NCBI GenBank assembly: GCA_002162095.1
Contig: CP021424.1
Location: 496,001-560,000 of the forward strand
Source: Armatimonadetes bacterium Uphvl-Ar2
GTDB taxonomy: Bacteria; Armatimonadota; Fimbriimonadia; Fimbriimonadales; Fimbriimonadaceae
Direction: 5' to 3'
DNA length: 64,000 nucleotides
Shown piece after piece: positions 1 to 64,000 of the stretch. A program made the translations under genes and the position numbers. Below the pieces are notes generated by a model. The model ran no database searches, was not told the origin of the DNA, and was given only the letters and a program-made list of their open reading frames with translations. Numbering within the stretch: position 1 is the stretch's first letter; each line of letters begins with the position of its first letter.

Positions 1-738
1 GTCGGCATCGTCGGCCGAGTGGTGCAGGCGCTGATTGACAAAACATGCTCGGCCTGATGTCTCCGCCACCGACATCTCGACTTGGAACAGCCAAGCCTCA
101 TCGCCCGCGTCCTTGCCATCCTGGGCGTTCTCCAGGAACAGACTTACCGCTCGCTTCCCATCTTGCAGTGCATAGGCGCGGGCACGAAAGATCACGGCGG
201 GAAACTCTTCATGGACCTTGTCATCGAAGCCCTTGTCCACCGAGAAAGTCACCTCAGCCGTATAAGCCGTCCGCTTCCAGACCATGGCGGGATCGCCCTT
301 CTTCTCGGTCAGAAAACCTTTCTCGCTGTGCTGCTTTCGGTACACAGCCCAAGAAAATCGTGCGATGAGTTCATCCGTGTCGCCATCCACGCAGCAGGTA
401 AAGCCAATGGATGTCGACAACATTGAATCGGCGGGTAGTGGGGTCTCGTCCTGGTCGCCTTCCTCGGTGGCCTCGGCACTCTCGTTGCCGTCGGGCTGCT
501 GCATTTGGTCCTCGATGGGAGGACGAGTGTTCTTGGGAGCCAAGACTCCCAGAACGTAGCGGTTGCTCGGCCTAGCTTCGACTCGCGTCCAAAGCTCTTC
601 GTCCTCGCCGTCCTTCGGGCCGACCAAGTCCTCCCGCATGAGGCGGTGGAACTCCTCCCGCACCCACCAGGGGGACACGACCTCTTCACGACGCTCATAG
701 CGAGGCAAGGGTTGTTCGTCGGCGCGCGGAATTCTCAT
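1..738 (-). CDS. drmA: DISARM helicase DrmA, N-terminal part (runs off the left edge)
   Basis: Reading the minus strand from an ATG at 738 gives 246 codons with no stop to the window edge. No ATG-initiated reading of this frame is obvious because the end is missing. The residues around DLVGPKDG and RYVLGVLAP match the start of DrmA, the DISARM helicase, where a LxGPxDG stretch is followed by a YxxGxLAP stretch. An acidic linker (about residues 60-90) and a TSIGF segment follow, also as in that family. The helicase motifs would lie left of the window. It comes after drmD, drmMI and fic in the same orientation, which is the class 1 DISARM order. Identification rests on N-terminal resemblance plus context. 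Confidence 0.78.
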   Translation of the reverse strand, partial: MRIPRADEQPLPRYERREEVVSPWWVREEFHRLMREDLVGPKDGEDEELWTRVEARPSNRYVLGVLAPKNTRPPIEDQMQQPDGNESAEATEEGDQDETPLPADSMLSTSIGFTCCVDGDTDELIARFSWAVYRKQHSEKGFLTEKKGDPAMVWKRTAYTAEVTFSVDKGFDDKVHEEFPAVIFRARAYALQDGKRAVSLFLENAQDGKDAGDEAWLFQVEMSVAETSGRACFVNQRLHHSADDAD

Positions 739-777
739 GAACTAAGCCTACAGTTTACGTCGAAAATAACGTAGAAT

Positions 778-954
778 ATGAAGAGGATGGCTTCGCTCGC
801 AAAGTCCAATAAGTATGTTCGACGTCGAGACGAGCGTCTGGCCGCGATTGTAAAGTCAGCCCGCCAGTCGAGTCTGCTTGAGGGAGCAGTTGACATCGAA
901 GGCATTCGATTCAAGTACACCAAGTCTGGTCGGATCATTCGGCTCGTAAAATAG
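778..954 (+). CDS. Candidate class I Fic antitoxin, 58 aa, antisense to the operon
   Basis: This short ORF starts at an ATG at 778 and encodes a basic 58-residue protein. It contains KSNKYVRRRDERL followed by SARQSSLLEGA. The SSLLEG part fits the (S/T)xxxE(G/N) inhibitory motif, whose glutamate reaches into the Fic active site and blocks ATP binding. Its stop overlaps the 3' end of fic by 20 bp, tail to tail (935-954), and its start lies only 39 bp from the drmA start, pointing away. Known class I antitoxins such as VbhA are normally co-directional and upstream of fic, so this layout is odd. No good ribosome binding site precedes 778; an ATG at 787 is an alternative. The assignment is inference from motif and position. 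Confidence 0.6.
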   Translation: MKRMASLAKSNKYVRRRDERLAAIVKSARQSSLLEGAVDIEGIRFKYTKSGRIIRLVK

Positions 955-1597
955 CCTCGATGAGGAGATGCGCGAGCGGGCCGTAATCCAACCGCTGCAG
1001 CGCGACATGCATAGCTCGGTAGTACTCTGCTCGATTGGCAAGTCCATTGACCCCCTCAAAATCATAGTCGAGGATGGGACGGTCTGCTTGGAGAGCCATG
1101 ATATCCGTCACCCATCGGGCGACACGGCCGTTCCCCTCACGAAAGGGATGAATCATGATGAACTCAGCCTGCACCTCGGCGAGTTGGAGGGCCAACGCAC
1201 CCAAATCCTTCTCGCGACAGGGCGTATATCGACAAAGCTGATTTGCCTCAAATGCCGCCAGGTTTGACTCCAAAAACGCTGCGTGAGAGAATCGAAATTC
1301 TGGGACCTCACCGTGCGGAGGGGCTGTGATGTCCACGTTTCTCAACGCACCCGCGAAGGCATAGATGCGACCGAGCCAGCTTCGGTGCATCTCTCGGATG
1401 AGCTCCACGGAGAGAACAGTATCATCTCCCACGCTCTTAATGAACTTATCCTGCGCCTTTACTAGGGCCTCGTATTCAATCTGGCCCATTTGAACAGGAT
1501 CTACAACTCCGACCAGGTTTCTCAGCACCGCACCGTTTGAACCTGGCTCGTAATCATCCAGACCCGTGGTGCCGTACTTAGACACTCCCGTCACCAT
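935..1597 (-). CDS. fic: Fic/DOC family protein (putative AMP-transferase)
   Basis: The protein has 220 residues from the ATG at 1597. The motif HPFREGNGRVAR is a complete HxFx(D/E)GNGRxxR Fic signature with the catalytic histidine, acidic residue and arginine, so it should be able to transfer AMP or a similar group to a hydroxyl side chain. It starts like many class I Fic proteins (VSKYGTTGL) and has no (S/T)xxxEG inhibitory helix of its own, so a separate antitoxin is expected; a candidate is encoded opposite its 3' end. The start overlaps the last 20 bp of drmMI, which suggests translational coupling within the DISARM operon. A second ATG at 1612 is possible. Whether it acts in DISARM or is a toxin-antitoxin passenger is unknown. 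Confidence 0.88.
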   Translation of the reverse strand: MVTGVSKYGTTGLDDYEPGSNGAVLRNLVGVVDPVQMGQIEYEALVKAQDKFIKSVGDDTVLSVELIREMHRSWLGRIYAFAGALRNVDITAPPHGEVPEFRFSHAAFLESNLAAFEANQLCRYTPCREKDLGALALQLAEVQAEFIMIHPFREGNGRVARWVTDIMALQADRPILDYDFEGVNGLANRAEYYRAMHVALQRLDYGPLAHLLIEAILRAE

Positions 1598-4500
1598 CCA
1601 CGAGATCGCCATCACCAAACAGGCCGCCGATAGTTGCCTCGGGCTTGCGTTTGGCTTTGCCTTTCTTGGGCTTGGCGGCGTTGGGGTTGGCGGCGAGTTC
1701 TGCCTGTTCCTCGGCGTAGCGGTGGTGGTTTTCGGCGAGGAGGCGGCGGAGCATCTCTTTGCGGGCGGCGGGGGAGACGGTGAAGCGGGGGCCGCGGCCG
1801 AGGTCGTAGAAGTCGTGCTCCAGATCGAGGTCTTCCCAGCCGTAGGCGGCGCTGACGGCGGCATCGTTGGCGATGACGGCCTGGCGCAGGGCTTCGATGT
1901 CCGCATCCCGCACGGTGGGGTTGTGCATCAGCTTGCTCACCGCGGTGAGTCCGATCTGGCGGGCATCCATCGCCGCGCGGCGGGCGTCATCGAGCGCCTT
2001 GCCCGATGCATCCAAACTCTCGGTGAGCTCAGGCAAGGGGAACGTCTCGAACGCATCGGTGATCGAATAGCTTTGTCGTGACTCAAGCGTCGGGCTATAC
2101 GTTCTAGCCCAAAGCTCATGCCAGCTCGACATTAGGGCTGCAAAGTGCGCATCACGATCAAACACAATGACACTTAATCGCTGATCAAGGACAATAAGTG
2201 TGGAGACCCAGCTAAAGTTGTGATATTGGGAGACCCCGGAACGCGCCAAACAACGAGTCATGGGAAGAATGGCAGAATAGAGGTCCGACGACTTCTCTGC
2301 AAACTGCCAGAATTTTTCTGCTCTTGGTGATCGAAGCTGGAAATTGCGGCCGTTCCTATCTGGACCCTTCTCGCTCGGACGCTGCCGTTCAGAGCGAACT
2401 TCTGTCTCGACGATGGCCAGTGCCTCGCGGTAGTCAGCGGCGACGGGGTCAGGGTAGTCGGCGGGAACCGCACCCATTTGGAGCCAGTGCTTGTGATATT
2501 CCTCGGTCGTCTCGATACTTCGTTCTGGATTCTCCCAGCGTTGTTTCCTGGTCGGGAACCAATCGTCGGCCCGAGTCGGATTCGCCTTGCGAACCGTCTC
2601 CACAACATCTTCGCCACTGACGGGCAGCGCTTGCCCGACTCGGCCAAGCGGCCAGTCGTGGAAGTTGATGACCCAACGGCTTGGGCGTTGACCGACCTCG
2701 TTGTTCAGGTCCTCGCCATTGAGATAGGGGAAGAGGACGGCGGAAAGTTCGGGATTCGCCGCCAGCATCCGCTCCGCTTGCTCGATCTCCAGCACAAACC
2801 CTTTGCCCAGCACGTAAGAACCAATAAACGACAGTCCCTCGTTGGCCACAAGTCGCTTCGGCGTGCGATCCCCATCTTCGGCATCGAGCATAGGGGAGAC
2901 AATCTCAACGACTTCACCTTGCAAGAACTTCGGGCCGCGGAACTCGCCCTTGCGCAGCCAGACCTTGGCAACTTCCAGGTTCGCGGATTTAGAGGGCCAT
3001 TTGACCGATTTCACCGCTCGATAGGCGGTGGCAAGGGGCGTATGATCTCCCTTGGGCTTGAGAAGCTGATCCAGCCCCACTTCTCGGGTGTCGCCTTCGG
3101 AAATCGTGTTGGTGGCGAGCAGTCCCACCGAGCCATCCTGCTTCGTGATGCCTGCGGCGCGGAGAAAGAAGTAAGCACAGAGGTCGGCGCTGCCCTTCTT
3201 GCCGTGAGCGATTCGCGAAACGATGTAGTCACGGAACGGCGTGCCCATCGAATCGGTGATCTTCTGCCCGCCGACAAACGGAGGGTTGCCGACGATGGCA
3301 TCAAAGCCGCCCTCGGCAAACACGTCGGCGAACTCTAGATCGAAGTGGAAGGTCGGCCGACCGAGGATGCTTCCCAGTTGGCTTGCCTTCTCACGGTCGG
3401 GGCGCCCTTGGAGCATGGCGAGGCGCGTTTGCCGTGCTGCTTCCAGCTCCTTCCGTTGGGCAGCGTTGGTGGCCTTGGTGAACGCCTCGGTAAGCAGCAG
3501 GTCCGCAGCCACCCGCAAGGCCACTTCATGCTTCTCAGCTTCCTCGAAGTAGTCTTCTCGCTGCTTCACGCCCACTGGAGTGTTGCCAGGGATGCGGCGC
3601 ATAGCATCGCGAATCCGTCGAACGTCCTTGACCGAATCCTGTACCCACGGGAGGAGCAGCCCTCCGCCTTGGGCGTCGTCGGGCTTGAGCGAGAAGCGTT
3701 CCAGCTCATCCAGGGTCACTCCCACCAAACTGTCTCCGCACTTGAGGGCGTGGTTGAGAAAGTGGAACGGCTTATCCTTGCGCATGGTGATGAGCCAGAG
3801 CGAGAGCTTGGCCATCTCCGTCGCCATGGGGTTGATGTCGACGCCGTAAAGGCAGCGATCCACCACCATGCTGCGCGCCACGGCGAGACGTTCCTCAGGG
3901 TCGATGGGAAGGGGATCGATCTTCGGGTCGCCGACCGTGAAATCGCCCTGGGGGGTTCGAATCTGCTTTCGATCTGGCCGTTGAGGATCGTAAGCCACCA
4001 AGAGGGCACCTGCATCCGTGCAAGCGAGTCTCGCGTCGGCCTCGACAGACCGAACCGCGGCTTCGGCGTCGTCCCATGCTTCCACAACCTTGGCACTCAG
4101 GAATCGGCACACGGCGACGAGGAATGCCCCCGAACCCATTGCGATATCGGCCACCCGCAGGTCGAGCAGTTCGGTGGCGGTCTTCTTTCGCCACTGGTCT
4201 TGGGGCCAACCCTCTGCCATGCCCTCGACGATGAGTGGCTCCAGGGTGTGCTGCACCATCTCCTCGGCGAGGAAGCGCGGGGTGTAGTGGGTGCCCGTTC
4301 CGCGGCGCTCGCTGCTATCGCTGACGTAGCGGCTGCCCTCCAGATAGACCTGATAGCGGCCCATGGAGTCGGTTCGGATGAGGTTCGCCCAGGGCTTGAT
4401 GCGCTCGAACATCTCGGAGTTGCCGTGGCACGCGGCGCGGAGACCCGACTCTCGTTCGGGGGTGATCGGGGCGTCCAAGAGCCTCTGGATCGCCCGCTCG

Positions 4501-5900
4501 CTTCGGTCGGTCTCCTTAGCGAGGAGCTTCGTGAAGTCCTTCTTTCCACGAAGGGCTTCCAGTTCGGAGAGGCTCAGTTCGGGTTCGTACGTCTTCTTGC
4601 CAACCAGGCCGAGCACAGGTTCAGTGGCCGTGTGGATCGTATGATCGAGCAGGCCCTCGTAGACGTATCCGATCTGCTCGACGTCGAGCGCCTCGAAGGA
4701 GACCCGTCGTCGCTCTTTGCCCGTCGGACCATCCACCAGGATGTACTGGAGCGATTCGAGGACGTGAAGGGTTACGCGGTTGTTGACCTTTAGCCTTTCC
4801 AAGAATGGGTAGGCGGTTGGATCGAAGAGGCTGCCCCCATAGGCGGTGACTTGGAGTTCGGGGAGCGGCGAACCTGCGTGGAGGAGCCTGGCGTTGGCCA
4901 TCAGGCGCATCCAAGCGTCGTGGCGGCGCTCCAGGATTTCCTCGCCCTGCTCGCTGGCTTCTTCTTCAAGCTGGGAGAGCAACGAGCTTGCCGCGTAGTG
5001 ATTCTTGTAAGTGTTGCTGGTGTCAACGGGCAATAGCTTGCGTTCCTCGGCGCAGAGGAGGAACATCAGGCGCATCATGACGGTGAGGCAGCCGCGATAG
5101 AGGTCCTCGTTCTTGGTGTCCTTGAGCAGCTCTCGCCCCGTTTCCTCGTCGAGGCGATCCATCTCTCGGGCGAGGAGTTCGACCGAAGCGCGCACCTGGC
5201 GGCCGAGATCGAGGGTGAGTTCTTCTTCGTCATCTCGTGAGGCGAGCAGCAGATCGGCCAGCGATTCACCTTCGGCTGCACCCACGACTCGACGTAAGCC
5301 AAGAAGGCTGGTAAACGCCCGCAGGAGGTCTTCTTCGTCGGCGAGGACATCGCTTCGGAAGGTGATGTAGCCCGTGGCGTCGCTCTCGCGAACGTGGATG
5401 AGCGTCCATTCGGAGCCGTTTGTGACAAGGCCATGGGTGAGCTGGTTGGCCTTGAGCAACGCCTGCATCCGCTGGTTGGGCGAGGCGATCCATCGATGTC
5501 CTTGCAGCGGTTGGCCGAGCTTCTGTCCCTTGGGGACCGCCAGGATCGGGAGCCTGGGATCGCCATCGTTGCCGACCACGAGGAAGGTGGGGCGGACGGT
5601 GTCGTTACTTGCTTCGTCGACGAATTTCAGCTCATCGGGGACTCGGCCCAGGGATAGCAGAACCTCGTCGTCGTATTCCAGAACAGCGGCGAGCACCCAG
5701 GTGATCCACGCTTGGTGGATGCCTTTGTCCGTCTGCTCGTACCATTCCTCGTAGGCGAGTTGGAACTGTTGGCGGAGTCCCTTCTCTAGGGTTTCCAGCC
5801 CCATCGGTAACGCTCTGCCGAGCGAGGTGAGGCTGAGGAACGGTCCCGAGATATCGAGCAGGCTGATCCAATCGTGCTGTCCCGACTTGAACCTCGCCAT
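1578..5900 (-). CDS. drmMI: DISARM class 1 adenine methyltransferase DrmMI
   Basis: This 1440-residue protein resembles Eco57I/type IIG-like N6-adenine methyltransferases. The SAM-binding motif lies in a segment reading ADIAMGSGAFLVAV near residue 587, and the catalytic NPPF motif in VGNPPFVGG near residue 871. In DISARM the methylase marks host DNA as self; class 1 systems use this adenine enzyme rather than the cytosine enzyme of class 2. The start overlaps the drmD stop by 1 bp, so the two are co-translated. The C-terminus ends in a Lys/Ala-rich linker (KPKKGKAKRKPE) and an acidic tail. A stand-alone type IIG restriction-modification enzyme is the alternative, but the drmD and drmA neighbours favour DISARM. 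Confidence 0.87.
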   Translation of the reverse strand: MARFKSGQHDWISLLDISGPFLSLTSLGRALPMGLETLEKGLRQQFQLAYEEWYEQTDKGIHQAWITWVLAAVLEYDDEVLLSLGRVPDELKFVDEASNDTVRPTFLVVGNDGDPRLPILAVPKGQKLGQPLQGHRWIASPNQRMQALLKANQLTHGLVTNGSEWTLIHVRESDATGYITFRSDVLADEEDLLRAFTSLLGLRRVVGAAEGESLADLLLASRDDEEELTLDLGRQVRASVELLAREMDRLDEETGRELLKDTKNEDLYRGCLTVMMRLMFLLCAEERKLLPVDTSNTYKNHYAASSLLSQLEEEASEQGEEILERRHDAWMRLMANARLLHAGSPLPELQVTAYGGSLFDPTAYPFLERLKVNNRVTLHVLESLQYILVDGPTGKERRRVSFEALDVEQIGYVYEGLLDHTIHTATEPVLGLVGKKTYEPELSLSELEALRGKKDFTKLLAKETDRSERAIQRLLDAPITPERESGLRAACHGNSEMFERIKPWANLIRTDSMGRYQVYLEGSRYVSDSSERRGTGTHYTPRFLAEEMVQHTLEPLIVEGMAEGWPQDQWRKKTATELLDLRVADIAMGSGAFLVAVCRFLSAKVVEAWDDAEAAVRSVEADARLACTDAGALLVAYDPQRPDRKQIRTPQGDFTVGDPKIDPLPIDPEERLAVARSMVVDRCLYGVDINPMATEMAKLSLWLITMRKDKPFHFLNHALKCGDSLVGVTLDELERFSLKPDDAQGGGLLLPWVQDSVKDVRRIRDAMRRIPGNTPVGVKQREDYFEEAEKHEVALRVAADLLLTEAFTKATNAAQRKELEAARQTRLAMLQGRPDREKASQLGSILGRPTFHFDLEFADVFAEGGFDAIVGNPPFVGGQKITDSMGTPFRDYIVSRIAHGKKGSADLCAYFFLRAAGITKQDGSVGLLATNTISEGDTREVGLDQLLKPKGDHTPLATAYRAVKSVKWPSKSANLEVAKVWLRKGEFRGPKFLQGEVVEIVSPMLDAEDGDRTPKRLVANEGLSFIGSYVLGKGFVLEIEQAERMLAANPELSAVLFPYLNGEDLNNEVGQRPSRWVINFHDWPLGRVGQALPVSGEDVVETVRKANPTRADDWFPTRKQRWENPERSIETTEEYHKHWLQMGAVPADYPDPVAADYREALAIVETEVRSERQRPSEKGPDRNGRNFQLRSPRAEKFWQFAEKSSDLYSAILPMTRCLARSGVSQYHNFSWVSTLIVLDQRLSVIVFDRDAHFAALMSSWHELWARTYSPTLESRQSYSITDAFETFPLPELTESLDASGKALDDARRAAMDARQIGLTAVSKLMHNPTVRDADIEALRQAVIANDAAVSAAYGWEDLDLEHDFYDLGRGPRFTVSPAARKEMLRRLLAENHHRYAEEQAELAANPNAAKPKKGKAKRKPEATIGGLFGDGDLVDGDGSV

Positions 5901-8900
5901 CAGTTGCCCTCCTTGGGAAGGACGATGGTGATCGCCACGGGAAAGAGCCTCGGGGTGGGTTCGGCGTAGCGCTCATCGAGGGCGGCTTGCTCGCGCTTGA
6001 TTTCCTCGGGAATCTGAGCAATTCGGTGGCGCAAGAGGTTTGAGTAGTCGGCACGGTCGAACTCGCCAAAGTCGAGTTCGAGCTGATCGGGCTTTTCGAG
6101 GCCTTGCTGAAGTTGGGCTTTGAGTTCGAGGAGAACCTTCTCGACTTCGGCTTTCTCGGCGTCTCGCTTTCGCTGGATTCGATTGTCAAGGGTCTCGGTA
6201 CGCTCCTTCATACGGGCTTCCAGCGTTCGGCGAAGGATCGGTTCAAGCTGCGGCCACTTGGCTCTGACATTGGCGATGATGCGGTCTGACCCACGGCCGT
6301 TCTCCAGGTTGGCGGCGATTTCCTTGAGTTCGGCCTCGCTGAAGCGAACCCACTTGTTGTCAACCGTCTTTCCGCCTGCCACCAACAGTTCTTCATGGAG
6401 GCGCTTCATCGTCTTGCCAAGCACGAGCAGGCGGCCGTGGACGATGACGGCGGGGGTATCGAGAAGACCTTTCGAGACGGTCTTGACTGTGATCCGCTTG
6501 ATCTTGCCCTGATCGCGTTCCCACACCGCCGCTCGGAGGAGTCCGAGGCACATGGCGACGAGTCGATGGTTCAAGTGGGCGAGGACGACAGTGTCGCGCC
6601 CCTCAGCTTGCTTGGGGTCGAAGACGATGGGTCGAGGCTCTTTGGTAAAGGGGTGTTCGAGGCCCTTAAGGCATTCCGACCAGGCTCCCGTCAGGACAGG
6701 CACTTTGAATGCGGTGCCGACCTCGGGGACTTCAACAGGTTCAAGAGGGATCTGATTGGCGAGTTTGAGACCGACTTCGACGACCTTGCGGACGTTTTCG
6801 GGAGTCAAGTGCATCTCGCGCTTGGCGACCTCGTACTCCTCATTCAGCCGCTTGACCTGCTCGGCAAGATCAACCTCCGCCTTGAGCAGTCGGCGAATCT
6901 TGTTGGTCTCGTTCTCGGCGAGGGTGGTGTCGAGCACCGACCGCTTTCCGAGCATGCGCTCCTCGATCTGTTCGGCAATGACGGGGCCGACTCGGCCGAG
7001 GTCTTCACGGATTTGAGAGGTCTTCTTGGCGGCAACAAACAGGAATTCCAGATCGTCGTCGAGATCGTCTTTGCTGCGCCCGTTCTCCGTTGCGGCGCTC
7101 GCGGGGGCGAAGTGGAAGATCGTAACGTCGCGCGGCTGGCCGTGGCGATCTACGCGGCCGTTCCGTTGCTCCATTACGGTCGGCCGCCAGCTCGTATCCC
7201 AATGGACGAGCTTGCAGCAGTGGTGATGGAGGTTGACGCCTTCGCTGGCCGTGTCGGTGGCGAGCAGGATACGGACCTTTGAGTACTTGGGGTCGGCAAG
7301 GAAGGCGTTCTTGAGATTCTGCCGCTCTTCAGGGGGCATGCCTCCGTACATCTCCGCGGCGCGTCCGTCTTCGGCGTAGCCTCGTTGGGACAGCTGGTTC
7401 CAGAGATACCTTTGGCTCGCGCGGGCCTCGGTGAAGATGATGACCCGCTCGTTTGTCCACTGCCCGTCAGGCTTGATGTGCTTATCCAGCCACTCCATTA
7501 GAACACGGAGTCGGGTGTCGGGCAGCAACTCGGCTCGACGCGCCCAGGACAAGAGTTCGTTGAGCATGCCGATCTGCTCTGGAGTCGCCTTAGGGCCCTC
7601 TTGAGACGCCATCTTGACGGTCGATTCAACAAGCTCTTCTTGATCGATGGACTCCTCAGCGAGGTTGTTCTCGGCGTCCTCCATCTCCTTGAGCATTCGT
7701 GCGAGGATGCCCGGAGCAGACTTCTTCTTCTCCTGATCCCTCGGCTCGGTGAGGGTCTTGAGGTGCGTTTCGAGAGTCGAGCGGAAGGCGGCTGGCGAGC
7801 TGAAGAACCGCTTCTTGAGGGTCTTAAGGACGAACTCGACGGCGATGTAGTCCGAACCTGAGGCCACGGCTCGGCGGCTCTTTGCATACCGCTGGAGAAG
7901 AGCATGGGCGGTTCGCTCCTCCTCGCTGTAGTCAATGTAGATCGGCTCGATGTCTCGCTTGCAGAATCGCTCGGCAAGTCCTTCATCGCTCTTGAGCCGC
8001 CGCACCATGGTAACGCCGTGGAGCTGCTCCCTATTGAGCGGCGCGCCGCGCATGTAGCGCTGGTTATCAAGGAGTTCAAGAAGTGCGGTGAAGCTTTCTG
8101 AGTAGCCGTTGTGCGGGGTGGCCGAAAGGAACAGCTTGTGCTCGAAGTGGGGACCGATCTCCTTGACGAGGGTGGTTCTCTGGCTATTACGCATCCCACG
8201 CCCACCTGGGGCCACGTTGTGGCACTCATCGACAACGAGCATGCCGAATCGCCGTGGGAAGCTCGGTGTCCCCTCTGGGATGAGGTCTTTGAAGACGCGG
8301 AGGACGTGGTCCTGCTTGAGGAAGTCGTAGCTGGTGATCAACCGTGGATAGCTGGACCAAGGATTCGCGTGGATGCCCTGTTTCCGTCTGAGATCGCGCA
8401 TCGCTTGATGGTCGACGATTCGGAAGTCGAGGCCAAACTTGTCGCGCATCTCCTCTTGCCACTGGAGCTGAAGCGATGAAGGACAGAGGATGAGAATGCG
8501 CTGGATTCGGTTGCGGTGGACGAACTCTTGGATGACTAAGCCAGCTTCAATGGTCTTACCGAGTCCCACGCCATCGGCTAGGAGAAGGTTGGTTCTCGGA
8601 ACTTGGAGCGCTCTTACAAGCGGGTCCAACTGGTAGTCCTCGATCTTGATGCCGCTGCGAAATGGAGCGAGGAAGGTCCCGCGGTCAATGTCGTTCACGA
8701 TGCCCCACCGAACGGCATTGAGGAAGGCGTCCAGCGTCTCGGGATCGTCCAGACCTTCAGGATTGGGGAGGGCGTCGAAGTCCAGTGCTTCAGCGTTCGG
8801 CTCGGCTTGCCAAACAACCGTAATCTCGTCGCCCAAGGAATCATCAACGCTGGCGAGCTTTACGAGATGCTTCGAGTCGGGACGACCTTCAGGGTTGATC

Positions 8901-8980
8901 ACGTCGAGCGTGACGAACCTCCGCCCTCGAACGTGCGCGAGCTGGCCGACACTCGGAACCTCCTTACTCAGTTGAAACAT
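5900..8980 (-). CDS. drmD: DISARM SNF2-type helicase DrmD
   Basis: A superfamily 2, SNF2-like helicase of about 1026 residues. Visible motifs are Walker A (DGVGLGKTIEAG, near residue 133), the Walker B/DEAH variant DECH (near 245), motif III-like LSATPHNG, motif V-like TDTASEGVNL, and motif VI EQRNGRVDRHGQ (near 603). I chose the ATG at 8980 because it puts the SVGQLAHVRGRRF segment about 10 residues in, as in DrmD proteins. A TTG at 9040 would add 20 residues of poor quality. It is the first gene of the DISARM operon and overlaps drmMI by 1 bp. DrmD is the marker that separates class 1 from class 2 DISARM. Confidence 0.87.
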   Translation of the reverse strand: MFQLSKEVPSVGQLAHVRGRRFVTLDVINPEGRPDSKHLVKLASVDDSLGDEITVVWQAEPNAEALDFDALPNPEGLDDPETLDAFLNAVRWGIVNDIDRGTFLAPFRSGIKIEDYQLDPLVRALQVPRTNLLLADGVGLGKTIEAGLVIQEFVHRNRIQRILILCPSSLQLQWQEEMRDKFGLDFRIVDHQAMRDLRRKQGIHANPWSSYPRLITSYDFLKQDHVLRVFKDLIPEGTPSFPRRFGMLVVDECHNVAPGGRGMRNSQRTTLVKEIGPHFEHKLFLSATPHNGYSESFTALLELLDNQRYMRGAPLNREQLHGVTMVRRLKSDEGLAERFCKRDIEPIYIDYSEEERTAHALLQRYAKSRRAVASGSDYIAVEFVLKTLKKRFFSSPAAFRSTLETHLKTLTEPRDQEKKKSAPGILARMLKEMEDAENNLAEESIDQEELVESTVKMASQEGPKATPEQIGMLNELLSWARRAELLPDTRLRVLMEWLDKHIKPDGQWTNERVIIFTEARASQRYLWNQLSQRGYAEDGRAAEMYGGMPPEERQNLKNAFLADPKYSKVRILLATDTASEGVNLHHHCCKLVHWDTSWRPTVMEQRNGRVDRHGQPRDVTIFHFAPASAATENGRSKDDLDDDLEFLFVAAKKTSQIREDLGRVGPVIAEQIEERMLGKRSVLDTTLAENETNKIRRLLKAEVDLAEQVKRLNEEYEVAKREMHLTPENVRKVVEVGLKLANQIPLEPVEVPEVGTAFKVPVLTGAWSECLKGLEHPFTKEPRPIVFDPKQAEGRDTVVLAHLNHRLVAMCLGLLRAAVWERDQGKIKRITVKTVSKGLLDTPAVIVHGRLLVLGKTMKRLHEELLVAGGKTVDNKWVRFSEAELKEIAANLENGRGSDRIIANVRAKWPQLEPILRRTLEARMKERTETLDNRIQRKRDAEKAEVEKVLLELKAQLQQGLEKPDQLELDFGEFDRADYSNLLRHRIAQIPEEIKREQAALDERYAEPTPRLFPVAITIVLPKEGN

Positions 8981-9147
8981 AAACAGACTCGCTTGATTGC
9001 CGAACCAACCATACTCAATTCCAATTGATGAGGTCGGCAATTCTACCGCCGGCAGCCGTCGGAACTCGCTTGCACACGATGGCGCAAGTTGGAAGACTTT
9101 GAAAAGCTTGGGGCCGCACTTCCAACCCAGGTCTCTTGAGCTAACCT

Positions 9148-9690
9148 CTAAAGTCTCGGCCGGTCAGAAAATAGCTGGTGATTGAAGTCAGCTTCCACGG
9201 AACTCAAGAAGCGCCAGGTTAGAGTCTCACCTGGGCTCTCAATCATTTCTTGCAGCGCAGCGTAGCTGAAGGAGTCAGGAAAGACTAGATCACGAAGCTG
9301 CGGAGCCCAACCATAGGTCAGTAAGCGCCGCCTCAATTCTAAGTCAGCGAACGTATTCAGACCAATGCCCAGGTAACCCAGAGAATCTGGGAATCGGCAT
9401 TCCTTCGCAATTTGGAATATCTCCGCTTCCGAAAGAGCTCGATACAATAAAGTATTGTGGCTGGAGTGCCTCCGAAAGTTGACTCTGTCTTGATGGGGGT
9501 GAATAATGTCGCCGGACTCTGAGACCACTTCGGCCCAGTCTGGTTGATCAGGGTGATATCCAAGACCGATCGCATAAAGACCAAATCTCAGGTTATGGGC
9601 CCCACATGTAGTACAGGAAAGACTCCAGCACCATTGGAACTTGCTAGCTACGCCGCATAAGGCGTTGAATGGACTTCGTCCCAACACCAC
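9148..9690 (-). CDS. Unrecognised protein with a CTTC cysteine pair, possibly 5'-frameshifted
   Basis: I do not recognise this 180-residue protein, but its sequence looks like a genuine folded domain. An early WSLSCTTCGAHNLRFG segment gives a CxxC pair that could bind a metal, followed by an acidic, mostly helical region. The only start in frame is GTG (9690, or 9687). The frame stays open upstream with plausible residues (RKYDERIV) as far as a TAG at 9721-9723. In the next frame, reading into the same point, is another plausible run (VEECVETLAELGAAE). The gene may therefore have lost its true 5' end by a frameshift. It lies between DISARM and the amidohydrolase-like gene, in the same orientation. 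Confidence 0.55.
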   Translation of the reverse strand: MVLGRSPFNALCGVASKFQWCWSLSCTTCGAHNLRFGLYAIGLGYHPDQPDWAEVVSESGDIIHPHQDRVNFRRHSSHNTLLYRALSEAEIFQIAKECRFPDSLGYLGIGLNTFADLELRRRLLTYGWAPQLRDLVFPDSFSYAALQEMIESPGETLTWRFLSSVEADFNHQLFSDRPRL

Positions 9691-10036
9691 AATTCGCTCA
9701 TCATACTTTCTCAGCTGCCCCTAGTTCTGCCAGAGTTTCGACACATTCTTCAACGTGCACGCGCTCAAGAGAATCGCGGCCATCATCGGCTTCTCCGCGG
9801 GTGGAAGTGGGCGGGTGGAAGTGGGCGGGCGGAATTGCGGGTTTTGAAGGAAGATGAGTTGGCCCAAAAACATGAGCGCCGGGTTGCCGCCCGGAATGAG
9901 CGACGACGCCTGCTCCGGCAAAGGCAGGCGGAGAGAGCGCGAATGCCCTCCGAAACCTCCGAGGCCGTCAGATAGTCGCCAATGGTGCTAGATGCAATTC
10001 TAAAGGAGCAGGGTTCATTCAGGAACGCCGCCTTGG
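9691..10036 (-). other. Probable degraded coding region, no intact gene
   Basis: There is no intact gene in this 346-bp gap. The minus strand holds an open stretch (9721-9921) containing SSLIPGGNPALMFLGQLIF, which looks protein-like. A neighbouring frame to its left (about 9930-10000) contains TIGDYLTASEVSEGIRAL. The two look like pieces of one decayed gene split by frameshifts. A perfect tandem repeat of 14 bp (GCGGGTGGAAGTGG, two copies at 9797-9824) lies inside and could be the result or the cause of slippage. No function is proposed. Confidence 0.35.
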
Positions 10037-10825
10037 CTAGCCCCTAGCCCATGTCTCCGCCACAACCCAAAGGACTTCTGCGAGTGATCCGCGCATGCTG
10101 TGGAAACTTAGCAACTTCTCACCGGTTTCCTCGTCCATGTAGAGGCTCCGGTTGAACTCGATCATGATGGACTGGACCCGTGGGTCCAAGCCATAAAATT
10201 GAGACGGCACCATCGTCCCCGAGTACGGGCGATCCACCAGCACGCCCCCCGAGAAAGTAGAGAGAGGGCTAGGTGTAAACGTCTCCGCTAGCTTCTCCAA
10301 CTCCGTAACGACGGACGCTGCCAGCGTTGGGGGCGTGTGGAATGAATCGGTGCCCACGCAGAACATAGGCCGCTCAGGGGTTTGATCCTGATCGCAAGGC
10401 AAGGGCTGAGAAGGATAAGAGTGGCAGTCGATCAGCAAGCAGCGGCCATGCTCTGACAGCGCATTTCGAGCCCAGTCGTTAAGCTCCTCGTGATGAGGTC
10501 TGTAGTATTCAGAGATAAGGTGCTCTCGGCCTGCCTCTGATTTAAGGGGCGATCCCGATGAAGTCCGCGTATATACGGCCCCCATTCCCCGCTTGGCCAT
10601 TGGCTCGTCCGCATCATCCTCAAACCTCTCAGGATCGACGACCAGCCTACTCACGCCAAAGACCAGGCGCTCGGCTGACTCCAACTGGAACAGCTCATCC
10701 GTGTGCCGATCCGTCATCACCAGCAGTTCTCGTTCGAGTTCTGTTTGATCGACCAGGAACGTGGGTCTGACGTTCTCCGGAATGAACAAAGAGGCGTGAG
10801 GGATGTGAAGGAGAATCGGCTTCAT
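10037..10825 (-). CDS. N-formylglutamate amidohydrolase-like protein
   Basis: The 262-residue protein has the start of the N-formylglutamate amidohydrolase family: LLHIPHAS, then MTDRHTDELF and a SRLVVDPERFEDD segment carrying the conserved metal-binding and catalytic acidic/histidine residues. Further on, LLIDCHSYPS fits a second metal site. Family members hydrolyse N-formyl-glutamate or related amides (histidine degradation), but here there are no hut genes; the neighbours are defence and island genes, so the substrate is uncertain. The ATG at 10825 overlaps by 4 bp the stop of a possible 51-residue ORF upstream, which would allow coupled translation. Confidence 0.8.
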   Translation of the reverse strand: MKPILLHIPHASLFIPENVRPTFLVDQTELERELLVMTDRHTDELFQLESAERLVFGVSRLVVDPERFEDDADEPMAKRGMGAVYTRTSSGSPLKSEAGREHLISEYYRPHHEELNDWARNALSEHGRCLLIDCHSYPSQPLPCDQDQTPERPMFCVGTDSFHTPPTLAASVVTELEKLAETFTPSPLSTFSGGVLVDRPYSGTMVPSQFYGLDPRVQSIMIEFNRSLYMDEETGEKLLSFHSMRGSLAEVLWVVAETWARG

Positions 10826-10977
10826 TGGTTCTCAACCAGGGCAATGAGTTTCGACTGGCCCCGTGTTGAAGTCGTCGAGGCCGCAGGAGGAGTGATCTTA
10901 CCGGCCCCAGTGTTCTTGTTTGCCCTACTGTCATACAGCTTTCTAGGAGGTCCATGCCGATGCTGAAACCAAGACAT
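10822..10977 (-). CDS. Possible small basic protein, 51 aa, overlapping the next start
   Basis: A short minus-strand ORF begins at an ATG at 10977 and ends in a TGA that overlaps the amidohydrolase-like ATG (ATGA). The product is basic (HRHGPPRKLYDSRANK) and ends KLIALVENQ. The frame is also open further upstream across the HD gene, so it may be a shadow of that frame. The 4-bp overlap with a real gene is the main argument for it. No homology is recognised. Confidence 0.25.
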   Translation of the reverse strand: MSWFQHRHGPPRKLYDSRANKNTGAGKITPPAASTTSTRGQSKLIALVENQ

Positions 10978-11014
10978 TTGAACCACAAAACATGATCGCG
11001 AGGAGTAACACTGC

Positions 11015-11590
11015 TTAGGACATCGCCCCGACTTCGACTCGCAGCAAGTCGATAGCAGGGCCAAGATTGGGGTCCGCGTCTCGGCGGCTTTCAAACGCAT
11101 GGACAAGGGAGTTGTAATACCAAAGCGAGTCCTCCCTCGAAGCGTTAAACCTCTCCCAATGCGACTCGCCCAATGTGCGCGAATCCTGGTTGAGAGACCT
11201 CGCATTGTGGATCTTGTCGCAGATTGAGACAAGTAGTGCCGAGGACGACTTGGTGGCGATCCCTGCGAGATAATGCTCTTTGCGTTCCCGCCAAGGAGCC
11301 TTCTCGCCCTTGGAGGCGGTGATGGAGTCTGAGTTTTGCCGTACGATCTGCGCCACATGCTCGCCGAATTCCGCCCTAATCGTGGCCAGCATGCTCTCAC
11401 CGCCTGCATCTTCCGCCGCATCATGGAGTAGCGCTCCGATGGCCTCGTCCTCGGTACCACCAAACTCGAGCACTAACCCGCATACCTGCATGAGGTGAGA
11501 AAAGTACGGAATTGCTGTGCCCTTCCGTACATCGCCCTCGTGCGCATCAAGTGCAAATCTGAAGGCCTTCGTGAGCCGCTGATTGTCCAT
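11015..11590 (-). CDS. HD-domain protein, small alarmone hydrolase (SpoT-HD/MESH1) type
   Basis: The 191-residue protein consists of one HD phosphohydrolase domain. Metal-binding residues can be placed as in SpoT/MESH1: the first histidine in YFSHLMQV, the HD pair in LLHDAAED, and the late Asp/Asn in CDKIHNARSL. There is no synthetase, TGS or ACT domain, so it fits a small alarmone hydrolase that would remove the 3'-pyrophosphate of (p)ppGpp or act on a related nucleotide. It lies in the defence island on the operon strand. A nucleotide-hydrolysing role in defence is possible but is inference only. The ATG at 11590 places the start 10-15 residues before the first helix, as expected. Confidence 0.78.
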   Translation of the reverse strand: MDNQRLTKAFRFALDAHEGDVRKGTAIPYFSHLMQVCGLVLEFGGTEDEAIGALLHDAAEDAGGESMLATIRAEFGEHVAQIVRQNSDSITASKGEKAPWRERKEHYLAGIATKSSSALLVSICDKIHNARSLNQDSRTLGESHWERFNASREDSLWYYNSLVHAFESRRDADPNLGPAIDLLRVEVGAMS

Positions 11591-11693
11591 GCCTCCATCA
11601 TATCCAGATGGATCCTGTAAACCCGCTGCGCGACCGACACCAGCCTCCTAACCAGCTCTCACTTGGCTTTGCGTGCCAATCCCAACCCACCGA

Positions 11694-12695
11694 CTACGAC
11701 GGGAGCAGTTCCGTCAGAACCTCCACGCATCCCGCAGTGTGCTCGGGGTCGAGAGGATAGCGGTCGCGAGGGTCCAGGAGGTTCAGGTAGCAGGTTGGCA
11801 GAGCCGGGAACTCCCCTTCCTGCTTGACATACACCTTGTAACAGTAACCATTCGTCACCACAATCGCGCGAGTGGACGGATAGAACTCCGCATACCCGCG
11901 CACCTGCGCGGGGGCCAGAGACAGCCCTTGCTTAAGCCCCTTGGTCTCGATAATCAGTTCACAATCCTGGTTGTTCGCTTTGCCCGCAACGCGCGTGTAG
12001 GGCCGGCCGAAGCATGCAATATCAATGCGACCTCTCCCCGCACCGATCTCAATCTTGATCTGACGTTCCGTCCAGCCCAGCGCCAAGAGCAGCGGCACCA
12101 CTAGAAATGTCCGGGCTTCATGTTCGCGCACGTCTGTAGATTTGCACTCCTCCCGGTAGTAGCGAGCCAGTTCACGGATCCGGGCAAAGGCTTCCTTGAC
12201 ATCCCGGGCTTGCTCGTCCGCCATTCCCCGTGCGGTCAGCGCCGCGAGGATCGCGGCATCATCAACCGGTCGGGTCGGACCTGGCTCCGGTGTCGTGATC
12301 TGAACGCTTTCTCCCTGTTCAAAGGCCGCGCGCACCACCATGTCGGTCCCCGCACCTTTGATCCTCGAAACGGCCCCCATGGTTAAGCCAACATCAGTCA
12401 GAGGCTCCTTCGGCCGGCGCCACTCCACATAGACGTAAGCTTGCAAGTCCCAGCCATCAAAGTCTCTCAGCCAGTGCTTGTCGCCACAACCATAGTGCCG
12501 GCCATCCCGTTCCACCACGCGGCCAACCGCAACAACCCTTGTGAGACCTTGTTTCAGCACCAGCAAGTCGCCGGGTCGCACCCGGCTCAACCGTTTGGTT
12601 TGACTCGCCCCACCCAGGAAAGCCATGCCTCGCGAAAGGAACTCATCACTATATTCGCGCTGGTGGCTACCAGCGGCAATCTGCCAAATCGTCAT
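11694..12695 (-). CDS. PUA/EVE-like domain fused to a PD-(D/E)XK nuclease (putative modification-dependent restriction enzyme)
   Basis: The 333-residue protein has two parts. Residues 1-115 (MTIWQIAAGSHQREYSDEFL, then RPGDLLVLKQG and VVAVGRVVER) look like a PUA/EVE-type fold, which in restriction enzymes can recognise modified bases. Residues 180-325 look like the HsdR N-terminal nuclease domain: RTFLVVPLLLALGW, then RGRIDIACF with the acidic residue, then CELIIETKG with the ExK pair. Together this suggests a single-polypeptide type IV-like enzyme that cuts modified DNA. It lies directly before the integrase in the defence island. The base-recognition role is inferred from family architecture, and the N-terminal fold is less certain than the nuclease. 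Confidence 0.65.
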   Translation of the reverse strand: MTIWQIAAGSHQREYSDEFLSRGMAFLGGASQTKRLSRVRPGDLLVLKQGLTRVVAVGRVVERDGRHYGCGDKHWLRDFDGWDLQAYVYVEWRRPKEPLTDVGLTMGAVSRIKGAGTDMVVRAAFEQGESVQITTPEPGPTRPVDDAAILAALTARGMADEQARDVKEAFARIRELARYYREECKSTDVREHEARTFLVVPLLLALGWTERQIKIEIGAGRGRIDIACFGRPYTRVAGKANNQDCELIIETKGLKQGLSLAPAQVRGYAEFYPSTRAIVVTNGYCYKVYVKQEGEFPALPTCYLNLLDPRDRYPLDPEHTAGCVEVLTELLPS

Positions 12696-12770
12696 GGGAT
12701 TCCAGCCAAAGGAAGGGGGCTCGGTGTTACCACCAGAGCAAGTGATATCAACCTAGAACCCGCGTGCACT

Positions 12771-13913
12771 TTAGTCCTCGTCTTCCCCCAGCAGGAGCTT
12801 GTCCAACCCCGCGGCCGCGATTCGCTGTGACTCTTCCATCGGGTGTACGTAAACCGAGTTCACCAAGGCAAGACTGGTGTGCCCCAGTTGGTGCTTGATG
12901 TCAATGGCGCTTGCTCCCGCCCTGTTCATCAGCGTGGCCGTGGTGTGTCGTAGCTTGTGATAACCGATTCGAGGAACACCCGCGTTGTCACACATTCGAT
13001 GAAGATGCTTGTTGAGCCACTTCGGGTCGCATGGCCGACCCTCATTGTTGAGAAAGACGAACTCGCTGAATTCCGACTCTCCAACCATTTCATGCTGCGC
13101 ACGTGCGGCTGTGATGGCCCGGAGTGCCAGGTCATTCAGGGGAATCAGGCTCTTACTCCTATGCGATTTCAACGCACGGCGCTCTAGCTTGCCCCCGACC
13201 CTCTGCAGCTGTTTCTGGATGTGAATGTGCCGGTTTGCTTCGTCAACGTCCGCCCATGCAAGACCAGTGGCCTCGGACACTCTCATGCCCGTGCCAAGCC
13301 CAAAGGTTATCAAGGGACCAATCCACTCTGCCTCACAAGCTTGCATTAGGCGCTTCGCTTCTTGGGTCGTCAGGAAACCCACCTGCCTCTTTTCCTTTCT
13401 CGGGGTCTGAAGGTTCTCCGCGACGGAGTGAGTCGTAACCCCATTCTTCTTGGCCCCATTGAAGCATGCCCGCAGCGCACGTCGCATGGCCTCCGCATCG
13501 CGGCCGTCCTTTGTCCGCGCATTGAGCAGTTGCTGGAGATGCTGGGTTGTGATGCTCCTGAGCTTCAGGCCACCGATTTGGGGCAGCACATGGTTCCCAA
13601 ACAGCGATCGGTAGAACCGGGTTGTATTCGGCGAACGATTCACCTCGACATTGCCGATCCACTCCTCGTACCAGTCACGGAACGTCATCTTGTCCCGGTT
13701 GGTGGGGATCTCCCCGCGTTCGAGCTGCGCGCGGAGCGCCTCGGCGGCTTCGCGGGCTTCGCGCTGGGTTTTGCGGGTGAAGATTTTGCGGTGGAGGGTG
13801 CCATCGGGCTTGTGACCGATGATCACGGCCGCCTTCCAACGGCCATCCACTTGGTAGATCGAATAGCCCTCGTTCCGCCGCGCCCGGGCTCGCTTGCTTC
13901 GCATCTCCGCCAT
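12771..13913 (-). CDS. int: Tyrosine recombinase (island integrase)
   Basis: This 380-residue phage-type integrase has an N-terminal arm-binding/SAM-like region (about 20-165: IYQVDGRWKAA, then FRDWYEEWIG) and a C-terminal catalytic domain. The catalytic residues are visible: Arg in GTGMRVSEATGL, HxxR in YHKLRHTT, His in LGHTSLALV, and the nucleophilic Tyr a few residues later in SVYVHPM. It looks intact. It begins 133 bp from a 3'-terminal tRNA-Asn fragment, with three short direct repeats between, so it is the likely integrase of the island to its left. The ATG at 13913 is chosen because a basic start (RSKRARARR) leads into the arm-binding domain. Confidence 0.93.
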   Translation of the reverse strand: MAEMRSKRARARRNEGYSIYQVDGRWKAAVIIGHKPDGTLHRKIFTRKTQREAREAAEALRAQLERGEIPTNRDKMTFRDWYEEWIGNVEVNRSPNTTRFYRSLFGNHVLPQIGGLKLRSITTQHLQQLLNARTKDGRDAEAMRRALRACFNGAKKNGVTTHSVAENLQTPRKEKRQVGFLTTQEAKRLMQACEAEWIGPLITFGLGTGMRVSEATGLAWADVDEANRHIHIQKQLQRVGGKLERRALKSHRSKSLIPLNDLALRAITAARAQHEMVGESEFSEFVFLNNEGRPCDPKWLNKHLHRMCDNAGVPRIGYHKLRHTTATLMNRAGASAIDIKHQLGHTSLALVNSVYVHPMEESQRIAAAGLDKLLLGEDED

Positions 13914-14045
13914 GTCTCAAGAGTAGCAGAGAAGTAGCAGAGAAAGTAGCAAAGGACGCACAATCATGGACATCGGCGGACAGATCGTGTTCACAATTGA
14001 ACCTAAAACGGACGTTCAAGAACGTGCCGGAACATAAAAACCGAC
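13914..14045. repeat. Three direct repeats of AGTAGCA between integrase and att site
   Basis: Copies beginning at 13922, 13933 and 13945 read AGTAGCAGAGA, AGTAGCAGAGA and AGTAGCAAAGG. They are 11 and 12 bp apart, about one helical turn, so they lie on the same face of the DNA. Their place directly upstream of the integrase and beside the tRNA fragment suits arm-type integrase sites or an operator for the int promoter. The rest of this interval holds nothing I recognise. Confidence 0.5.
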
Positions 14046-14092
14046 GACTGTTAATCAGCGGGTCCTAGGTTCGAGTCCTACTGCGGCAGCCA
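14046..14092 (+). other. Attachment-site scar: 3' fragment of a tRNA-Asn (GTT) gene
   Basis: The sequence runs from the anticodon loop (CTGTTAA, anticodon GTT) through the variable loop and T arm (GGTTCGAGTCC) to an acceptor strand TGCGGCA, a G discriminator and CCA. There is no D arm or 5' acceptor strand upstream, and the 5' side of the anticodon stem does not pair properly, so homology begins at about the anticodon arm. This is what is left at one end when an element recombines into the 3' half of a tRNA gene. The complete tRNA-Asn should lie at the far end of the island, left of the window. Confidence 0.75.
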
Positions 14093-14216
14093 CTTTTTCC
14101 GTGGCTCACGGCGGCCAGCGAGGCACTCTCGCTCGCGGCTCATGGCAGTGGCATGCCCCCCAATTGATTCAAAGAGATCCTTCGATTTCATCTCGATCAG
14201 ATCAAACTTGAAAGAG
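14093..14216. other. Intergenic stretch right of the island boundary
   Basis: The first chromosomal bases after the island show a short inverted pair around a T-run (CCAC, TTTTTCC, GTGG) close to the tRNA fragment, which may be the old tRNA terminator. Nothing else is recognised before the acetyltransferase. Confidence 0.35.
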
Positions 14217-14768
14217 ATGGAGATAGAGGAAGTAACCCCGGCCGAGCTCGCTTCATACGGCCAGGTTCCCATCCGCTTTTGGGTTCGGGAGCGATGGACG
14301 CCCACCGGTTTTGTGCCTGTGGCCCATCCATGGGAGAAGGATTACGACTCACCCGGCAACCGCCCGCAAGATTGGCATCTCCACTTCGATCTCGCCCGCT
14401 GGGGGTTCTTGGTTGCCCGGTTCGAGGACCAGGTGATCGGGGGTGCCGCCATTTGCCGAGACACGCCCGGCGTAGACCTCCTTGAAGACCGCCCCGACCT
14501 AGCCCATGTTTGGGATATCCGGGTCGATCCCCAGTTTCGCGGGGAGGGCGTCGGGCGGCGGCTTTGGCAACACGTCGAAGCATGGTGCCGCGCCCACGGA
14601 GTCAGCGAACTGAGAGTGGAATCGCAGGACATCAATGCGCCCGCGTGCCGCTTCTACGCCCGGATGGGCTGCGAGCTCCTGAGCGTGAATCCTGGTGCCT
14701 ATCCCGAGCTCCCGGACGAGATCCAGTTGATTTGGGGCAAGCAGCTGGGCGCCGCCCCAGGCGGCTAA
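14217..14768 (+). CDS. GNAT family N-acetyltransferase
   Basis: The product is about 183 residues from the ATG at 14217. The acetyl-CoA-binding signature is clear: VWDIRVDPQFRGEGVGRRLW gives the RxxGxG loop after the beta4 strand, followed by LRVESQDINAPACRFYARMG, a typical GNAT C-terminal half with the N-x-x-A-x-x-F-Y element. The substrate is not evident; streptothricin-acetyltransferase-like and ribosomal-protein acetylases look similar. An in-frame start at 14142 would add 25 residues of poor quality. An AAAGAG stretch just before 14217 supports the shorter form. It is the first chromosomal gene right of the island. Confidence 0.85.
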   Translation: MEIEEVTPAELASYGQVPIRFWVRERWTPTGFVPVAHPWEKDYDSPGNRPQDWHLHFDLARWGFLVARFEDQVIGGAAICRDTPGVDLLEDRPDLAHVWDIRVDPQFRGEGVGRRLWQHVEAWCRAHGVSELRVESQDINAPACRFYARMGCELLSVNPGAYPELPDEIQLIWGKQLGAAPGG

Positions 14769-15217
14769 GCCTCCGGCTTCGGGCGGCGCTTGGGGCCTTC
14801 CATCACGCGGATGATCGTGCGGGGTTCCACCGGGGTGCCGGCGCCTTTGGCCATCGCTACCGCCTGTTGCACCAGGCCGCTCACGTAGTCATCCAGGTCA
14901 TCCACTTGGTTCAGGCGGATGTGCCGGATGCGCGCGCCCGTGCCCTTCAGCCGCCCCTCGGGGTCATCCAGCGCGGTGCCGTGCGAGAAGCCGATGTTTA
15001 CATAGTTGGTGTAGGCGGGCAGGTGGATGAAGTGGTCGGCGTTGCGCTCAGTAAAGCCGTAGGCCACGCCCACCGCATTGGTGGCATCCCACACCGTCTC
15101 GATGCAGTCCGGCAGCATGGCCACCAGACGCTCCCGTAGCGAACGGGCCAGCGCCTGGGTGCCCTCCGGGTAGGGGGCCAAGAAGGTGACGTATTCCGGC
15201 GGTTCGGGGAGGTTCAT
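14765..15217 (-). CDS. DUF1801-type small protein
   Basis: The product has 150 residues from the ATG at 15217 (MNLPEPPEYVTF). It resembles DUF1801/YdhG-like proteins: an early LARSLRERLVAMLPDC helix, then VWDATNAVGVAYGF and FIHLPAYTNYVNIGFSHG, which form the conserved beta-rich core, and a basic C-terminal helix. The biochemical role of the family is not settled (some members are called iron-chaperone-like). The gene converges on the acetyltransferase with a 4-bp overlap of their 3' ends. The longer reading to 15292 has no family support. Confidence 0.7.
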   Translation of the reverse strand: MNLPEPPEYVTFLAPYPEGTQALARSLRERLVAMLPDCIETVWDATNAVGVAYGFTERNADHFIHLPAYTNYVNIGFSHGTALDDPEGRLKGTGARIRHIRLNQVDDLDDYVSGLVQQAVAMAKGAGTPVEPRTIIRVMEGPKRRPKPEA

Positions 15218-15300
15218 AACCCAAGTGTACGCGCTGGCCAACTTTAACAAATGCAAGATTCTCTGTCGCACCGCCCCGCCCCCATGTGCCACGCTAGGGC

Positions 15301-15495
15301 GTGCTTGCCGCGTGCCTTGCCCTGGCCCTCATCCCCCTGCCTGCCACCCCCAACGTCCTCCTCATCGTGCTGGACGACGCGGGCTACGGCGACTTCGGGT
15401 TCACCGGCCACCCCACCATCCGCACCCCGCACCTAGACCGCCTGGCCACGCAGTCCGTCCGCAGCCCCCAGTTCTATGTCTCCTCCCCGGCGTGA
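15301..15495 (+). pseudogene. Sulfatase N-terminal fragment, ends before the catalytic cysteine
   Basis: Sixty-four codons from a GTG encode a signal peptide ([14 protein letters not shown]) and the first sulfatase block: [19 protein letters not shown] has the metal-binding aspartate pair, and [13 protein letters not shown] follows as in arylsulfatases. The frame then stops right after YVSSPA. In active sulfatases the next residues are the CxPSR motif whose cysteine becomes formylglycine, so nothing catalytic is left. The following 60 bp do not continue the protein in any frame I could follow. This is a remnant, presumably from a deletion. Confidence 0.8.
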
Positions 15496-15554
15496 AGGCC
15501 GACGCCCCAAGTAGCTTCGGGCTGACTAATTGAAGCCGAACCGATTAGCAAAGA

Positions 15555-15596
15555 AACAAAACCACCCCCCGTGCACTCACGGAGGGTGGTTTCTTT
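15555..15596 (-). terminator. Hairpin terminator of the PEP-CTERM gene (works in both directions)
   Basis: A long inverted repeat (arms about AAACCACCC-CCGTG and CACGG-GGGTGGTTT, loop CACT) is flanked by an A-run on the left and a T-run on the right. It follows the minus-strand PEP-CTERM gene and could also stop transcription coming from the sulfatase fragment. Confidence 0.8.
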
Positions 15597-15614
15597 ATCG
15601 CAAGTTGATGATGC

Positions 15615-16310
15615 TTAGCGGACTTGTGCCTTTCGCTTGCGTCGGGCCATAGCCGCCAGGCCAAGCCCAAGGGCCACCATCGTGCCCGGCTCCGGCACCG
15701 CTTGCACCCCTTCCACAAAGAACCGCATGCTGTCGCCGGTCGTCGTGCCCGCCGGGAAGTTGGCCGTGCCGCGCAGCACCCAGTCGGTCATCGTGCCGTT
15801 GAAGGCGTAGTACGTCTTGGTGAATCCGCCGCCGGTGAACAGCCCTTCTTCCGAGTTGATATCCACCCAGCCCGACCCCGCGTTGAACATGATGTTGTCG
15901 AGGTTCAACGACGTGTCGGTGGCAAGCGAGCGGCCGAAGGCGAGACCGACGAGGTCATTCCCGGACTGGAACACGGGCGCCCCATTCATCAGGCCATTGG
16001 TGGCCTCCGGTCCCGTCCAATCGCTACTGGAGAACAGCTTCCAAGACACGGTCTTGTTGGTGTTGTTCCAGCTCATTTCCCACGATCGCGGGTTGTTGCC
16101 GTAAAACCAACCGTTACCAGGGTTACCACCTTGAATGGTGGAGAGACCTGCCAACTCTAGTCGAGCTTTTTGGTTGCCCGTGTTGGCGGTGCCGGTGCCG
16201 CGGAACAGGGTCGAACTCCCGGTCGGGTTCGGGCCCACTTGGACTAGTGACAGCGCATGGGCTGAGCCGACCATTGCGCACAGCGCAAATGCGGTAACGA
16301 TTTTATTCAT
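15615..16310 (-). CDS. PEP-CTERM sorting-domain protein
   Basis: The product has 231 residues from the ATG at 16310, with AGAGGG as ribosome binding site 3-8 bases before it. It has a signal peptide (MNKIVTAFALCAMVGSAHA) and a mature region that I cannot assign but which is beta-rich, with many Gly/Asn/Trp. It ends with VPEPGTMVALGLGLAAMARRKRK: the PEP motif, a transmembrane stretch and a basic tail. Proteins of this class are exported, cut by an exosortase and attached to the surface or exopolysaccharide. It is divergent from the second PEP-CTERM gene to the right. Confidence 0.85.
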   Translation of the reverse strand: MNKIVTAFALCAMVGSAHALSLVQVGPNPTGSSTLFRGTGTANTGNQKARLELAGLSTIQGGNPGNGWFYGNNPRSWEMSWNNTNKTVSWKLFSSSDWTGPEATNGLMNGAPVFQSGNDLVGLAFGRSLATDTSLNLDNIMFNAGSGWVDINSEEGLFTGGGFTKTYYAFNGTMTDWVLRGTANFPAGTTTGDSMRFFVEGVQAVPEPGTMVALGLGLAAMARRKRKAQVR

Positions 16311-16835
16311 GATCCCTCTCGCCTTGCCATCGAGCTTCTTGGAGCCATACATGTGGCTCGCGTCAACAAGGCTAAGAGGGATCTTACCCACAAGCCACAG
16401 GGACGATTATGCGCTGACATGAATACCAGTATTTCTCACAGTATTTCGTTGAACTTACTGAGGCACAATGATCGATATCTGCCTGCATTTGTGATCATAT
16501 ATCCGCAAGTTTGCTTAGGACAATAGTCCTTGATACTTATCGTCGATTCTGCCTCTACAGCTCGGTACATCCTAGCGCTTCAAAACCACTGGAGCATCGG
16601 GCCTTGCTTTACCGAGACAGCGATCGCTATGGGTGGAAAGTACTTGGAATGAGGAAATGCAAATTCACACCCCATCATTAGGCACCATTTAAAGAGGGAT
16701 GCTTCATGGGTTTCCCAAAACATCATCTGTGCATCGATCATTTCTGGCAGATGTGCCAGTTTTTCCCACGTATATATACTATGATTGAACTATATTTCCG
16801 CACGCGGAGATACGAGCTCGATACAATCATCTACG
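16311..16835. other. Long intergenic region between two divergent PEP-CTERM genes
   Basis: This stretch of about 525 bp is more AT-rich than its surroundings and has no credible ORF. It should hold the promoters of both flanking PEP-CTERM genes, but I cannot name specific -35/-10 pairs with confidence. I see no repeat, tRNA or hairpin of note. Confidence 0.5.
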
Positions 16836-17717
16836 ATGGCTTCTCCTATTCCAGGACGCTATTCAGCTCTCCTTACCGCGCTCGCAGTCCCCATGTCGGC
16901 ACAAGCCGTAGATATCAACGGTGGTACGTCCTGGTCAGGCTGGGATTACGTCGGCGACTCCCAGATGTCGGGCACTTGGGTCCAAGGCTCAACGAGTCGG
17001 ACCTTTGATATCCACCGAACTATTTTCGTACTCGGTAGTGGTCAAACTGTGGGCGGCAATCGGCTCAGCAGCGGGGCCGCAGGGAACGGCATCGACTATA
17101 CAGGAGATACGTCGTCAAGTCTATTCACCGGCTCCTGGCAGGCTGGAGACCGTATTCTTGGCATTGGACTGCGATACACGGGTACGACCCGTGCCACCAC
17201 ATTCTTCTTTCACCGCGATGCCGGCGGAAACAACATCTTTGCTGCATCGAGTTTCGGAGCCAATGACGGCTACTTTAGCCACGATATCGGGGACACCTCA
17301 TCCTACATGAGTCCGGAAACGAATGCCAATCGTGGTCGAGTGCGTCAGTATTCGGTTTGGAATGGCTTTAGCCAAAATGGATCGCCCGAAGAAGGCAACT
17401 TCACCACACCCTATGGCAATGTTCCGAACCTTGCGATGCCGACCCGAAGCTTTTCCGTCTTGGAATCCGGTTCGCTAAATCGAGTGACCAGCGTCCAATA
17501 CTTCCTCAACATTGATGCGGTCCAGCGCTCAAACGGGGGCCTTACCTTTGGAGATGGACAGTTTGGATCTTCCACCGAGTTCGGTTTTTGGGAAGGCGAT
17601 CTAAGCAGTGCGGCGGGTGGTTTCACTCAGCAGATCTTTGCCGTGCCCGAGCCGTTCAGCATGCTGGCCCTGGCCGGTGGCCTGGCCGCTCTGGCGCGCC
17701 GCCGCCGCGCGCGCTGA
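16836..17717 (+). CDS. PEP-CTERM sorting-domain protein
   Basis: The product has 293 residues from an ATG at 16836 (MASPIPGRYSALLTALAVPM), which starts the signal peptide ending AQA. An ATT/TTG region upstream can add 17 residues without gain. The mature part is Gly/Ser/Thr/Asn-rich with no family I recognise. The end reads AVPEPFSMLALAGGLAALARRRRAR: PEP motif, membrane segment and arginine tail. It is the second of three such genes in the window; the exosortase itself is not present here. Confidence 0.8.
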   Translation: MASPIPGRYSALLTALAVPMSAQAVDINGGTSWSGWDYVGDSQMSGTWVQGSTSRTFDIHRTIFVLGSGQTVGGNRLSSGAAGNGIDYTGDTSSSLFTGSWQAGDRILGIGLRYTGTTRATTFFFHRDAGGNNIFAASSFGANDGYFSHDIGDTSSYMSPETNANRGRVRQYSVWNGFSQNGSPEEGNFTTPYGNVPNLAMPTRSFSVLESGSLNRVTSVQYFLNIDAVQRSNGGLTFGDGQFGSSTEFGFWEGDLSSAAGGFTQQIFAVPEPFSMLALAGGLAALARRRRAR

Positions 17718-17736
17718 GCTCGCGCCGGAGCTTGAG

Positions 17737-17777
17737 AATTCCCCTCTTCCCCTTCTCGGGAGGAGGGGATTATCTTT
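17737..17777 (+). terminator. Hairpin terminator after the second PEP-CTERM gene
   Basis: Inverted repeat with arms of about 12 bases (AATTCCCCTCTTCCC against GGGAGGAGGGGATT), a loop CTTCTC, then ATCTTTATC. It lies 20 bp after the PEP-CTERM stop. Confidence 0.75.
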
Positions 17778-17840
17778 ATCCAACTCAAACCCCCGCAAGG
17801 AAACCCCGCGCCGCTCCATCCGGTAACTTCCCTGCGGACC

Positions 17841-18572
17841 ATGCTCACTTCCCTCGCCTTTTTGCTGGCCGCGCACAGCCCCACCCAAACCCCTGCCCCG
17901 AACCTGGCCCGCTTCGTCTACCCGCTGGCCCCCAGCCTCCCCTGCCCGCCGGTGGAGATCGACGTCACCGATTCCCCCGAGAGCAAGGTGTGGGCGGAGC
18001 AAGCCGCCGCCCTGGTCCGCGAGTGGTATGGCCCCCTCACCCAGATGATGGCCACCGATGGCCGCCACCCGGTCACCGGGCAGCCCACCGGCCGCAAGTT
18101 CCAGCCGCCCGCCCGCATCACCCTGGTGTTCAAAAAGACGCTGAACGTACCCGCCTATTGCAGCGGCGGCACCATCACCATCAATGGTGAATGGGTCGCC
18201 CAGCGCCCCGATGACCTCGGCATGGTCATCCACGAGCTCAGCCACGCCATCCAGCAGTATCCGCGCAACGAAATCGACGCCGGCTGGCTGACCGAAGGGA
18301 TCTCGGATTACATCCGGTGGTGGCGCTACGAACCCCAACTGCACGCCACACGCGGGCGCACGGTGCCGGATTTCAGCCGCGCCAAATACACCGATGCCTA
18401 CCGCACCACCGCCGTGTGGCTGGCTTTCATCGAGCAGAAGTACGACCGGCGGCTGGTGCCCACGCTAGACCACCACATGCGCCTGGGCAAGGACCCCATG
18501 CCGGTGTTCAAGGAACTGACCGGCAAGACTGCCGACGAACTGTGGGACGAGTTTAAGACGGAGTTTAAGTAA
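17841..18572 (+). CDS. Basic secretory family protein (metalloprotease-like)
   Basis: The product has 243 residues with a signal peptide (MLTSLAFLLAAHS). It matches the basic secretory protein (BSP) family: EIDVTDSPE near the start, then GTITINGEWV, then VIHELSHAIQQYP, an HExxH-like motif (HELSH) with a later AGWLTEGISDYIRW segment supplying the third metal ligand (E/D). C-terminal TADELWDEFK is also usual in the family. It is probably a secreted zinc-dependent peptidase; no substrate is known. It stands alone between a terminator and a convergent lipoprotein gene. Confidence 0.8.
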   Translation: MLTSLAFLLAAHSPTQTPAPNLARFVYPLAPSLPCPPVEIDVTDSPESKVWAEQAAALVREWYGPLTQMMATDGRHPVTGQPTGRKFQPPARITLVFKKTLNVPAYCSGGTITINGEWVAQRPDDLGMVIHELSHAIQQYPRNEIDAGWLTEGISDYIRWWRYEPQLHATRGRTVPDFSRAKYTDAYRTTAVWLAFIEQKYDRRLVPTLDHHMRLGKDPMPVFKELTGKTADELWDEFKTEFK

Positions 18573-18578
18573 GCGCGC

Positions 18579-18977
18579 TTATTGCACAATCAGGGCCGTG
18601 GCCCCGTCCGGGCTGGCCTGGCTGTTGTCGGCGGGGTTGCGCTTGCCCACGTAAACCGTGATCATCAGGGTTTTCTCGGCGGCGGAACGCCCCTTGCGGC
18701 TGGACTTGAACTCACCCGTCGCCAGCTTTTCAAACGGCTCGAACCCCAGGCTGGAAAAGAAGGCCGCGCCCGCGAGCTTGTCCTTCAGCGAATCCTGGGT
18801 TTCGTTGGCAAAGTAATACATCGTCCAGGGCTCGCCCACCGGGCTCACCACGGTCTTTTCCGCGCCGACAAACACGGGGTCGTCTTCCAGCGGCGCTTGG
18901 CCGACGGTTTGGGATTGGCAGGCCACGGCCAGGCCGAGCGGGAGCGCCAAGGCGGCGAGGAGGTGAGCTTTTCGCAT
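18579..18977 (-). CDS. Small lipoprotein of unknown function
   Basis: The 132-residue product has a lipoprotein signal: MRKAHLLAALALPLGLAVAC, with the cysteine at position 20. The mature part (EPWTMYYFANETQDSLKDKL, then LMITVYVGKR) is not a family I recognise. It is converging with the BSP gene (6 bp between stops) and begins 15 bp after the end of the RHS fragment upstream. Confidence 0.6.
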   Translation of the reverse strand: MRKAHLLAALALPLGLAVACQSQTVGQAPLEDDPVFVGAEKTVVSPVGEPWTMYYFANETQDSLKDKLAGAAFFSSLGFEPFEKLATGEFKSSRKGRSAAEKTLMITVYVGKRNPADNSQASPDGATALIVQ

Positions 18978-18992
18978 GGTGATGCGGCTAAC

Positions 18993-19529
18993 TTACCCGC
19001 TGGAATCTGGATTTGTGCGGGGCGGAGCGGGTGCGGTGGTGCCGGTGGCATCGATCATGGTGGTGCGATTGCCCACGGCATCGTACGCATAGGTCACGGC
19101 CGATGGGGAAGCGCCATAGAGCACCTGGGTGGTGCGGCCGAGGGCATCGTGGGTGTGCGTTTGCACCCAGCCATTGGCATCCAGGATGGTGGTGGGCCGC
19201 CCCGCCGCATCGTAGCTGGTGGTGGTGGCCAGGTTGAGCTCGTTACGCAGGGCAATTTGCCGCCCGGCGAGATCATACGAATAGGTGATCCGGTTGCCCC
19301 GGGCGTCTTGGCGGCTGGTTTGCTGCCCGGCGAGGTCATAGGAGTACGTGGTGCGGTTGCCCAGCGGGTCCACGCTCGCCGACATGCGGTTGGAATTGGC
19401 CGAGTACACCGAGGTGGTGATGAAGCCCAGCGGATTGGTGACGCTGGTTTGGTTTCCGGCGTTGTCATAGGCGTAGCTGGTGCGGTTACCCAGGGGGTCC
19501 ACCGAGGCGGTCACTTGACCCGCGCTCAT
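18993..19529 (-). CDS. RHS/YD-repeat fragment
   Basis: The 178-residue product is made of six or seven YD repeats of the form GNRTxYxYDxAGxxT; examples are DPLGNRTSYAYDNAG and DARGNRITYSYDLAG. It has no signal peptide, no N-terminal domain and no core or tip, so it is a piece of an RHS protein of normally more than 1000 residues. In an RHS gene these repeats come before the core and the toxic tip, but here they lie after the tip/immunity pair at 19660-21610. It is probably a displaced remnant. Confidence 0.7.
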   Translation of the reverse strand: MSAGQVTASVDPLGNRTSYAYDNAGNQTSVTNPLGFITTSVYSANSNRMSASVDPLGNRTTYSYDLAGQQTSRQDARGNRITYSYDLAGRQIALRNELNLATTTSYDAAGRPTTILDANGWVQTHTHDALGRTTQVLYGASPSAVTYAYDAVGNRTTMIDATGTTAPAPPRTNPDSSG

Positions 19530-19659
19530 GAGGCAATGTATGTATGCGGAATTTGCCTCTAACTCAGATTCATTCTAAAACGAACCACAATCACTTGAAA
19601 AGTAAAGATACACCGTCGACAGTTTGTAGGCGACAAACAACAAAACTCGCTTTAACACG

Positions 19660-20445
19660 CTAGTGTTGATCGCTCTCTTTTTCAAGTTCGAGAAGTGCAG
19701 AATCATATTGCGTGCGAATCGGCTTAGGTTCAAACTCGGCTGCAAGCTTTTGAGTAGAGACTCCCCCATCAGGGGTAACCTTGATGACAAAAATTCCCGA
19801 CGATTCGCCGTTCCCCTCTTCGTACATTAGCAGGATGTCCTCGGAAACTTGGCCTAGCCAAATACCCTGCAAGAGTGCGTCATACTCTGTCTTTGCAAGT
19901 CCCGAATTCACTCTCTCCTTCAGTTGTCTGAAGTAGCTGTACGAAAGAAAAGCAGGTGTTCTGATTGGCCACTCGACAGGCTGCTCCTTCGGATGATATT
20001 CTATCGGGACCCTGCCATCAGTCGAAGAGATTTGACGAAGATGACCATTGTAGGCGATAACTATAGAAAATTGGCCTTTCGGAAGCACGTTTATCTCAGC
20101 ATAGATCAAACCATGCTTCCCTTCGGACCAGATGACCAATCTTTGCTGAGCAAAGAAGGTGTACCTTTCAATCGTATCTTGTTGCAAGACGCCAAAATGA
20201 ACAATTCTCGGACCTAAATCGCCGACCTCACCGTAGGTTCGGACCTCTGTAAGATTCTGAGGCCACCTCATTGGGACAGTGCTTCCGAGCTCTCTGACGT
20301 CTGTAGCTGGTCTCTGAGACATTTGCTTCTTAGCCACCTCGCCGGATCTTGCACTGACGCACCCTAATCCGCATAAGGAGACCGATACGGCCAGTACAGA
20401 CGCCAGAGGCAACGAGAGCGCCCACAAAGGAAATGATGATCTCAT
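19660..20445 (-). CDS. Candidate immunity lipoprotein partnered with the RHS tip
   Basis: The product has about 261 residues from the ATG at 20445, which overlaps the stop of the RHS-core/tip gene by 4 bp (ATGA). The N-terminus is hydrophobic with a possible lipobox (LASVLAVSVSLCGLGC), suggesting a periplasmic or membrane location. The rest (RYTFFAQQRLVIWSEGK, then HLRQISSTDGRVPIEYHP) is not a family I recognise. In polymorphic toxin systems the gene directly after the tip encodes immunity, and a periplasmic immunity protein would fit a tip that attacks peptidoglycan. This role is inferred from position only. Confidence 0.5.
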   Translation of the reverse strand: MRSSFPLWALSLPLASVLAVSVSLCGLGCVSARSGEVAKKQMSQRPATDVRELGSTVPMRWPQNLTEVRTYGEVGDLGPRIVHFGVLQQDTIERYTFFAQQRLVIWSEGKHGLIYAEINVLPKGQFSIVIAYNGHLRQISSTDGRVPIEYHPKEQPVEWPIRTPAFLSYSYFRQLKERVNSGLAKTEYDALLQGIWLGQVSEDILLMYEEGNGESSGIFVIKVTPDGGVSTQKLAAEFEPKPIRTQYDSALLELEKESDQH

Positions 20446-21446
20446 GTGTAATACACCTTCAGTTTGATTTTTGAGCAACCATTATCGTATGCGTGCCCAA
20501 AGCAACTACGGACTCTCTTTGACCATTGAGCATCCAAGTGTCGGCCGACTATGCAACCGGCAGAACCGACCCCACCACCATCTGGATGAACACGAAATAG
20601 ATCTCGACCCTCGGGGACTCCATCAACTGGGACCCAATCGGGTTTGATTAGGAACTTGAATCCCTCTGGAGGCGCGGTAAAGGCTGCATTACCTGGATGC
20701 ACACACTTGAGTTCGATACTCCATCCTTCCCCTTTTAGAGTAGAGCTTGGTGGAATTGGCCCCTTGTTCTTTACTTCCCAGGAGCGAGGCCCTTGGAAGC
20801 GCCGTTGTCCTGACGTCGACAATAATGTCAACGTTCTCGTTTCACGCCGCTCCTTACAAAGATATGGTGCGTCGGGAATGCCAAGATAAACGATGTTAAC
20901 CTTAAAAGTGCCAAAAATTTGGTCGCTCTGTTGCCTCAGTGCCATCGTGAAAGTTGCACTTGATTCGTCTTGTAGACATTTCCAGCGGTAGAGGCAACAT
21001 AGGTTAACAAGTGTCGGTGGCGGAGCGCAATCTTCGGTTCTTGGGCTATTGCAGCTACTTGCTATGAGTCCGGTCGGATCAGTCATGCTCGTCGGATTCC
21101 CTTCTACATAGATGTGAGATTTTGACATTGGCCAAATCGGATCCACACTCGTCCAACTTGCTTGTCTCGCCCCGTAGTGACGGGCTTGGTTATATTGCTC
21201 AGCCCAGGTGCGCCCCGTCACACGCGACCCAGTATCTCCCGTCCACTGAAAGTTGGGGTCCGGCCCGACACCCGTCTTTGCGAGGCGCTCGCCGTAAGGC
21301 TTATACCGATACGTATTGGTCACTCGCTTTCCGTTCACGGTGGCCGTGACAGAGCCTAGCGCATCGGTGAGGTACTGGGTAAACGTCGTCCCCGTACTTT
21401 GCCCGACCATTTGGCCGTTCACGGTGTGATAGTTGACAACCGGCAT
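20442..21446 (-). CDS. RHS core with C-terminal L,D-transpeptidase-like (Tlde1-type) tip
   Basis: The product has 334 residues from the ATG at 21446, with a strong AAGGGAG ribosome binding site. The first 110 residues are RHS-associated core: YLTDALGSVTATVNG, TYRYKPYGERLAKTG, HYGARQASWTSVDPI, then DPTGL, the usual core end where the tip begins. The tip (about 120-334) has many cysteines and ends in a segment RDLFRVHPDGGGVGSAGCIVG. The H...SxGC arrangement resembles L,D-transpeptidase-type enzymes such as the Tlde1/DUF2778 toxins, which damage peptidoglycan. The start codon overlaps the stop of a smaller RHS fragment (TAATG). The enzyme assignment is inference from one motif. Confidence 0.6.
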   Translation of the reverse strand: MPVVNYHTVNGQMVGQSTGTTFTQYLTDALGSVTATVNGKRVTNTYRYKPYGERLAKTGVGPDPNFQWTGDTGSRVTGRTWAEQYNQARHYGARQASWTSVDPIWPMSKSHIYVEGNPTSMTDPTGLIASSCNSPRTEDCAPPPTLVNLCCLYRWKCLQDESSATFTMALRQQSDQIFGTFKVNIVYLGIPDAPYLCKERRETRTLTLLSTSGQRRFQGPRSWEVKNKGPIPPSSTLKGEGWSIELKCVHPGNAAFTAPPEGFKFLIKPDWVPVDGVPEGRDLFRVHPDGGGVGSAGCIVGRHLDAQWSKRVRSCFGHAYDNGCSKIKLKVYYT

Positions 21447-21610
21447 TATGATCTCCCTTGGAGATAGTCTGTGCCATCCCACACCAAGGTGGTTCGGCCG
21501 GTGGCGAGAATCTCGCTTCGCTTCAGTCCATCGCCGCTGTAAGTGTAAGAGGCGACAGCAGAGCCATCATTGTGCTCCGCTAGCTGAGCTAGCCAATCGA
21601 AATCCATCAT
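21446..21610 (-). CDS. Short RHS fragment directly before the core/tip gene
   Basis: A 54-codon frame on the minus strand reads VASYTYSGDGLKRSEIL and then TLVWDGTDYLQGR, the standard stretch before the RHS core. It stops at TAA, sharing one base with the ATG of the core/tip gene (TAATG), and that gene restarts in the -1 or +2 frame. The natural RHS reading would run straight through, so this is either a frameshift or a deliberate re-initiation site; the strong ribosome binding site inside it favours re-initiation. No upstream RHS portion is present. Confidence 0.55.
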   Translation of the reverse strand: MMDFDWLAQLAEHNDGSAVASYTYSGDGLKRSEILATGRTTLVWDGTDYLQGRS

Positions 21611-21699
21611 TAACGCAACCCAGCCATTCTATTGTACGCGAGTTTTTCAGTTTCTAGAATCGCGAGGCCAATCTCGCCGAGGCACGGTACTCTGCGGAC

Positions 21700-22578
21700 G
21701 TGATTGGGTTGATCGCGTTGCTCGCCCCGCCGCAAGAGCCGGCCGCCTTCCGGGCGGTGTTCGAAGACCGTCCCCGCCAGCTCATCGTCCGCCTCCTCAA
21801 TGAGCCCGGCGACGGTGGCATCTACGCCGTGTTCTCTCCCGATGTGTGCGCGGTGCGCCGGGTGTGGAACGGCCGCATCAACTACCGGGGCAAGGTCTAC
21901 GATTTCAGCCAGGAGAACTCCTTCGGCGAGGGGCGCAGCCTCTACGAGGTCCCCAGCCAGGTGCTCGGCCCCACCGATTTCGGGCAATCCTCTTCGGCGG
22001 CCGACCCCGTCTGGCGCTTCACCCAGGTGGGTCACGCCGTGGAATCCCGCCCGTTCAACCTCGAGAACTGGGGGCCGCTCTACTTTGCCTTTGAAGAGCG
22101 CGGCGACACCGACTCGGTGGCCATCGAGCTCTCCGACGCCCGCCGCCAGCCCGTCTACCAATACCTCTCGTCCAACACCATCAGCGGCCCCAACGTGTGG
22201 CAGTGGAACTACAAGCAGATGCCCGCCCTGCCCGGCCGTTTCCAGGGCCAGATCCGCATCTCCGCCCCCACGCTGAAGGCCCCCAAGGATGTGCGCCGCG
22301 CCCGCCTGTTTGGCGACCGGCTGGCGTGGTTCCGGGGGGAAACTCCGGTGCCCGTGCAGTTCCGGGGCTACCACCGCGACGGCGACAAAACCACCATTCG
22401 GTTCACCGCCGATGCCCGACCGATTGAACTCACCATGACCATGGAAGGCTCCCTCCTCATCATGCGCTATCGCGCCACCGCCGCCGGCCCCGCGCTGACC
22501 CTGCGCACCTATCAACCCAACGTGCCCGACCCCACCCTGGGCGAGGCCGCCGAGGCCACCGTGGAGGTGCGACGATGA
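21700..22578 (+). CDS. Secreted protein of unknown function, first gene of a sugar operon
   Basis: The product has 292 residues from a GTG start, with a short hydrophobic N-terminus. The sequence (IYAVFSPDVCAVRRVWNGRI, then YDFSQENSFGEG and WNYKQMPALPG) looks like a real conserved protein. Proteins of this kind tend to sit beside PA14/sorbosone-dehydrogenase-like proteins in planctomycetes and armatimonads, though I cannot name the family. The stop overlaps the next start by 4 bp (ATGA), so it is co-translated with the 880-residue protein and probably acts with it outside the cytoplasm. Confidence 0.6.
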   Translation: MIGLIALLAPPQEPAAFRAVFEDRPRQLIVRLLNEPGDGGIYAVFSPDVCAVRRVWNGRINYRGKVYDFSQENSFGEGRSLYEVPSQVLGPTDFGQSSSAADPVWRFTQVGHAVESRPFNLENWGPLYFAFEERGDTDSVAIELSDARRQPVYQYLSSNTISGPNVWQWNYKQMPALPGRFQGQIRISAPTLKAPKDVRRARLFGDRLAWFRGETPVPVQFRGYHRDGDKTTIRFTADARPIELTMTMEGSLLIMRYRATAAGPALTLRTYQPNVPDPTLGEAAEATVEVRR

Positions 22579-25217
22579 CCACTGCCCTGCTGGCCCTGCT
22601 GCTGGCCACCCCCCAAGCGAGCGCCCCCGGCATGACCGTGATGGCCTGGCAGCTGGAGCAACCGTTTGGTGGAATCCCGCAGCTGGTGCAGGGGCAGGTG
22701 CCCAACGCTTACTTCGTCACGCCTTCGTTCCCGCTCACCGGTCCCTTCAAAACCGATGACGCCCCCGTGGCCCAGAACTTTTACGCCGAGGTGACCACTC
22801 GCCTGCAGGTGGACCGCGCCGCCACCTACGACTTTGAGGTCCGCACCACCTCCCTGGTGCGCATGGCGCTGGCCGGGGAGACGATGCTGAACACCACCGA
22901 CGGCACCTTCCGCCGCGAGACCGGGGTGTGGCGCGGGCAATATCGCCTGCCCGTGGGGCGCACCAACCTGAAGGCCTTCATCATGCACAACGAGGGCGAT
23001 TTCAGCCTGGATATCCGCTGGAAGCGCACTGACGAAACCGAATATCGCGCCCTGGCCCCCGAACTGCTGACCACCGACCCCGGCCAGACCTTTGTGGTGA
23101 ACCCCGGCCCCAAGCGGGCCACCCTGGGCGCCCCTACTACGCGCCCCGGCGACCGCCGCCCGCTTACCGCCGTCCACCCCAGCTTTGCGCGGGAAGACAT
23201 TCGCGGCGAAGATTTCCGCCCGGCCGTGGGGGGCATGGTTTTCTTGCCCGATGGCCGCCTGGCCGTGTGCACCTGGGATGAGCGCGGCGCGGTGTATCTG
23301 CTGAGCGACCTGGACAAGCCGGGCCGGGCCAAAGCCCATCTCTTTGCCGAGGGGTTGGGCGAGCCGCTGGGCATCGCCTATTGGCGCGGCGACCTCTACG
23401 TGACGCAGAAGGGCGAGATCACGCGCCTGCGCGACACCAACGGCGACGACCGCGCGGATGAATACGACGTGGTGGCCTCCGGCTGGGGGGTCAGCCCCAA
23501 TTACCACGAGTTCACGTTCAATCTGCTGCCGTTCCAGGGCTCGTTCTACATCAGCTCCAGCGTGCCCCTGCGCGGCGGCCACACCAACTACACCCCTTCG
23601 CAGAAGCCGGGCGAGCCCGCCTATTCCACCCCCGAAGGCCCGGGCAATCTCTATAAGATCGACCCCGCCACGGGCCAGTGGGAAGCGGTGGCGCGCGGCC
23701 TCCGCACCCCCAACGGCATGAACCTGGGCGTGGACGGCCAGATGTTTGTGGCCGACAACCAGGGATCATGGCTGCCCGCCAGCCCGCTCTATCACATCCG
23801 CCCCGGCGCGCGGTATCTGCACCAAGAACAACCTTTTGGTGATGCCGATGAATCCTCGGTGGCGGTGTGGTTTCCGCACGGCGAAATCGGCAACAGCCCC
23901 GCGCAGATGATCCTGATTCCGGATGGCCTCTACCGGGGGCAAATGCTGATTGGCGACGTGACCCACGGCGGCCTGAAGCGCCTCCAACTGGAGAAAGTGA
24001 ACGGGCAATACCAAGGCGCGGTGTATCGGCACAGCCAGGGGCTGGAAGCCGGAATCAACCGTTTGGTGTGGGGGCCGGATGGCGCGCTCTACGCTGGGGG
24101 GATTGGCAGCAACGGCAACTGGAACCACCTGGGCCACAAGTTCGGGCTGGAACGCCTGCGCCCCACCGGCCAGGTGCCGTTTGAGATGCTGGAAGTGGGC
24201 GTGCGCCAGGGCGGGTTCCAGGTGCAATTCACGCACCCGCTGTCCCCGGGCATGGAAGATCTGCTCGGCAAAATCAAGGCCAAGAGCTGGCGCTACGAGG
24301 CCACCATTGCCTATGGCGGCCCCAAGGTGGACGAGAAAAATCTCCCCATCACCCAAACGCGCCTGAGCCCCGACCGCCGCACCCTTTGGTTAGATATCGA
24401 GGGGCTGCAGGCCGGCACGGTGGTGTATCTGCACCTGGGCGACCTGAAAGGGCCGAACGACGAATTCCTATGGAGCCCCGAGGTGTGGTACACGCTGCAG
24501 CGCCTGCCCGGGGAAATCAAAGAGACCCCGCGCCGCCGTGAGATGTTTGCCGAGCCCCCCGCCGGGGCACAGATCCTCATCGGCAAAGGTGGCCAGGGCG
24601 ACCTGCGGCCGCTCCGCCCGGGCGTGGCCAAGTGGCCAACGGTGGGCGACGCCCTGGTGGTGCAACACGACCCGAGCGCGGACATCGGCGGATCGGACCA
24701 CGTGAGCGGCCAGCCCCACGGCGATGCGCTGATCCACGTGGAGTGGCTGAGTCCCCCGGGCGGCCGGGTGGAAACCCAGACCAACGGCAATAGCGGCCTG
24801 AAGCTGATGAGCCGCTATGAGATTCAGATCATGAACGCGCCCGGCATTGTGGACCTGGCGCAGCCCGCCGCCAAGTTCAACGAGGCGGGCTCCATCTACC
24901 GGCAGACCGCGCCGGCGTTCAACCCCAGCTACGGGGCCGGGGTGTGGCAGAGCTACGATATCTGGTTCACCGCGCCGCGCTGGGAAGGCGGCCGCAAGGT
25001 GGCCAATGCCCGCGCCACGGTGTATTGGAACGGGGTGCTGGTGCACCGGGATGTGGAGATCACGGCCAAGACCGGCCTGAGCGAGGAGGAAGCCCCCGGC
25101 CTGGCACCCCTGCTGCTGCAAGACCACCAGACCGAGGCGGAGGGCGGGGTGATGTTCCGCAATGTGTGGCTGCTGCCGACGCCTAATTCTAAGGGAATCC
25201 GTCCGCCACTAACATGA
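22575..25217 (+). CDS. Secreted PA14 + beta-propeller + DUF1080 (3-keto-glycoside hydrolase-like) protein
   Basis: This 880-residue protein has a signal peptide and three recognisable parts. Residues 70-160 look like a PA14 carbohydrate-binding domain (LQVDRAATYDFEVRTTSLV). Residues 210-560 form a sorbosone/glucose-dehydrogenase-like beta-propeller with repeated blades (GGMVFLPDGRLAVCTW, GEITRLRDTNGDDRAD, GLRTPNGMNLG). Residues 690-870 resemble DUF1080, the 3-keto-disaccharide hydrolase fold, with GDALIHVEWLSPPGG and NSGLKLMSRYEIQIMN. It probably binds and processes sugars outside the cell. It overlaps both neighbours by 4 bp, so the operon is tightly coupled. Confidence 0.75.
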   Translation: MTTALLALLLATPQASAPGMTVMAWQLEQPFGGIPQLVQGQVPNAYFVTPSFPLTGPFKTDDAPVAQNFYAEVTTRLQVDRAATYDFEVRTTSLVRMALAGETMLNTTDGTFRRETGVWRGQYRLPVGRTNLKAFIMHNEGDFSLDIRWKRTDETEYRALAPELLTTDPGQTFVVNPGPKRATLGAPTTRPGDRRPLTAVHPSFAREDIRGEDFRPAVGGMVFLPDGRLAVCTWDERGAVYLLSDLDKPGRAKAHLFAEGLGEPLGIAYWRGDLYVTQKGEITRLRDTNGDDRADEYDVVASGWGVSPNYHEFTFNLLPFQGSFYISSSVPLRGGHTNYTPSQKPGEPAYSTPEGPGNLYKIDPATGQWEAVARGLRTPNGMNLGVDGQMFVADNQGSWLPASPLYHIRPGARYLHQEQPFGDADESSVAVWFPHGEIGNSPAQMILIPDGLYRGQMLIGDVTHGGLKRLQLEKVNGQYQGAVYRHSQGLEAGINRLVWGPDGALYAGGIGSNGNWNHLGHKFGLERLRPTGQVPFEMLEVGVRQGGFQVQFTHPLSPGMEDLLGKIKAKSWRYEATIAYGGPKVDEKNLPITQTRLSPDRRTLWLDIEGLQAGTVVYLHLGDLKGPNDEFLWSPEVWYTLQRLPGEIKETPRRREMFAEPPAGAQILIGKGGQGDLRPLRPGVAKWPTVGDALVVQHDPSADIGGSDHVSGQPHGDALIHVEWLSPPGGRVETQTNGNSGLKLMSRYEIQIMNAPGIVDLAQPAAKFNEAGSIYRQTAPAFNPSYGAGVWQSYDIWFTAPRWEGGRKVANARATVYWNGVLVHRDVEITAKTGLSEEEAPGLAPLLLQDHQTEAEGGVMFRNVWLLPTPNSKGIRPPLT

Positions 25218-25978
25218 AGCTCTACTCCCCCGCCCTGCTCGGTGCCCCGCCCTCGGTGATCTACGCCGGGGACGGGGAGTTCCGCGAAAACCGGCGCGAG
25301 TGGATCCAGGCCCCCACGCTCTGGACCGTCATCTACTATCACCACCAAAACACGGTCTATCTCAACCAGCGCGCCTTCCTCGCGCCGCCGGATTCGATGT
25401 GCATCTTCCCGCCCGGGTGCCGCGCGGGCCACACCCTCATTGACGGCGAAACCAGCCACATCTACTGCTCTTTCAACCTCCCCGCCACCACCGGCCGCCG
25501 CTACGCCATCCCGGTGCAGATCGAGGACGCCCGCGCCTACCTGCCCGCTCTGGAAAAGGCCTGCCAAGGCGTCAGCCAAGACCTGGACCACCCGCGCGCC
25601 TTCATCTGGGGGTTCCTCTTTGCCATCGCCGAGGGCGAATACGTGCTGCGCGAGCACGAGGCGCTCTACGCCGCCGAGAGTTTCATCCTCAACCACCTCG
25701 CCGACCCGCTGCGCGTGCCGCAAATTGCCGAGCACGCGGGGGTGTCGCCGCGCCAGCTGCTGCGCATCTTCCGGGATGAGCACCGGATGACGGTGCAGGA
25801 GTTCATCCGCGCCAAGCGGGTGCAAGAGGCGTGCCGCCTGCTGAGCACCACCAGCCGCACCATCAAATCCATTGCGGGGGCGGTGGGCGTGCCGGACCTG
25901 GCGCAGTTCAACAAGCTCATCCGGGCCGAAACCGGAACCTCACCGCGCAAGTTCCGGTCCACGCCCGAGCACCTTTAG
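25214..25978 (+). CDS. AraC family transcriptional regulator
   Basis: The product has 254 residues. An N-terminal cupin-like sensor (about 1-150, with VIYYHHQNTVYLNQRAF and CRAGHTLIDGE) precedes a C-terminal AraC DNA-binding domain (about 155-250) of two helix-turn-helix units: VPQIAEHAGVSPRQLLRIF and then IKSIAGAVGVPDLAQFNKLI. The family usually senses a sugar and controls its own operon. It is the last gene of the three-gene sugar operon, with a 4-bp overlap (ATGA), and so is the likely regulator of the two secreted proteins. Confidence 0.85.
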   Translation: MKLYSPALLGAPPSVIYAGDGEFRENRREWIQAPTLWTVIYYHHQNTVYLNQRAFLAPPDSMCIFPPGCRAGHTLIDGETSHIYCSFNLPATTGRRYAIPVQIEDARAYLPALEKACQGVSQDLDHPRAFIWGFLFAIAEGEYVLREHEALYAAESFILNHLADPLRVPQIAEHAGVSPRQLLRIFRDEHRMTVQEFIRAKRVQEACRLLSTTSRTIKSIAGAVGVPDLAQFNKLIRAETGTSPRKFRSTPEHL

Positions 25979-25988
25979 GCGGGCTAAA

Positions 25989-26192
25989 TCAAGCCGGAGT
26001 GGCCGTGTAGCCTTCTTCGTTCACGGCGGCAATCAGGGTGTCCACCGCTACCCCTTCGTGTTCAATCTGGGCTTGGCCGGGTTCCAGGGTCACGGTCACG
26101 GCGGTCACTCCCGCCACGGCTTCCAGGGCCTCGCGGGCGTGGCGCACACAGTTCTGGCAAGACATTCCGGTGATGCTGAGGGTCGTGGTCAT
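25989..26192 (-). CDS. copZ: Heavy-metal-associated domain protein, copper chaperone-like
   Basis: The 67-residue protein is a single HMA domain. GMSCQNC carries the CxxC metal site (here MSCQNC) in the first loop, followed by VAGVTAVTVTLEPGQAQI and a final NEEGYTA segment, a standard ferredoxin-like fold. It probably carries Cu(I) to a transporter or regulator. No copper ATPase or CsoR gene is next to it; the nearest genes are unrelated. Confidence 0.88.
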   Translation of the reverse strand: MTTTLSITGMSCQNCVRHAREALEAVAGVTAVTVTLEPGQAQIEHEGVAVDTLIAAVNEEGYTATPA

Positions 26193-26241
26193 AGTCGTTC
26201 CTACGCCTATCCTAACCCAACTAAGCCCAAGCCCCGGGGCC

Positions 26242-27102
26242 TTAGCCGAACACCAGAATGGAACCCAGGTGCCCGGTTACGCCCACCGCCACGGCCGCCA
26301 GCGCCAGCAGCGCCCAGTAGGGGATGCTCTCCGGCGTGCGCTGCCGCCGCATCAGGGTGGTGCCCACCATCAGCAAGAAGGCGATGTGCCCCATCACCAA
26401 GTGCCGGAAGGCGTCGCCTTCCCACCCATAGCCGTTGGCCAGGTAGGCCGCCCAGCCGGTGGCCATGGCGGGGATGGTCATGATCGTCCCGGCCGCCAGC
26501 GCCAGCCAGCCCGCCTCGCGCCACACCGAATTCTTACGCTTGGACCCCTGCCAATCCAGCAACGCCCCAAAGAGAAACAGCGCAATCGGGAAGTGGACAA
26601 TGGCCGGGTGGAACCGGTGGTCCGGGATCATCTCCCCTTGCTCCTTTTCTTCCTCGTCGGGTTCGGTCTTGGCTTCAGCCGCACCCAGGGAGCCCTCGTC
26701 TACCGCACGCGCCCCTACCACGCCTGTGCGGCGTTCGGGCGGTGCTATCGCGTCCGGTTGCCCGGGCTTGCTGGCGGGGTCGTTGGGCAGGGTGTCCTCC
26801 CGGAACTCTTCCCCGTTGCTCACCCCGTCGCCGTCGGCGTCCCCATTGGCCAGGGCGGCCAGCAGGGCGGCGTTTACTTCTTCCTTGCCGGCGGCCTCCA
26901 TCGCATCGTGCACGGCCCGGCCAAAGGCATTGCGGCGCGGCGGATTGGTGTGGCACAGGCTGCACCCCTCGGCCTTGGCGCGCTTGGCGGGCTCCATTTG
27001 GGGCAGTTTCTCGAGCTGTTCCAGAAACTCAGGCTTGCTCAGCCCCAAGGTCGCCAGGCTCACGGTGGCCAAAAGAGTCAGGGCGTAGCGCGGCGCCTTC
27101 AT
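26242..27102 (-). CDS. Membrane protein with one CxxCH heme site, EF-hand-like loop and DUF2231
   Basis: The product has about 286 residues from an ATG at 27102 (27114 is an alternative). It starts with a signal peptide, then has CSLCHTNP, a c-type heme attachment motif near residue 50. An Asp-rich DADGDGVSNGEEF loop follows, as in calcium-binding thrombospondin/EF-type loops. After an acidic linker, HPAIVHFPIALFLFGALLD begins a four-helix DUF2231 domain with the conserved histidines. The layout suggests a periplasmic cytochrome joined to a membrane redox or heme-binding module. I know of no established function for the fusion. Confidence 0.7.
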   Translation of the reverse strand: MKAPRYALTLLATVSLATLGLSKPEFLEQLEKLPQMEPAKRAKAEGCSLCHTNPPRRNAFGRAVHDAMEAAGKEEVNAALLAALANGDADGDGVSNGEEFREDTLPNDPASKPGQPDAIAPPERRTGVVGARAVDEGSLGAAEAKTEPDEEEKEQGEMIPDHRFHPAIVHFPIALFLFGALLDWQGSKRKNSVWREAGWLALAAGTIMTIPAMATGWAAYLANGYGWEGDAFRHLVMGHIAFLLMVGTTLMRRQRTPESIPYWALLALAAVAVGVTGHLGSILVFG

Positions 27103-27150
27103 TGTAAGTCGCATTCTACGCCCCCTCTCATTGCGTTGGCAACTAGTAGG

Positions 27151-28512
27151 TTACGCGCCGGCCAGCGTCCGCTTCAGCCACTCGTCCAGCACGCGGATGA
27201 CTTCGGGGTTGAATTCCGCCCCCTGCCCCCACCGGGTCATGCTGTCCAGCGCCGATGTGGTCTTAAAGAAGCCGTGGTCGCTGCCTTCCACCATCTTGTA
27301 TTCGGCGGTGCCGGGGCGCACCCCGTTCACAATCCGCGCGATCTCTTCGTGATCCCACTGGGTGGCAATGAACTCATTTTCGCCCCACATCGCCAGAACT
27401 TTGGCGTCCACATTCAGCCACGCGCCGGAGAGGTTGCGGGCGGCCAGCTCCCGCCAGAACCCCAACCCCACCCCGCTGAAGGTGCGGCCATCGGGGATGT
27501 TGCCCCGCACGGCATCGGCCAGTTCCGGGCGCCGCTCAATCACTTGCTGCGGGCTCAGCCCTTCAATGAAGATATGGTGCGAAACCTGGGCCAGGTCGCG
27601 CAGGGCGTTGTTCACATCCCCCGGGGCACCCCCGCCCATAGCCATCTGGCGGCGCGAGTTCTCCAGCAGATACTCCGTATAGGTCTTGGTGAGCGTGCCG
27701 TAAACGGCCACGCCCGCCACCTTCTCTTGCGAGGCCACAAACGGGCCAAAGCAGCCGCCCATGCTGTGCCCGAAGATGGCGATGCGCTGGGGGTCTACGA
27801 ATTCGAAGGTCTTGGCCAGGCGCAGGGCCTGCAGGTAGGCGTCTTCCTCTTGCCCAAAGCCGAGCTCACTGTAGGCCGGGCCTTCGCTGTCGCCCTGGCC
27901 GGGCTTATCCACCCGGATGATGGTGTAGCGGTCGGCAAAGGAAGCCAGCACGTTGCCGTAGGCAGTGGCGGCGTAGTCGCCGTCAATCGAATACTGGCCA
28001 ATGCCTCCAATCATGAAGATGGTGGGGTGCGGGCCGGGCGTGGCGGGGTGCGTGGCAATCACGCGGATGCGCTTGCCCTGGCTCACCACCTGGTCGTAAT
28101 GCACGCGGAACCCGTCCGCCTTCATATAGGCGCGCGGGGCCAGCGGGGCGCGGGCGGTGCGGATATCGCGGCCCCGGATGTACTCTATCGCGACCTCTTG
28201 GCCCGTTTTGAGCGTGGCCAGGATGCGGGTGACGTCGGCGGCGGCGGCCACGGGCTCCCCGGCCAGCTTGGTCAAGATGTCCCCGGGCTGCAGGCCCCAC
28301 TTTTGGGCACTGAGCCCCTCGGTAACGGTGCCGATGAGGACGCCTTTGGCTTCGGTGAGGCCGGCGTTCTGCGCGGTTTCGAGCGTGAGCGGGCGTATCT
28401 GCATGCCCAGGGCCGGGCGGCGGAGCAGGGGTTCGCCGCGCTCAATTTGGGCGAAGGAGAGAGGCGCCAGGGCCAGGGCGGCAAGGAGGATGAGGCTTCG
28501 CGGGCCGGTCAT
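27151..28512 (-). CDS. Exported PDZ + alpha/beta-hydrolase protein
   Basis: The 453-residue protein has a signal peptide (RSLILLAALALAPLSFA). Residues 30-120 form a PDZ domain (RPALGMQIRPL, then GLSAQKWGLQPGDILTKLAG). Residues 140-450 form an alpha/beta hydrolase with the nucleophile elbow GHSMGG near residue 243, an acid in the C-terminal third, and the histidine in GSDHGFF. It probably hydrolyses an ester or peptide bond in the periplasm, with PDZ recognising a partner or substrate. The start lies next to the orphan RHS cassette but the two are unrelated. Confidence 0.8.
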   Translation of the reverse strand: MTGPRSLILLAALALAPLSFAQIERGEPLLRRPALGMQIRPLTLETAQNAGLTEAKGVLIGTVTEGLSAQKWGLQPGDILTKLAGEPVAAAADVTRILATLKTGQEVAIEYIRGRDIRTARAPLAPRAYMKADGFRVHYDQVVSQGKRIRVIATHPATPGPHPTIFMIGGIGQYSIDGDYAATAYGNVLASFADRYTIIRVDKPGQGDSEGPAYSELGFGQEEDAYLQALRLAKTFEFVDPQRIAIFGHSMGGCFGPFVASQEKVAGVAVYGTLTKTYTEYLLENSRRQMAMGGGAPGDVNNALRDLAQVSHHIFIEGLSPQQVIERRPELADAVRGNIPDGRTFSGVGLGFWRELAARNLSGAWLNVDAKVLAMWGENEFIATQWDHEEIARIVNGVRPGTAEYKMVEGSDHGFFKTTSALDSMTRWGQGAEFNPEVIRVLDEWLKRTLAGA

Positions 28513-28517
28513 ACGGC

Positions 28518-29312
28518 TTGATACCGCGTCTGACCGCTGAGGGTTGCCTCAGACGCTGCAATGAGGACCGGTGGTGGGCCCTGGGGGCGCGAGGCATTGA
28601 TGCCTACTACAACTCCACGTCATCTTCGTGGCTGTATCCGTTGTATGATGTACATGGGAACGTGAAGGCCACCCTCACTCGATCCGGGGCCACCGGCTAT
28701 AGCACCGCGAACTGGAAGTCTTACGACGTCTGGGGTGGGGAGCGGGCGTCCACAGGCTCAGGCTCGATGTTCGGGTACTGCGGCAACCTGGGCCACCCCA
28801 CCGACCCCGAGAACGGGCTTATCTACATGCGGGCGCGGTTCTACGAGCCGTGGACGGGACGATTCTTGAGCGAGGATCCTGCGAAAGACGGATTCAATTG
28901 GTATGCGTACGGCGCAAATGCACCTACCGCCTTCGTGGACTTTACTGGAAAGTACATTCTTGGCCTGAACATTTGGGGCGTCTTCTTTGCTCTTGCGGGT
29001 GGTGTCGTTCAAGCATTTACCTCCATATGGGGAGAAGCAGATCGGCAGCTCTCACTTAGTGGTACGATCCACAACCCGAAACGATACTATACGACAGGTG
29101 CAGGTGCAATTGTGTTTGCTGCCTTGGCGTATATAATTGGGGAAAGGGCTGCCGAGTCGTATGTGTACCTAGCCTACATGGCAAAGCAGGAGGGCAAAGC
29201 GGGAACTGCCATTTTAGCGGTTATCGGCTACTCGCTCTTGATTGCCCTTATGCTGAGAGCGATATCCGATTTCATAGACTTTGAAGTTGAAAGGCGGTTT
29301 CCTGATGAATGA
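28518..29312 (+). CDS. Orphan RHS core with a membrane-spanning tip (cassette 1)
   Basis: The frame opens at a TTG (28518) and has no ATG in a sensible position, so it looks 5'-truncated. Residues 25-140 are RHS core: GIDAYYNSTSSSWLYPLYD, GNVKATLTRSG, YMRARFYEPWTGRFLSEDP. The tip after TGKYILG has about four hydrophobic segments (NIWGVFFALAGGVVQAF, GAIVFAALAYIIG, and AILAVIGYSLLIALM), so it would enter membranes. The first 290 bp are repeated at 30249-30538 (about 95% identical by eye). The stop overlaps the next gene by 8 bp. It is probably a silent or displaced toxin tip. Confidence 0.6.
   Translation: MIPRLTAEGCLRRCNEDRWWALGARGIDAYYNSTSSSWLYPLYDVHGNVKATLTRSGATGYSTANWKSYDVWGGERASTGSGSMFGYCGNLGHPTDPENGLIYMRARFYEPWTGRFLSEDPAKDGFNWYAYGANAPTAFVDFTGKYILGLNIWGVFFALAGGVVQAFTSIWGEADRQLSLSGTIHNPKRYYTTGAGAIVFAALAYIIGERAAESYVYLAYMAKQEGKAGTAILAVIGYSLLIALMLRAISDFIDFEVERRFPDE
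28593..28882 (+). repeat. 290-bp direct repeat, copy 1 (RHS core)
   Basis: The bases from GGCATTGATGCCTACTACAA to GATCCTGC occur again at 30249-30538 with the same length and about 15 differences by eye, mostly synonymous. The homology ends sharply at the point where the two tips diverge. It is the RHS core shared by both cassettes. Confidence 0.9.
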
Positions 29313-29706
29313 GAAGGACAATGTTGATGAATTGGACAAAACAAGGTGTGATAGCCAGGCTCTGAATCTTCGATTCGAGCACTCATTTACAGCCCTCAGT
29401 TTCTTTCCATTAATTTGTTTTGCTTGCCTTTACTCGGTTGGGCAAGGCAGTCCTCGACAGCTAAGCTTGCTAGGCCCTATCGCCATTGCTATCCTGCTTG
29501 TAACATTAAAGCGAGATAGAGGCAGATTGAGTGGCCCTATGTCGTTGTGTGCGATGTCCATGATACTGGTTGCGTCATACTTGTACTTGGCGTTACCTGC
29601 TGACGCAAATGCTATTTTGAGAATCTCACTTTGCGTTGCTGGCGTATTGCCCACAATCTGGCTATTTTACTTATTCGTAAAGATCAATGCGTCTGGTAGC
29701 GAATAG
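29305..29706 (+). CDS. Small membrane protein, candidate immunity for cassette 1
   Basis: The product has 133 residues from the ATG at 29305, which overlaps the tip stop by 8 bp. It has four hydrophobic segments (FTALSFFPLICFACLYSV, LGPIAIAILLVTL, MSLCAMSMILVASYLYLAL, ISLCVAGVLPTIWLFYLFV) after a charged N-terminus. A membrane immunity protein would fit a membrane-inserting tip. The partner in cassette 2 has the same 8-bp overlap but a different sequence. The function is inferred from position only. Confidence 0.5.
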   Translation: MNEKDNVDELDKTRCDSQALNLRFEHSFTALSFFPLICFACLYSVGQGSPRQLSLLGPIAIAILLVTLKRDRGRLSGPMSLCAMSMILVASYLYLALPADANAILRISLCVAGVLPTIWLFYLFVKINASGSE

Positions 29707-29814
29707 TGGATTTGGTGTTATGCAATTCTTGAGATACTCAGCTACTTCGGTAACGATATAGCCGCCGTAAGTAGTTAGTGAATGCAGCGAGATTCAATAC
29801 TTCAACCGAACAAC

Positions 29815-29950
29815 CTAGACGAGTTCGAGCCGGGTGGCCTGGCGGTAGTACCCCTTGGTCGTGCGGCTATCGGCGTGGCTGGTGCTTGCTTGGTCCGCCA
29901 CGCATCGCACGCCGTACCTGGCAACGTTCAAGCAGTCAATCTCTCCACAA
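29815..29950 (-). pseudogene. Tail of a degraded tyrosine recombinase (cassette 1)
   Basis: On the minus strand the frame ending with TAG at 29815-29817 reads CVADQASTSHADSRTTKGYY and then RQATRLELV. The HxxSRTTKxYxR pattern is the end of a tyrosine recombinase, with the catalytic histidine and tyrosine. A second, better kept copy with HADSRTTKGYDRRATRLEL lies at 31345-31545. The 5' limit is uncertain; no upstream catalytic part remains. Confidence 0.55.
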
Positions 29951-29978
29951 CGCTCCTCTCGACAATATGGAGATTCTC

Positions 29979-30251
29979 TTAACGAGCCAAAGCGGATCTC
30001 ATTTCCGCGGGAGTGAGCGGGATGCGCACCACCACCAGTGACCGCGCCGGCAGCGTAACCGAGCTCCCCGCCCGCACCGGCCAGGGCCGGGGGGTCACCA
30101 GGTCCGGGTGGTCCAGCGTGTTCTCCGTCCTCAGCGAATCCGCCGTCAGGACCTCACCCTTCCCCTGCCGGGAGAGGGGAAGTCCGCGCAGCTCCAGGGT
30201 GCGCTCGCGCTCCGCGCCGTTCACTAGCTTCAACACCAATTCGCGGCGGGC
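29979..30251 (-). pseudogene. C-terminal remnant of a GH51 alpha-L-arabinofuranosidase
   Basis: The minus-strand frame from about 30251 to 29979 reads NARRELVLKLVNGAERE, then GLPL, GEVLTADSLRTENTLDHPD and VTLPARSLVVVRIPL. This is the all-beta C-terminal domain of GH51 arabinofuranosidases (ENxxDHPDxVxP and the final SxxVLRI strand). The catalytic barrel is missing: at its left end the reading meets the core repeat of RHS cassette 2. It is probably a junction left by an insertion or deletion. Confidence 0.65.
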
Positions 30252-30538
30252 ATTGATGCCTACTACAACTCCACGTCGTCTTCGTGGCTGTATCCGTTGT
30301 ATGATGTACATGGGAACGTGAAGGCCACCCTCACTCGATCCGGGGCCACCGGCTATAGCACCGCGAACTGGAAGTCTTACGACGTCTGGGGTGGGGAGCG
30401 GGCGTCCACGGGTTCGGGCTCCATGTTCGGGTACGGCGGCAACCTGGGCCACCCCACCGACCCCGAAAACGGGCTCACCTACATGCGGGCGCGTTTCTAC
30501 GAGCCGTGGACCGGGCGATTCTTGAGCGAAGATCCTGC
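30249..30538 (+). repeat. 290-bp direct repeat, copy 2 (RHS core)
   Basis: Same length as copy 1 at 28593-28882 and nearly identical. Its left edge abuts the GH51 remnant and its right edge is where the second tip begins. Confidence 0.9.
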
Positions 30539-31019
30539 ATTTGATGGGCCCAATTGGTACGTGTTCTGCAGAAACATGCCTTCAGCTACGGTTGACCCTA
30601 CTGGAATGGCGCCTGACTGGGAACCGCATTTCCGGTACGCATTTGTGCTTTTGTCGACTGTGGGCCCGATGCTGGCGATTACTATGGCGACAGCCGTAAT
30701 ATGCGATGCTTCGAACCCAGCCACAATCTCAAATGCCATTTGGGTAGTGCGTATTTCCTTGGCAGTGTTGGAACTTGGGAAAACTATACATGGATTCTCG
30801 TATGATAATCCTTGGGCCAATGGTGGTGCCCACTTGGGCACGATTGCTGCCGAGGCGATCTTAGTAGGTGCGACTGGAAAAGTACCAGTACTATCGGCAA
30901 TGGCAGCGAACCTGAAAATAACTCAGAGAACGCAAGCCGCACTTGTTGGCCTAGTCGTCTTTCTCTATAGTATCCATTTACTGGTAGCTATGGGATTTAT
31001 GGAAGGTGAGAATGATTAG
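30297..31019 (+). CDS. Orphan RHS core with a different membrane-spanning tip (cassette 2)
   Basis: Homology to the RHS core starts at 30249, but the frame has no ATG; TTG at 30297 is the first possible start, and an in-frame TAG lies a little before 30249. The core is nearly the same as in cassette 1 (GNVKATLTRSG, SGSMFGYGGNLGHP), while the tip after DPTGMAPDWEP is unrelated to tip 1. It has three or four hydrophobic segments (FVLLSTVGPMLAITMATAV, AIWVVRISLAVLEL, ALVGLVVFLYSIHLLVAM). Its stop overlaps the following gene by 8 bp, exactly as in cassette 1. It is probably a silent tip. Confidence 0.58.
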   Translation: MYDVHGNVKATLTRSGATGYSTANWKSYDVWGGERASTGSGSMFGYGGNLGHPTDPENGLTYMRARFYEPWTGRFLSEDPAFDGPNWYVFCRNMPSATVDPTGMAPDWEPHFRYAFVLLSTVGPMLAITMATAVICDASNPATISNAIWVVRISLAVLELGKTIHGFSYDNPWANGGAHLGTIAAEAILVGATGKVPVLSAMAANLKITQRTQAALVGLVVFLYSIHLLVAMGFMEGEND

Positions 31020-31290
31020 CACATTGAGCGGTACATACCTCATCGTGATGATTGTCTCTTTCGCAATCACATGCAGGTTGCATGCGTTTAGACATGTAAT
31101 TCCGTGGACGCTGTACGGTTTTGGTGCATGTATTGTTGCCATGTTTACCATGATTTTGTTGGGCATTGACGCAGTCGACCCAAGCTTGCTGTATCGATTG
31201 GGCATTATTGTTGTATCGCTTGGTCATTTGATTGCGGTTCTGGTAGCTTCCAGAATGGGGCAGAATAGAGAACCAAATGGCACTCGCTAA
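31012..31290 (+). CDS. Small membrane protein, candidate immunity for cassette 2
   Basis: The product has 92 residues from the ATG at 31012, with AAGGTGAG as ribosome binding site. It has three hydrophobic helices (LIVMIVSFAITC, WTLYGFGACIVAMFTMILLG, LGIIVVSLGHLIAVLVAS). It overlaps the tip stop by 8 bp. It does not resemble the cassette 1 partner in sequence. The immunity role is inferred. Confidence 0.5.
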   Translation: MISTLSGTYLIVMIVSFAITCRLHAFRHVIPWTLYGFGACIVAMFTMILLGIDAVDPSLLYRLGIIVVSLGHLIAVLVASRMGQNREPNGTR

Positions 31291-31344
31291 TCTGTCGGTG
31301 TAGTACAAGGTCAACATTGTTTAGCACTTGAATCGGTGGCTCAC

Positions 31345-31545
31345 TTATGCTCGGAATCTGATCTGAATGATCTCAGAGAGTTCGAGCCTGGTAGCTCGGC
31401 GGTCGTACCCCTTGGTGGTCCGGCTATCGGCGTGGCCGGCAATCCGTTGCGCCACTTCTCGTTGCCCACCGTTTTCGAGGACCGCAATGATGCCCGTCGC
31501 CCGGACAGCTTCGCCTGAGACAACCGCTTTCCCGCTCCGCACCCG
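31345..31545 (-). pseudogene. C-terminal remnant of a tyrosine recombinase (cassette 2)
   Basis: The minus-strand frame reads VSGEAVRATGIIAVLENGG, then VAQRIAGHADSRTTKGYDRR and TRLELSEIIQIRF. This is the end of a XerC/D-like recombinase: the R of HxxR, a histidine in GHADSRTT, and the tyrosine in KGYD. The histidine of HxxR is replaced (GEAVR). The frame is open as far as the deoC start but is only recognisable from about 31545. The N-terminal half is missing, so it cannot act. It shows clear DNA similarity to 29815-29950. Confidence 0.65.
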
Positions 31546-31567
31546 CCATCCTGCCGCATAATAGGCC

Positions 31568-32521
31568 ATGACCGCCGCTGGGATTCGAAATCCCGGAACC
31601 CCCCTGCAACGGGAACTGATCGAGGACATCGTGGTGAACCGCAGCGCCGCCGAGCGTCGCGCCGCCACCCTCCCCGGTCGCCGCACCGTCAAAAAGCAGT
31701 GGCAAGCCGCCTGGCTGCTCCGCGCCATCCAGTGCATGGACCTCACCACGCTGAGCGGCGATGACAGCCCCAGCAACGTGCAGCGCCTGTGCGCCAAGGC
31801 CCGCCAGCCCGTCCGCCGCGACCTGCTAGAACAGCTCGGCGTGGAGCAAATCCACACCGGGGCCGTGTGCGTGTATCACCAATACGTCAAAGAGTGCGTG
31901 CGCGCCCTGGAGGGCACGGGCATCCCGGTGGCCGCCGTCAGCACGGGCTTCCCTGCCGGTCTCTCCCCGTTTGAGCAGCGCATCGAAGAAATCCACCGTT
32001 CGGTGGAAGACGGCGCCGCCGAGATTGATATCGTCATCACCCGCGCCCACGTGCTGCGCGGCGAATGGAGCGCCCTCTACGACGAGATGGCTGCCTTCCG
32101 CGAGGCCTGCGGCGAAGCACACGTCAAGGCGATCCTCGCCACCGGCGAACTCGGCACCCTCACCAACGTCGCCCGCGCCAGCATGGTGTGCATGCAGGCC
32201 GGCGCTGATTTCATCAAGACCAGCACGGGCAAAGAGCCGGTGAATGCCACCCTCCCCGTCGCCCTGGTGATGTGCCGCATGATCCGGCAATACGAAGCGC
32301 AGACGGGCGTGAAGGTGGGATTCAAACCCGCCGGGGGCATCCGCACCGCTAAGCAATCGCTCGACTTTTTGATGCTGATGAAGGAAGAACTGGGCGACCC
32401 GTGGACGCACCCGGACCTCTTCCGCCTGGGGGCCAGCACGCTCCTTTCTGACATCGAACGCCAACTGGAACACTTCGCCACCGGCCGGTATTCCGCTTAC
32501 CACCGCCACGCCATGGGCTAA
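31568..32521 (+). CDS. deoC: Deoxyribose-phosphate aldolase
   Basis: The 317-residue protein splits 2-deoxyribose-5-phosphate into glyceraldehyde-3-phosphate and acetaldehyde. The Schiff-base lysine lies in GADFIKTSTGK, the second lysine in VGFKPAGGIRTA, and the opening LTTL motif in CMDLTTLSGDD; all match E. coli DeoC. It has an N-terminal extension of about 50 residues, as in larger DeoC forms. The ALDH16 gene begins only 6 bp after its stop, so the acetaldehyde released can be oxidised at once. The divergent recombinase remnant lies just upstream. Confidence 0.93.
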   Translation: MTAAGIRNPGTPLQRELIEDIVVNRSAAERRAATLPGRRTVKKQWQAAWLLRAIQCMDLTTLSGDDSPSNVQRLCAKARQPVRRDLLEQLGVEQIHTGAVCVYHQYVKECVRALEGTGIPVAAVSTGFPAGLSPFEQRIEEIHRSVEDGAAEIDIVITRAHVLRGEWSALYDEMAAFREACGEAHVKAILATGELGTLTNVARASMVCMQAGADFIKTSTGKEPVNATLPVALVMCRMIRQYEAQTGVKVGFKPAGGIRTAKQSLDFLMLMKEELGDPWTHPDLFRLGASTLLSDIERQLEHFATGRYSAYHRHAMG

Positions 32522-32526
32522 ATGCA

Positions 32527-34869
32527 ATGAGTCAAGTCACCGATATCCTCCAGAACCTCGATTACGGCGTTGCGCCGGAATCCGCCCAATTGGCCGAAGA
32601 CTGGCTGAACGAGCACGGGCGCACCTTTGGGCACTACATCGGCGGGCAGTGGGTGGCCGCTGACACCACCTTTGCCACCATCAATCCCGCCACGGGCACC
32701 GAACTCGCCCAAATCGGTCAAGGTACCGAAGCCACGGTTAACCAAGCGGTGGAAGCGGCGGGTGTTGCTTTCGGCACCTGGAATTCCCTCCCCGGGGCCG
32801 AGCGCGCCAAGTATCTCTACGCCATTGCCCGCCAGATTCAAAAGCATGCGCGCCTCTTTGCGGTGCTGGAGAGCATGGACAACGGCAAGCCCATCCGCGA
32901 AACCCGCGATGTGGACGTGCCCCTGGCGGCGCGGCACTTCTACTACCACGCCGGGTGGGCCACCCTGGCCGAGGAAGAGTATCCGCACCACGGCCCCGTG
33001 GGCGTGTGCGGGCAGATCATCCCGTGGAACTTCCCGCTGCTGATGCTGGCGTGGAAGATTGCGCCCGCCCTCGCCATGGGCAACACGGTGGTGCTGAAAC
33101 CCGCCGAGTTCACTTCCCTCACGGCGCTGCTCTTTGCCGAGATCTGCCAGCGCGTGGGTGTCCCCAAGGGCGTGGTGAACATCATCACCGGCGACGGCGA
33201 AACCGGCAAGGCCCTGGTGGCGCACCCCAATGTCGACAAGATCGCCTTCACGGGCAGCACCGAGGTGGGCAAGCACATCCGGCGCAGCACCGCCGGTTCG
33301 CACAAAAAGCTGAGCCTGGAACTGGGCGGAAAATCGCCCTACATCGTCTTTGATGATGCCGACATGGACGCCGCCGTGGAAGGGCTGGTGGACGCCATTT
33401 GGTTCAATCAGGGCCAGGTGTGCTGCGCGGGTTCGCGCCTGCTGGTGCAAGAGAGCATCGCGGAAGAGTTCTATGCCCGCGTGCGGCGGCGCATGGCGCA
33501 GCTCCGCGTAGGGGACCCGCTGGATAAGGCCACCGACATCGGCGCGGTGGTGGACACCACCCAACTGGAACGAATTCACCAACTGGTGGAGCAAGGCGTG
33601 GCCGAAGGGGCGGAGAAGTTCCAACCCGAGTGCACCCTGCCCGCGCAGGGCTGCTTTTATCCGCCGACGCTGCTCACCGGGGTGGAACCCGCCAGCACGG
33701 TGGCCCAGGTGGAGATTTTCGGTCCGGTGCTGGTGGCGATGACGTTCCGCACCCCCAGCGAAGCCGTGGCCCTGGCCAACAACACCATTTACGGCCTGGC
33801 CGGGACGATCTTTTCGCAGAACCTCGACATCGCCCACGACGTCGCCGCGCAGATCAAGGCGGGCGTCATCTGGATCAACGGCACTAACTTCTTTGATGCC
33901 AGCGTCGGCTTTGGCGGCTACAAAGAGAGCGGCTTCGGCCGCGAGGGCGGCCGCGAAGGGCTGGAAGAGTATCTCGTCCGCGACCTCCCCACCGCCGAGG
34001 CACCCCGCCTGCCGGTCATCGACCCGCTGCCCGATGTCGACCCCGACATCGACCGCACCCACAAGCTCTACATTGGCGGCAAGCAGGTGCGCACGGATAG
34101 TGGTTATTCCCTCTCGCTGCCCCTCGCCACGGGTGGCATGGCCGATATCTCGCGCGGCAACCGCAAGGACATCCGCAATGCCGTGGAAGCCGCCGAAGCC
34201 GCCGCCTCCGGCTGGGCCGGCACCACGGCCTTCACTCGCGCCCAGATCCTCTACTACCTCGCCGAAAACATGCAGGGCGCCCGCCACCAATTGGTGGAAT
34301 CGCTCACCGCCCGAGGCCAGCAGAGCGCCGAAAAGGAGTTCGATGCCACCATTCACCGCGTGCTGCACTGGGCGGCCTGGGCAGATAAGTACGAGGGCAC
34401 GGTACACCAGCCGCCCCTGCGGGCCATGGTCTACACGCGCCCCGAGCCGCTCGGCGTCGTGGGCATCATCAACCCCGCCGCCCCCGCCCTGCTTGGGTTC
34501 ATCGGGGCTTGCCTGCCGGCCATTGCCATGGGCAACGCCATGGTGGCCGTGCCCAGTGCGCACAACCCGCTCCCGGCCCTGGAACTGTTCCGCATCATCG
34601 AGGCCTCGGATATCCCCGCCGGCGTCTGGAACATCGTCACGGGCCTCCCGGAAGAGCTTGAATCCACCCTCGCCGGCCACGACGGCGTGATGGCCCTCTG
34701 GCACTTTGGCGAAAGCGCTGCGCAGGCCAAAGCAGAACTCGAGAGCGCGGGCAACCTCAAGCAGATGTGGACCCCCAGCGGGCCCTTAGACTGGCACACC
34801 ACGCCCTCCACCGAATGGTTGAGGCGCGCCACTCAGGTCAAGAATATCTGGGTGCCCTACGGCGCTTAA
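32527..34869 (+). CDS. Two-domain aldehyde dehydrogenase, ALDH16 type
   Basis: The 780-residue protein contains two aldehyde dehydrogenase domains. The first (about 20-500) is complete: NAD-binding PWNFPLLMLAWKIAPALA, glutamate in LELGGKSPY, catalytic cysteine in GQVCCAGSR. The second (about 510-780) retains ALDH-like sequence (PLGVVGIINPAAPALLGF) but is shortened and lacks a catalytic cysteine. This is the layout of the ALDH16 family. With deoC 6 bp upstream, it probably oxidises acetaldehyde or a related aldehyde from deoxynucleoside breakdown. Confidence 0.85.
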   Translation: MSQVTDILQNLDYGVAPESAQLAEDWLNEHGRTFGHYIGGQWVAADTTFATINPATGTELAQIGQGTEATVNQAVEAAGVAFGTWNSLPGAERAKYLYAIARQIQKHARLFAVLESMDNGKPIRETRDVDVPLAARHFYYHAGWATLAEEEYPHHGPVGVCGQIIPWNFPLLMLAWKIAPALAMGNTVVLKPAEFTSLTALLFAEICQRVGVPKGVVNIITGDGETGKALVAHPNVDKIAFTGSTEVGKHIRRSTAGSHKKLSLELGGKSPYIVFDDADMDAAVEGLVDAIWFNQGQVCCAGSRLLVQESIAEEFYARVRRRMAQLRVGDPLDKATDIGAVVDTTQLERIHQLVEQGVAEGAEKFQPECTLPAQGCFYPPTLLTGVEPASTVAQVEIFGPVLVAMTFRTPSEAVALANNTIYGLAGTIFSQNLDIAHDVAAQIKAGVIWINGTNFFDASVGFGGYKESGFGREGGREGLEEYLVRDLPTAEAPRLPVIDPLPDVDPDIDRTHKLYIGGKQVRTDSGYSLSLPLATGGMADISRGNRKDIRNAVEAAEAAASGWAGTTAFTRAQILYYLAENMQGARHQLVESLTARGQQSAEKEFDATIHRVLHWAAWADKYEGTVHQPPLRAMVYTRPEPLGVVGIINPAAPALLGFIGACLPAIAMGNAMVAVPSAHNPLPALELFRIIEASDIPAGVWNIVTGLPEELESTLAGHDGVMALWHFGESAAQAKAELESAGNLKQMWTPSGPLDWHTTPSTEWLRRATQVKNIWVPYGA

Positions 34870-35183
34870 GCGAGCTGAACGTCAATCCGACGATCCGGGC
34901 TTTCAGGCAGGCTGGCCCGGATCTCGGCCATCAGAGCGTCCACGCCCTCGGCAGCCACTCTATCCGGCAACAAAGGTGCTTGCACCACGTGGCTCACGCG
35001 GTCCGGGTGCGGGCCGTTGATATCTCCAAAGTCCACGTCCAGGGTCAGCACCACGTCGCCCTCGTGGCGGGCCAAAAGCTCATCCACCAAGGATCGCACC
35101 GCCGCTCGCAGGCTGTCCGTGCTCACGTCCTCGCACTGCCCAATGTACATGTTGCCGAATTGGTCGGTGGCTTCCCACTTCAT
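34866..35183 (-). CDS. Small conserved-looking protein of unknown function
   Basis: The product has 105 residues from the ATG at 35183 (MKWEATDQFGNMYIGQ); an upstream start at 35210 would add nine. It has an acidic central part (LTLDVDFGDINGP) and no membrane or signal segments. It converges on the ALDH16 gene, with stops overlapping by 4 bp, and is divergent from pruA. I do not recognise the family. Confidence 0.45.
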   Translation of the reverse strand: MKWEATDQFGNMYIGQCEDVSTDSLRAAVRSLVDELLARHEGDVVLTLDVDFGDINGPHPDRVSHVVQAPLLPDRVAAEGVDALMAEIRASLPESPDRRIDVQLA

Positions 35184-35238
35184 GCCCGTGGTCTTACCCC
35201 ACCCAACCATCCGGGCAAAGCATCGGTAGACTCACGGC

Positions 35239-36870
35239 ATGAAGTTCGGTAACTTTCCTTACCCGACGCCCGTCAACGAACCCGTCCTGAACTACGCCCC
35301 CGGCTCGGCCGAGCGCAAGCGCCAGATCGAGGTGCTCAAGGAGCTGAAGGGCCAGGCGGTGGACGTGCCGATGTACATCGGCGGCCAAGAAGTCCGCACC
35401 GGCGAACTCCTCCGCCTCGCCCCGCCCCACGAGCATGCCCACACCCTCGGCCACGCCCACCGGGGTGGTGCCGAGCACGTTAAGCAGGCCATTGATGCCG
35501 CCCTGGCCGCCCGCGCCCACTGGCAAAGTCTGAGCTTCGAGAATCGCGCCGCCATCTTCCTGCGTGCGGCCGAGCTCATTGCCACCAAGTACCGCCCCTA
35601 TATGAACGGCACCACGATGCTGGGGCAAAGCAAGAACGTCTACCAAGCCGAAATTGACTCCGCCTGTGAAATCGTGGATTTCCTCCGCTTCAACGTCCAC
35701 TTCCTCAGCGAGATCTATAAGCAGCAGCCCATCAGCGGCCCCGGCGTGCACAACCGCGTCGAGTACCGCCCGCTCGAAGGCTTCGTCCTGGCCATCACCC
35801 CGTTCAACTTCACCGCCATCGGTGGCAACCTCCCCACGGCTCCTGCGCTCTGCGGCAACACCGTGGTGTGGAAGTGCGCCGACACGCAAATCTACAGCGC
35901 GCAGATGTTCATGCGCATCATGCAAGAAGCCGGCCTGCCGGATGGCGTGATCAACCTGGTTTACGCGCGCGGCCCGGTGGTCGGCGAGCAGTGCCTGGCC
36001 CACCGCGATTTCGCCGGCCTGCACTTCACGGGTTCTACCGGCACCTTCAATCACCTGTGGCACGCCATCGGCTCCAACCTGGATAACTACCGCAGCTACC
36101 CGCGCATCGTCGGCGAGACGGGCGGCAAGGACTTTGTGGTGGTCCACCCCAGTGCCGACCCCGATGTGGTGGCGACGGCCCTGCTGCGCGGCGCCTTTGA
36201 ATACCAAGGGCAGAAGTGTTCGGCGGCGTCCCGCTGCTACATCCCGCGCTCGATGGCCGAAACCATCCGCATCAAGATGGTCGATGGCATGGCGAGCTTC
36301 AAGATGGGCACCACCGAAGACTTCGGCAACTTCATCAATGCCGTGATTGACGAGAAGTCGTTCGACAGCATCATGGGCTACATCAATGCGGCCCACACCG
36401 ATGCCGACGTCAGCGTGTTGGTGGGGGGCAAGGGCGATAAGTCCGTGGGCTACTTTGTGGAGCCGACCCTGCTGGAAGCCAAGACCCCCGATTACCGCAC
36501 CATGTGCGAGGAAATCTTCGGCCCGGTGCTGACGATGTACGTCTACGAAGATGACAAGTGGAGCGACACGCTGCGCCTGGTGGACAACACCTCGCCGTAT
36601 GCCCTCACCGGGGCCGTCATCAGCCAGGATCGCGGTTCCGTAGAAGAAGCGGTGAACACCCTCCGGCACGCGGCGGGCAACTTCTACATCAATGACAAGC
36701 CGACCGGCGCGGTGGTGGGCCAGCAACCGTTCGGCGGCGCGCGCGGCAGCGGCACCAACGACAAGGCCGGGGCGATGCTGAACCTCTACCGGTGGCTCAG
36801 CGCCCGCACGATCAAGGAAACCTTCGTGCCGCCCACCGACTACCGCTACCCGTTCCTGCAGAGCGAGTAA
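35239..36870 (+). CDS. pruA: L-glutamate gamma-semialdehyde (1-pyrroline-5-carboxylate) dehydrogenase
   Basis: The 543-residue protein carries out the second step of proline breakdown, oxidising glutamate semialdehyde to glutamate with NAD. The ALDH4/P5CDH subfamily pattern is clear: AITPFNFTAIGGNLPTAPAL, glutamate in IVGETGGKDFV, and catalytic cysteine in YQGQKCSAASR. C-terminal PFGGARGSGTNDKAG is also typical. The gene stands alone, not fused to proline dehydrogenase and without putA nearby. Confidence 0.93.
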   Translation: MKFGNFPYPTPVNEPVLNYAPGSAERKRQIEVLKELKGQAVDVPMYIGGQEVRTGELLRLAPPHEHAHTLGHAHRGGAEHVKQAIDAALAARAHWQSLSFENRAAIFLRAAELIATKYRPYMNGTTMLGQSKNVYQAEIDSACEIVDFLRFNVHFLSEIYKQQPISGPGVHNRVEYRPLEGFVLAITPFNFTAIGGNLPTAPALCGNTVVWKCADTQIYSAQMFMRIMQEAGLPDGVINLVYARGPVVGEQCLAHRDFAGLHFTGSTGTFNHLWHAIGSNLDNYRSYPRIVGETGGKDFVVVHPSADPDVVATALLRGAFEYQGQKCSAASRCYIPRSMAETIRIKMVDGMASFKMGTTEDFGNFINAVIDEKSFDSIMGYINAAHTDADVSVLVGGKGDKSVGYFVEPTLLEAKTPDYRTMCEEIFGPVLTMYVYEDDKWSDTLRLVDNTSPYALTGAVISQDRGSVEEAVNTLRHAAGNFYINDKPTGAVVGQQPFGGARGSGTNDKAGAMLNLYRWLSARTIKETFVPPTDYRYPFLQSE

Positions 36871-36891
36871 CCCCGGGCAGGAGCAAAAAGA

Positions 36892-36927
36892 GAAACCCCC
36901 GATTCCCTTGCGGGAGTCGGGGGTTTT
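36892..36927 (+). terminator. Hairpin terminator shared by two convergent genes
   Basis: AAACCCCCGA-TCCC pairs with GGGA-TCGGGGGTTTT around a TTGC loop, with A and T runs on both sides. It lies between pruA (plus) and the third PEP-CTERM gene (minus), so it can serve both. Confidence 0.85.
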
Positions 36928-36951
36928 GCGTTCGCAAGTCAGCCGCGAGGC

Positions 36952-38052
36952 TTACTTGCTGCGGCGGCGTCGCGCCAGGGCGAGCAGGCCCGCACCCAGG
37001 GCGATCATGCTGGCCGGTTCCGGCACGGCGGTGATGGTGAACGCCTGAATCCCGTTGTTGGTGTTCAGAGCGTAGAGGTTCACCGAGTTACCCGTGATGG
37101 AGCCGAAGGCAAGGTCGCTGGTCGCGTTGCCGTTGCTGTTCGCAGCACCCGTGGTGTTGTTTAGCGTCAGGATCGGAGTCAGAGTTTGGGTTCCGCTCAC
37201 GCTGGTCACATCATAAATGCGCACCACATTACTGTTAGCATCCACCGTCGCCATTAACGTAAAGCCGTTGAGGCTCACGAAGTCAACCGCTGTTTCGCCG
37301 CCGGAACCCGGCGTCCAGCTCGCACTCAGCGTACTGCCGTTCGCAATGCGGTAGGGGCTCGTCGCCGCCGTGCCACCGGTTTGCTTGCCCACCACGTTGC
37401 CGTTGGTGTCGTAAGCAATGCCGAGTCGGAACGAACCGTTGCCTGCACCCGCCACCGTGTTGTTGGTCGGAGTCAAATTCGTGCCGTCGAAGGCGAAGCT
37501 GTAGTAGCCCACCACGTCGTTCGGCGTTGCCCCGCCCTTTCCGGACACGAAGGACACCGAGTTCCCGCTGCCGGTGATGTCACTGGCGTCGCCCAGTCGC
37601 GTCGCCGTCGTCGTGGAGACGCTGAACGTGTGCGAAAGATTGCCGGCAATGCCCGCGGCTTCGTTGGCCCAGCGATAAACCTTGAACGGAGAGCCCGAGG
37701 TCGCCGAAGCCGACAGGTTGGTTCCGAAGATCTGACCGTCGGTCGTGGCCATCACCGTGTTGAACGTCCGGGTTCCAAGCGAGACGCCCGCCATGTTGAA
37801 AAAGCCCGTGCGCGCGCCGGTCGAGCCATCGAGGATGCTCACACCCAGACCGTTGCCGAGCAGAACGTTGCCCGTCGCCGGGTTAAAAGCGATCGAGCGC
37901 TGGTTGCTGTCGCTGGAGGTCAGGTAGGAGATGCCGTTCTCACCCGGAGCCCACCAGCCGTCGCCGCCCCAAGTTCCGAGCGGAGCCGCCGTCACCTGAG
38001 CCTGCGAGGCCGCCGCGACTGCCAGCATGGCAAGCAAAGCAAAATTCTTCAT
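36952..38052 (-). CDS. PEP-CTERM sorting-domain protein, DUF4394-like beta protein
   Basis: The product has 366 residues from the ATG at 38052; AGGGAACAAC before it includes a ribosome binding site. The signal peptide is MKNFALLAMLAVAAASQAQ. The mature region looks like a beta-propeller or lectin-like fold with repeated short strands (NQRSIAFNPATGNVLLG, then TFNTVMATTDGQIFG), and the end is VPEPASMIALGAGLLALARRRRSK. It is probably sorted to the surface by an exosortase. The DUF name is a guess from overall look; the sorting signal is certain. Confidence 0.8.
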   Translation of the reverse strand: MKNFALLAMLAVAAASQAQVTAAPLGTWGGDGWWAPGENGISYLTSSDSNQRSIAFNPATGNVLLGNGLGVSILDGSTGARTGFFNMAGVSLGTRTFNTVMATTDGQIFGTNLSASATSGSPFKVYRWANEAAGIAGNLSHTFSVSTTTATRLGDASDITGSGNSVSFVSGKGGATPNDVVGYYSFAFDGTNLTPTNNTVAGAGNGSFRLGIAYDTNGNVVGKQTGGTAATSPYRIANGSTLSASWTPGSGGETAVDFVSLNGFTLMATVDANSNVVRIYDVTSVSGTQTLTPILTLNNTTGAANSNGNATSDLAFGSITGNSVNLYALNTNNGIQAFTITAVPEPASMIALGAGLLALARRRRSK

Positions 38053-38180
38053 TTGTTGTTCCCTATGGCTTCTGTACGCGCACGGGGCACGGAACTTAGC
38101 CGAACCCATTATGCTCGGACTCTCTGTTAAGGCTCTACTGCCAAAATTACGGGGACTAGGACTGCGGTAAAACGGACCCG

Positions 38181-39440
38181 ATGTCCATCAGTCGGCGCGA
38201 ATTGCTCAAACTGGCCGCCGGAAGCGCGACCGTGCTCTCTCTGTCCTCCCTCTCCTTCGGGCAAGGAACAACCCCGTTACGGATCGGCATCGTGGGCACC
38301 CACGGCAAAGGTGAAAGCAACCGCAAAGCCGCCGCTCAGTTCGGCACTATCGCCGCCATCTGCGATGTAGACCACACCCGCCTGGCGCAGGCCGCCGCCG
38401 ACCACCCCGAAGCCGAGCGCTTCGTGGATTTCCGGGCCATGATCACCGATCGCAGCCTCAATTTGGATGCCGTCGTGGTCTCCACCCCGGACCACACCCA
38501 CGCCGCCGCCGCCGCCCTGGCCCTGGCACGAGGCCTGCACGTGTATTGCGAAAAGCCGCTCACCCGCACCATCGGCGAAGCCCGCCGCCTGGCTCAACTC
38601 GCCCGCACCAACCGCTGCGTGACCCAGATGGGCAACCAGGGCGCCGCCGCCGACAACTTCCGCCGGGCCGTCAATTTCGTACGCGACGGAGGCCTGGGAG
38701 AGATCCGCGAAGTGCACTGCTGGACCGACCGCGCCAAGGGGTGGTGGCCCCAAGGTGGCCCCGCCAGCCCGCCCAAGCGGCACCCCGAATCTCTGGAATG
38801 GAGACTATGGCTCGGCCCGGCCCCCTATCGCCCCTTTGCCGATGGCTACCACCCGTTTGCCTGGCGCGGCCGCCGCGACTTTGGCACCGGCGCCCTGGGC
38901 GACATGGGCTGCCACCTCATGAACCTGCTCTGGCACAGCGTGGACCTGCGCTCCCCGCGCACCATCACCGCCGAGACGGGCACCTTTGATGTGGACAGCT
39001 TCCCCACCGATGCCCAGGTGCAGTTCGATTACGCCGACTTCGGCCTGACGTGGTACGAAAGCGGTCGCCGCCCCACCCCGCCCGCCGGACTGGAAATTGG
39101 CGGCAACGGCGGCCTGATTGTGGGCAGCCGGGACACGCTTTACTTTGATGATGCCTACGGCGCCGAACCTCGCTTGTTGAGCGGCAACCCCATCCCGGAC
39201 ATCTCCTTTACGAAGTCTCCCGGGCATATGAAGGAGTGGTTCGACGGGATGCAAGGCGGCGACCGTCCCTATTCGGACATCGTCCATGCCGGCGCGCCCC
39301 TTACGGAACTCTTATTGTTAGGCAACCTGGCAATCTTGACGGGCAAACCGACTCACTTGAACGGCCAGATCGGCCGCGCCGACCTGCGCGGCTACGAGGA
39401 CTTGGTGAACCCCGCTCGCACTCCGGGCTGGGAAATCTAA
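38181..39440 (+). CDS. Tat-exported Gfo/Idh/MocA family oxidoreductase
   Basis: The 419-residue protein begins with a twin-arginine signal (SRRELLKLAAGSATVLSL). The Rossmann start is RIGIVGTHGKGESN, and VYCEKPLTRTIGEAR holds the EKP motif that defines the family. The rest (QMGNQGAAADNFRRAV, then TGALGDMGCHLMNLLWHS) fits the exported subgroup common in planctomycetes and relatives. Such enzymes oxidise or epimerise sugars with bound NAD(P). The substrate is unknown; no sugar-operon partner is adjacent. Confidence 0.88.
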   Translation: MSISRRELLKLAAGSATVLSLSSLSFGQGTTPLRIGIVGTHGKGESNRKAAAQFGTIAAICDVDHTRLAQAAADHPEAERFVDFRAMITDRSLNLDAVVVSTPDHTHAAAAALALARGLHVYCEKPLTRTIGEARRLAQLARTNRCVTQMGNQGAAADNFRRAVNFVRDGGLGEIREVHCWTDRAKGWWPQGGPASPPKRHPESLEWRLWLGPAPYRPFADGYHPFAWRGRRDFGTGALGDMGCHLMNLLWHSVDLRSPRTITAETGTFDVDSFPTDAQVQFDYADFGLTWYESGRRPTPPAGLEIGGNGGLIVGSRDTLYFDDAYGAEPRLLSGNPIPDISFTKSPGHMKEWFDGMQGGDRPYSDIVHAGAPLTELLLLGNLAILTGKPTHLNGQIGRADLRGYEDLVNPARTPGWEI

Positions 39441-39448
39441 GCCCTGCC

Positions 39449-40492
39449 CTAACGAACGGCAGGCTCCAGCAGGGTGAGGGTTTGCGCCGTGGCATCCAGG
39501 CGCGCCCGCACCCCGAGGGGCATGATGTGGTTATCCGCCACATGCCCAAACGGGAGACCGGCCATCGCCGGGACGCCCGCCGCCTTGGCCCGCTCTTCGT
39601 GCACCTGCTCCATCGAGAAGGTCAGGTTCGGGTCGTCCGGGGGTGGCTCCTCGCCCGGGCGCGGTCGCTTGCGGAAGTTGCCAAATACGATCCCCGCCGC
39701 CTCGGCGAGCCCGCCGTTCAGGATCAGCTGGGTCAGCATCCGGTCTACCCGATACGGCTCCTCGCCGATGTCTTCCAGGAATACAATGGCCCCGGCCAAC
39801 GAGGGCAGATACGGTGTGCCGCACATCGAGGCCACCAGTGTCAGGTTGCCTCCCACCAGCGGGCCTTCGGCCACTCCCGGCACCAGCGTGCGGCGCGGCT
39901 CCGTGCTGGCGGCATTCTTCACTTCCCCCCAGGCCTCGGCCGCTAGGCACACGGGCAAGGTGCCACGGGCGTACTCCGTCCAACTTGACTCGGCGCACGG
40001 ACCATGGAAAGAAACCACCCCGGACTGAGCCAAGTACGCCAGGTGCAACGCCGTGATGTCGCTGTAGCCCATGATCACCTTGGGCGACTTCCGCATCGCC
40101 TCGTAATCCAACACAGGCAAAATCCGCATCGCCCCGTAGCCGCCCCGCAAACAAAAGACTCCCTGAACATCAGGGTCACGAATCACTTCGTTCAGGTCTT
40201 CGGCCCGCTCCGCGTCGGTCCCGGCCAGATACCCCCACCGGGCCAGCGCACGCTTCCCTAGCACGGGCTCAAAGCCCAAGCTCCGCACACGCTCGGCGGC
40301 GCGGTCCAGGTGCGCCTGGTCATCCGCCGGGCCCGCCGGACATACAATCGCAATCCGATCCCCGGGGCGCAAGGCGGGCGGGCGCAGCACTTCGTCTGGC
40401 TCCGCTACGGGGTCGCTTCCCATGCTCAATCCCACTCCCGCCAAGCCCAGTCCGGCGGCTCCGGCCAAGAATGCGCGGCGAGAGGTCTCCAT
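39449..40492 (-). CDS. ldcA: LD-carboxypeptidase (peptidase S66) with Tat signal
   Basis: The product has 347 residues from the ATG at 40492, which starts a twin-arginine signal (SRRAFLAGAAGLGLAGVGL). The S66 features are PGDRIAIVCPAGP at the start, FCLRGGYGAMRILP, the nucleophile serine in IMGYSDITALHL, a glutamate in VFLEDIGEEPYRVDRML, and histidine in GLPFGHVADNHIMPLG. These enzymes remove the terminal D-Ala from tetrapeptides during peptidoglycan recycling. An exported version is less usual than the cytoplasmic LdcA. It is divergent from the next gene. Confidence 0.88.
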   Translation of the reverse strand: METSRRAFLAGAAGLGLAGVGLSMGSDPVAEPDEVLRPPALRPGDRIAIVCPAGPADDQAHLDRAAERVRSLGFEPVLGKRALARWGYLAGTDAERAEDLNEVIRDPDVQGVFCLRGGYGAMRILPVLDYEAMRKSPKVIMGYSDITALHLAYLAQSGVVSFHGPCAESSWTEYARGTLPVCLAAEAWGEVKNAASTEPRRTLVPGVAEGPLVGGNLTLVASMCGTPYLPSLAGAIVFLEDIGEEPYRVDRMLTQLILNGGLAEAAGIVFGNFRKRPRPGEEPPPDDPNLTFSMEQVHEERAKAAGVPAMAGLPFGHVADNHIMPLGVRARLDATAQTLTLLEPAVR

Positions 40493-41531
40493 GTCCCAAG
40501 GATACTCACGCCCTGCAACCGAGAACGCCCTCTCATTCGTCCATTCTTTCAAGGTGCTTGCCTCGTTCTTGTTCATCGCCGCCGCCCCGCCGGTGTTCAC
40601 CGCTCCACCCATCGAACGATTTGATGGCCAGGGATGGGGCGAGATCCGCTTTGGGCAAACCACTGATGCCGAACTCAAGGCCAAGTGGGCCACGCGCAAG
40701 AGCCCGCTCCGTCCCGAAGCCATCCGCCTGGAGGCTCAAGGGGGCGTTGTCATCGACGTGCTGCTGGATGGGCGAGGGGGCGAAGCCAAAGCGCAAGGCA
40801 TCCGGCTAGCCCTCACCAGCCCGCCCGACCTTCGCCGCATGGGCATCCTCTACGGCGACGAACCCGAAGTTCGCTACTTCAAAACCCGCTACGAGGGCAA
40901 ACAACTCCTGGTCTTCCCCAAGTCAGGGGTGTTCTGCTACCACGCTCCGGGCGAAGACACGACGATTTGGTTTCTCGTCCGGCCCGACCGGTTGCAGGAA
41001 GAACTCCAAGACACCACCACCAAGCCCACCGCGCTTTCGCCCGTCCCCGACCCCGGCGCGGGCTGGGATCGCGTGGGACGATACGGCTTCACCGATGTGG
41101 ATGTCAGCATCTCCGGCAACAATCGGCCGCGAGGCATCAGCCGTCTCACCGAAGATCGTGTGGGATGGCGGCTCGACGACGCCCTCCGTTCCTTCGGCGA
41201 GCGCAACCGTGTGCGTTACACCCCCGGCGAGTCTGGCCGCTACGACATCGAGATCAATGGCGGCAAGTGGGATTCCCGCGGTACCGCCGATTTCAGCGTG
41301 TCCGCCAGCCTGAGCGTGGACACCCCTTACGGCCAAGTCACCGAGAGCATTTACGACAGTGAGCGGTGCGGGGGCAGCCTGGAATCTCGCCTCGTCAACC
41401 TGGGTTACGGTGCCATCTATGAGCTCGAGCGCAAGATGGCCCGCCGCCTCGCCAACCTCGGCCCGCCCAGCCCCACCGAAGCCGAAGAGGCCCGCATGCA
41501 GGCCCTCTATACCCGCCTCAGCCGGCCCTGA
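40491..41531 (+). CDS. Secreted protein of unknown function
   Basis: The product has 346 residues from the ATG at 40491, preceded by a GAGAGG ribosome binding site at 5 bases. That ATG overlaps, head to head, the start of the S66 gene. A later GTG at 40554 would begin right at the hydrophobic signal (VLASFLFIAAAPPVFTA) and is the alternative. The mature part (EIRFGQTTDAELKAKWATRK, then IWFLVRPDRLQEEL) is not a family I recognise and has no membrane segments. The GWGEIRFG/TTDAELKA pattern suggests a small repeated domain. Confidence 0.5.
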   Translation: MSQGYSRPATENALSFVHSFKVLASFLFIAAAPPVFTAPPIERFDGQGWGEIRFGQTTDAELKAKWATRKSPLRPEAIRLEAQGGVVIDVLLDGRGGEAKAQGIRLALTSPPDLRRMGILYGDEPEVRYFKTRYEGKQLLVFPKSGVFCYHAPGEDTTIWFLVRPDRLQEELQDTTTKPTALSPVPDPGAGWDRVGRYGFTDVDVSISGNNRPRGISRLTEDRVGWRLDDALRSFGERNRVRYTPGESGRYDIEINGGKWDSRGTADFSVSASLSVDTPYGQVTESIYDSERCGGSLESRLVNLGYGAIYELERKMARRLANLGPPSPTEAEEARMQALYTRLSRP

Positions 41532-41567
41532 AACTTGCCGGGCCGCCATAATAAATAGTTACCCCTC

Positions 41568-42365
41568 ATGGTGGAACCTCGTGGCGACCGATTGATTGAA
41601 GCCCGGGCTGCCTTTGTCTCCGATTTTCACCTTGGAGCGGCGGCCTGCAATGCCACGGCGATCCTCGACTTTCTGGCCCGGCTGCGCTGCGAGAAGCTCT
41701 ATCTCATCGGGGACATCATTGACGGCTACGTGGCCAACCGAGAGGGCAAGTGGACGCAAGAGCACAGCAACGTCCTCCGCGCCATCCTCACGCAAACCCG
41801 CCACGGCACCCAGGTGTACTACCTGCCCGGCAACCACGACTCCTTCCTGCGCCGAGTCACCGGCATCGAACTCGGCAACATCCTGATCCAAGATCAGATC
41901 ATCCACGAGACGGTGGGCGGCCAGAAGGTAATGGTGATCCACGGCGACCAGTTCGATTCCAGTGTCAACAAGTCCACCGTGTTGCCGCTCCTGGGCACGC
42001 TCATTCACGAAAAGGTCACGGTGTGGCAACGCACGGCCAACGAGAAACGCAATCTCACTAACCGGCCGCCGCACGACCTCCCCCGGCGCCTGAAAAAGAT
42101 GGTGAAGCGCATCACCCAAAAGATGGCAAGCTACGAAGAGACGCTCACGGAGTTTGCGGCCGAGAAAGGCTGCAGCGCCGTCGTGTGCGGACACATTCAT
42201 GCTCCGGCTCTTAAACTTGCCGAAAACGGGGTCTATTACATCAACACGGGCGACTGGACCGACCACTGCACTTTTGTTCTCGAGGACGACGCGGGCAACC
42301 TGCGCATCATGCAATACAGCGACACGCTGAATGGTGCGAACCCGCCCGCCGTGACGACACCATGA
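41568..42365 (+). CDS. Metallophosphoesterase, LpxH-like
   Basis: The product has 265 residues. The metal-binding motifs of calcineurin-like phosphoesterases appear in order: SDFHLGA, LIGDIIDGY, LPGNHD, VIHGDQFD and CGHIHAP, all close to the LpxH (UDP-2,3-diacylglucosamine hydrolase) pattern. The substrate may be a lipid-linked nucleotide or sugar rather than true lipid A precursor, since other lpx genes are not present here. Its stop overlaps the next start by 4 bp (ATGA), so it belongs to a three-gene lipid operon with the duplicated membrane protein and the glycosyltransferase. Confidence 0.85.
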   Translation: MVEPRGDRLIEARAAFVSDFHLGAAACNATAILDFLARLRCEKLYLIGDIIDGYVANREGKWTQEHSNVLRAILTQTRHGTQVYYLPGNHDSFLRRVTGIELGNILIQDQIIHETVGGQKVMVIHGDQFDSSVNKSTVLPLLGTLIHEKVTVWQRTANEKRNLTNRPPHDLPRRLKKMVKRITQKMASYEETLTEFAAEKGCSAVVCGHIHAPALKLAENGVYYINTGDWTDHCTFVLEDDAGNLRIMQYSDTLNGANPPAVTTP

Positions 42366-43204
42366 GCCAGCCCGACATCGCCCTGCGGCCTGCCAGCCGC
42401 ATTGACCGGTACCTTCAGCTCCGGCGCTTTGAAAAGAGCGGTCGGTTCTACGAACGGCTGGGCATTCGGCACATGTATCGCTGGTTGGTGGGCCTCGGCG
42501 GCGGCGCACCCCTTCCCCCCGCTACCCAGCCCCAGGCGGTGGCCAGCGAATGGCTGCACCGCACCAAGAACGACGCCCGCTACTACGAAATCGCCAATCT
42601 CATCCGGGGATTACTGTATGTACCACCCGCCACGTTGGGCTTGTGGCGCGATGTGTGGCTTTCCACATTCGTCTTGGTGCCGCTCATCATTTTCCACGCC
42701 CTGTGTGTGCTCACGGAGCGGTACAAGCGGGCGCTTTGCATCGTCCACACGCCCGACCCGGACGCCCAGGGTGAACCCGGGATTGACAAGAGCAGCGGCT
42801 CCACCCCAGATGACGTGGTGGATCACTGGTGGTACACGCCCCGCAAGTTTGAGACGCCCCGCCTGTTTAAGGCTCTCGGTATGGACCGGATCCGCGAACT
42901 CACCAAGACCTACGTTCAGAAAACGCGGGAGGAAGAAGGGTCCGAGGGGCCGGTGCAGTATCTCGACCCTGGGAGCCGCGAATCACTCATTCAGTTCGAG
43001 CGCGGTACTCGCACCGGCGAGTTCCTTCATCTCAGTTCGGGTCTCCTCAATGTCCCGCCGATTGTCGGCTTGCTGATGCACGGCCTCTGGTACGGCGCGG
43101 TTTACGTCTTTCTTATCTTCACCATCGATATGCTTCTCGTGATTCTCCAACGCTATCACCGCGCCCGCACGTACTTCCTCCTCCGTCGGGGGGGAATGGC
43201 GTGA
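42362..43204 (+). CDS. Membrane protein with internal duplication, CrtO-acyltransferase-like
   Basis: The 280-residue protein consists of two similar halves. Half 1 starts RRFEKSGRFYERLGIRHMYR and ends in LFYVPPATLG-like sequence, two hydrophobic segments and RYKRAL; half 2 starts RKFETPRLFKALGMDRIRE, then LLNVPPIVGL, two hydrophobic segments and RYHRARTY. The opening resembles glycosyl-4,4'-diaponeurosporenoate acyltransferases (CrtO), which act on carotenoid glycosides. Each half has two transmembrane segments. It overlaps both neighbours by 4 bp (ATGA; GTGA), so it probably works with the glycosyltransferase on membrane lipids. The enzyme role is tentative. Confidence 0.55.
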   Translation: MSQPDIALRPASRIDRYLQLRRFEKSGRFYERLGIRHMYRWLVGLGGGAPLPPATQPQAVASEWLHRTKNDARYYEIANLIRGLLYVPPATLGLWRDVWLSTFVLVPLIIFHALCVLTERYKRALCIVHTPDPDAQGEPGIDKSSGSTPDDVVDHWWYTPRKFETPRLFKALGMDRIRELTKTYVQKTREEEGSEGPVQYLDPGSRESLIQFERGTRTGEFLHLSSGLLNVPPIVGLLMHGLWYGAVYVFLIFTIDMLLVILQRYHRARTYFLLRRGGMA

Positions 43205-44301
43205 AGATCGTCATCCTCACCGCCGCTACGGGCAACGGGCACATCAGCGCGGCCCACGCCATCCGAGAAGAAGCCGAAGCCCGAGGGGTCACGGCCCCGG
43301 TCATCGACGTTCTGGACCACACCCCCAAGGCGTTCCGGAAGTGGTTCAAGAACGGATACGAGATGCTGGTCCGTCAAAGTCCGGATACCTGGGGTTACCT
43401 ATATCGCCGAAGCGACAAGCCGTCGAGCGAATATTACGTCCAAACGTTCCTAGACCATTACTGCACCCTGCCTCTGGCCAAGGTTTTGGATGAATTGCGA
43501 CCGGACTGGGTGATTTGTACACATAGTGTTGCCCAACCTCGACTCAAGCGCCTGCGCAAGCGATTCGGTTTCAAAGTCGCCGTGGTCGTCACGGATCTCT
43601 ACCCCCACAAGATGTGGCTGCGCGGCCGCCCCGACCTGTGGCTCGTCCCCGGGCAATGGACCAAGGACATCCTGGCTCAGCGCGTGCCCGGCAGCGAATC
43701 CCAAACCGTCGTCACCGGCATCCCCATCAACCGACTATTTGCCGAACCCATGGGTCGCGAAACCGCCCGCGCCAAGCTCGGCCTCGCACCCAATGACCAA
43801 ATGATCCTGCTTACCAGCGGAGGCATTGGTGGCGGCCCGCTCGTCGAAACGGCCGAAGCCCTCAGCAAGATCGGCGCGAAGATCATCACGGTCTGCGGAC
43901 GCCACGATGGCAAGCGTCGCCGCCTGCACAAGATGCAGCTGCCCAACGTGGTGGTGAAAGGCCACGTGGAGCAAGAAGAGATGGCCACGCTGATGCAAGC
44001 GTGCGACATGATGGTGGCCAAGGCCGGCGGCCTGACGACCTGCGAATCCCTCGCCGTGGGTTGCCCGTTCATTGTTTACTGGCCGCTCCTCATCCCCGGA
44101 CAAGAAGAAGGAAACGCCGAATTCCTAGACGAAACCGGCGCGGGCAAGATCTGCCGCACCCCCGAGGACTTAGTGCAAACCGTGCAAGACTTGCTGGCCA
44201 ACCCCGAGCGACTCACCAAGATGAGTGAGATCGGCCGATCGCTTGCTCAGCCCACGGCCGCCACCCTCATCGTGGACGAGATCTCGCAGCGCACATCGTA
44301 A
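43201..44301 (+). CDS. Monogalactosyldiacylglycerol synthase-type glycosyltransferase
   Basis: The product has 366 residues from the GTG at 43201. It starts with VILTAATGNGHISAAHAI, the glycine-rich loop of MGDG/diglucosyl-diacylglycerol synthases (UgtP-like, GT28), and has the C-terminal nucleotide-sugar site in MMVAKAGGLTTCESLAVGCP followed by PLLIPGQEEGNAEFL. It transfers a sugar to diacylglycerol at the inner membrane, making glycolipids. As last gene of the lipid operon it suggests that the window's organism makes glycoglycerolipids. Confidence 0.87.
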   Translation: MKIVILTAATGNGHISAAHAIREEAEARGVTAPVIDVLDHTPKAFRKWFKNGYEMLVRQSPDTWGYLYRRSDKPSSEYYVQTFLDHYCTLPLAKVLDELRPDWVICTHSVAQPRLKRLRKRFGFKVAVVVTDLYPHKMWLRGRPDLWLVPGQWTKDILAQRVPGSESQTVVTGIPINRLFAEPMGRETARAKLGLAPNDQMILLTSGGIGGGPLVETAEALSKIGAKIITVCGRHDGKRRRLHKMQLPNVVVKGHVEQEEMATLMQACDMMVAKAGGLTTCESLAVGCPFIVYWPLLIPGQEEGNAEFLDETGAGKICRTPEDLVQTVQDLLANPERLTKMSEIGRSLAQPTAATLIVDEISQRTS

Positions 44302-44314
44302 ACAGGAGCCGTAG

Positions 44315-45004
44315 TTAAGGGTTCGTGCGCACATCGCGCAAGAACTTGACGTGCGTATCCAGGAACAGCCGGTTGCGCCCGCCAAAGTGCACGGCTTTGC
44401 CGCGCAGGGTCAAAGGATTCGGTGAAGTGGTGCGCGGGAAGTAAGGCTCCACCGCCAACTCCACATCGGCCACGCCTTCCGGAACTCCGATGAACGGGTT
44501 ATTCGCCTCAATCAGGTCGGCCACCAAGGAGTCAGGGCTCTTGCCCCATCCGTTGTCCAGCGCCACCGTCGTACCGGCTTGGTCAAATCGCCACCACCAC
44601 AGGTTCGTGCGGCGCCCGTCGGGCGTGTCTTGCCGGACCTGTATCGCATTGCCAAAGGTATCTCCCGCCGCCCGGAACCACCCTAAATCCCGGTTGCCCA
44701 GGAAGGGGCCAAAGCACTCCACCGCCCAGCTCCCCCGGGGGTCACTCGGGGGCCATCCGGTCCACGGCTTCCACCCCGTCGGGTGGCTCAATTTGAGGTC
44801 GCGCCGGTCCGGAAAACGGTCATCCTCGTCGGCCAGATACAGCGCGGTCGCCACCCCCCACTGCCGAAGCTGCTGCAGGCTCTCCGACTTCTTCGCCGCC
44901 GCCTTGGCGCGTTGGAACACCGGGAACAAAATCGCGGCCAAGATTGCGATGATCGCAATCACTACCAGCAGCTCAATCAGAGTGAAGGCCAGGCGTCTTG
45001 TCAT
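44315..45004 (-). CDS. Prepilin-like protein (type IV/pseudopilin N-terminus)
   Basis: The product has 229 residues from the ATG at 45004, preceded by a GGAGGA ribosome binding site. It starts MTRRLAFTLIELLVVIAIIA: the prepilin cleavage site (A/F after the basic leader) and the hydrophobic stem with Glu at +5. The LFPVFQRAKAAAKKSE and ALYLADEDDRFPDRRD that follow are typical of the large H-X9-DG-like prepilin families of armatimonads and planctomycetes. It is probably a pilin-like surface protein processed by a prepilin peptidase. Confidence 0.88.
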   Translation of the reverse strand: MTRRLAFTLIELLVVIAIIAILAAILFPVFQRAKAAAKKSESLQQLRQWGVATALYLADEDDRFPDRRDLKLSHPTGWKPWTGWPPSDPRGSWAVECFGPFLGNRDLGWFRAAGDTFGNAIQVRQDTPDGRRTNLWWWRFDQAGTTVALDNGWGKSPDSLVADLIEANNPFIGVPEGVADVELAVEPYFPRTTSPNPLTLRGKAVHFGGRNRLFLDTHVKFLRDVRTNP

Positions 45005-45095
45005 GATGTTCCTCCCCCTGCTTCCACGCACTAATTGTACGGGGAGTTCCAGCCGACAATGTTAAGGGGCATAGACTCCAGGTGATTCGACACGC

Positions 45096-48000
45096 ATGCC
45101 GCGCAAGACCAGGATGAAGCAGGGAGAGAAGCGAGAGTCCGCAACCAGGTTGTTGTGGAAGAGCGTCTACGCCCTCTGTGTCCTCTTGGGCTTGGTGACC
45201 ATCACGCAGTTGATGAGCTACCTCACCACTTCGAACTCCGAAGAAAGTTGGTCGACGATTCTGGCCCAGCAGAGTGCTCTCACGGCCACGGCTCGTATCA
45301 ATCAGTCCATCACCGCCCTTATCGACCTCGATACCCAAGGGAAACCCGCCCTCTCGCGAGGAAACCGCGAACGGCAACTGAAGGATCTGCAAAGCAGCCT
45401 GGCTACGCTCAAGCGATCGCAAAAGCGCACCGAGGCCAAGGCGGCCATCTCCACCCTCACCCAAACGCTTGAGAAGATGCGCCGGAGCGCCGATTGGAAA
45501 GCCGGCAAACCCTTGGATGAACGCATGCGGGTGTGGCTGATCAACGATGCCAGCCGCATTCAGTACGAGATCACCCAAGCCGCCCAGTTCGAAACCGGCA
45601 AATTGGTCCAAGCGGAAGAGAGAAAGCAACTCACCACCGTTCTCCTCCTCATTGGCTCGGCCTTCGCCGCCGTGGCCGGTACATTCCTGTTTGCCCGCCC
45701 AATGGCCCGCAAGCTTAGCGCGGTGTATCAGGAGCACGAGTTAGCAGTATCCCGAGTCGAGGTCCAGCGAGCGGAACTCCAAACCCAAAACATCAAGCTC
45801 CGCGAGCAAACCGCTCTGGCCGAAGAGCAGCGCCGCGATCTCAAGGAGCTGACCCGACTCTACAAAGCCAACGCCAATCAGTTTCAGTCCATCTTCTCGG
45901 GTCTGCCGGTGCCGTGCTTTGCCATGCGCCCGAACGGCGAGGTGTTCGAGTGGAACCACGCCTGCGAAAAACTCTTTGAATACGCCCAGGCCGAGGCCGT
46001 CGCCCGCAAGCCATGGGAGCAGATCTTCCATGGTGAGGACGCAGCGCTCATTCGCCGCCACTTCGATCGTGCCGCCGCCGGTTACCCCTCCATGCAAGAG
46101 GAAGCCGAAATCTCCGGGCCGGATGGTCAGCGCCTTTGGATTACCGTTCAATCCATCCCGATGATGGATATGCAGGGCCAAGTCACCGGGGTGCTCACCG
46201 CGATGACCGACCTCACCGAGCGCCGCAAGGCCGAACTCGGCCTGCAAGAAAGCCGCAACCTCATTGCGCGCATGATGGAAAGCAGCCCGCAGATTGCCTA
46301 TGTGCTCAATCTGGCCAGCGGTTCCATTTGTTATGCGAATGGTCAGCTTGACAAATTGTTGAACATCTCAGTCAAGGAACTCAACGAGCGTGGGACCACG
46401 CTTCTTGAACTGGTTCATACCGAAGATTTGGAAGACGTGCGCAAGCACTACGAGGAGGTCCGGGTCGGCACTGACCAAGACATCCATACCATCGAATTCC
46501 GCATGGCGCGTATTGACGGCACCTATCGCTGGGTGCGCACCAAGGAAACCGTCTTTGTGCGGGATAACCGGGGCAACGTCACCCAGATTTTGGGTTCGGC
46601 GGAAGACGTCACTGACAAGCGCGCCGACGAAGAGCGTCTGCGCCTTCTCTCGGTTGTGGCCGCCCAAAGCGGCAGTGGCGTGGTCATTGCCCGCCCCGAT
46701 CGCAGCATCATCTTTGCCAACCCGGCCTACGAGGAGATGACCGGCTTCCGGGCCGACCAACTCACCGGCCCCAACGGCAAGCTCCTCACCTCGCTCATCA
46801 TCCCGGACCAAGAAGGGTGGGGCGACCTCAACGTCGCGCTGGACAAGCAGAAGGCGTTCTACGGCGAGTTCCGGATGGAGCGGAGCAACGGCCACGAGTT
46901 CTGGAGCGACTTCAGCATGACGCCGGTGCTTAACCAAGAGAACGAACTCACGCACTGGGTTGCCATCCAAGATGACATCACCAGCCGCCGCACCATCATG
47001 CAACAGATCGTGGTGTCGCGAGAACGACTCAACGTCGCCCTGCAGAGTAGTCAGTCGGCCGTATTCGACTGGGATCTCACCCACAACAAGCTCTATCTCT
47101 CGTTTGACTTCAACACCTTGTTGGGTTACGAGGCGAACCCGGTGGAGGATGGCGAATCATACTGGCTCAACCTGGTCCACCCAATGGACAAGGTCGGTCT
47201 AGAGAGCAACCTCAAGGATCACCTGAAGGGCAACACCGACATTTTCCGCCACGAGCACCGCCTGCGCACCAAGGACGGCACGTACGAGTGGTTCATGATC
47301 ACCGGGGAAATTATCGATTCCCACGATCGATCCCAGCCCCGGCGCTTCATCGGTACGTTCACCAACATCACCGACCGCAAGCACAACGAGCAGCGCCTGG
47401 CCGAATCGGAACAGCGTTGGAACTTTGCTCTGGAAGGCTCTGGTGCCGGGGTGTGGGACTGGAAGATTGCCGACGGCACTCTGTTCCTTTCGCGGCAGTG
47501 GAAGAACATCCTGGGCTACGCCATGGACGAACTGCCAGATGACTTCAAGGTCTGGGAAACGCACATGCACCCCGAAGACCGGGCCGCCTGGTTTTCGGAC
47601 CTGGAAGCCCACCTGCAGGGCGAGACCGAAATGCTCTCCACTATTGTGCGGATGCGCCACCGCGACGGGCACTATCTGTGGTGCCACGACCGGGGCAAAG
47701 TCGTCGCCCGCGACTTCGAAGGTCGTCCGTTACGCATGATCGGAATGGTCACCGACATCACGGAACAGAAGGTTGCTGAGCAGCAGGTGATCGAAAGCGA
47801 GGCCCGATTCCGCTCCGCGATTGACGCCCTTCGCGAAGGCTTTATCCTGCAAGAAAGCAACGGAAACATTCGGATGTCGAATCCTCAGGCTGCCGATATG
47901 TTTGATGTCGAGTTGCCCGTGCTGCTGGGCCAAAGCATCGAAGGCATCCTGGCCAATGCAGTCACCGAAGAAGGCCTGCCCTTCCTCCCCTCCGAGTTCC

Positions 48001-48785
48001 CCACCGTCATTGCGCTCCAAGAGGCGCGCGGGGTGCACAACGTTATTATCGGTCTCGAGGATGGCGGCCAAGTGAAGTGGCTGGAAGTCAACGCCGAGCC
48101 GATCTTCCTGCCCCAGGCCAAGAAGCCCTACGCGGCGGTGGCCCTCATCATGGATGTCACCGACCGACGCCAGGCCGAAGAGTTCATCATGCTGCAGATG
48201 TCGCAGCTGAACGAGACGCAGTTGGCGCTAGAAGCCCGCTCGGCCGAACTCGAAACGGCTAACGAACGCCTCACGCGCCTGGCCAGCACCGACGGCCTTA
48301 CCGGATTGATGAACCATCGCCGATTCCAAGAGGAATTGGAGAAGACCTTCGACTCGGCGCAGGCTAAGACCGTGCCGGTCTCGGTGGCCTTGTTGGACGT
48401 GGACCACTTCAAGCAGTTCAACGACACGTTTGGCCACCTTGAGGGTGACGAAGTCCTGCGCACGGTGGCGCGCATTCTCAGCGATGCGATCGGGGATCGC
48501 GGCACGGTGGCCCGCTATGGCGGCGAGGAGTTCATTGTGCTTCTTCCCGAGACCAATGGCGCAGATGCGATAAGCATCTTGGAAGAAGCGCGCGAGGCGA
48601 TCGCCTCCTATCCGTGGACGCAACAACAGGTTACGGTCTCCGTGGGTGTAGAGACGTGCGAGTCACGCATGTGCCACGACCGGATCGCATTCGTCAACTT
48701 GGCCGACCAGGCTCTCTACGCCTCCAAGAACGCGGGCCGCAATCGCGTGACCCACGCGAAGGTTCTGGAAGAGAAGGCCGCCTAA
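45096..48785 (+). CDS. Membrane diguanylate cyclase with about six PAS domains
   Basis: The 1229-residue protein has two transmembrane segments (about 26-45 and 183-205) around an extracellular, coiled-coil-rich region, then about six PAS domains in a row (about 265-380, 385-500, 515-635, 640-765, 775-890, 900-1030) and a GGDEF domain (about 1060-1229). The active site is ARYGGEEFIVLL near residue 1141, so it should make c-di-GMP from GTP. The RxxD inhibitory site upstream of GGEEF is absent (GDRGTVARY). The start at 45096 is uncertain; 45114 is an option. It stands alone. Confidence 0.9.
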   Translation: MPRKTRMKQGEKRESATRLLWKSVYALCVLLGLVTITQLMSYLTTSNSEESWSTILAQQSALTATARINQSITALIDLDTQGKPALSRGNRERQLKDLQSSLATLKRSQKRTEAKAAISTLTQTLEKMRRSADWKAGKPLDERMRVWLINDASRIQYEITQAAQFETGKLVQAEERKQLTTVLLLIGSAFAAVAGTFLFARPMARKLSAVYQEHELAVSRVEVQRAELQTQNIKLREQTALAEEQRRDLKELTRLYKANANQFQSIFSGLPVPCFAMRPNGEVFEWNHACEKLFEYAQAEAVARKPWEQIFHGEDAALIRRHFDRAAAGYPSMQEEAEISGPDGQRLWITVQSIPMMDMQGQVTGVLTAMTDLTERRKAELGLQESRNLIARMMESSPQIAYVLNLASGSICYANGQLDKLLNISVKELNERGTTLLELVHTEDLEDVRKHYEEVRVGTDQDIHTIEFRMARIDGTYRWVRTKETVFVRDNRGNVTQILGSAEDVTDKRADEERLRLLSVVAAQSGSGVVIARPDRSIIFANPAYEEMTGFRADQLTGPNGKLLTSLIIPDQEGWGDLNVALDKQKAFYGEFRMERSNGHEFWSDFSMTPVLNQENELTHWVAIQDDITSRRTIMQQIVVSRERLNVALQSSQSAVFDWDLTHNKLYLSFDFNTLLGYEANPVEDGESYWLNLVHPMDKVGLESNLKDHLKGNTDIFRHEHRLRTKDGTYEWFMITGEIIDSHDRSQPRRFIGTFTNITDRKHNEQRLAESEQRWNFALEGSGAGVWDWKIADGTLFLSRQWKNILGYAMDELPDDFKVWETHMHPEDRAAWFSDLEAHLQGETEMLSTIVRMRHRDGHYLWCHDRGKVVARDFEGRPLRMIGMVTDITEQKVAEQQVIESEARFRSAIDALREGFILQESNGNIRMSNPQAADMFDVELPVLLGQSIEGILANAVTEEGLPFLPSEFPTVIALQEARGVHNVIIGLEDGGQVKWLEVNAEPIFLPQAKKPYAAVALIMDVTDRRQAEEFIMLQMSQLNETQLALEARSAELETANERLTRLASTDGLTGLMNHRRFQEELEKTFDSAQAKTVPVSVALLDVDHFKQFNDTFGHLEGDEVLRTVARILSDAIGDRGTVARYGGEEFIVLLPETNGADAISILEEAREAIASYPWTQQQVTVSVGVETCESRMCHDRIAFVNLADQALYASKNAGRNRVTHAKVLEEKAA

Positions 48786-48994
48786 TCGAGCGGCCTGGCT
48801 TTCGCCTGCGCGGCATCCATTCGCACTAAACCACTACAGGGAGGCCGCCCGCCACGCGGCTGCCGCAACCTCATCGGGATCACCAACCGCCCGAAAGCGC
48901 CAACTGCCAGAAAATCCAGCCATCAAAGTGACCAACAAAGAAGCCCAAAACGCGGAAAGCGCCCTGGGCTTCTTTAGTTCTTGAAATGCTTGCG
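48786..48994. other. Intergenic stretch with a terminator
   Basis: A 209-bp gap between convergent genes. Apart from the terminator at 48937-48975 I see no gene or repeat. Confidence 0.5.
48937..48975. terminator. Hairpin terminator between convergent genes
   Basis: AAAGAAGCCCA pairs with TGGGCTTCTTT around a loop of about 17 bases (itself partly paired GCG/CGC). A and T runs on either side let it serve the cyclase gene and the MinD-like gene. Confidence 0.75.
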
Positions 48995-49809
48995 TCACGC
49001 GGCTTGGGGTAGATCCGTAGGAGCTGTCTCCGCCGCCGGCACACCGGACTTCGCCCCGCGAATGTGGGCGATGAGATCCGCCTGCGAATCCGCGCGGCGA
49101 GGCTCGCTCGGCAACACCGAGGCCAAATGCGTCAAGGCCTGAGCCGACGCACTCTTGGGGGCGCGCTCCAGCACGCCCTGGCGGAACTGCACCGCCTCAA
49201 GCATTCCCGGGTCGGGCGGAATGTTGCCCATCACGGCCAATTCTTCATTCAGGGCATGCGCCCACGCCTGCTTCACCTTCAATCGTGCTGGACCGAACAT
49301 CCGGTTGCTGGTCATGTTCAGCACCGCCCGCCAGTTTTCGGGTACCGAGGCCGCCTGTCGCAGCACCAGCGAGTCCACCACGCAGGTCGGTTCACTGGTC
49401 AAAACCAAAAGGGCTGTGTCCGCCGCGCCGACAATGGCTACCGAGAGCGGATGAACTCCTGAAGCCGTATCGAGCACGACCATGTCGTAATCGAGGCTGG
49501 CAATTCGCTCTTTCAGTTGGGATTGCAGCGCTTCCGGCTGTCGATGCCCCCATTCTTGCCACCCTGATGCCCCGCCGACAAAGTCATGGCCCTCATTGAT
49601 GGTCTGGGCGTTCGCTCCGCCCAGCCACTGTAAGAAATCTACGGTGGGATTCACCCCATCAGGACATCCAGGTTGGCCATGCCCGTGTGAGCATCCACCA
49701 GCAGCACGCGCTTTCCTTCTTTGCGCCATGCCTGAGCCAGCCCAAGCGCAATCACGCTCTTGCCCACTCCTCCTTTGCCGCTGGTAACGGCCCAACAATG
49801 ACCAGCCAT
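48995..49809 (-). pseudogene. MinD/FlhG-like ATPase, frameshifted
   Basis: From the ATG at 49809 the frame reads a full deviant Walker A (VTSGKGGVGKSVIALGLAQA) and then RVLLVDAHTGMANLDVLMG before a TGA. The reading continues as GVNPTVDFLQWLGG in the next frame and from there is intact to the stop (YDMVVLDTASGVHPLS is the switch II/Walker B part). One G is missing in a run of four (minus-strand GGGG, 49654-49657). A single-base sequencing or assembly error in a homopolymer is as likely as a real mutation. Such ATPases place or count flagella, pili or chemosensory clusters. Confidence 0.8.
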
Positions 49810-49824
49810 TCTCGTGAAACCCTA

Positions 49825-51204
49825 CTAAGAGATATTGGTCAGACGAGGGGCTGCCTCAACGGGCGCGTGCGGATCCTGGTAATTCTGCCGAAGCTGGTCT
49901 AAGACCTCCGGGAGCGGCTTCTCGATAATCTTGGGCTTCAATCCCGTGGCTTGGCCAATCATCGCGATCCCGATCTGATCGAGAGGCACGGCCGCGTGCA
50001 ACACAATTTGGTCGCCTTCGATATCCACCGGCATGGCAAGTGCGGAAAGGGCCAAGGAAGCGGGCACCTTGAGCACTGCGTGCGGGTTTATCCCACTCGT
50101 CTCGCCCGTGACCTCCGGAGCCGAGACACTCGGTCCGGAATCTGGCTGAGACTTTCCTTGAAGCTCGGTCATGAAGCGAGCGGTTTCGCTCATTTCGCCA
50201 CTCTCGACGAAGATGGGCTCTTCATCCACGTCTTCAGCGCGGGCTTGGGCTTCGGCTAGCAGGGCCGTAATTTCGTCTTCGGAGAGGATCATCCCTCCAT
50301 CGCTGTGGACGGGTGCCGCCGACCTGGCGGGAGCGGGCTCGAACGCAAGCTCTTCCTCGATCTCCTTCGGGTCCTCGACCTCTTCTTGAGCGGCTTCGGC
50401 GAAGACATCCTCCAACGAGATCACCGATTCTTCGGTAGTCATCGCTTCTCCGGTCGTTTCAAGTTCTAAGGAGTTCAGGGCCGCGGCCAATTCGTCTTGT
50501 GCCATGATCGGCGCATCCGCGCTCACGGCAGTCCACGTCTCTTCGGCTTCGGCCGTCACTGCACCCAGCGCTTCGTCCAGTTCGCTCAGCACCTCTTCCG
50601 CCAGGGGTTCCACCGGCGCGGTCTCCGCCACTTCAGCGATCTCGGCCGCCTCGGCAACAATCTCAATCGGCGCTGGCTCAGCCGGGCTTTCCTCCTCTGC
50701 CGGAGTTGGCTTCAACGTCTCCAGGATATCGTCAATGCTTCGCGTTTCGTTCTCCGGGGCCGCGAGATAACCCGATAGTTCCGCAGTGTCCTCCGGCTCC
50801 GGCGCCGCCATTTCCTCGGTCGGTGCGGCCACGGCGACCACATCTTCGGCTTCCTCAGCCAATCCGGCCAAGGCCGCCCTCAAATCATCTTGGCTAAGGG
50901 CGAGACCCTCGCCCACCGGCTCCCAATTCTGCTCGTTCGGCCCAATCGGCAGCCCTTCCTCTTCGTCCTCGTCATCAAGCACCGGCGTGGAACTGCCCCA
51001 ACCGACCGATTCCTCGGTCGACATTTTTTGCAGGGCGTGGGCAAAATCCCGCGTGAAATCGTCTAGTGAAAACTCGGCGAAATCCTCGCCTTCTTCCGTT
51101 CTCAGTTCGGCGGCCAGCGCCTGAATCTCATCGGCGAGTTCATGCAATGAAACTCCAATCCGATTGATTCGATTCCAAACTTCTTGTCGCCGCCGTTCCG
51201 CCAT
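49825..51204 (-). CDS. Acidic scaffold-like protein with FliM-type motifs and an MshEN-like C-terminus
   Basis: The product has about 459 residues from the ATG at 51204 (an earlier start at 51249 is possible). A long Glu/Ala/Pro-rich, disordered middle carries short motifs: LSQDDLRAALAGL (about residue 104), MAQDELAAALNSL (about 234) and LSEDEITALLAEA (about 307). These resemble the LSQDEIDALL motif at the start of FliM/FliN-type switch proteins. The last 85 residues (VLKVPASLALSALAMPVDIE, then IGQATGLKPKIIEKPLPEVL) resemble the N-terminal domain of GspE/PilB (MshEN), which can bind c-di-GMP. The MinD-like gene starts 15 bp after its stop. The function is inference. Confidence 0.55.
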   Translation of the reverse strand: MAERRRQEVWNRINRIGVSLHELADEIQALAAELRTEEGEDFAEFSLDDFTRDFAHALQKMSTEESVGWGSSTPVLDDEDEEEGLPIGPNEQNWEPVGEGLALSQDDLRAALAGLAEEAEDVVAVAAPTEEMAAPEPEDTAELSGYLAAPENETRSIDDILETLKPTPAEEESPAEPAPIEIVAEAAEIAEVAETAPVEPLAEEVLSELDEALGAVTAEAEETWTAVSADAPIMAQDELAAALNSLELETTGEAMTTEESVISLEDVFAEAAQEEVEDPKEIEEELAFEPAPARSAAPVHSDGGMILSEDEITALLAEAQARAEDVDEEPIFVESGEMSETARFMTELQGKSQPDSGPSVSAPEVTGETSGINPHAVLKVPASLALSALAMPVDIEGDQIVLHAAVPLDQIGIAMIGQATGLKPKIIEKPLPEVLDQLRQNYQDPHAPVEAAPRLTNIS

Positions 51205-51269
51205 CAAGCACCAATGAGGAGCAAGAGCCACTCGCTCTCTTCTCATCATTGGCTCAATTCATCGTTTTT

Positions 51270-54140
51270 TTAGGGTTTGTCCTGGTCTTTTTGCTGGCGT
51301 TGGGCCCGTTCGCGGCGGCGCTGGGCGAGCCTCTCTGCGAGTTCCTGGTTGCCGCCCCCCGTGGGCGGTGGGGTGGCGGGTCGGCTCGGGGTGGCGGGTG
51401 GGGTCGGCCGAGGCCCTTCATCCTTGGGAGTCGCCGGGGTAGTGGGGGTCACCGGGGTCTGTGGGCGCGGTGCCGAGGGGGTCTGCGGCGTAATTCGTTG
51501 CTTGGCCGCGCGGAGTCGCTCCATTTGCGGGCGGGGGGCCGTTTCTTCGCCTCGCTGGCGTCGGAACCATGCCGTCAGCTCATTCCAAGGCACCACCAAA
51601 CGCCGCGCCGCAATGTCAATCGGCAAGAGCGCGAGGGCAAATGCGAGGAACCACGCCCACAAGTCGCGGATGGATTCTCCCGGCTTGGTGGAAGGGCGGA
51701 ACGCCCCGCGCGCATCCGAAAGCATCTGGCCGTCGGTGGTCTTAGCGATGGATTCCAGCAACGGGTCGTTCGGGCGGAACGAGCGGTACTCCGCCGGATA
51801 AGGCACGCTCAGACCGCTGGTGCTCACGCTCGCCGCCCCCGAGGCGGTGGGCTCGTTCACCGAAACAATGTAGCTCCCAATATCTGCCGCCGGGAATACG
51901 GCCTCATACTCTCCCGGCGCGACCTGGATGACTTCGGGCGAGACCGTGGTGCCGTTCGGGCCACTCACACGCACGTCCTCGGGCTGGACCGGCGCTGGTT
52001 CACCATTTGGTGTGCGCGCCAAAATCCTCGCCCGCGCCACGCCGCCATCCTGCCGCAGTTGAATGTCGTAATCGTTGGTCGTACCGCGCCGTACCGCCGC
52101 GCGTACCATCTGCGACCAGAACGGCACAAAGCCATCCCAGCCCACCCACCGGCGCGCCCAAGCGCTCTGCGCATCGCTCGTAAAGGCGTAGCTGGTGCCC
52201 AACCCGTAGCGCCACGAGGCCAGCAGCACGTCGTCCTTGGTGCTTTTCATGCTGGTACGGGCTAGGGGGCGCGGCTCGGCAAGGTTGTAAGCAAAGAGCG
52301 CCGGAATCTGGTTCGGCTCAATCCCGTTCAGAGCTTCCTCGCCGGGCATCACGCGCGGCACAAAGGTCAATTCTTCAATCGCCGAACGCGACATCATCGC
52401 CACGTCTTGGGTGAAGATCGCGGGCAACTTGCGGGCCTGGGTGACGAAGTAGTAGTTGCCCCCACCCGCTTTGGCCAGCTGCTCCAGGTACTGCACGTCC
52501 TTTCCGTCGCCAATGGCCACCACCGTTGTGGTGATCTTCTCGCTCAGCAGTTGCCGAGCCAATTGCAACGTGGTGCCGTGTTCGTCGGCGTCGTCGCCAT
52601 CGGCCAGGATGATGAGGTGGCGGACCTTGGTGTCCTCGGCGCGGAGCTTCTCCGCCCCAAATTCCATGCTGGGCTGCATATAAATGCCGCCGCCGCCCGT
52701 GTCCAGCCGCCGAATGTTGTTGATCACCGCATTGCGGTCCTTCAGCTCTTGCATCGGGGCGACAAAGTCGATCTGGTCGGAGCTTCCCGCCACCCCCAGC
52801 CGGTCCACCGCTGAAAGCAGCTTGGCCGTTTCTTCCGCGGCGCGGGCCGCCAACTCAATCTTGCGCAGGCCATCTTCCACGGCGTTCATCGAGCCGCTGG
52901 CATCGGCGATGATGAGCACGGTCGTGCTCGGGAAGGTCTTACGCTGGCGCACGTCCAGCGAAACCGGGAGCGCCTCCTCAATGGGCGTGCGGTACCAACC
53001 GCCGCTCAGGAACGAATCCTCACCCCCCACCATGATGAGGCCCACGCCCGTCTCCCGCACCGCCGTCTGCAGGGCCTGCATTTGGGCCGGCAACCAGTGC
53101 TGCGCGTTTTGGTCATTCAGGATCACCGCGTCGTAGTTTTGGATATCTTCCGACCGTGTGGGTACCCCGTTTGGCCCCGCCAGGCGCACATCGAGCCCCG
53201 CTTCTTTCAGGGCGGTCACCAGTTCCGTGCGGCTGGTGTTCTCTTGCAGTACGAGCACTCGCGAGCGATCGCGCACGTTGACAAACGCCGCCCCGACGTT
53301 GTTGCGCACGTCGGCGTCCTTCACGGGCTCCAAGGTCACCCGGTAGCGCAGGAACCCGGCCGCATCCACCTTTTGGTCAAATGCAAACGTGGTGCGCCCT
53401 TCGTTCAGCGTCACTCGGTTACGTTCAATGACGTTGCCATCCCGGTCCAGGCTCAAAATCGCCTCTTGCCGGACGGTGCTATTCACCTCCACCCGGAGTT
53501 GGAAAGGCTCACCCGCTTGTCGCTCATTGGGGACAATCACGTCCGTCACCCAGGCTTCGGCGGTGCCGCTTTGCACCCCCAGCCGCACTACGTCAATCGG
53601 GATACCCTGCGTGGCCGCCACCTGCGCCGCTTGCTGGGCGTCGCCCCGCGTCTCGTTGCCGTCGGTCAGCAACACCAGGCGGGGGGCTTTGCCCTCAGGG
53701 ATGAGGGCCGTTCCTAGCCGGATCGCCGCCGCCATATCGGTGGCCCGGGCATCCAGTTGCGCGCGGGGCGCACCAATCAAGGGGCGCCCTGTCGGTAGCA
53801 CTTCCACCGCCGGACGTCCGCCAAAACTCACCACACTCGCGCGGTCCTCGGGGTCCATCGCGGCGATGGAATCACGTATGAACTTCAGCGCCCGATCCCG
53901 TTCTTGCTCCTGGATCGAATCTGACCGGTCGAGCAAGAAAATGACCGCTTCGCCCTGGTTGGGTCGGCGAGACTGCGGCCCCGCCAGGGCCGCCACCAGC
54001 GCCAGCACCAGGAGCCCGCGCAGCACAAAGGCGGTGATCTTGCGCCCTCTCTGCAGGCCCGAAACTAACCGCCACGACCACCACAGCAACCCCGCCAATA
54101 CGGGGAGCAAAAGCAGATACTCGGGAGAAGTCCACCGCAT
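51270..54140 (-). CDS. VWA membrane protein with glutamine-amidotransferase-like fold (BatA/B-like)
   Basis: The product has about 956 residues from the ATG at 54140. Two transmembrane segments at the start (EYLLLLPVLAGLLWW, ITAFVLRGLLVLALVAALA) are followed by a VWA domain with the MIDAS start VIFLLDRSDSIQEQ (DxSxS), a second VWA-like domain (LIIADASGSMNAV) and an amidotransferase-like part between them. A late transmembrane segment is followed by a Pro/Thr-rich tail and a basic end (RRRERAQRQQ). The family occurs in Bat-like and gliding-type operons. It starts 2 bp after the preceding VWA gene. Confidence 0.8.
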   Translation of the reverse strand: MRWTSPEYLLLLPVLAGLLWWSWRLVSGLQRGRKITAFVLRGLLVLALVAALAGPQSRRPNQGEAVIFLLDRSDSIQEQERDRALKFIRDSIAAMDPEDRASVVSFGGRPAVEVLPTGRPLIGAPRAQLDARATDMAAAIRLGTALIPEGKAPRLVLLTDGNETRGDAQQAAQVAATQGIPIDVVRLGVQSGTAEAWVTDVIVPNERQAGEPFQLRVEVNSTVRQEAILSLDRDGNVIERNRVTLNEGRTTFAFDQKVDAAGFLRYRVTLEPVKDADVRNNVGAAFVNVRDRSRVLVLQENTSRTELVTALKEAGLDVRLAGPNGVPTRSEDIQNYDAVILNDQNAQHWLPAQMQALQTAVRETGVGLIMVGGEDSFLSGGWYRTPIEEALPVSLDVRQRKTFPSTTVLIIADASGSMNAVEDGLRKIELAARAAEETAKLLSAVDRLGVAGSSDQIDFVAPMQELKDRNAVINNIRRLDTGGGGIYMQPSMEFGAEKLRAEDTKVRHLIILADGDDADEHGTTLQLARQLLSEKITTTVVAIGDGKDVQYLEQLAKAGGGNYYFVTQARKLPAIFTQDVAMMSRSAIEELTFVPRVMPGEEALNGIEPNQIPALFAYNLAEPRPLARTSMKSTKDDVLLASWRYGLGTSYAFTSDAQSAWARRWVGWDGFVPFWSQMVRAAVRRGTTNDYDIQLRQDGGVARARILARTPNGEPAPVQPEDVRVSGPNGTTVSPEVIQVAPGEYEAVFPAADIGSYIVSVNEPTASGAASVSTSGLSVPYPAEYRSFRPNDPLLESIAKTTDGQMLSDARGAFRPSTKPGESIRDLWAWFLAFALALLPIDIAARRLVVPWNELTAWFRRQRGEETAPRPQMERLRAAKQRITPQTPSAPRPQTPVTPTTPATPKDEGPRPTPPATPSRPATPPPTGGGNQELAERLAQRRRERAQRQQKDQDKP

Positions 54141-54142
54141 GG

Positions 54143-55942
54143 TTAACTCTTCCGGCCGTAAAGCCACCACTCCAGCACCAACAAGCTAATGGCCAGCAGG
54201 GCCACCCACCGCCAGACTTCGCCCCAGCGCACGCTATTCGACTTGTTCTCCACCGTCGTCCCGGCAATCACCAGGCCGTCCTTGGGGGCAAGCTCGCTCT
54301 CAAACTTGTCGCGGAACACCGCGCTGATCTCGTAGTTGTTCTTCCCGATGGTGAGCGTACTGGCCCCCACCCGGTCAATCTGCGAGACCACAATGCGGCC
54401 ATCCACCGCCGGGATCGTGGTTTGGGTGGTGCCGGTCTTGAGCACCGCCGACGTCGCTTCGCCCGCTGGGAACCCGAACGTGCGCCCCGGCGAGACCACC
54501 AGCTGGTCCCCCACCGCTTCGCCGCTCACTTCATCCAACAGATTGGCGATGAAGATCGGGAAGCCCGGGGTCAGCGGCCAGTCGCTGGCCAGCGGCGCAA
54601 ATCCCACCCGCACCACATACTGTTCGCCCTTCCGCTCGGTGATGGCCGCCCCGTTCTTAAACTGCGCAATCACGCGCCCCGCGTCGCGAGCCAGGGGGGC
54701 CGCCTCGGCCACATAAACCCCGTCCAGGTCCACGCCTTCCAGCAACGGAGAGGCCTCCCGACCCGCCCACTGCGGTTCCTTGACAATGCCTTCCCCGTTA
54801 CCCCCGAACACCAGCACCGCCTTTGCCTTCACCGGCACTTCCGGGGTGCCATCAAAGACCACCAAATCGTAAGCCCCCTCACCGGGAGTTTCGCGGCGCT
54901 CTTGGTCGGGCACCGTGCCCGCCACATCGGCCACCACGCGCGCGTCCAGGGCCACCGCCCGCTCCAGAAAGAGGTTGCCCGGCGACACCAACAGCACCCG
55001 GATCATCTGCCGGTCGCTGGCCAGGCTGACCAAGCGATTGTCCGCCACTAGGTCATCCGTGGCCGCCAATTCCGCCATGAACGCCTGCGAATCCACCGGC
55101 ACCTTGATCGTTCGCTCCAGCAGCTGCCCCGGGGCCAGGGCTTGCTTCATGCTGTCCACCACGGCCCCATCCGCTTTCAGCGTGAGCGTCGCCTCCACCG
55201 GCTCTTTGCCCGTGTTGCGGGCGGCGGCGTAAAGCAATCGCCCCTGGTTGGTGCGCGTGCTGCCCAGGCTTTCAATCGCCACATTGCGGCTGCGCGTACC
55301 GACTTTTTCGAACTCGACCGAGCTGCTCCCGGCGGCAAAATCCTTGACCTCGGGGAACACCCCGTCGCTCAGCACGATGATGCGCGAGCTACTCTGCCCC
55401 GCCACCAGTTCGGCCGCCAGACGCAGGCTTTCGCCCACATCCACCGGCATGTCATACCGGCGCACATCCTCTAGCGCCCGCAGCTGACTCGCCGAATCGT
55501 TGCTCAATGGAAAAATGACACGCGGGGTCGGGCCCGCTTCGATCAGCGCCACTTGGTCGGAGGGCGTCGTGCGCCGCAAGAGCTCCCGCGCCCGCGCTAC
55601 GGCCTCACTAAATCGGTCCGGCGCCACATCCGTGGCCCCCATGCTGGCACTGGCATCCAGCACGATCACCGTCGCCGAGCCGCCCAACCCCTGCGACGCC
55701 AACTGCGGCCGCATCAGCGCAAACACCAAGAAAAGCGCCGCCAAGAGCTGCACCAGCAAAAGCCACGAGAACCGAAGCTTCTGGAAGGGCGCATTCGCGC
55801 GGATCTCCTCCGGTTTTTCCGGCCACAAAAAGCTGGCCGGCACCACCACATCCTTGCGGCGCATCCGCAGCATGTAGAGCAGCACGATGGCCCCCGCCGC
55901 CGGCAAGAACCACATCCAGGTGCCCGGCGAAACGAAGTTCAC
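54143..55942 (-). CDS. VWA membrane protein, BatA-like
   Basis: The product has about 599 residues from a GTG at 55942, which overlaps the DUF58 stop by 4 bp (GTGA). The first part is a BatA-type module: GTWMWFLPAAGAIVLLYMLR, then VVVPASFLWPE, a second membrane helix, and the VWA domain with TVIVLDASASMGATD as MIDAS. A final transmembrane segment near the C-terminus (LLAISLLVLEWWLYGRK) completes it. It belongs to the DUF58/MoxR/VWA group, which is thought to assemble or protect membrane complexes. Confidence 0.85.
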   Translation of the reverse strand: MNFVSPGTWMWFLPAAGAIVLLYMLRMRRKDVVVPASFLWPEKPEEIRANAPFQKLRFSWLLLVQLLAALFLVFALMRPQLASQGLGGSATVIVLDASASMGATDVAPDRFSEAVARARELLRRTTPSDQVALIEAGPTPRVIFPLSNDSASQLRALEDVRRYDMPVDVGESLRLAAELVAGQSSSRIIVLSDGVFPEVKDFAAGSSSVEFEKVGTRSRNVAIESLGSTRTNQGRLLYAAARNTGKEPVEATLTLKADGAVVDSMKQALAPGQLLERTIKVPVDSQAFMAELAATDDLVADNRLVSLASDRQMIRVLLVSPGNLFLERAVALDARVVADVAGTVPDQERRETPGEGAYDLVVFDGTPEVPVKAKAVLVFGGNGEGIVKEPQWAGREASPLLEGVDLDGVYVAEAAPLARDAGRVIAQFKNGAAITERKGEQYVVRVGFAPLASDWPLTPGFPIFIANLLDEVSGEAVGDQLVVSPGRTFGFPAGEATSAVLKTGTTQTTIPAVDGRIVVSQIDRVGASTLTIGKNNYEISAVFRDKFESELAPKDGLVIAGTTVENKSNSVRWGEVWRWVALLAISLLVLEWWLYGRKS

Positions 55943-56811
55943 GCCACCCACCCCTCTTTGCGCAGCACGCGGTGGAAGATGGTGTGCCAATCCATGTCCG
56001 TCGTGACCTCAGCGAAGCGCCCGCCCACCGCCAGGCTCACCTTTCGCACTTCGTTCAGGTGCGCATCCAGGGCCGCCCGGTAGGCTTCAATCGTGGCGCG
56101 GTTGGCTGTGATCTCGCGGGGCGGGCCCGTCTCGGCGTCCACCAGCCGCAAGTCGCCTTCCAATTCCGGATCGCGCTCTTCCGGGGAGAGCATGCACAGC
56201 GTCCACACCTCGTGCCCCCGCGACGCCAAAGCCCGCAAGGCCGTGGTGTACTGCGGGTCCATCGCGTCCGTCAGCACGATCACCACGCCGCTCCGCAGGT
56301 CCACCTCGGCAAACTGCCGAAGACTTTGCGCCAAATCATGTGACCGCTGATAGGGTGCCTTGGCGATCATCTGCGAGACGGCGGTGTAGCCCGCCCGACC
56401 CCGGAAGGTGCGCGTGGCCCGATGCGCTTCGCCAATCACCACCGGCCGCACGGCATCCCCACGCAGCAGGGCCGCCATCGCTAAGCCCAACCCCACCCGG
56501 CGCACGGCCCGGTGCTTCGTCGGTTCGCCGAAGTCCAAAGATCGACTCGGGTCAACCAAAAGGTAAACCGTCAAGTCCTCCTCGTCCTGGTAGGTCTTCA
56601 TCACGGCCTGCCCCAGGCGGGCCATCACGTTCCAGTCCAGGTGGCGCAGGTCGTCGCCGTCGGTGTAGTCACGGTAGTCCGCAAATTCGATGCTCACGCC
56701 CTTGCGGCGGCTCACCCGCTCCCCTCGTTGCCGACCCGCAACGGTGCGCCTCGGTTGCAGACGAAGTGCCTGCACCGCTCGCAGTTCCGAGGGAGAGAGG
56801 AGTAAATCCAC
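55939..56811 (-). CDS. DUF58 protein
   Basis: The product has 290 residues. The family pattern is GVSIEFADYRDYTDGDDLRH followed by LDWNVMARLGQAVMKTY and YLLVDPSRSLDF, the DxSxS-like metal site of a vWA-fold, then VIVLTDAMDPQY. DUF58 proteins are nearly always next to MoxR ATPases, as here (10 bp to the MoxR stop), and before BatA-like proteins. It probably acts as a bridge between MoxR and the membrane VWA proteins. Confidence 0.9.
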   Translation of the reverse strand: MDLLLSPSELRAVQALRLQPRRTVAGRQRGERVSRRKGVSIEFADYRDYTDGDDLRHLDWNVMARLGQAVMKTYQDEEDLTVYLLVDPSRSLDFGEPTKHRAVRRVGLGLAMAALLRGDAVRPVVIGEAHRATRTFRGRAGYTAVSQMIAKAPYQRSHDLAQSLRQFAEVDLRSGVVIVLTDAMDPQYTTALRALASRGHEVWTLCMLSPEERDPELEGDLRLVDAETGPPREITANRATIEAYRAALDAHLNEVRKVSLAVGGRFAEVTTDMDWHTIFHRVLRKEGWVA

Positions 56812-56821
56812 GAGATGGCAA

Positions 56822-57829
56822 CTAGACGCGCAGCGGGTCCTTGTCTCTCAGGTCAGCGTCCAACAGCACGCCTTTCACAATCCGATCTTCGCTGACGCCG
56901 TCCGCCTCCGCTTCAAAGTTCAGCAGAATGCGGTGCCGCAGCACCGGCAGAGCCGCCTTCTTCAGGTCGTCCACCGCCAGGTTATAGCGGCCGTCCATCA
57001 GCGCGTAAACCTTGCCCGCCGTGACCAAGGCCTGCGCGCCGCGCGGCGAGCTGCCGTAGCGCACGTACTTCTTGGTGTCATCGCTGGCCTCGGGGGCATC
57101 CGGGTGGGTGCCCAGCACCAAGGAGAGGGCGTATTGCATCACGTCTTCCGCCACCGGCACTTCCCGCACAATGGACCGAAGCCGCAGCACGTCTTCCTTG
57201 TTGGCCACCTGCTTCACTTCCGCCTGCGCCGTACCCGTGGTGCGCTTCACAATCTCGCCGAGCGTGTCGCGGCTGGGGAAGCCCACTTGAATCTTGAAGA
57301 AAAACCGGTCCAGTTGCGCTTCCGGCAGCGGGTAGGTGCCTTCCTGCTCCACCGGGTTTTGGGTGGCCATCACCAGGAACGGATCATCCAATTGGTGGCG
57401 TTCCCCGCCCACCGTCACCGATCGCTCCTGCATGGCCTCCAGCAAGGCACTCTGCGTCTTGGGGGTGGCACGGTTGATTTCGTCGGCCAAGAGCAAGTTC
57501 GTAAAGATCGGCCCGCGCCGGAACGCCAGTTCCCGTCGCCCGTCGCCGGTGTCTTGCAGAATCTGCGTGCCCGTGATGTCCGCCGGCATTAGGTCGGGGG
57601 TGAACTGCACCCGCGCAAATCCTAAGCCAAGGGCTTCGCCTAGCGTACGGACCAGCAAGGTCTTGCCGAGCCCGGGCATCCCTTCCAGGAGCACGTGGCC
57701 CCCCGCCGCCAATCCGACGAGGACACCCTCGACTACGTCATCCTGCCCCGCAATCACGCGGCCCACTTCTTCGCGGACTCGGCCCAGGGTTTCCCTGAAC
57801 CAAGTCGCGGCTTCTACCCCGGTATTCAT
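56822..57829 (-). CDS. MoxR family AAA+ ATPase
   Basis: The product has 335 residues. Walker A is LLEGMPGLGKTLLVRTLGEA, Walker B LLLADEINRATPKTQSALLE, the sensor region FLVMATQNPVEQEGTYPLPE, and the C-terminal lid DDLKKAALPVLRHRILLNFE. MoxR proteins are chaperone-like ATPases that activate complexes with VWA partners. It overlaps the Gln-rich gene upstream by 4 bp (ATGA). Confidence 0.93.
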   Translation of the reverse strand: MNTGVEAATWFRETLGRVREEVGRVIAGQDDVVEGVLVGLAAGGHVLLEGMPGLGKTLLVRTLGEALGLGFARVQFTPDLMPADITGTQILQDTGDGRRELAFRRGPIFTNLLLADEINRATPKTQSALLEAMQERSVTVGGERHQLDDPFLVMATQNPVEQEGTYPLPEAQLDRFFFKIQVGFPSRDTLGEIVKRTTGTAQAEVKQVANKEDVLRLRSIVREVPVAEDVMQYALSLVLGTHPDAPEASDDTKKYVRYGSSPRGAQALVTAGKVYALMDGRYNLAVDDLKKAALPVLRHRILLNFEAEADGVSEDRIVKGVLLDADLRDKDPLRV

Positions 57830-59856
57830 GGTTTCTTCTGTAAGGAATCGAAGTACTTCTTCACTCGTTCTCGGTGCTGTTTGGGCACCTTGTTGCCACT
57901 CACGGCCTTGTCGGCGTTCTGGCGATACTGCGGCAGCACCTGCTCGTACGGCACCGACGGCCCTTGCCCCAGCTTGGCGGGGGCGCGCACCTCAATGCTC
58001 TGCTCCGTACCGTCCAGTTCGCGCCGCTCACCGGTCACCCCGGTGCGCACGCCTTGGCCACCCGGCTCCACCGGCGTGTCGCGCAGGTTGAGCTTGCCGT
58101 TGGGGTCGCGTTGACCGCCGGGGCCGTTGGCATTCTGCTGCGGCATGCCCACCGCATTCATCAGTTGCTGGATCGTCTCTCGGTTGGCCTGACCCGCCAT
58201 CATCTGCTGCAGGGCACCCTGCATCTGTCGCTGCAATTGCGCCTGGGTTTGGGGGTCGAGCCCCTCAATGGCCTGCTCGATGGATTGCTGGAGCTGCTGT
58301 TGCTGCTCCTGCGACATCTGCCCCCCTTGCTGCATCTGCTGTTGCGCTTGCCGCAGTTCCGACATCGCCCGCATCGCCTCCTGCATCTCGGGGTTGTTCA
58401 TCATCTGCTGGAGCGCTTGCTGGGCGGCCTGGCTGTTCTGGAGCCCCTGCATCAGCTGCTGCATCTGCTCCAATTGCTGCTGCATCTGCTGTTGCTGTTC
58501 GGGCGTCGGCGCACCTTGTTGCTGAAGCTGCTCCGCCAGTTGCTCCATCACCTGGGGGTTCAAATTGCCCTGCTCCAGCGCCTCTCTCATCATTTCCTGG
58601 GCGGCGTCTTGCAGAGCCTGGTTGTTCATCAGGGCTTCCAGCGCTTCCTTCATCGCCGGGCTGACATCCGGTTGCTGCGCCATCTGCTCCAGCTGTTCAC
58701 GCACGGCCGGGTCTTGGGCCGCCGCCGGGTTCTGCATCGCCTGCTCCAGGGCCTGACGCTGCTCCGGCGTCATCTGCAATTGCTGCTGGCGCTGTTCGAT
58801 CTGCTGGCGCTGCTCGGGCGTCATCCCGCCGGACTGCATCTGCTGTTGCAGTTGGTTCATCTGCTGCTGCAGGCGTTGCTGCAGTTGCTGGCGCTGAGAG
58901 TCGCTCATGTTCAGCAGGCGGTCGTCGGCGTTTTGCATCCCGGCCGCTTGCTTCGTCTGCTCGTTGAATCGGCTGGGCGGATTCTCGAACTTCTCCGCTT
59001 CCATCAGGCGGCCCAGCAGTTCCTTTTGGTTCGAATCCAGGTTCAGGTCTTCCACCTGCTCCTTCTTCAGCCCCGCCGCCTCGATGGCGCGGCCCTGGGC
59101 TTCACGCAGAGTCTCCCCGGCTTCGTCCAAATCTCGCCCGGCCGCCGAAAACCGATCCTGCGCCGCCGTCTCGGCTTGCTTGGCCAGTTCGTTGGCCTTC
59201 ACCAGCGCTTGCTCGCGGTCGAGCTTGCCCCGCTCGAGTTCCTTGGCAAATGATTCAATATCCGTGCGGAGATCCTTCTCCATCGCGCTTAGCTCGCGCG
59301 GAGTGTTCTCCAGCCCCTCCTTGGCCACGCGACGCACTTCCTCGGCCCGGCTCGCCAGCTCGGCGCGCTCCTGTTTCTCGGCCGCGCTCATCCCGAAGTC
59401 GCTGCGCGCCCACGCGTAGGCACCCCCCGCGAGGATCAGGGCGCAAAGCGCACCCGTCAGCACCCGGTTGCCGCTCCAAGGGAAAACCGTCTGCGGGTCC
59501 AGCCCTTCCAACTTCCGCTCGGCATCCGCGCGTTGCGCATCCGCCCACGCGCTCTCCGGCGTGCTCATCGCCGTGCCCAGGCGATTCTTCAGCCCCGCAC
59601 GCCGGTCAATGCTCCGCGCCAAATCCAGGGGAGACACGCGCCAGAACCAGCCCGCCGCCGCGCCCGCCAGGGTTAGGCCACCCACCACGGCCGTGGCCGC
59701 TGGCCAAGTGACATAGGCACTGCCAAAGCGGTCCGCCAACGCCCACGCCACCACGGCGAGACCTCCAATCGAGGCCCCCATCGCCGCGCCTTGCGTGGCC
59801 CGCAGCCGCCGTACCCGCTTTTCAAATCGGGTGAGTTCCAGTCCGGTGTTACTCAT
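57826..59856 (-). CDS. Large membrane protein with a Gln-rich coiled-coil region
   Basis: The product has 676 residues: two transmembrane segments in the first 75 residues (AVVAWALADRFGSAYVTWPA, VVGGLTLAGAAAGWFW), a third near 135, and then a very long Gln/Met-rich helical part (about 310-560) with runs such as QQRLQQQMNQLQQQM and MTPEQRQQIEQRQQQLQ. It ends in a short basic tail (QHRERVKKYFDSLQKK). It resembles DUF4175-like proteins found beside MoxR/VWA operons. The start overlaps the ABC-permease stop by 8 bp. The Gln-rich part may form a coiled coil and bind a partner. Confidence 0.75.
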   Translation of the reverse strand: MSNTGLELTRFEKRVRRLRATQGAAMGASIGGLAVVAWALADRFGSAYVTWPAATAVVGGLTLAGAAAGWFWRVSPLDLARSIDRRAGLKNRLGTAMSTPESAWADAQRADAERKLEGLDPQTVFPWSGNRVLTGALCALILAGGAYAWARSDFGMSAAEKQERAELASRAEEVRRVAKEGLENTPRELSAMEKDLRTDIESFAKELERGKLDREQALVKANELAKQAETAAQDRFSAAGRDLDEAGETLREAQGRAIEAAGLKKEQVEDLNLDSNQKELLGRLMEAEKFENPPSRFNEQTKQAAGMQNADDRLLNMSDSQRQQLQQRLQQQMNQLQQQMQSGGMTPEQRQQIEQRQQQLQMTPEQRQALEQAMQNPAAAQDPAVREQLEQMAQQPDVSPAMKEALEALMNNQALQDAAQEMMREALEQGNLNPQVMEQLAEQLQQQGAPTPEQQQQMQQQLEQMQQLMQGLQNSQAAQQALQQMMNNPEMQEAMRAMSELRQAQQQMQQGGQMSQEQQQQLQQSIEQAIEGLDPQTQAQLQRQMQGALQQMMAGQANRETIQQLMNAVGMPQQNANGPGGQRDPNGKLNLRDTPVEPGGQGVRTGVTGERRELDGTEQSIEVRAPAKLGQGPSVPYEQVLPQYRQNADKAVSGNKVPKQHRERVKKYFDSLQKKP

Positions 59857-61393
59857 AAGACGCTCTGATGATCTTTCTACGTTTACGCTCGGCGGTAAAG
59901 AGCAAGATTCCGCCCAATGCCCAAAGGATCAAACCGTGGCCCAACACACCCGGGCCGTACTGCTGTTCCCCGTAGGCTCCGAGAACCGGGTGCCACGCCC
60001 ACGCCGCCGCGTTCCCTTCGCCCCGCGTGATGATGCCAATCACCGCCGAGAAGATGATCATCACCAGAATAAAGAAGAGACCCCCAAGTCGGCGCGCGCC
60101 CGGCAGATTTCCGGTGGATAGCAACGATGCCCACCAGCACAAGCCGACCAGGAAGAAGTTGATGCCCCACCCCCAGGGGATGTAAAGCAATAGCTCGGGA
60201 CTCACTCTCCCCGACGAGAGGAAAACGCCCCCGACGAAGCCAAGGGTCGCCACCAGCATGAGAGCCGTCAGGAACGGGAGCACGCTCGCCGGCGTGCCCT
60301 TAAACAGCATCTTGATGTTCCAAAGGCCGTTCGTTTGGTACTTGCGCTCGCCGATGAAACTCCAGCACGCCAGGTAGTTCACCACCGTGATCGCCCCAAA
60401 GCCAATCAGGGTGTTGAAGGTGTTGCCCATGATCATCGCGGGCGAGATTCCGCCCCCGCGCATGCCGCCCGGTAGGCTGGCCACCAAGAACGCCCCCATC
60501 AGGCCAAAGAGTAGGGCCGCCACCAAAGAGTTCGCCCGCAGGCGACCAATATCGGGCGTGAGCGTCGGGGCGATGGCCGAGGCCGCCCCCAGCATCATCA
60601 AGCGCGAAGCGAAGAGTGTCGTCACCGTGGCCAACAGTAAGTTCGGGGCCTGCCAGTTGCCCAGCGGGGTGGTGCCAAGCACCGCCCACTGCGTTACGCC
60701 CGGCGTCAAGACACCCCAGAATCCGAAACCCGGAGCGCCGCCGCCCCCTCGCCCAAACGCCATCGCCGCCGCCATGGCGCTCAAAATGCCGGTGAAGATC
60801 CCCACCACCACAAACGCCGCGTAAGCCTGGATGACCGCCGGCACGATCTTGCGCGTCATCACCCCGGTCACCAAGCCCAGCGAGGCCACCAACAAGCCCT
60901 GGAGCGAAATGCCAAAGAAAGTAGCCAGCAACTGGGGCCACGTGAAGCCGCCCATGAGGATGCCCACCGCCGCGAAGGGCAGCGCCAGCATCAGCAAGAT
61001 CCACACGTACCGGTAGGCGCTCAGTAAGCGACCGACCAGCAGATACCGGGCGCTCACCGGCGCGCTTTGCACCAAGTCAATGCTCTTGCGATCGAATTCC
61101 TGGACGATAGATATCGCCGTGAGGGCCGGGGCCACCAGCAACACAAGGTAGCTCAGCAAGGTGGAGAACCCGACGAACAGCCCCACCAGGATGCTCTGCA
61201 GTTCGGCAATGTCAATCGTGCCCCGGCGCATGATCCCGCCGTAGAACGACCCCACCACCAACAGAATCAGGCCAAGGTAGCCCAGCCAAAACCACATGGG
61301 CTTCCAGCCACGCATTTGGCTGCGAAAATCGCGCACAAATATGGCGTTGCCCCGGTAAGTCTTGACCGTATCTTGCCACCAGGCCCCGAGCAT
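59849..61393 (-). CDS. ABC-2 type transporter permease
   Basis: The product has 514 residues with 10 to 12 hydrophobic segments. The signature of ABC-2 permeases of this kind is VAPALTAISIVQEFDRKSIDLVQSAPV-like: a stretch near residue 85 with EFDRKSIDLVQSAPVSA, corresponding to the coupling helix. It works with the ATPase 1 bp upstream (61395-62324). The family includes exporters of peptides, lipids or unknown substrates. It is followed, with an 8-bp overlap, by the Gln-rich membrane protein. Confidence 0.85.
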   Translation of the reverse strand: MLGAWWQDTVKTYRGNAIFVRDFRSQMRGWKPMWFWLGYLGLILLVVGSFYGGIMRRGTIDIAELQSILVGLFVGFSTLLSYLVLLVAPALTAISIVQEFDRKSIDLVQSAPVSARYLLVGRLLSAYRYVWILLMLALPFAAVGILMGGFTWPQLLATFFGISLQGLLVASLGLVTGVMTRKIVPAVIQAYAAFVVVGIFTGILSAMAAAMAFGRGGGGAPGFGFWGVLTPGVTQWAVLGTTPLGNWQAPNLLLATVTTLFASRLMMLGAASAIAPTLTPDIGRLRANSLVAALLFGLMGAFLVASLPGGMRGGGISPAMIMGNTFNTLIGFGAITVVNYLACWSFIGERKYQTNGLWNIKMLFKGTPASVLPFLTALMLVATLGFVGGVFLSSGRVSPELLLYIPWGWGINFFLVGLCWWASLLSTGNLPGARRLGGLFFILVMIIFSAVIGIITRGEGNAAAWAWHPVLGAYGEQQYGPGVLGHGLILWALGGILLFTAERKRRKIIRASYE

Positions 61394-61394
61394 C

Positions 61395-62324
61395 TTAGTT
61401 CAACGCTCCCTGGGTGACATTGAGGAACACGTCTTCCAGGTCCACACCTTCCTCTCGGACTTCCATCACCGGGTAGCCGGCGTTCACGATGGCGCGGACG
61501 AGCTCCACCTGGTTCTCATGCGAGCCGTCGAAGTCCACCTTCACCGTGGTGGCCCCCATCAAATAGGTGTTTTGGATGTTCGGCTTGCCGTGGAGCCACA
61601 TGCTGAGCTCGGACGCCCGGTCCATCACCCGGAACTCCAAGACCTTGATGGACTTCAGCCCGCGGGCGATTTCGTCCACCCCGCCAAAGGCCAGCATATT
61701 GCCGCGCTCGATGATGCCCACCTTGTTGCAAAAGTCGGCCAGCTCCGGCAAGATGTGCGACGAAACCAAGATGATCTTGCCCATGCGACCCAGCTCGGCC
61801 AGCAGTTCCTTCAGTTCGGCGCGGGCGCGCGGGTCCAGGCCGCTCGCGGGCTCGTCCAGCAACAGCAAGGTCGGGTCGTGCACCAGGCACCGGGCCAGGC
61901 ACAGTCGCTGCTGCATGCCTCGGCTGAGCGAAGCCACCATCGCGTCCCGCTTAAAGGTGAGGTCGGTGAGTTCCAGCACGTTGTCAATCACGCCCGGGCG
62001 ATCCTTCACTGGCACCGAATACAGCGCCGAGAAGTAATCCAGATACTCCCAAACCTTCACGTCGTCGTAAAGGCCAAAGAAGTCCGGCATGTAGCCAATG
62101 CGCTTGCGGACTTCCAGCGGGTGCTCGGTGATGTCGAAGCCATCCAAACGGGCCGTGCCGTGAGTGGGCTCCAGCAGCGTGGCCAGCATTTTGATCGTGG
62201 TCGTCTTTCCGGCGCCGTTGCTGCCGATGAACCCGAACACATCGCCGGGTTCCAGCGTAAAGGACACGTCGGTGACGGCCGTAAATGATCCGTAGTTCTT
62301 GTGGAGATTCAGGACTTCGAGCAT
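61395..62324 (-). CDS. ABC transporter ATP-binding protein
   Basis: The product has 309 residues. Walker A is GFIGSNGAGKTTTIKMLATL, the signature ASLSRGMQQRLCLARCLVHD, Walker B LLLLDEPASGLDP, and the H-loop VSSHILPEL. The C-terminal 80 residues are the extension found in ABC-2 export ATPases. With permeases on both sides it forms a transporter driven from one ATPase, possibly with a heterodimeric permease. Confidence 0.93.
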   Translation of the reverse strand: MLEVLNLHKNYGSFTAVTDVSFTLEPGDVFGFIGSNGAGKTTTIKMLATLLEPTHGTARLDGFDITEHPLEVRKRIGYMPDFFGLYDDVKVWEYLDYFSALYSVPVKDRPGVIDNVLELTDLTFKRDAMVASLSRGMQQRLCLARCLVHDPTLLLLDEPASGLDPRARAELKELLAELGRMGKIILVSSHILPELADFCNKVGIIERGNMLAFGGVDEIARGLKSIKVLEFRVMDRASELSMWLHGKPNIQNTYLMGATTVKVDFDGSHENQVELVRAIVNAGYPVMEVREEGVDLEDVFLNVTQGALN

Positions 62325-62328
62325 GGTG

Positions 62329-63153
62329 TTAGCCAGAGACAGCGGCCCCCGCCGCCTGGGTTTCCCGGCTCATGCGCCGGATCGCAAAGACGAGTAAGCC
62401 CGCACCGAGGGCTAGCTGCCAGCCAATCACAATGAAGCTGGACAGGGATGAGTATTCCGAGAAGCCGACGAGGGCAAAGAATGCCGCCATGGGGTGCCAC
62501 ATACTGATGCCCGCCTCCCCCCAAAAGATCGAACTCAGGATGATCGGAACGATCAGATAAACCACGATCCAGAGCGCGAACGACAGGAGCAGCGACGCCG
62601 CCACCCGCTGTGTCATGGCGCTCACCGCCATGGTCAGGCACATGGCGAAGAAGCTACTTGAGACGAGGTAGCCCAGCAACGCCACCATCACCACCGCCGC
62701 CGGCAGATTGTCCCCCCAGGTCAAGCCATTCTCCTTAAAGAACGCTCGCCCCAGGCCACTGGCCAGCAAGAAAACCGGCACGCACACCAGGATCGCGGTG
62801 ATGGCGGGCACCGCCCGGGTGAGCTTGCCCAATACAATCTGCTTGGCCGTCAGCGGGGTGGTCAGCAGCACTTCCATACTGCGCTTTTCGCGCTCCCGAG
62901 CCAGCGCCCCGTGCAAGGTGATAATGCTCACCAAGCCGAGCAGCACCCAGGCAATCGGGAAGGCCACGGTGGTGTCCACCAAGAACGAATACCGCGCCAC
63001 CGCACCGATGATGCCCAGCACCACCACGCACACCGCCGCGATGACCAACTTGGCCTGCAGGTTATCGCCCTTCAGACCCAGCCACCGGCGAAGCACGATG
63101 CGCGTTTCCGCCAGCATCGGGTTGCGCTCTTCCCAGCGCATCCACAGGCTCAC
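62329..63153 (-). CDS. ABC-2 type transporter permease
   Basis: The product has 274 residues with six hydrophobic segments. The cytoplasmic loop ALAREREKRSMEVLLTTPLT is the ABC-2 family marker (EREKRTxExLLxTPL). Its start overlaps the stop of the gene upstream by 4 bp (ATGA/GTGA type), and the ATPase follows 4 bp after its stop. It is probably the second half of the export channel. Confidence 0.88.
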   Translation of the reverse strand: MSLWMRWEERNPMLAETRIVLRRWLGLKGDNLQAKLVIAAVCVVVLGIIGAVARYSFLVDTTVAFPIAWVLLGLVSIITLHGALAREREKRSMEVLLTTPLTAKQIVLGKLTRAVPAITAILVCVPVFLLASGLGRAFFKENGLTWGDNLPAAVVMVALLGYLVSSSFFAMCLTMAVSAMTQRVAASLLLSFALWIVVYLIVPIILSSIFWGEAGISMWHPMAAFFALVGFSEYSSLSSFIVIGWQLALGAGLLVFAIRRMSRETQAAGAAVSG

Positions 63154-64000
63154 TTTTGCACCTCCAGCAGCCGACCAGCTAGGGAGATCTCGCCCTTCAC
63201 ACTGGTGGCCCCACCAACGCCAAAGGTTTTGGCGTCGGGCGTCATCAGGGCCAAGAACGAACCCGCGGGTTGGGTGGGGGTGCGAGCTTCCACCGTTCGC
63301 ACTTTGAGTTCACCTCGTCCACCCGGCTTCAAATCGGTGAGCGTCATGTATTCCCGGCCCGACCAAATCTGCACCCGGTCAAGTTGAAAGGCGGTGCGGT
63401 TCACCAGCGTGGCCTTACCCTGGCTCCTCTCGAGGACCAGCGACTGCGGATCCCAAGGCAACGTCTGCGCAAAGGCAAACTGCCGAATCTGCAACGCATT
63501 CGAGGTCACGCCCTTGGCTTCTAGGGTGCCCGTGTCAATGAGTTCGGCGGGCAAATCCGATTGCGAGTTCATAAACGCCGCCATCGGGTTATCCGAGCGC
63601 ACCGGCCACATCGTCTCGATGCCGTCCAGCTTCCAATCGCCCTGTTGGGCTTGCCCGAAGTACAGCCGCTGGCGCCCCATCACCTGCATTTCTTGGCTCA
63701 GCGGGTCCACGGTCGCCATCCCGACTAGCACCGAGGCCGTCCCTGCCGTGGCCGGCATCCGAATCTGGGCGAACAGCAACCCGGCGAACAGCAGGCTGAT
63801 CAGCGGTGAGGTCGTCCAGATCAGTTCGCGGCGATTGAGCCGGTGCAGGACAAAGAAGTTGAGCGGGCCGACGATGAAGATGTAAGTCAGCAAGATGCCC
63901 AGGAGCAGGGCAAAAGAGGGCGGCTTCACCTCCATATTGCTCCCCGAGACATCGTCCAGTGACGAAAAACCCGCGTTGCGGTCCGTTTCTCGCACGCTAT
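63150..64000 (-). CDS. Membrane protein at the operon head (partial, runs off the right edge)
   Basis: Only the C-terminal 283 codons are in the window; the frame is open to the right edge. Two transmembrane segments are visible (FALLLGILLTYIFIVGPLNF and LISLLFAGLLFA). The GPLNFFVLHRLNRRELIW stretch between them is a mark of large membrane proteins placed before ABC/MoxR/VWA genes in planctomycetes, armatimonads and others. The rest is a beta-rich exterior part (QIRQFAFAQTLPWDPQSLVL). It overlaps the permease start by 4 bp. Confidence 0.7.
   Translation of the reverse strand, partial: SVRETDRNAGFSSLDDVSGSNMEVKPPSFALLLGILLTYIFIVGPLNFFVLHRLNRRELIWTTSPLISLLFAGLLFAQIRMPATAGTASVLVGMATVDPLSQEMQVMGRQRLYFGQAQQGDWKLDGIETMWPVRSDNPMAAFMNSQSDLPAELIDTGTLEAKGVTSNALQIRQFAFAQTLPWDPQSLVLERSQGKATLVNRTAFQLDRVQIWSGREYMTLTDLKPGGRGELKVRTVEARTPTQPAGSFLALMTPDAKTFGVGGATSVKGEISLAGRLLEVQK

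Follow-up and report, generated by a model that had tools for sequence, protein, structure and literature searches.

A convergent fic–antitoxin gene pair within a class 1 DISARM locus: a probable class I-type toxin–antitoxin module with relatives in about ten phyla

We identified a small gene that lies 3' of, and points towards, a fic gene within a DISARM locus of Armatimonadetes bacterium Uphvl-Ar2. The locus lies at one end of the window, by which we mean the whole stretch of 64,000 nucleotides analyzed (contig CP021424.1, positions 496,001 to 560,000) of the 2.63 Mb genome. The pair is very probably (roughly 85%) a class I-type two-gene toxin–antitoxin module of convergent architecture, in which Fic would be toxic and the small protein would inhibit it by analogy with class I relatives. 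This toxin–antitoxin reading is strongly supported, and its direct basis is conservation, orientation, selection, co-evolution, a promoter signal and the predicted Fic fold.

The fic gene and its convergent partner

The class 1 DISARM system is complete, with drmD, drmMI, drmA, drmB and drmC all in one locus, and is encoded on the minus strand in the order drmD, drmMI, fic, drmA, drmB, drmC (Table 1). Depending on which start codon is used, the 5' end of fic shares 8 or 20 bp with the end of drmMI; because homologous Fic proteins begin with MSRY, GTG 1585 is as likely a start as ATG 1597. A small ORF on the plus strand lies between fic, which stops at 935, and drmA, which starts at 738. A 317-aa gene adjoining drmC in the same genome (L037 5675-6628, minus strand) matches the PADLOC candidate defence family PDC-S11 (4.5e-115).

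Table 1. Positions of the features discussed, in window coordinates.
Feature	Position	Strand	Basis
drmA, N-terminal part inside the window	1..738	-	NCBIfam DrmAS, 1.2e-29
Imperfect inverted repeat TTTACGT-N8-ACGTAGA over the candidate promoter	754..775	.	Read from sequence
-10-like box TAGAAT, 9 nt before ATG 787; candidate antitoxin promoter with a very short leader	772..777	+	Family-wide enrichment
Convergent antitoxin gene, 55 aa (ORF reaches ATG 778, 58 aa)	787..954	+	Conserved family alignments, purifying selection, second copy in genome
Inhibitory motif SSLLEG (S28-SLL-E32-G33), ending predicted helix 14-32	868..885	+	Conservation; AlphaFold2 helix
Tail-to-tail coding overlap of fic and antitoxin, 20 bp	935..954	.	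3' ends of both ORFs
fic, class I-type Fic/AMP-transferase, 216-220 aa, start GTG 1585 or ATG 1597	935..1597	-	Pfam Fic, 4.3e-13
Fic active site, including the second Arg, expected contact of the antitoxin Glu	1115..1150	-	Read from sequence
drmMI, DISARM methyltransferase, upstream of and overlapping fic	1578..5900	-	PADLOC DrmMI, E 0, 1444.7 bits
drmD, DISARM SNF2 helicase	5900..9040	-	NCBIfam DrmD, 1111.9 bits (cut-off 610)
Full drmA, drmB, drmC	Left of window, seen in extended own-genome locus L037	- (series)	

The active site of the window Fic, HPFREGNGRVAR, matches the HxFx(D/E)GNGRxxR core of FicTA toxins, and its H, P, F, G, N, G, R and R residues are invariant in an alignment of 60 homologues. 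Direct reading of the sequence finds no [ST]xxxE[GN] motif inside the protein, as is typical of FicTA toxins, and the motif is likewise absent from nearly all homologues. The protein also matches model PDLC04839 of the PADLOC candidate PDC-S04 (3.6e-52). Structure comparison of its AlphaFold2 model (pLDDT 93.6) places it closest to VbhT (3shg, Z 21.8, 22% identity over 195 residues), and the nearest folds overall are VbhT, EcFicT, Bep1 and Fic-1, all of which were solved with antitoxins.

The partner is a separate small protein whose SSLLEG sequence fits the (S/T)xxxE(G/N) pattern of FicTA antitoxins. Since its homologues begin with MASLAK, ATG 787 (55 aa) is a likelier start than 778 (58 aa). 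The family consensus is roughly K-S-L-x-x-T-N-P-Y-L-(K/R)-D ... S-V-x-S-S-x-A-I-E-(G/T). Neither Ser28 nor Glu32 varies across 69 alignment rows, an invariance that holds by construction for Glu and partly so for Ser, as the ORFs were picked with a motif pattern that sets the one and favors the other. About one third of the antitoxins (loci within L046-L118), mostly proteobacterial and cyanobacterial, carry SxxxET instead of SxxxE[GN]; this branch reads SSTAIETG, with Thr replacing Gly/Asn after the inhibitory Glu. The antitoxin of Chthonomonas sp. UBA2785 (L023), which belongs to the same genus as the window genome, has Cys at the Ser position. The AlphaFold2 model, of medium confidence (pLDDT 71), predicts helices at residues 4-12 and 14-32, the motif closing the second, followed by a flexible hairpin.

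The antitoxins have no family match in Pfam, NCBIfam or the PDB. The VbhA family (PF18495) does not match any of 33 antitoxin members at E 1, and its model finds nothing over cut-off in 24 module-bearing genomes. Alignment with hhalign against a VbhA/YhfG-type alignment detects similarity only over the inhibitory helix, in register and weak (probability 12%), and by profile match the window-type antitoxins do not belong to the VbhA or YhfG family.

An earlier note on this sequence had placed a Fic protein with a full active site, lacking an inhibitory motif of its own, inside DISARM. It had also drawn attention to a 58-codon ORF on the opposite strand that carries SxxxEG and overlaps fic by 20 bp. 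Both descriptions stand: drmD and drmMI lie upstream of fic and drmA, drmB and drmC downstream, the active site and Pfam match are clear, and only the start positions of the two ORFs have been refined.

Conservation of the convergent pair

The same phylum has 14 further Fic genes, and each is met at its 3' end by a convergent ORF, roughly 47-88 codons in length. Scanning 84,980 genomes with an alignment yielded 80 more fic loci, and nearly all of the intact ones have a convergent ORF. The alignment was needed as query, as a search with the window Fic as single query returned no related loci. Under one fixed rule, a convergent ORF with the motif is found at 75 of 84 related fic 3' ends compared with 7 of 695 other gene ends, while a motif ORF upstream on the same strand is found at none of the 84. 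These counts use a widened pattern, since the first, [ST]xxxE[GN], skips the SxxxET branch and makes about half of the loci look negative. Of the nine fic ends without a hit, most show a recognizable variant, such as VSSNTAVETG in L064 or LSSMAIEGVK in L090; one belongs to a different Fic that carries its own motif. The earlier note had staked its reading on conservation of the ORF in homologous loci, and that reading survives the comparison.

Across a catalogue of 81 fic–antitoxin pairs the overlap between the two genes ranges between -112 and +42 nt. It is thus the orientation that is conserved and not the 20-bp overlap, which makes a role for the overlap itself less likely. Antitoxin codons that do not overlap fic have a pN well under pS in each of the pairs tested, and the same is true of fic; the antitoxin ORF is thus under purifying selection similar to that on fic. 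Antitoxin distances also track Fic distances (mirror-tree r 0.77, shuffled null 0 +/- 0.05). The small ORF is a real conserved protein and convergent pairing is the rule, not an accident. A short ORF that matches nothing in Pfam or NCBIfam might be suspected of being a chance antisense frame with a lucky motif. However, there is next to no probability of this: the contrast with other gene ends and the purifying selection rule it out, co-evolution and the promoter signal described below speak against it as well, and only about six antitoxin codons overlap fic in the window.

The 84 related fic genes span about ten phyla. Carriers are found in Armatimonadota, Verrucomicrobiota, Pseudomonadota, Cyanobacteriota, Nitrospirota, Nitrospinota, Omnitrophota, Myxococcota, Thermodesulfobacteriota and Planctomycetota, and in one Roizmanbacteria genome. 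Alloalcanivorax, Luteimonas and Salinivibrio are among the culturable carriers, and pairs also occur in Hydrogenophaga and Marinomonas. The pair is also present on conjugative plasmids, while the phage records searched contained no match. In annotated plasmids the two genes are given as separate coding sequences, a "Fic family protein" and a "hypothetical protein", and it is an upstream VbhA-type gene that is named antitoxin (L122). On the conjugative plasmid pNDM-CIT (L121 3677-5767) only 4 bp separate the convergent pair from the end of a site-specific integrase gene.

In a tree of 79 sequences the convergent-type Fics form one clade (support 100/99) apart from seven sampled Fics with upstream same-strand antitoxins, of which two have an upstream small gene that is unnamed rather than a named antitoxin. 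The exact root is unsure given the long branches between the two groups. The convergent fic–antitoxin pair is ancient and widespread, and is very probably a toxin–antitoxin module.

The window genome contains a second, orphan antitoxin (C1:1079481-1079636; L002 1492-1650, minus strand) that is 46% identical to the window copy. Its site is the place where Chthonomonas sp. UBA2785 holds a full pair, with flanks that are 93-96% identical. At the orphan site fic is absent and the antitoxin is kept, with a different tail. Both antitoxins of the window genome have a common C-terminal hairpin-like tail (KFVFKDGKVVRK, RFKYTKSGRIIRLVK), even without an overlapping fic. A toxin–antitoxin pair allows an antitoxin to be kept without its toxin. 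The orphan also counts in favor of the possibility that the pair is an addiction cassette that stabilizes a defence island, loss of the locus freeing a stable Fic from a short-lived antitoxin. The occurrence of the pair on conjugative plasmids, and beside restriction-modification, reverse-transcriptase and other defence genes, is in keeping with such a role. However, chromosomes hold many of the copies and co-evolution of the two genes has been long, and we consider the addiction role a tentative idea with the odds leaning against it, although one that is compatible with the toxin–antitoxin explanation.

Transcription of the two genes

The candidate -10 box in the window has counterparts in both same-genus copies (L023 and L002), where TATAAT is found 9 nt before the antitoxin ATG. 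Counting boxes with at least 5 of 6 matches, we found that 45 of 81 loci (within L023-L119), from many phyla, have one whose end lies 5-7 nt ahead of the antitoxin ATG, compared with 1.6 expected. The same placement occurs at 13 of 704 control gene starts and at a single one of the 81 fic starts. An automatic promoter scan requiring a -35 element had missed this promoter, and position-specific counts across loci revealed the signal. A spacing of 5-7 nt would put the transcription start on the ATG, which implies that the antitoxin mRNA is leaderless or nearly so. Shine-Dalgarno-like sequences precede 14% of antitoxins versus 33% of fic genes. Leaderless mRNAs are common for toxin-antitoxin modules in Mycobacterium tuberculosis (PMC3898074).

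An inverted repeat, GAACCT-N7-AGGTTC, also spans the antitoxin promoter in both same-genus copies (about 7930-7950 in L023). It is possible that this repeat and the imperfect one in the window are operators.

For fic we found no promoter signal above chance. In 56 of 78 loci the gene upstream of fic runs in the same direction, and it often overlaps fic or lies no more than 60 bp away. Given these two observations, fic and antitoxin appear to be supplied by separate transcription units. Any transcript in the window that runs from fic into drmA is antisense to the whole antitoxin gene, the layout of a noncontiguous operon (PMC7154746).

Defence context, known systems and proposed mechanism

That layout raises the possibility of a role specific to DISARM, with fic a working part of the system, as abortive-infection trigger or regulator, and antisense transcription from the antitoxin promoter tuning drmA. 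The same-strand overlap of fic with drmMI and the antitoxin gene lying wholly antisense between fic and drmA, as in a noncontiguous operon, are consistent with this. So is the company the family keeps: when 20 genes lying immediately before related fic genes were scanned, 9 proved to be members of PADLOC defence families (type I HsdR twice, HsdS, type IIG, reverse transcriptase UG19 twice, HerA, KwaB and PDC-S44). However, this count is suggestive only: length or closeness decided which neighbors were included, and the control, with ten members, is small and noisy. In several loci fic directly follows, and sometimes overlaps, a defence gene such as reverse transcriptase UG19, HsdS, a type IIG enzyme or KwaB (L081 2956-5022, L087 6917-8986, L074 7673-8959, L086 179-2515, L096 8057-8941).

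The wider survey argues against a DISARM-specific role. DISARM does not adjoin any of about 95 related fic loci, the nearest approach being weak helicase and methylase similarity at L025, L107 and L119. The earlier note had suggested an abortive-infection trigger or a regulator of DISARM, and a survey of other class 1 loci for the same insertion. The four such loci of the phylum that have both drmMI and drmA carry no fic between them but other cargo in each case: HD/dGTPase-like proteins, a PIN protein, an opposite-strand AbiGi-like gene and a DarG-like protein. Toxin–antitoxin pairs inserted in operons may also be functionally unlinked to the other genes (review, PMC7167474). We therefore regard a DISARM-specific role as quite improbable. 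The fic–antitoxin module is not a DISARM part, and DISARM is one host context only.

The drmMI-drmA gap is a variable cargo slot in these loci (L154 6992-11363, L155 7492-10295, L158 8780-10162, L159 9220-10695), with a DUF4209 gene also among the cargo, and it looks like a landing place for defence or toxin genes. The AbiGi-like putative antitoxin gene (PF10899; L155 7492-8181, minus strand) lies on the opposite strand and is convergent with drmMI, a second antisense gene inside a DISARM.

Among known systems, VbhT/VbhA of Bartonella (3shg, 3zc7) and its plasmid relatives share with the window pair the Fic fold, the active site and a separate small SxxxEG protein. However, vbhA lies upstream on the same strand in an operon with the VbhT gene (PMC5033356, PMC3667792; also L122). 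The same holds for EcFicT/EcFicA of E. coli (fic/yhfG), which has the fold (Z 21.2) and an SxxxEG antitoxin, with yhfG directly upstream of fic on the same strand; AMPylation by EcFicT has not been demonstrated (PMC5033356). Fic-1/AntF of Pseudomonas 2P24 (8wt0), which targets gyrase B, likewise has the class I fold (Z 19.8) and a Ser24/Glu28 motif, and antF is immediately upstream of fic-1 (PMC13327609) whereas the window antitoxin is downstream on the opposite strand. Described and sampled VbhT/EcFicT-type cases thus agree with the earlier note that class I antitoxins are upstream and codirectional. Of the PDC-S04 models, PDLC04839 best fits the convergent clade and PDLC04838 the Fics with upstream antitoxins; the models matched here cover the Fic gene alone, and the window small ORF matched no PADLOC antitoxin model.

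Excludons and noncontiguous operons (PMC7154746) resemble the window locus in having an opposite-strand gene embedded in an operon with overlapping transcripts, but we found no description in the literature searched of one formed by a protein toxin and its protein antitoxin. The 20-nt complementary stretch recalls type I toxin–antitoxin systems with antisense RNA, but the overlap is not conserved in the family. In the same literature, which does not include the field-founding subscription papers, we found no description of a convergent Fic antitoxin or of Fic in DISARM, and the convergent FicTA architecture is apparently undescribed so far. In all described FicTA systems the antitoxin gene lies immediately upstream, on the same strand and in one operon; as the window pair is convergent and lacks this layout, it is best described as a new convergent variant of class I FicTA. 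The upstream-operon layout belongs to the systems known so far and not to the mechanism itself.

Where class I pairs have been studied, productive binding of ATP is blocked by the antitoxin Glu, which bonds with the second Arg in the Fic motif (PMC3667792, PMC5033356). In Fic-1–AntF, Ser24 and Glu28, the counterparts of S28 and E32, bind R146 of Fic, and the complex removes AMP from GyrB, for which Glu28 is needed (PMC13327609). Given that S28, E32, R158 and R161 are all present in the window pair, we infer inhibition in trans, with topoisomerase-mediated growth arrest the likeliest toxic effect. By analogy, the Fic AMP-transferase would arrest growth via DNA gyrase or topoisomerase IV. As in VbhA, EcFicA and AntF, the 55-aa protein would dock on Fic and insert into the ATP site the helix that ends in S28-xxx-E32-G33; E32 would pair with the second Arg of the Fic active site and block catalysis.

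The close structural match to Fic-1–AntF, in which Ser24 and Glu28 contact Fic-1 (PMC13327609), also brings in a reversible switch rather than a lethal module, the complex removing AMP from its target and the Glu serving both inhibition and deAMPylation. However, fold and motif serve both readings, and a switch, which we consider rather unlikely, is compatible with the toxin–antitoxin explanation.

Under the toxin–antitoxin reading, the antitoxin gene would be its own transcription unit, with its own promoter and a (nearly) leaderless mRNA, pointing at fic from downstream. The fic gene would be read from the preceding gene, here drmMI, and separate units would make antitoxin supply independent of toxin supply. 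Transcription that passes fic on its way to drmA would cross the antitoxin gene over its full length on the opposite strand, and may have an antisense effect on it. The module would be a portable cassette that landed in the drmMI-drmA slot. An unlikely extension is that transcription itself is the sensor, strong read-through of fic making toxin while silencing the antitoxin by collision or antisense RNA, so that the pair guards many defence operons, including DISARM. The trigger would then be either an induced defence operon or a phage that takes over RNA polymerase.

Fic proteins have been assigned to classes by whether an inhibitory motif occurs within them or in the next gene upstream, and about one tenth of those with a canonical active site could not be placed (PMC3667792). 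Some of the missing Fic inhibitors may sit downstream on the other strand, filed as hypothetical proteins. A review describes type II toxin–antitoxin systems as single operons with either gene order (PMC7167474). The convergent family is a large, testable set of probable toxin–antitoxin pairs in which transcription of the two genes appears to be decoupled, as is rare among type II systems. Clear predictions for RNA-seq and phage assays follow from the predicted leaderless antitoxin promoter and from the repeated position of the pair behind defence genes.
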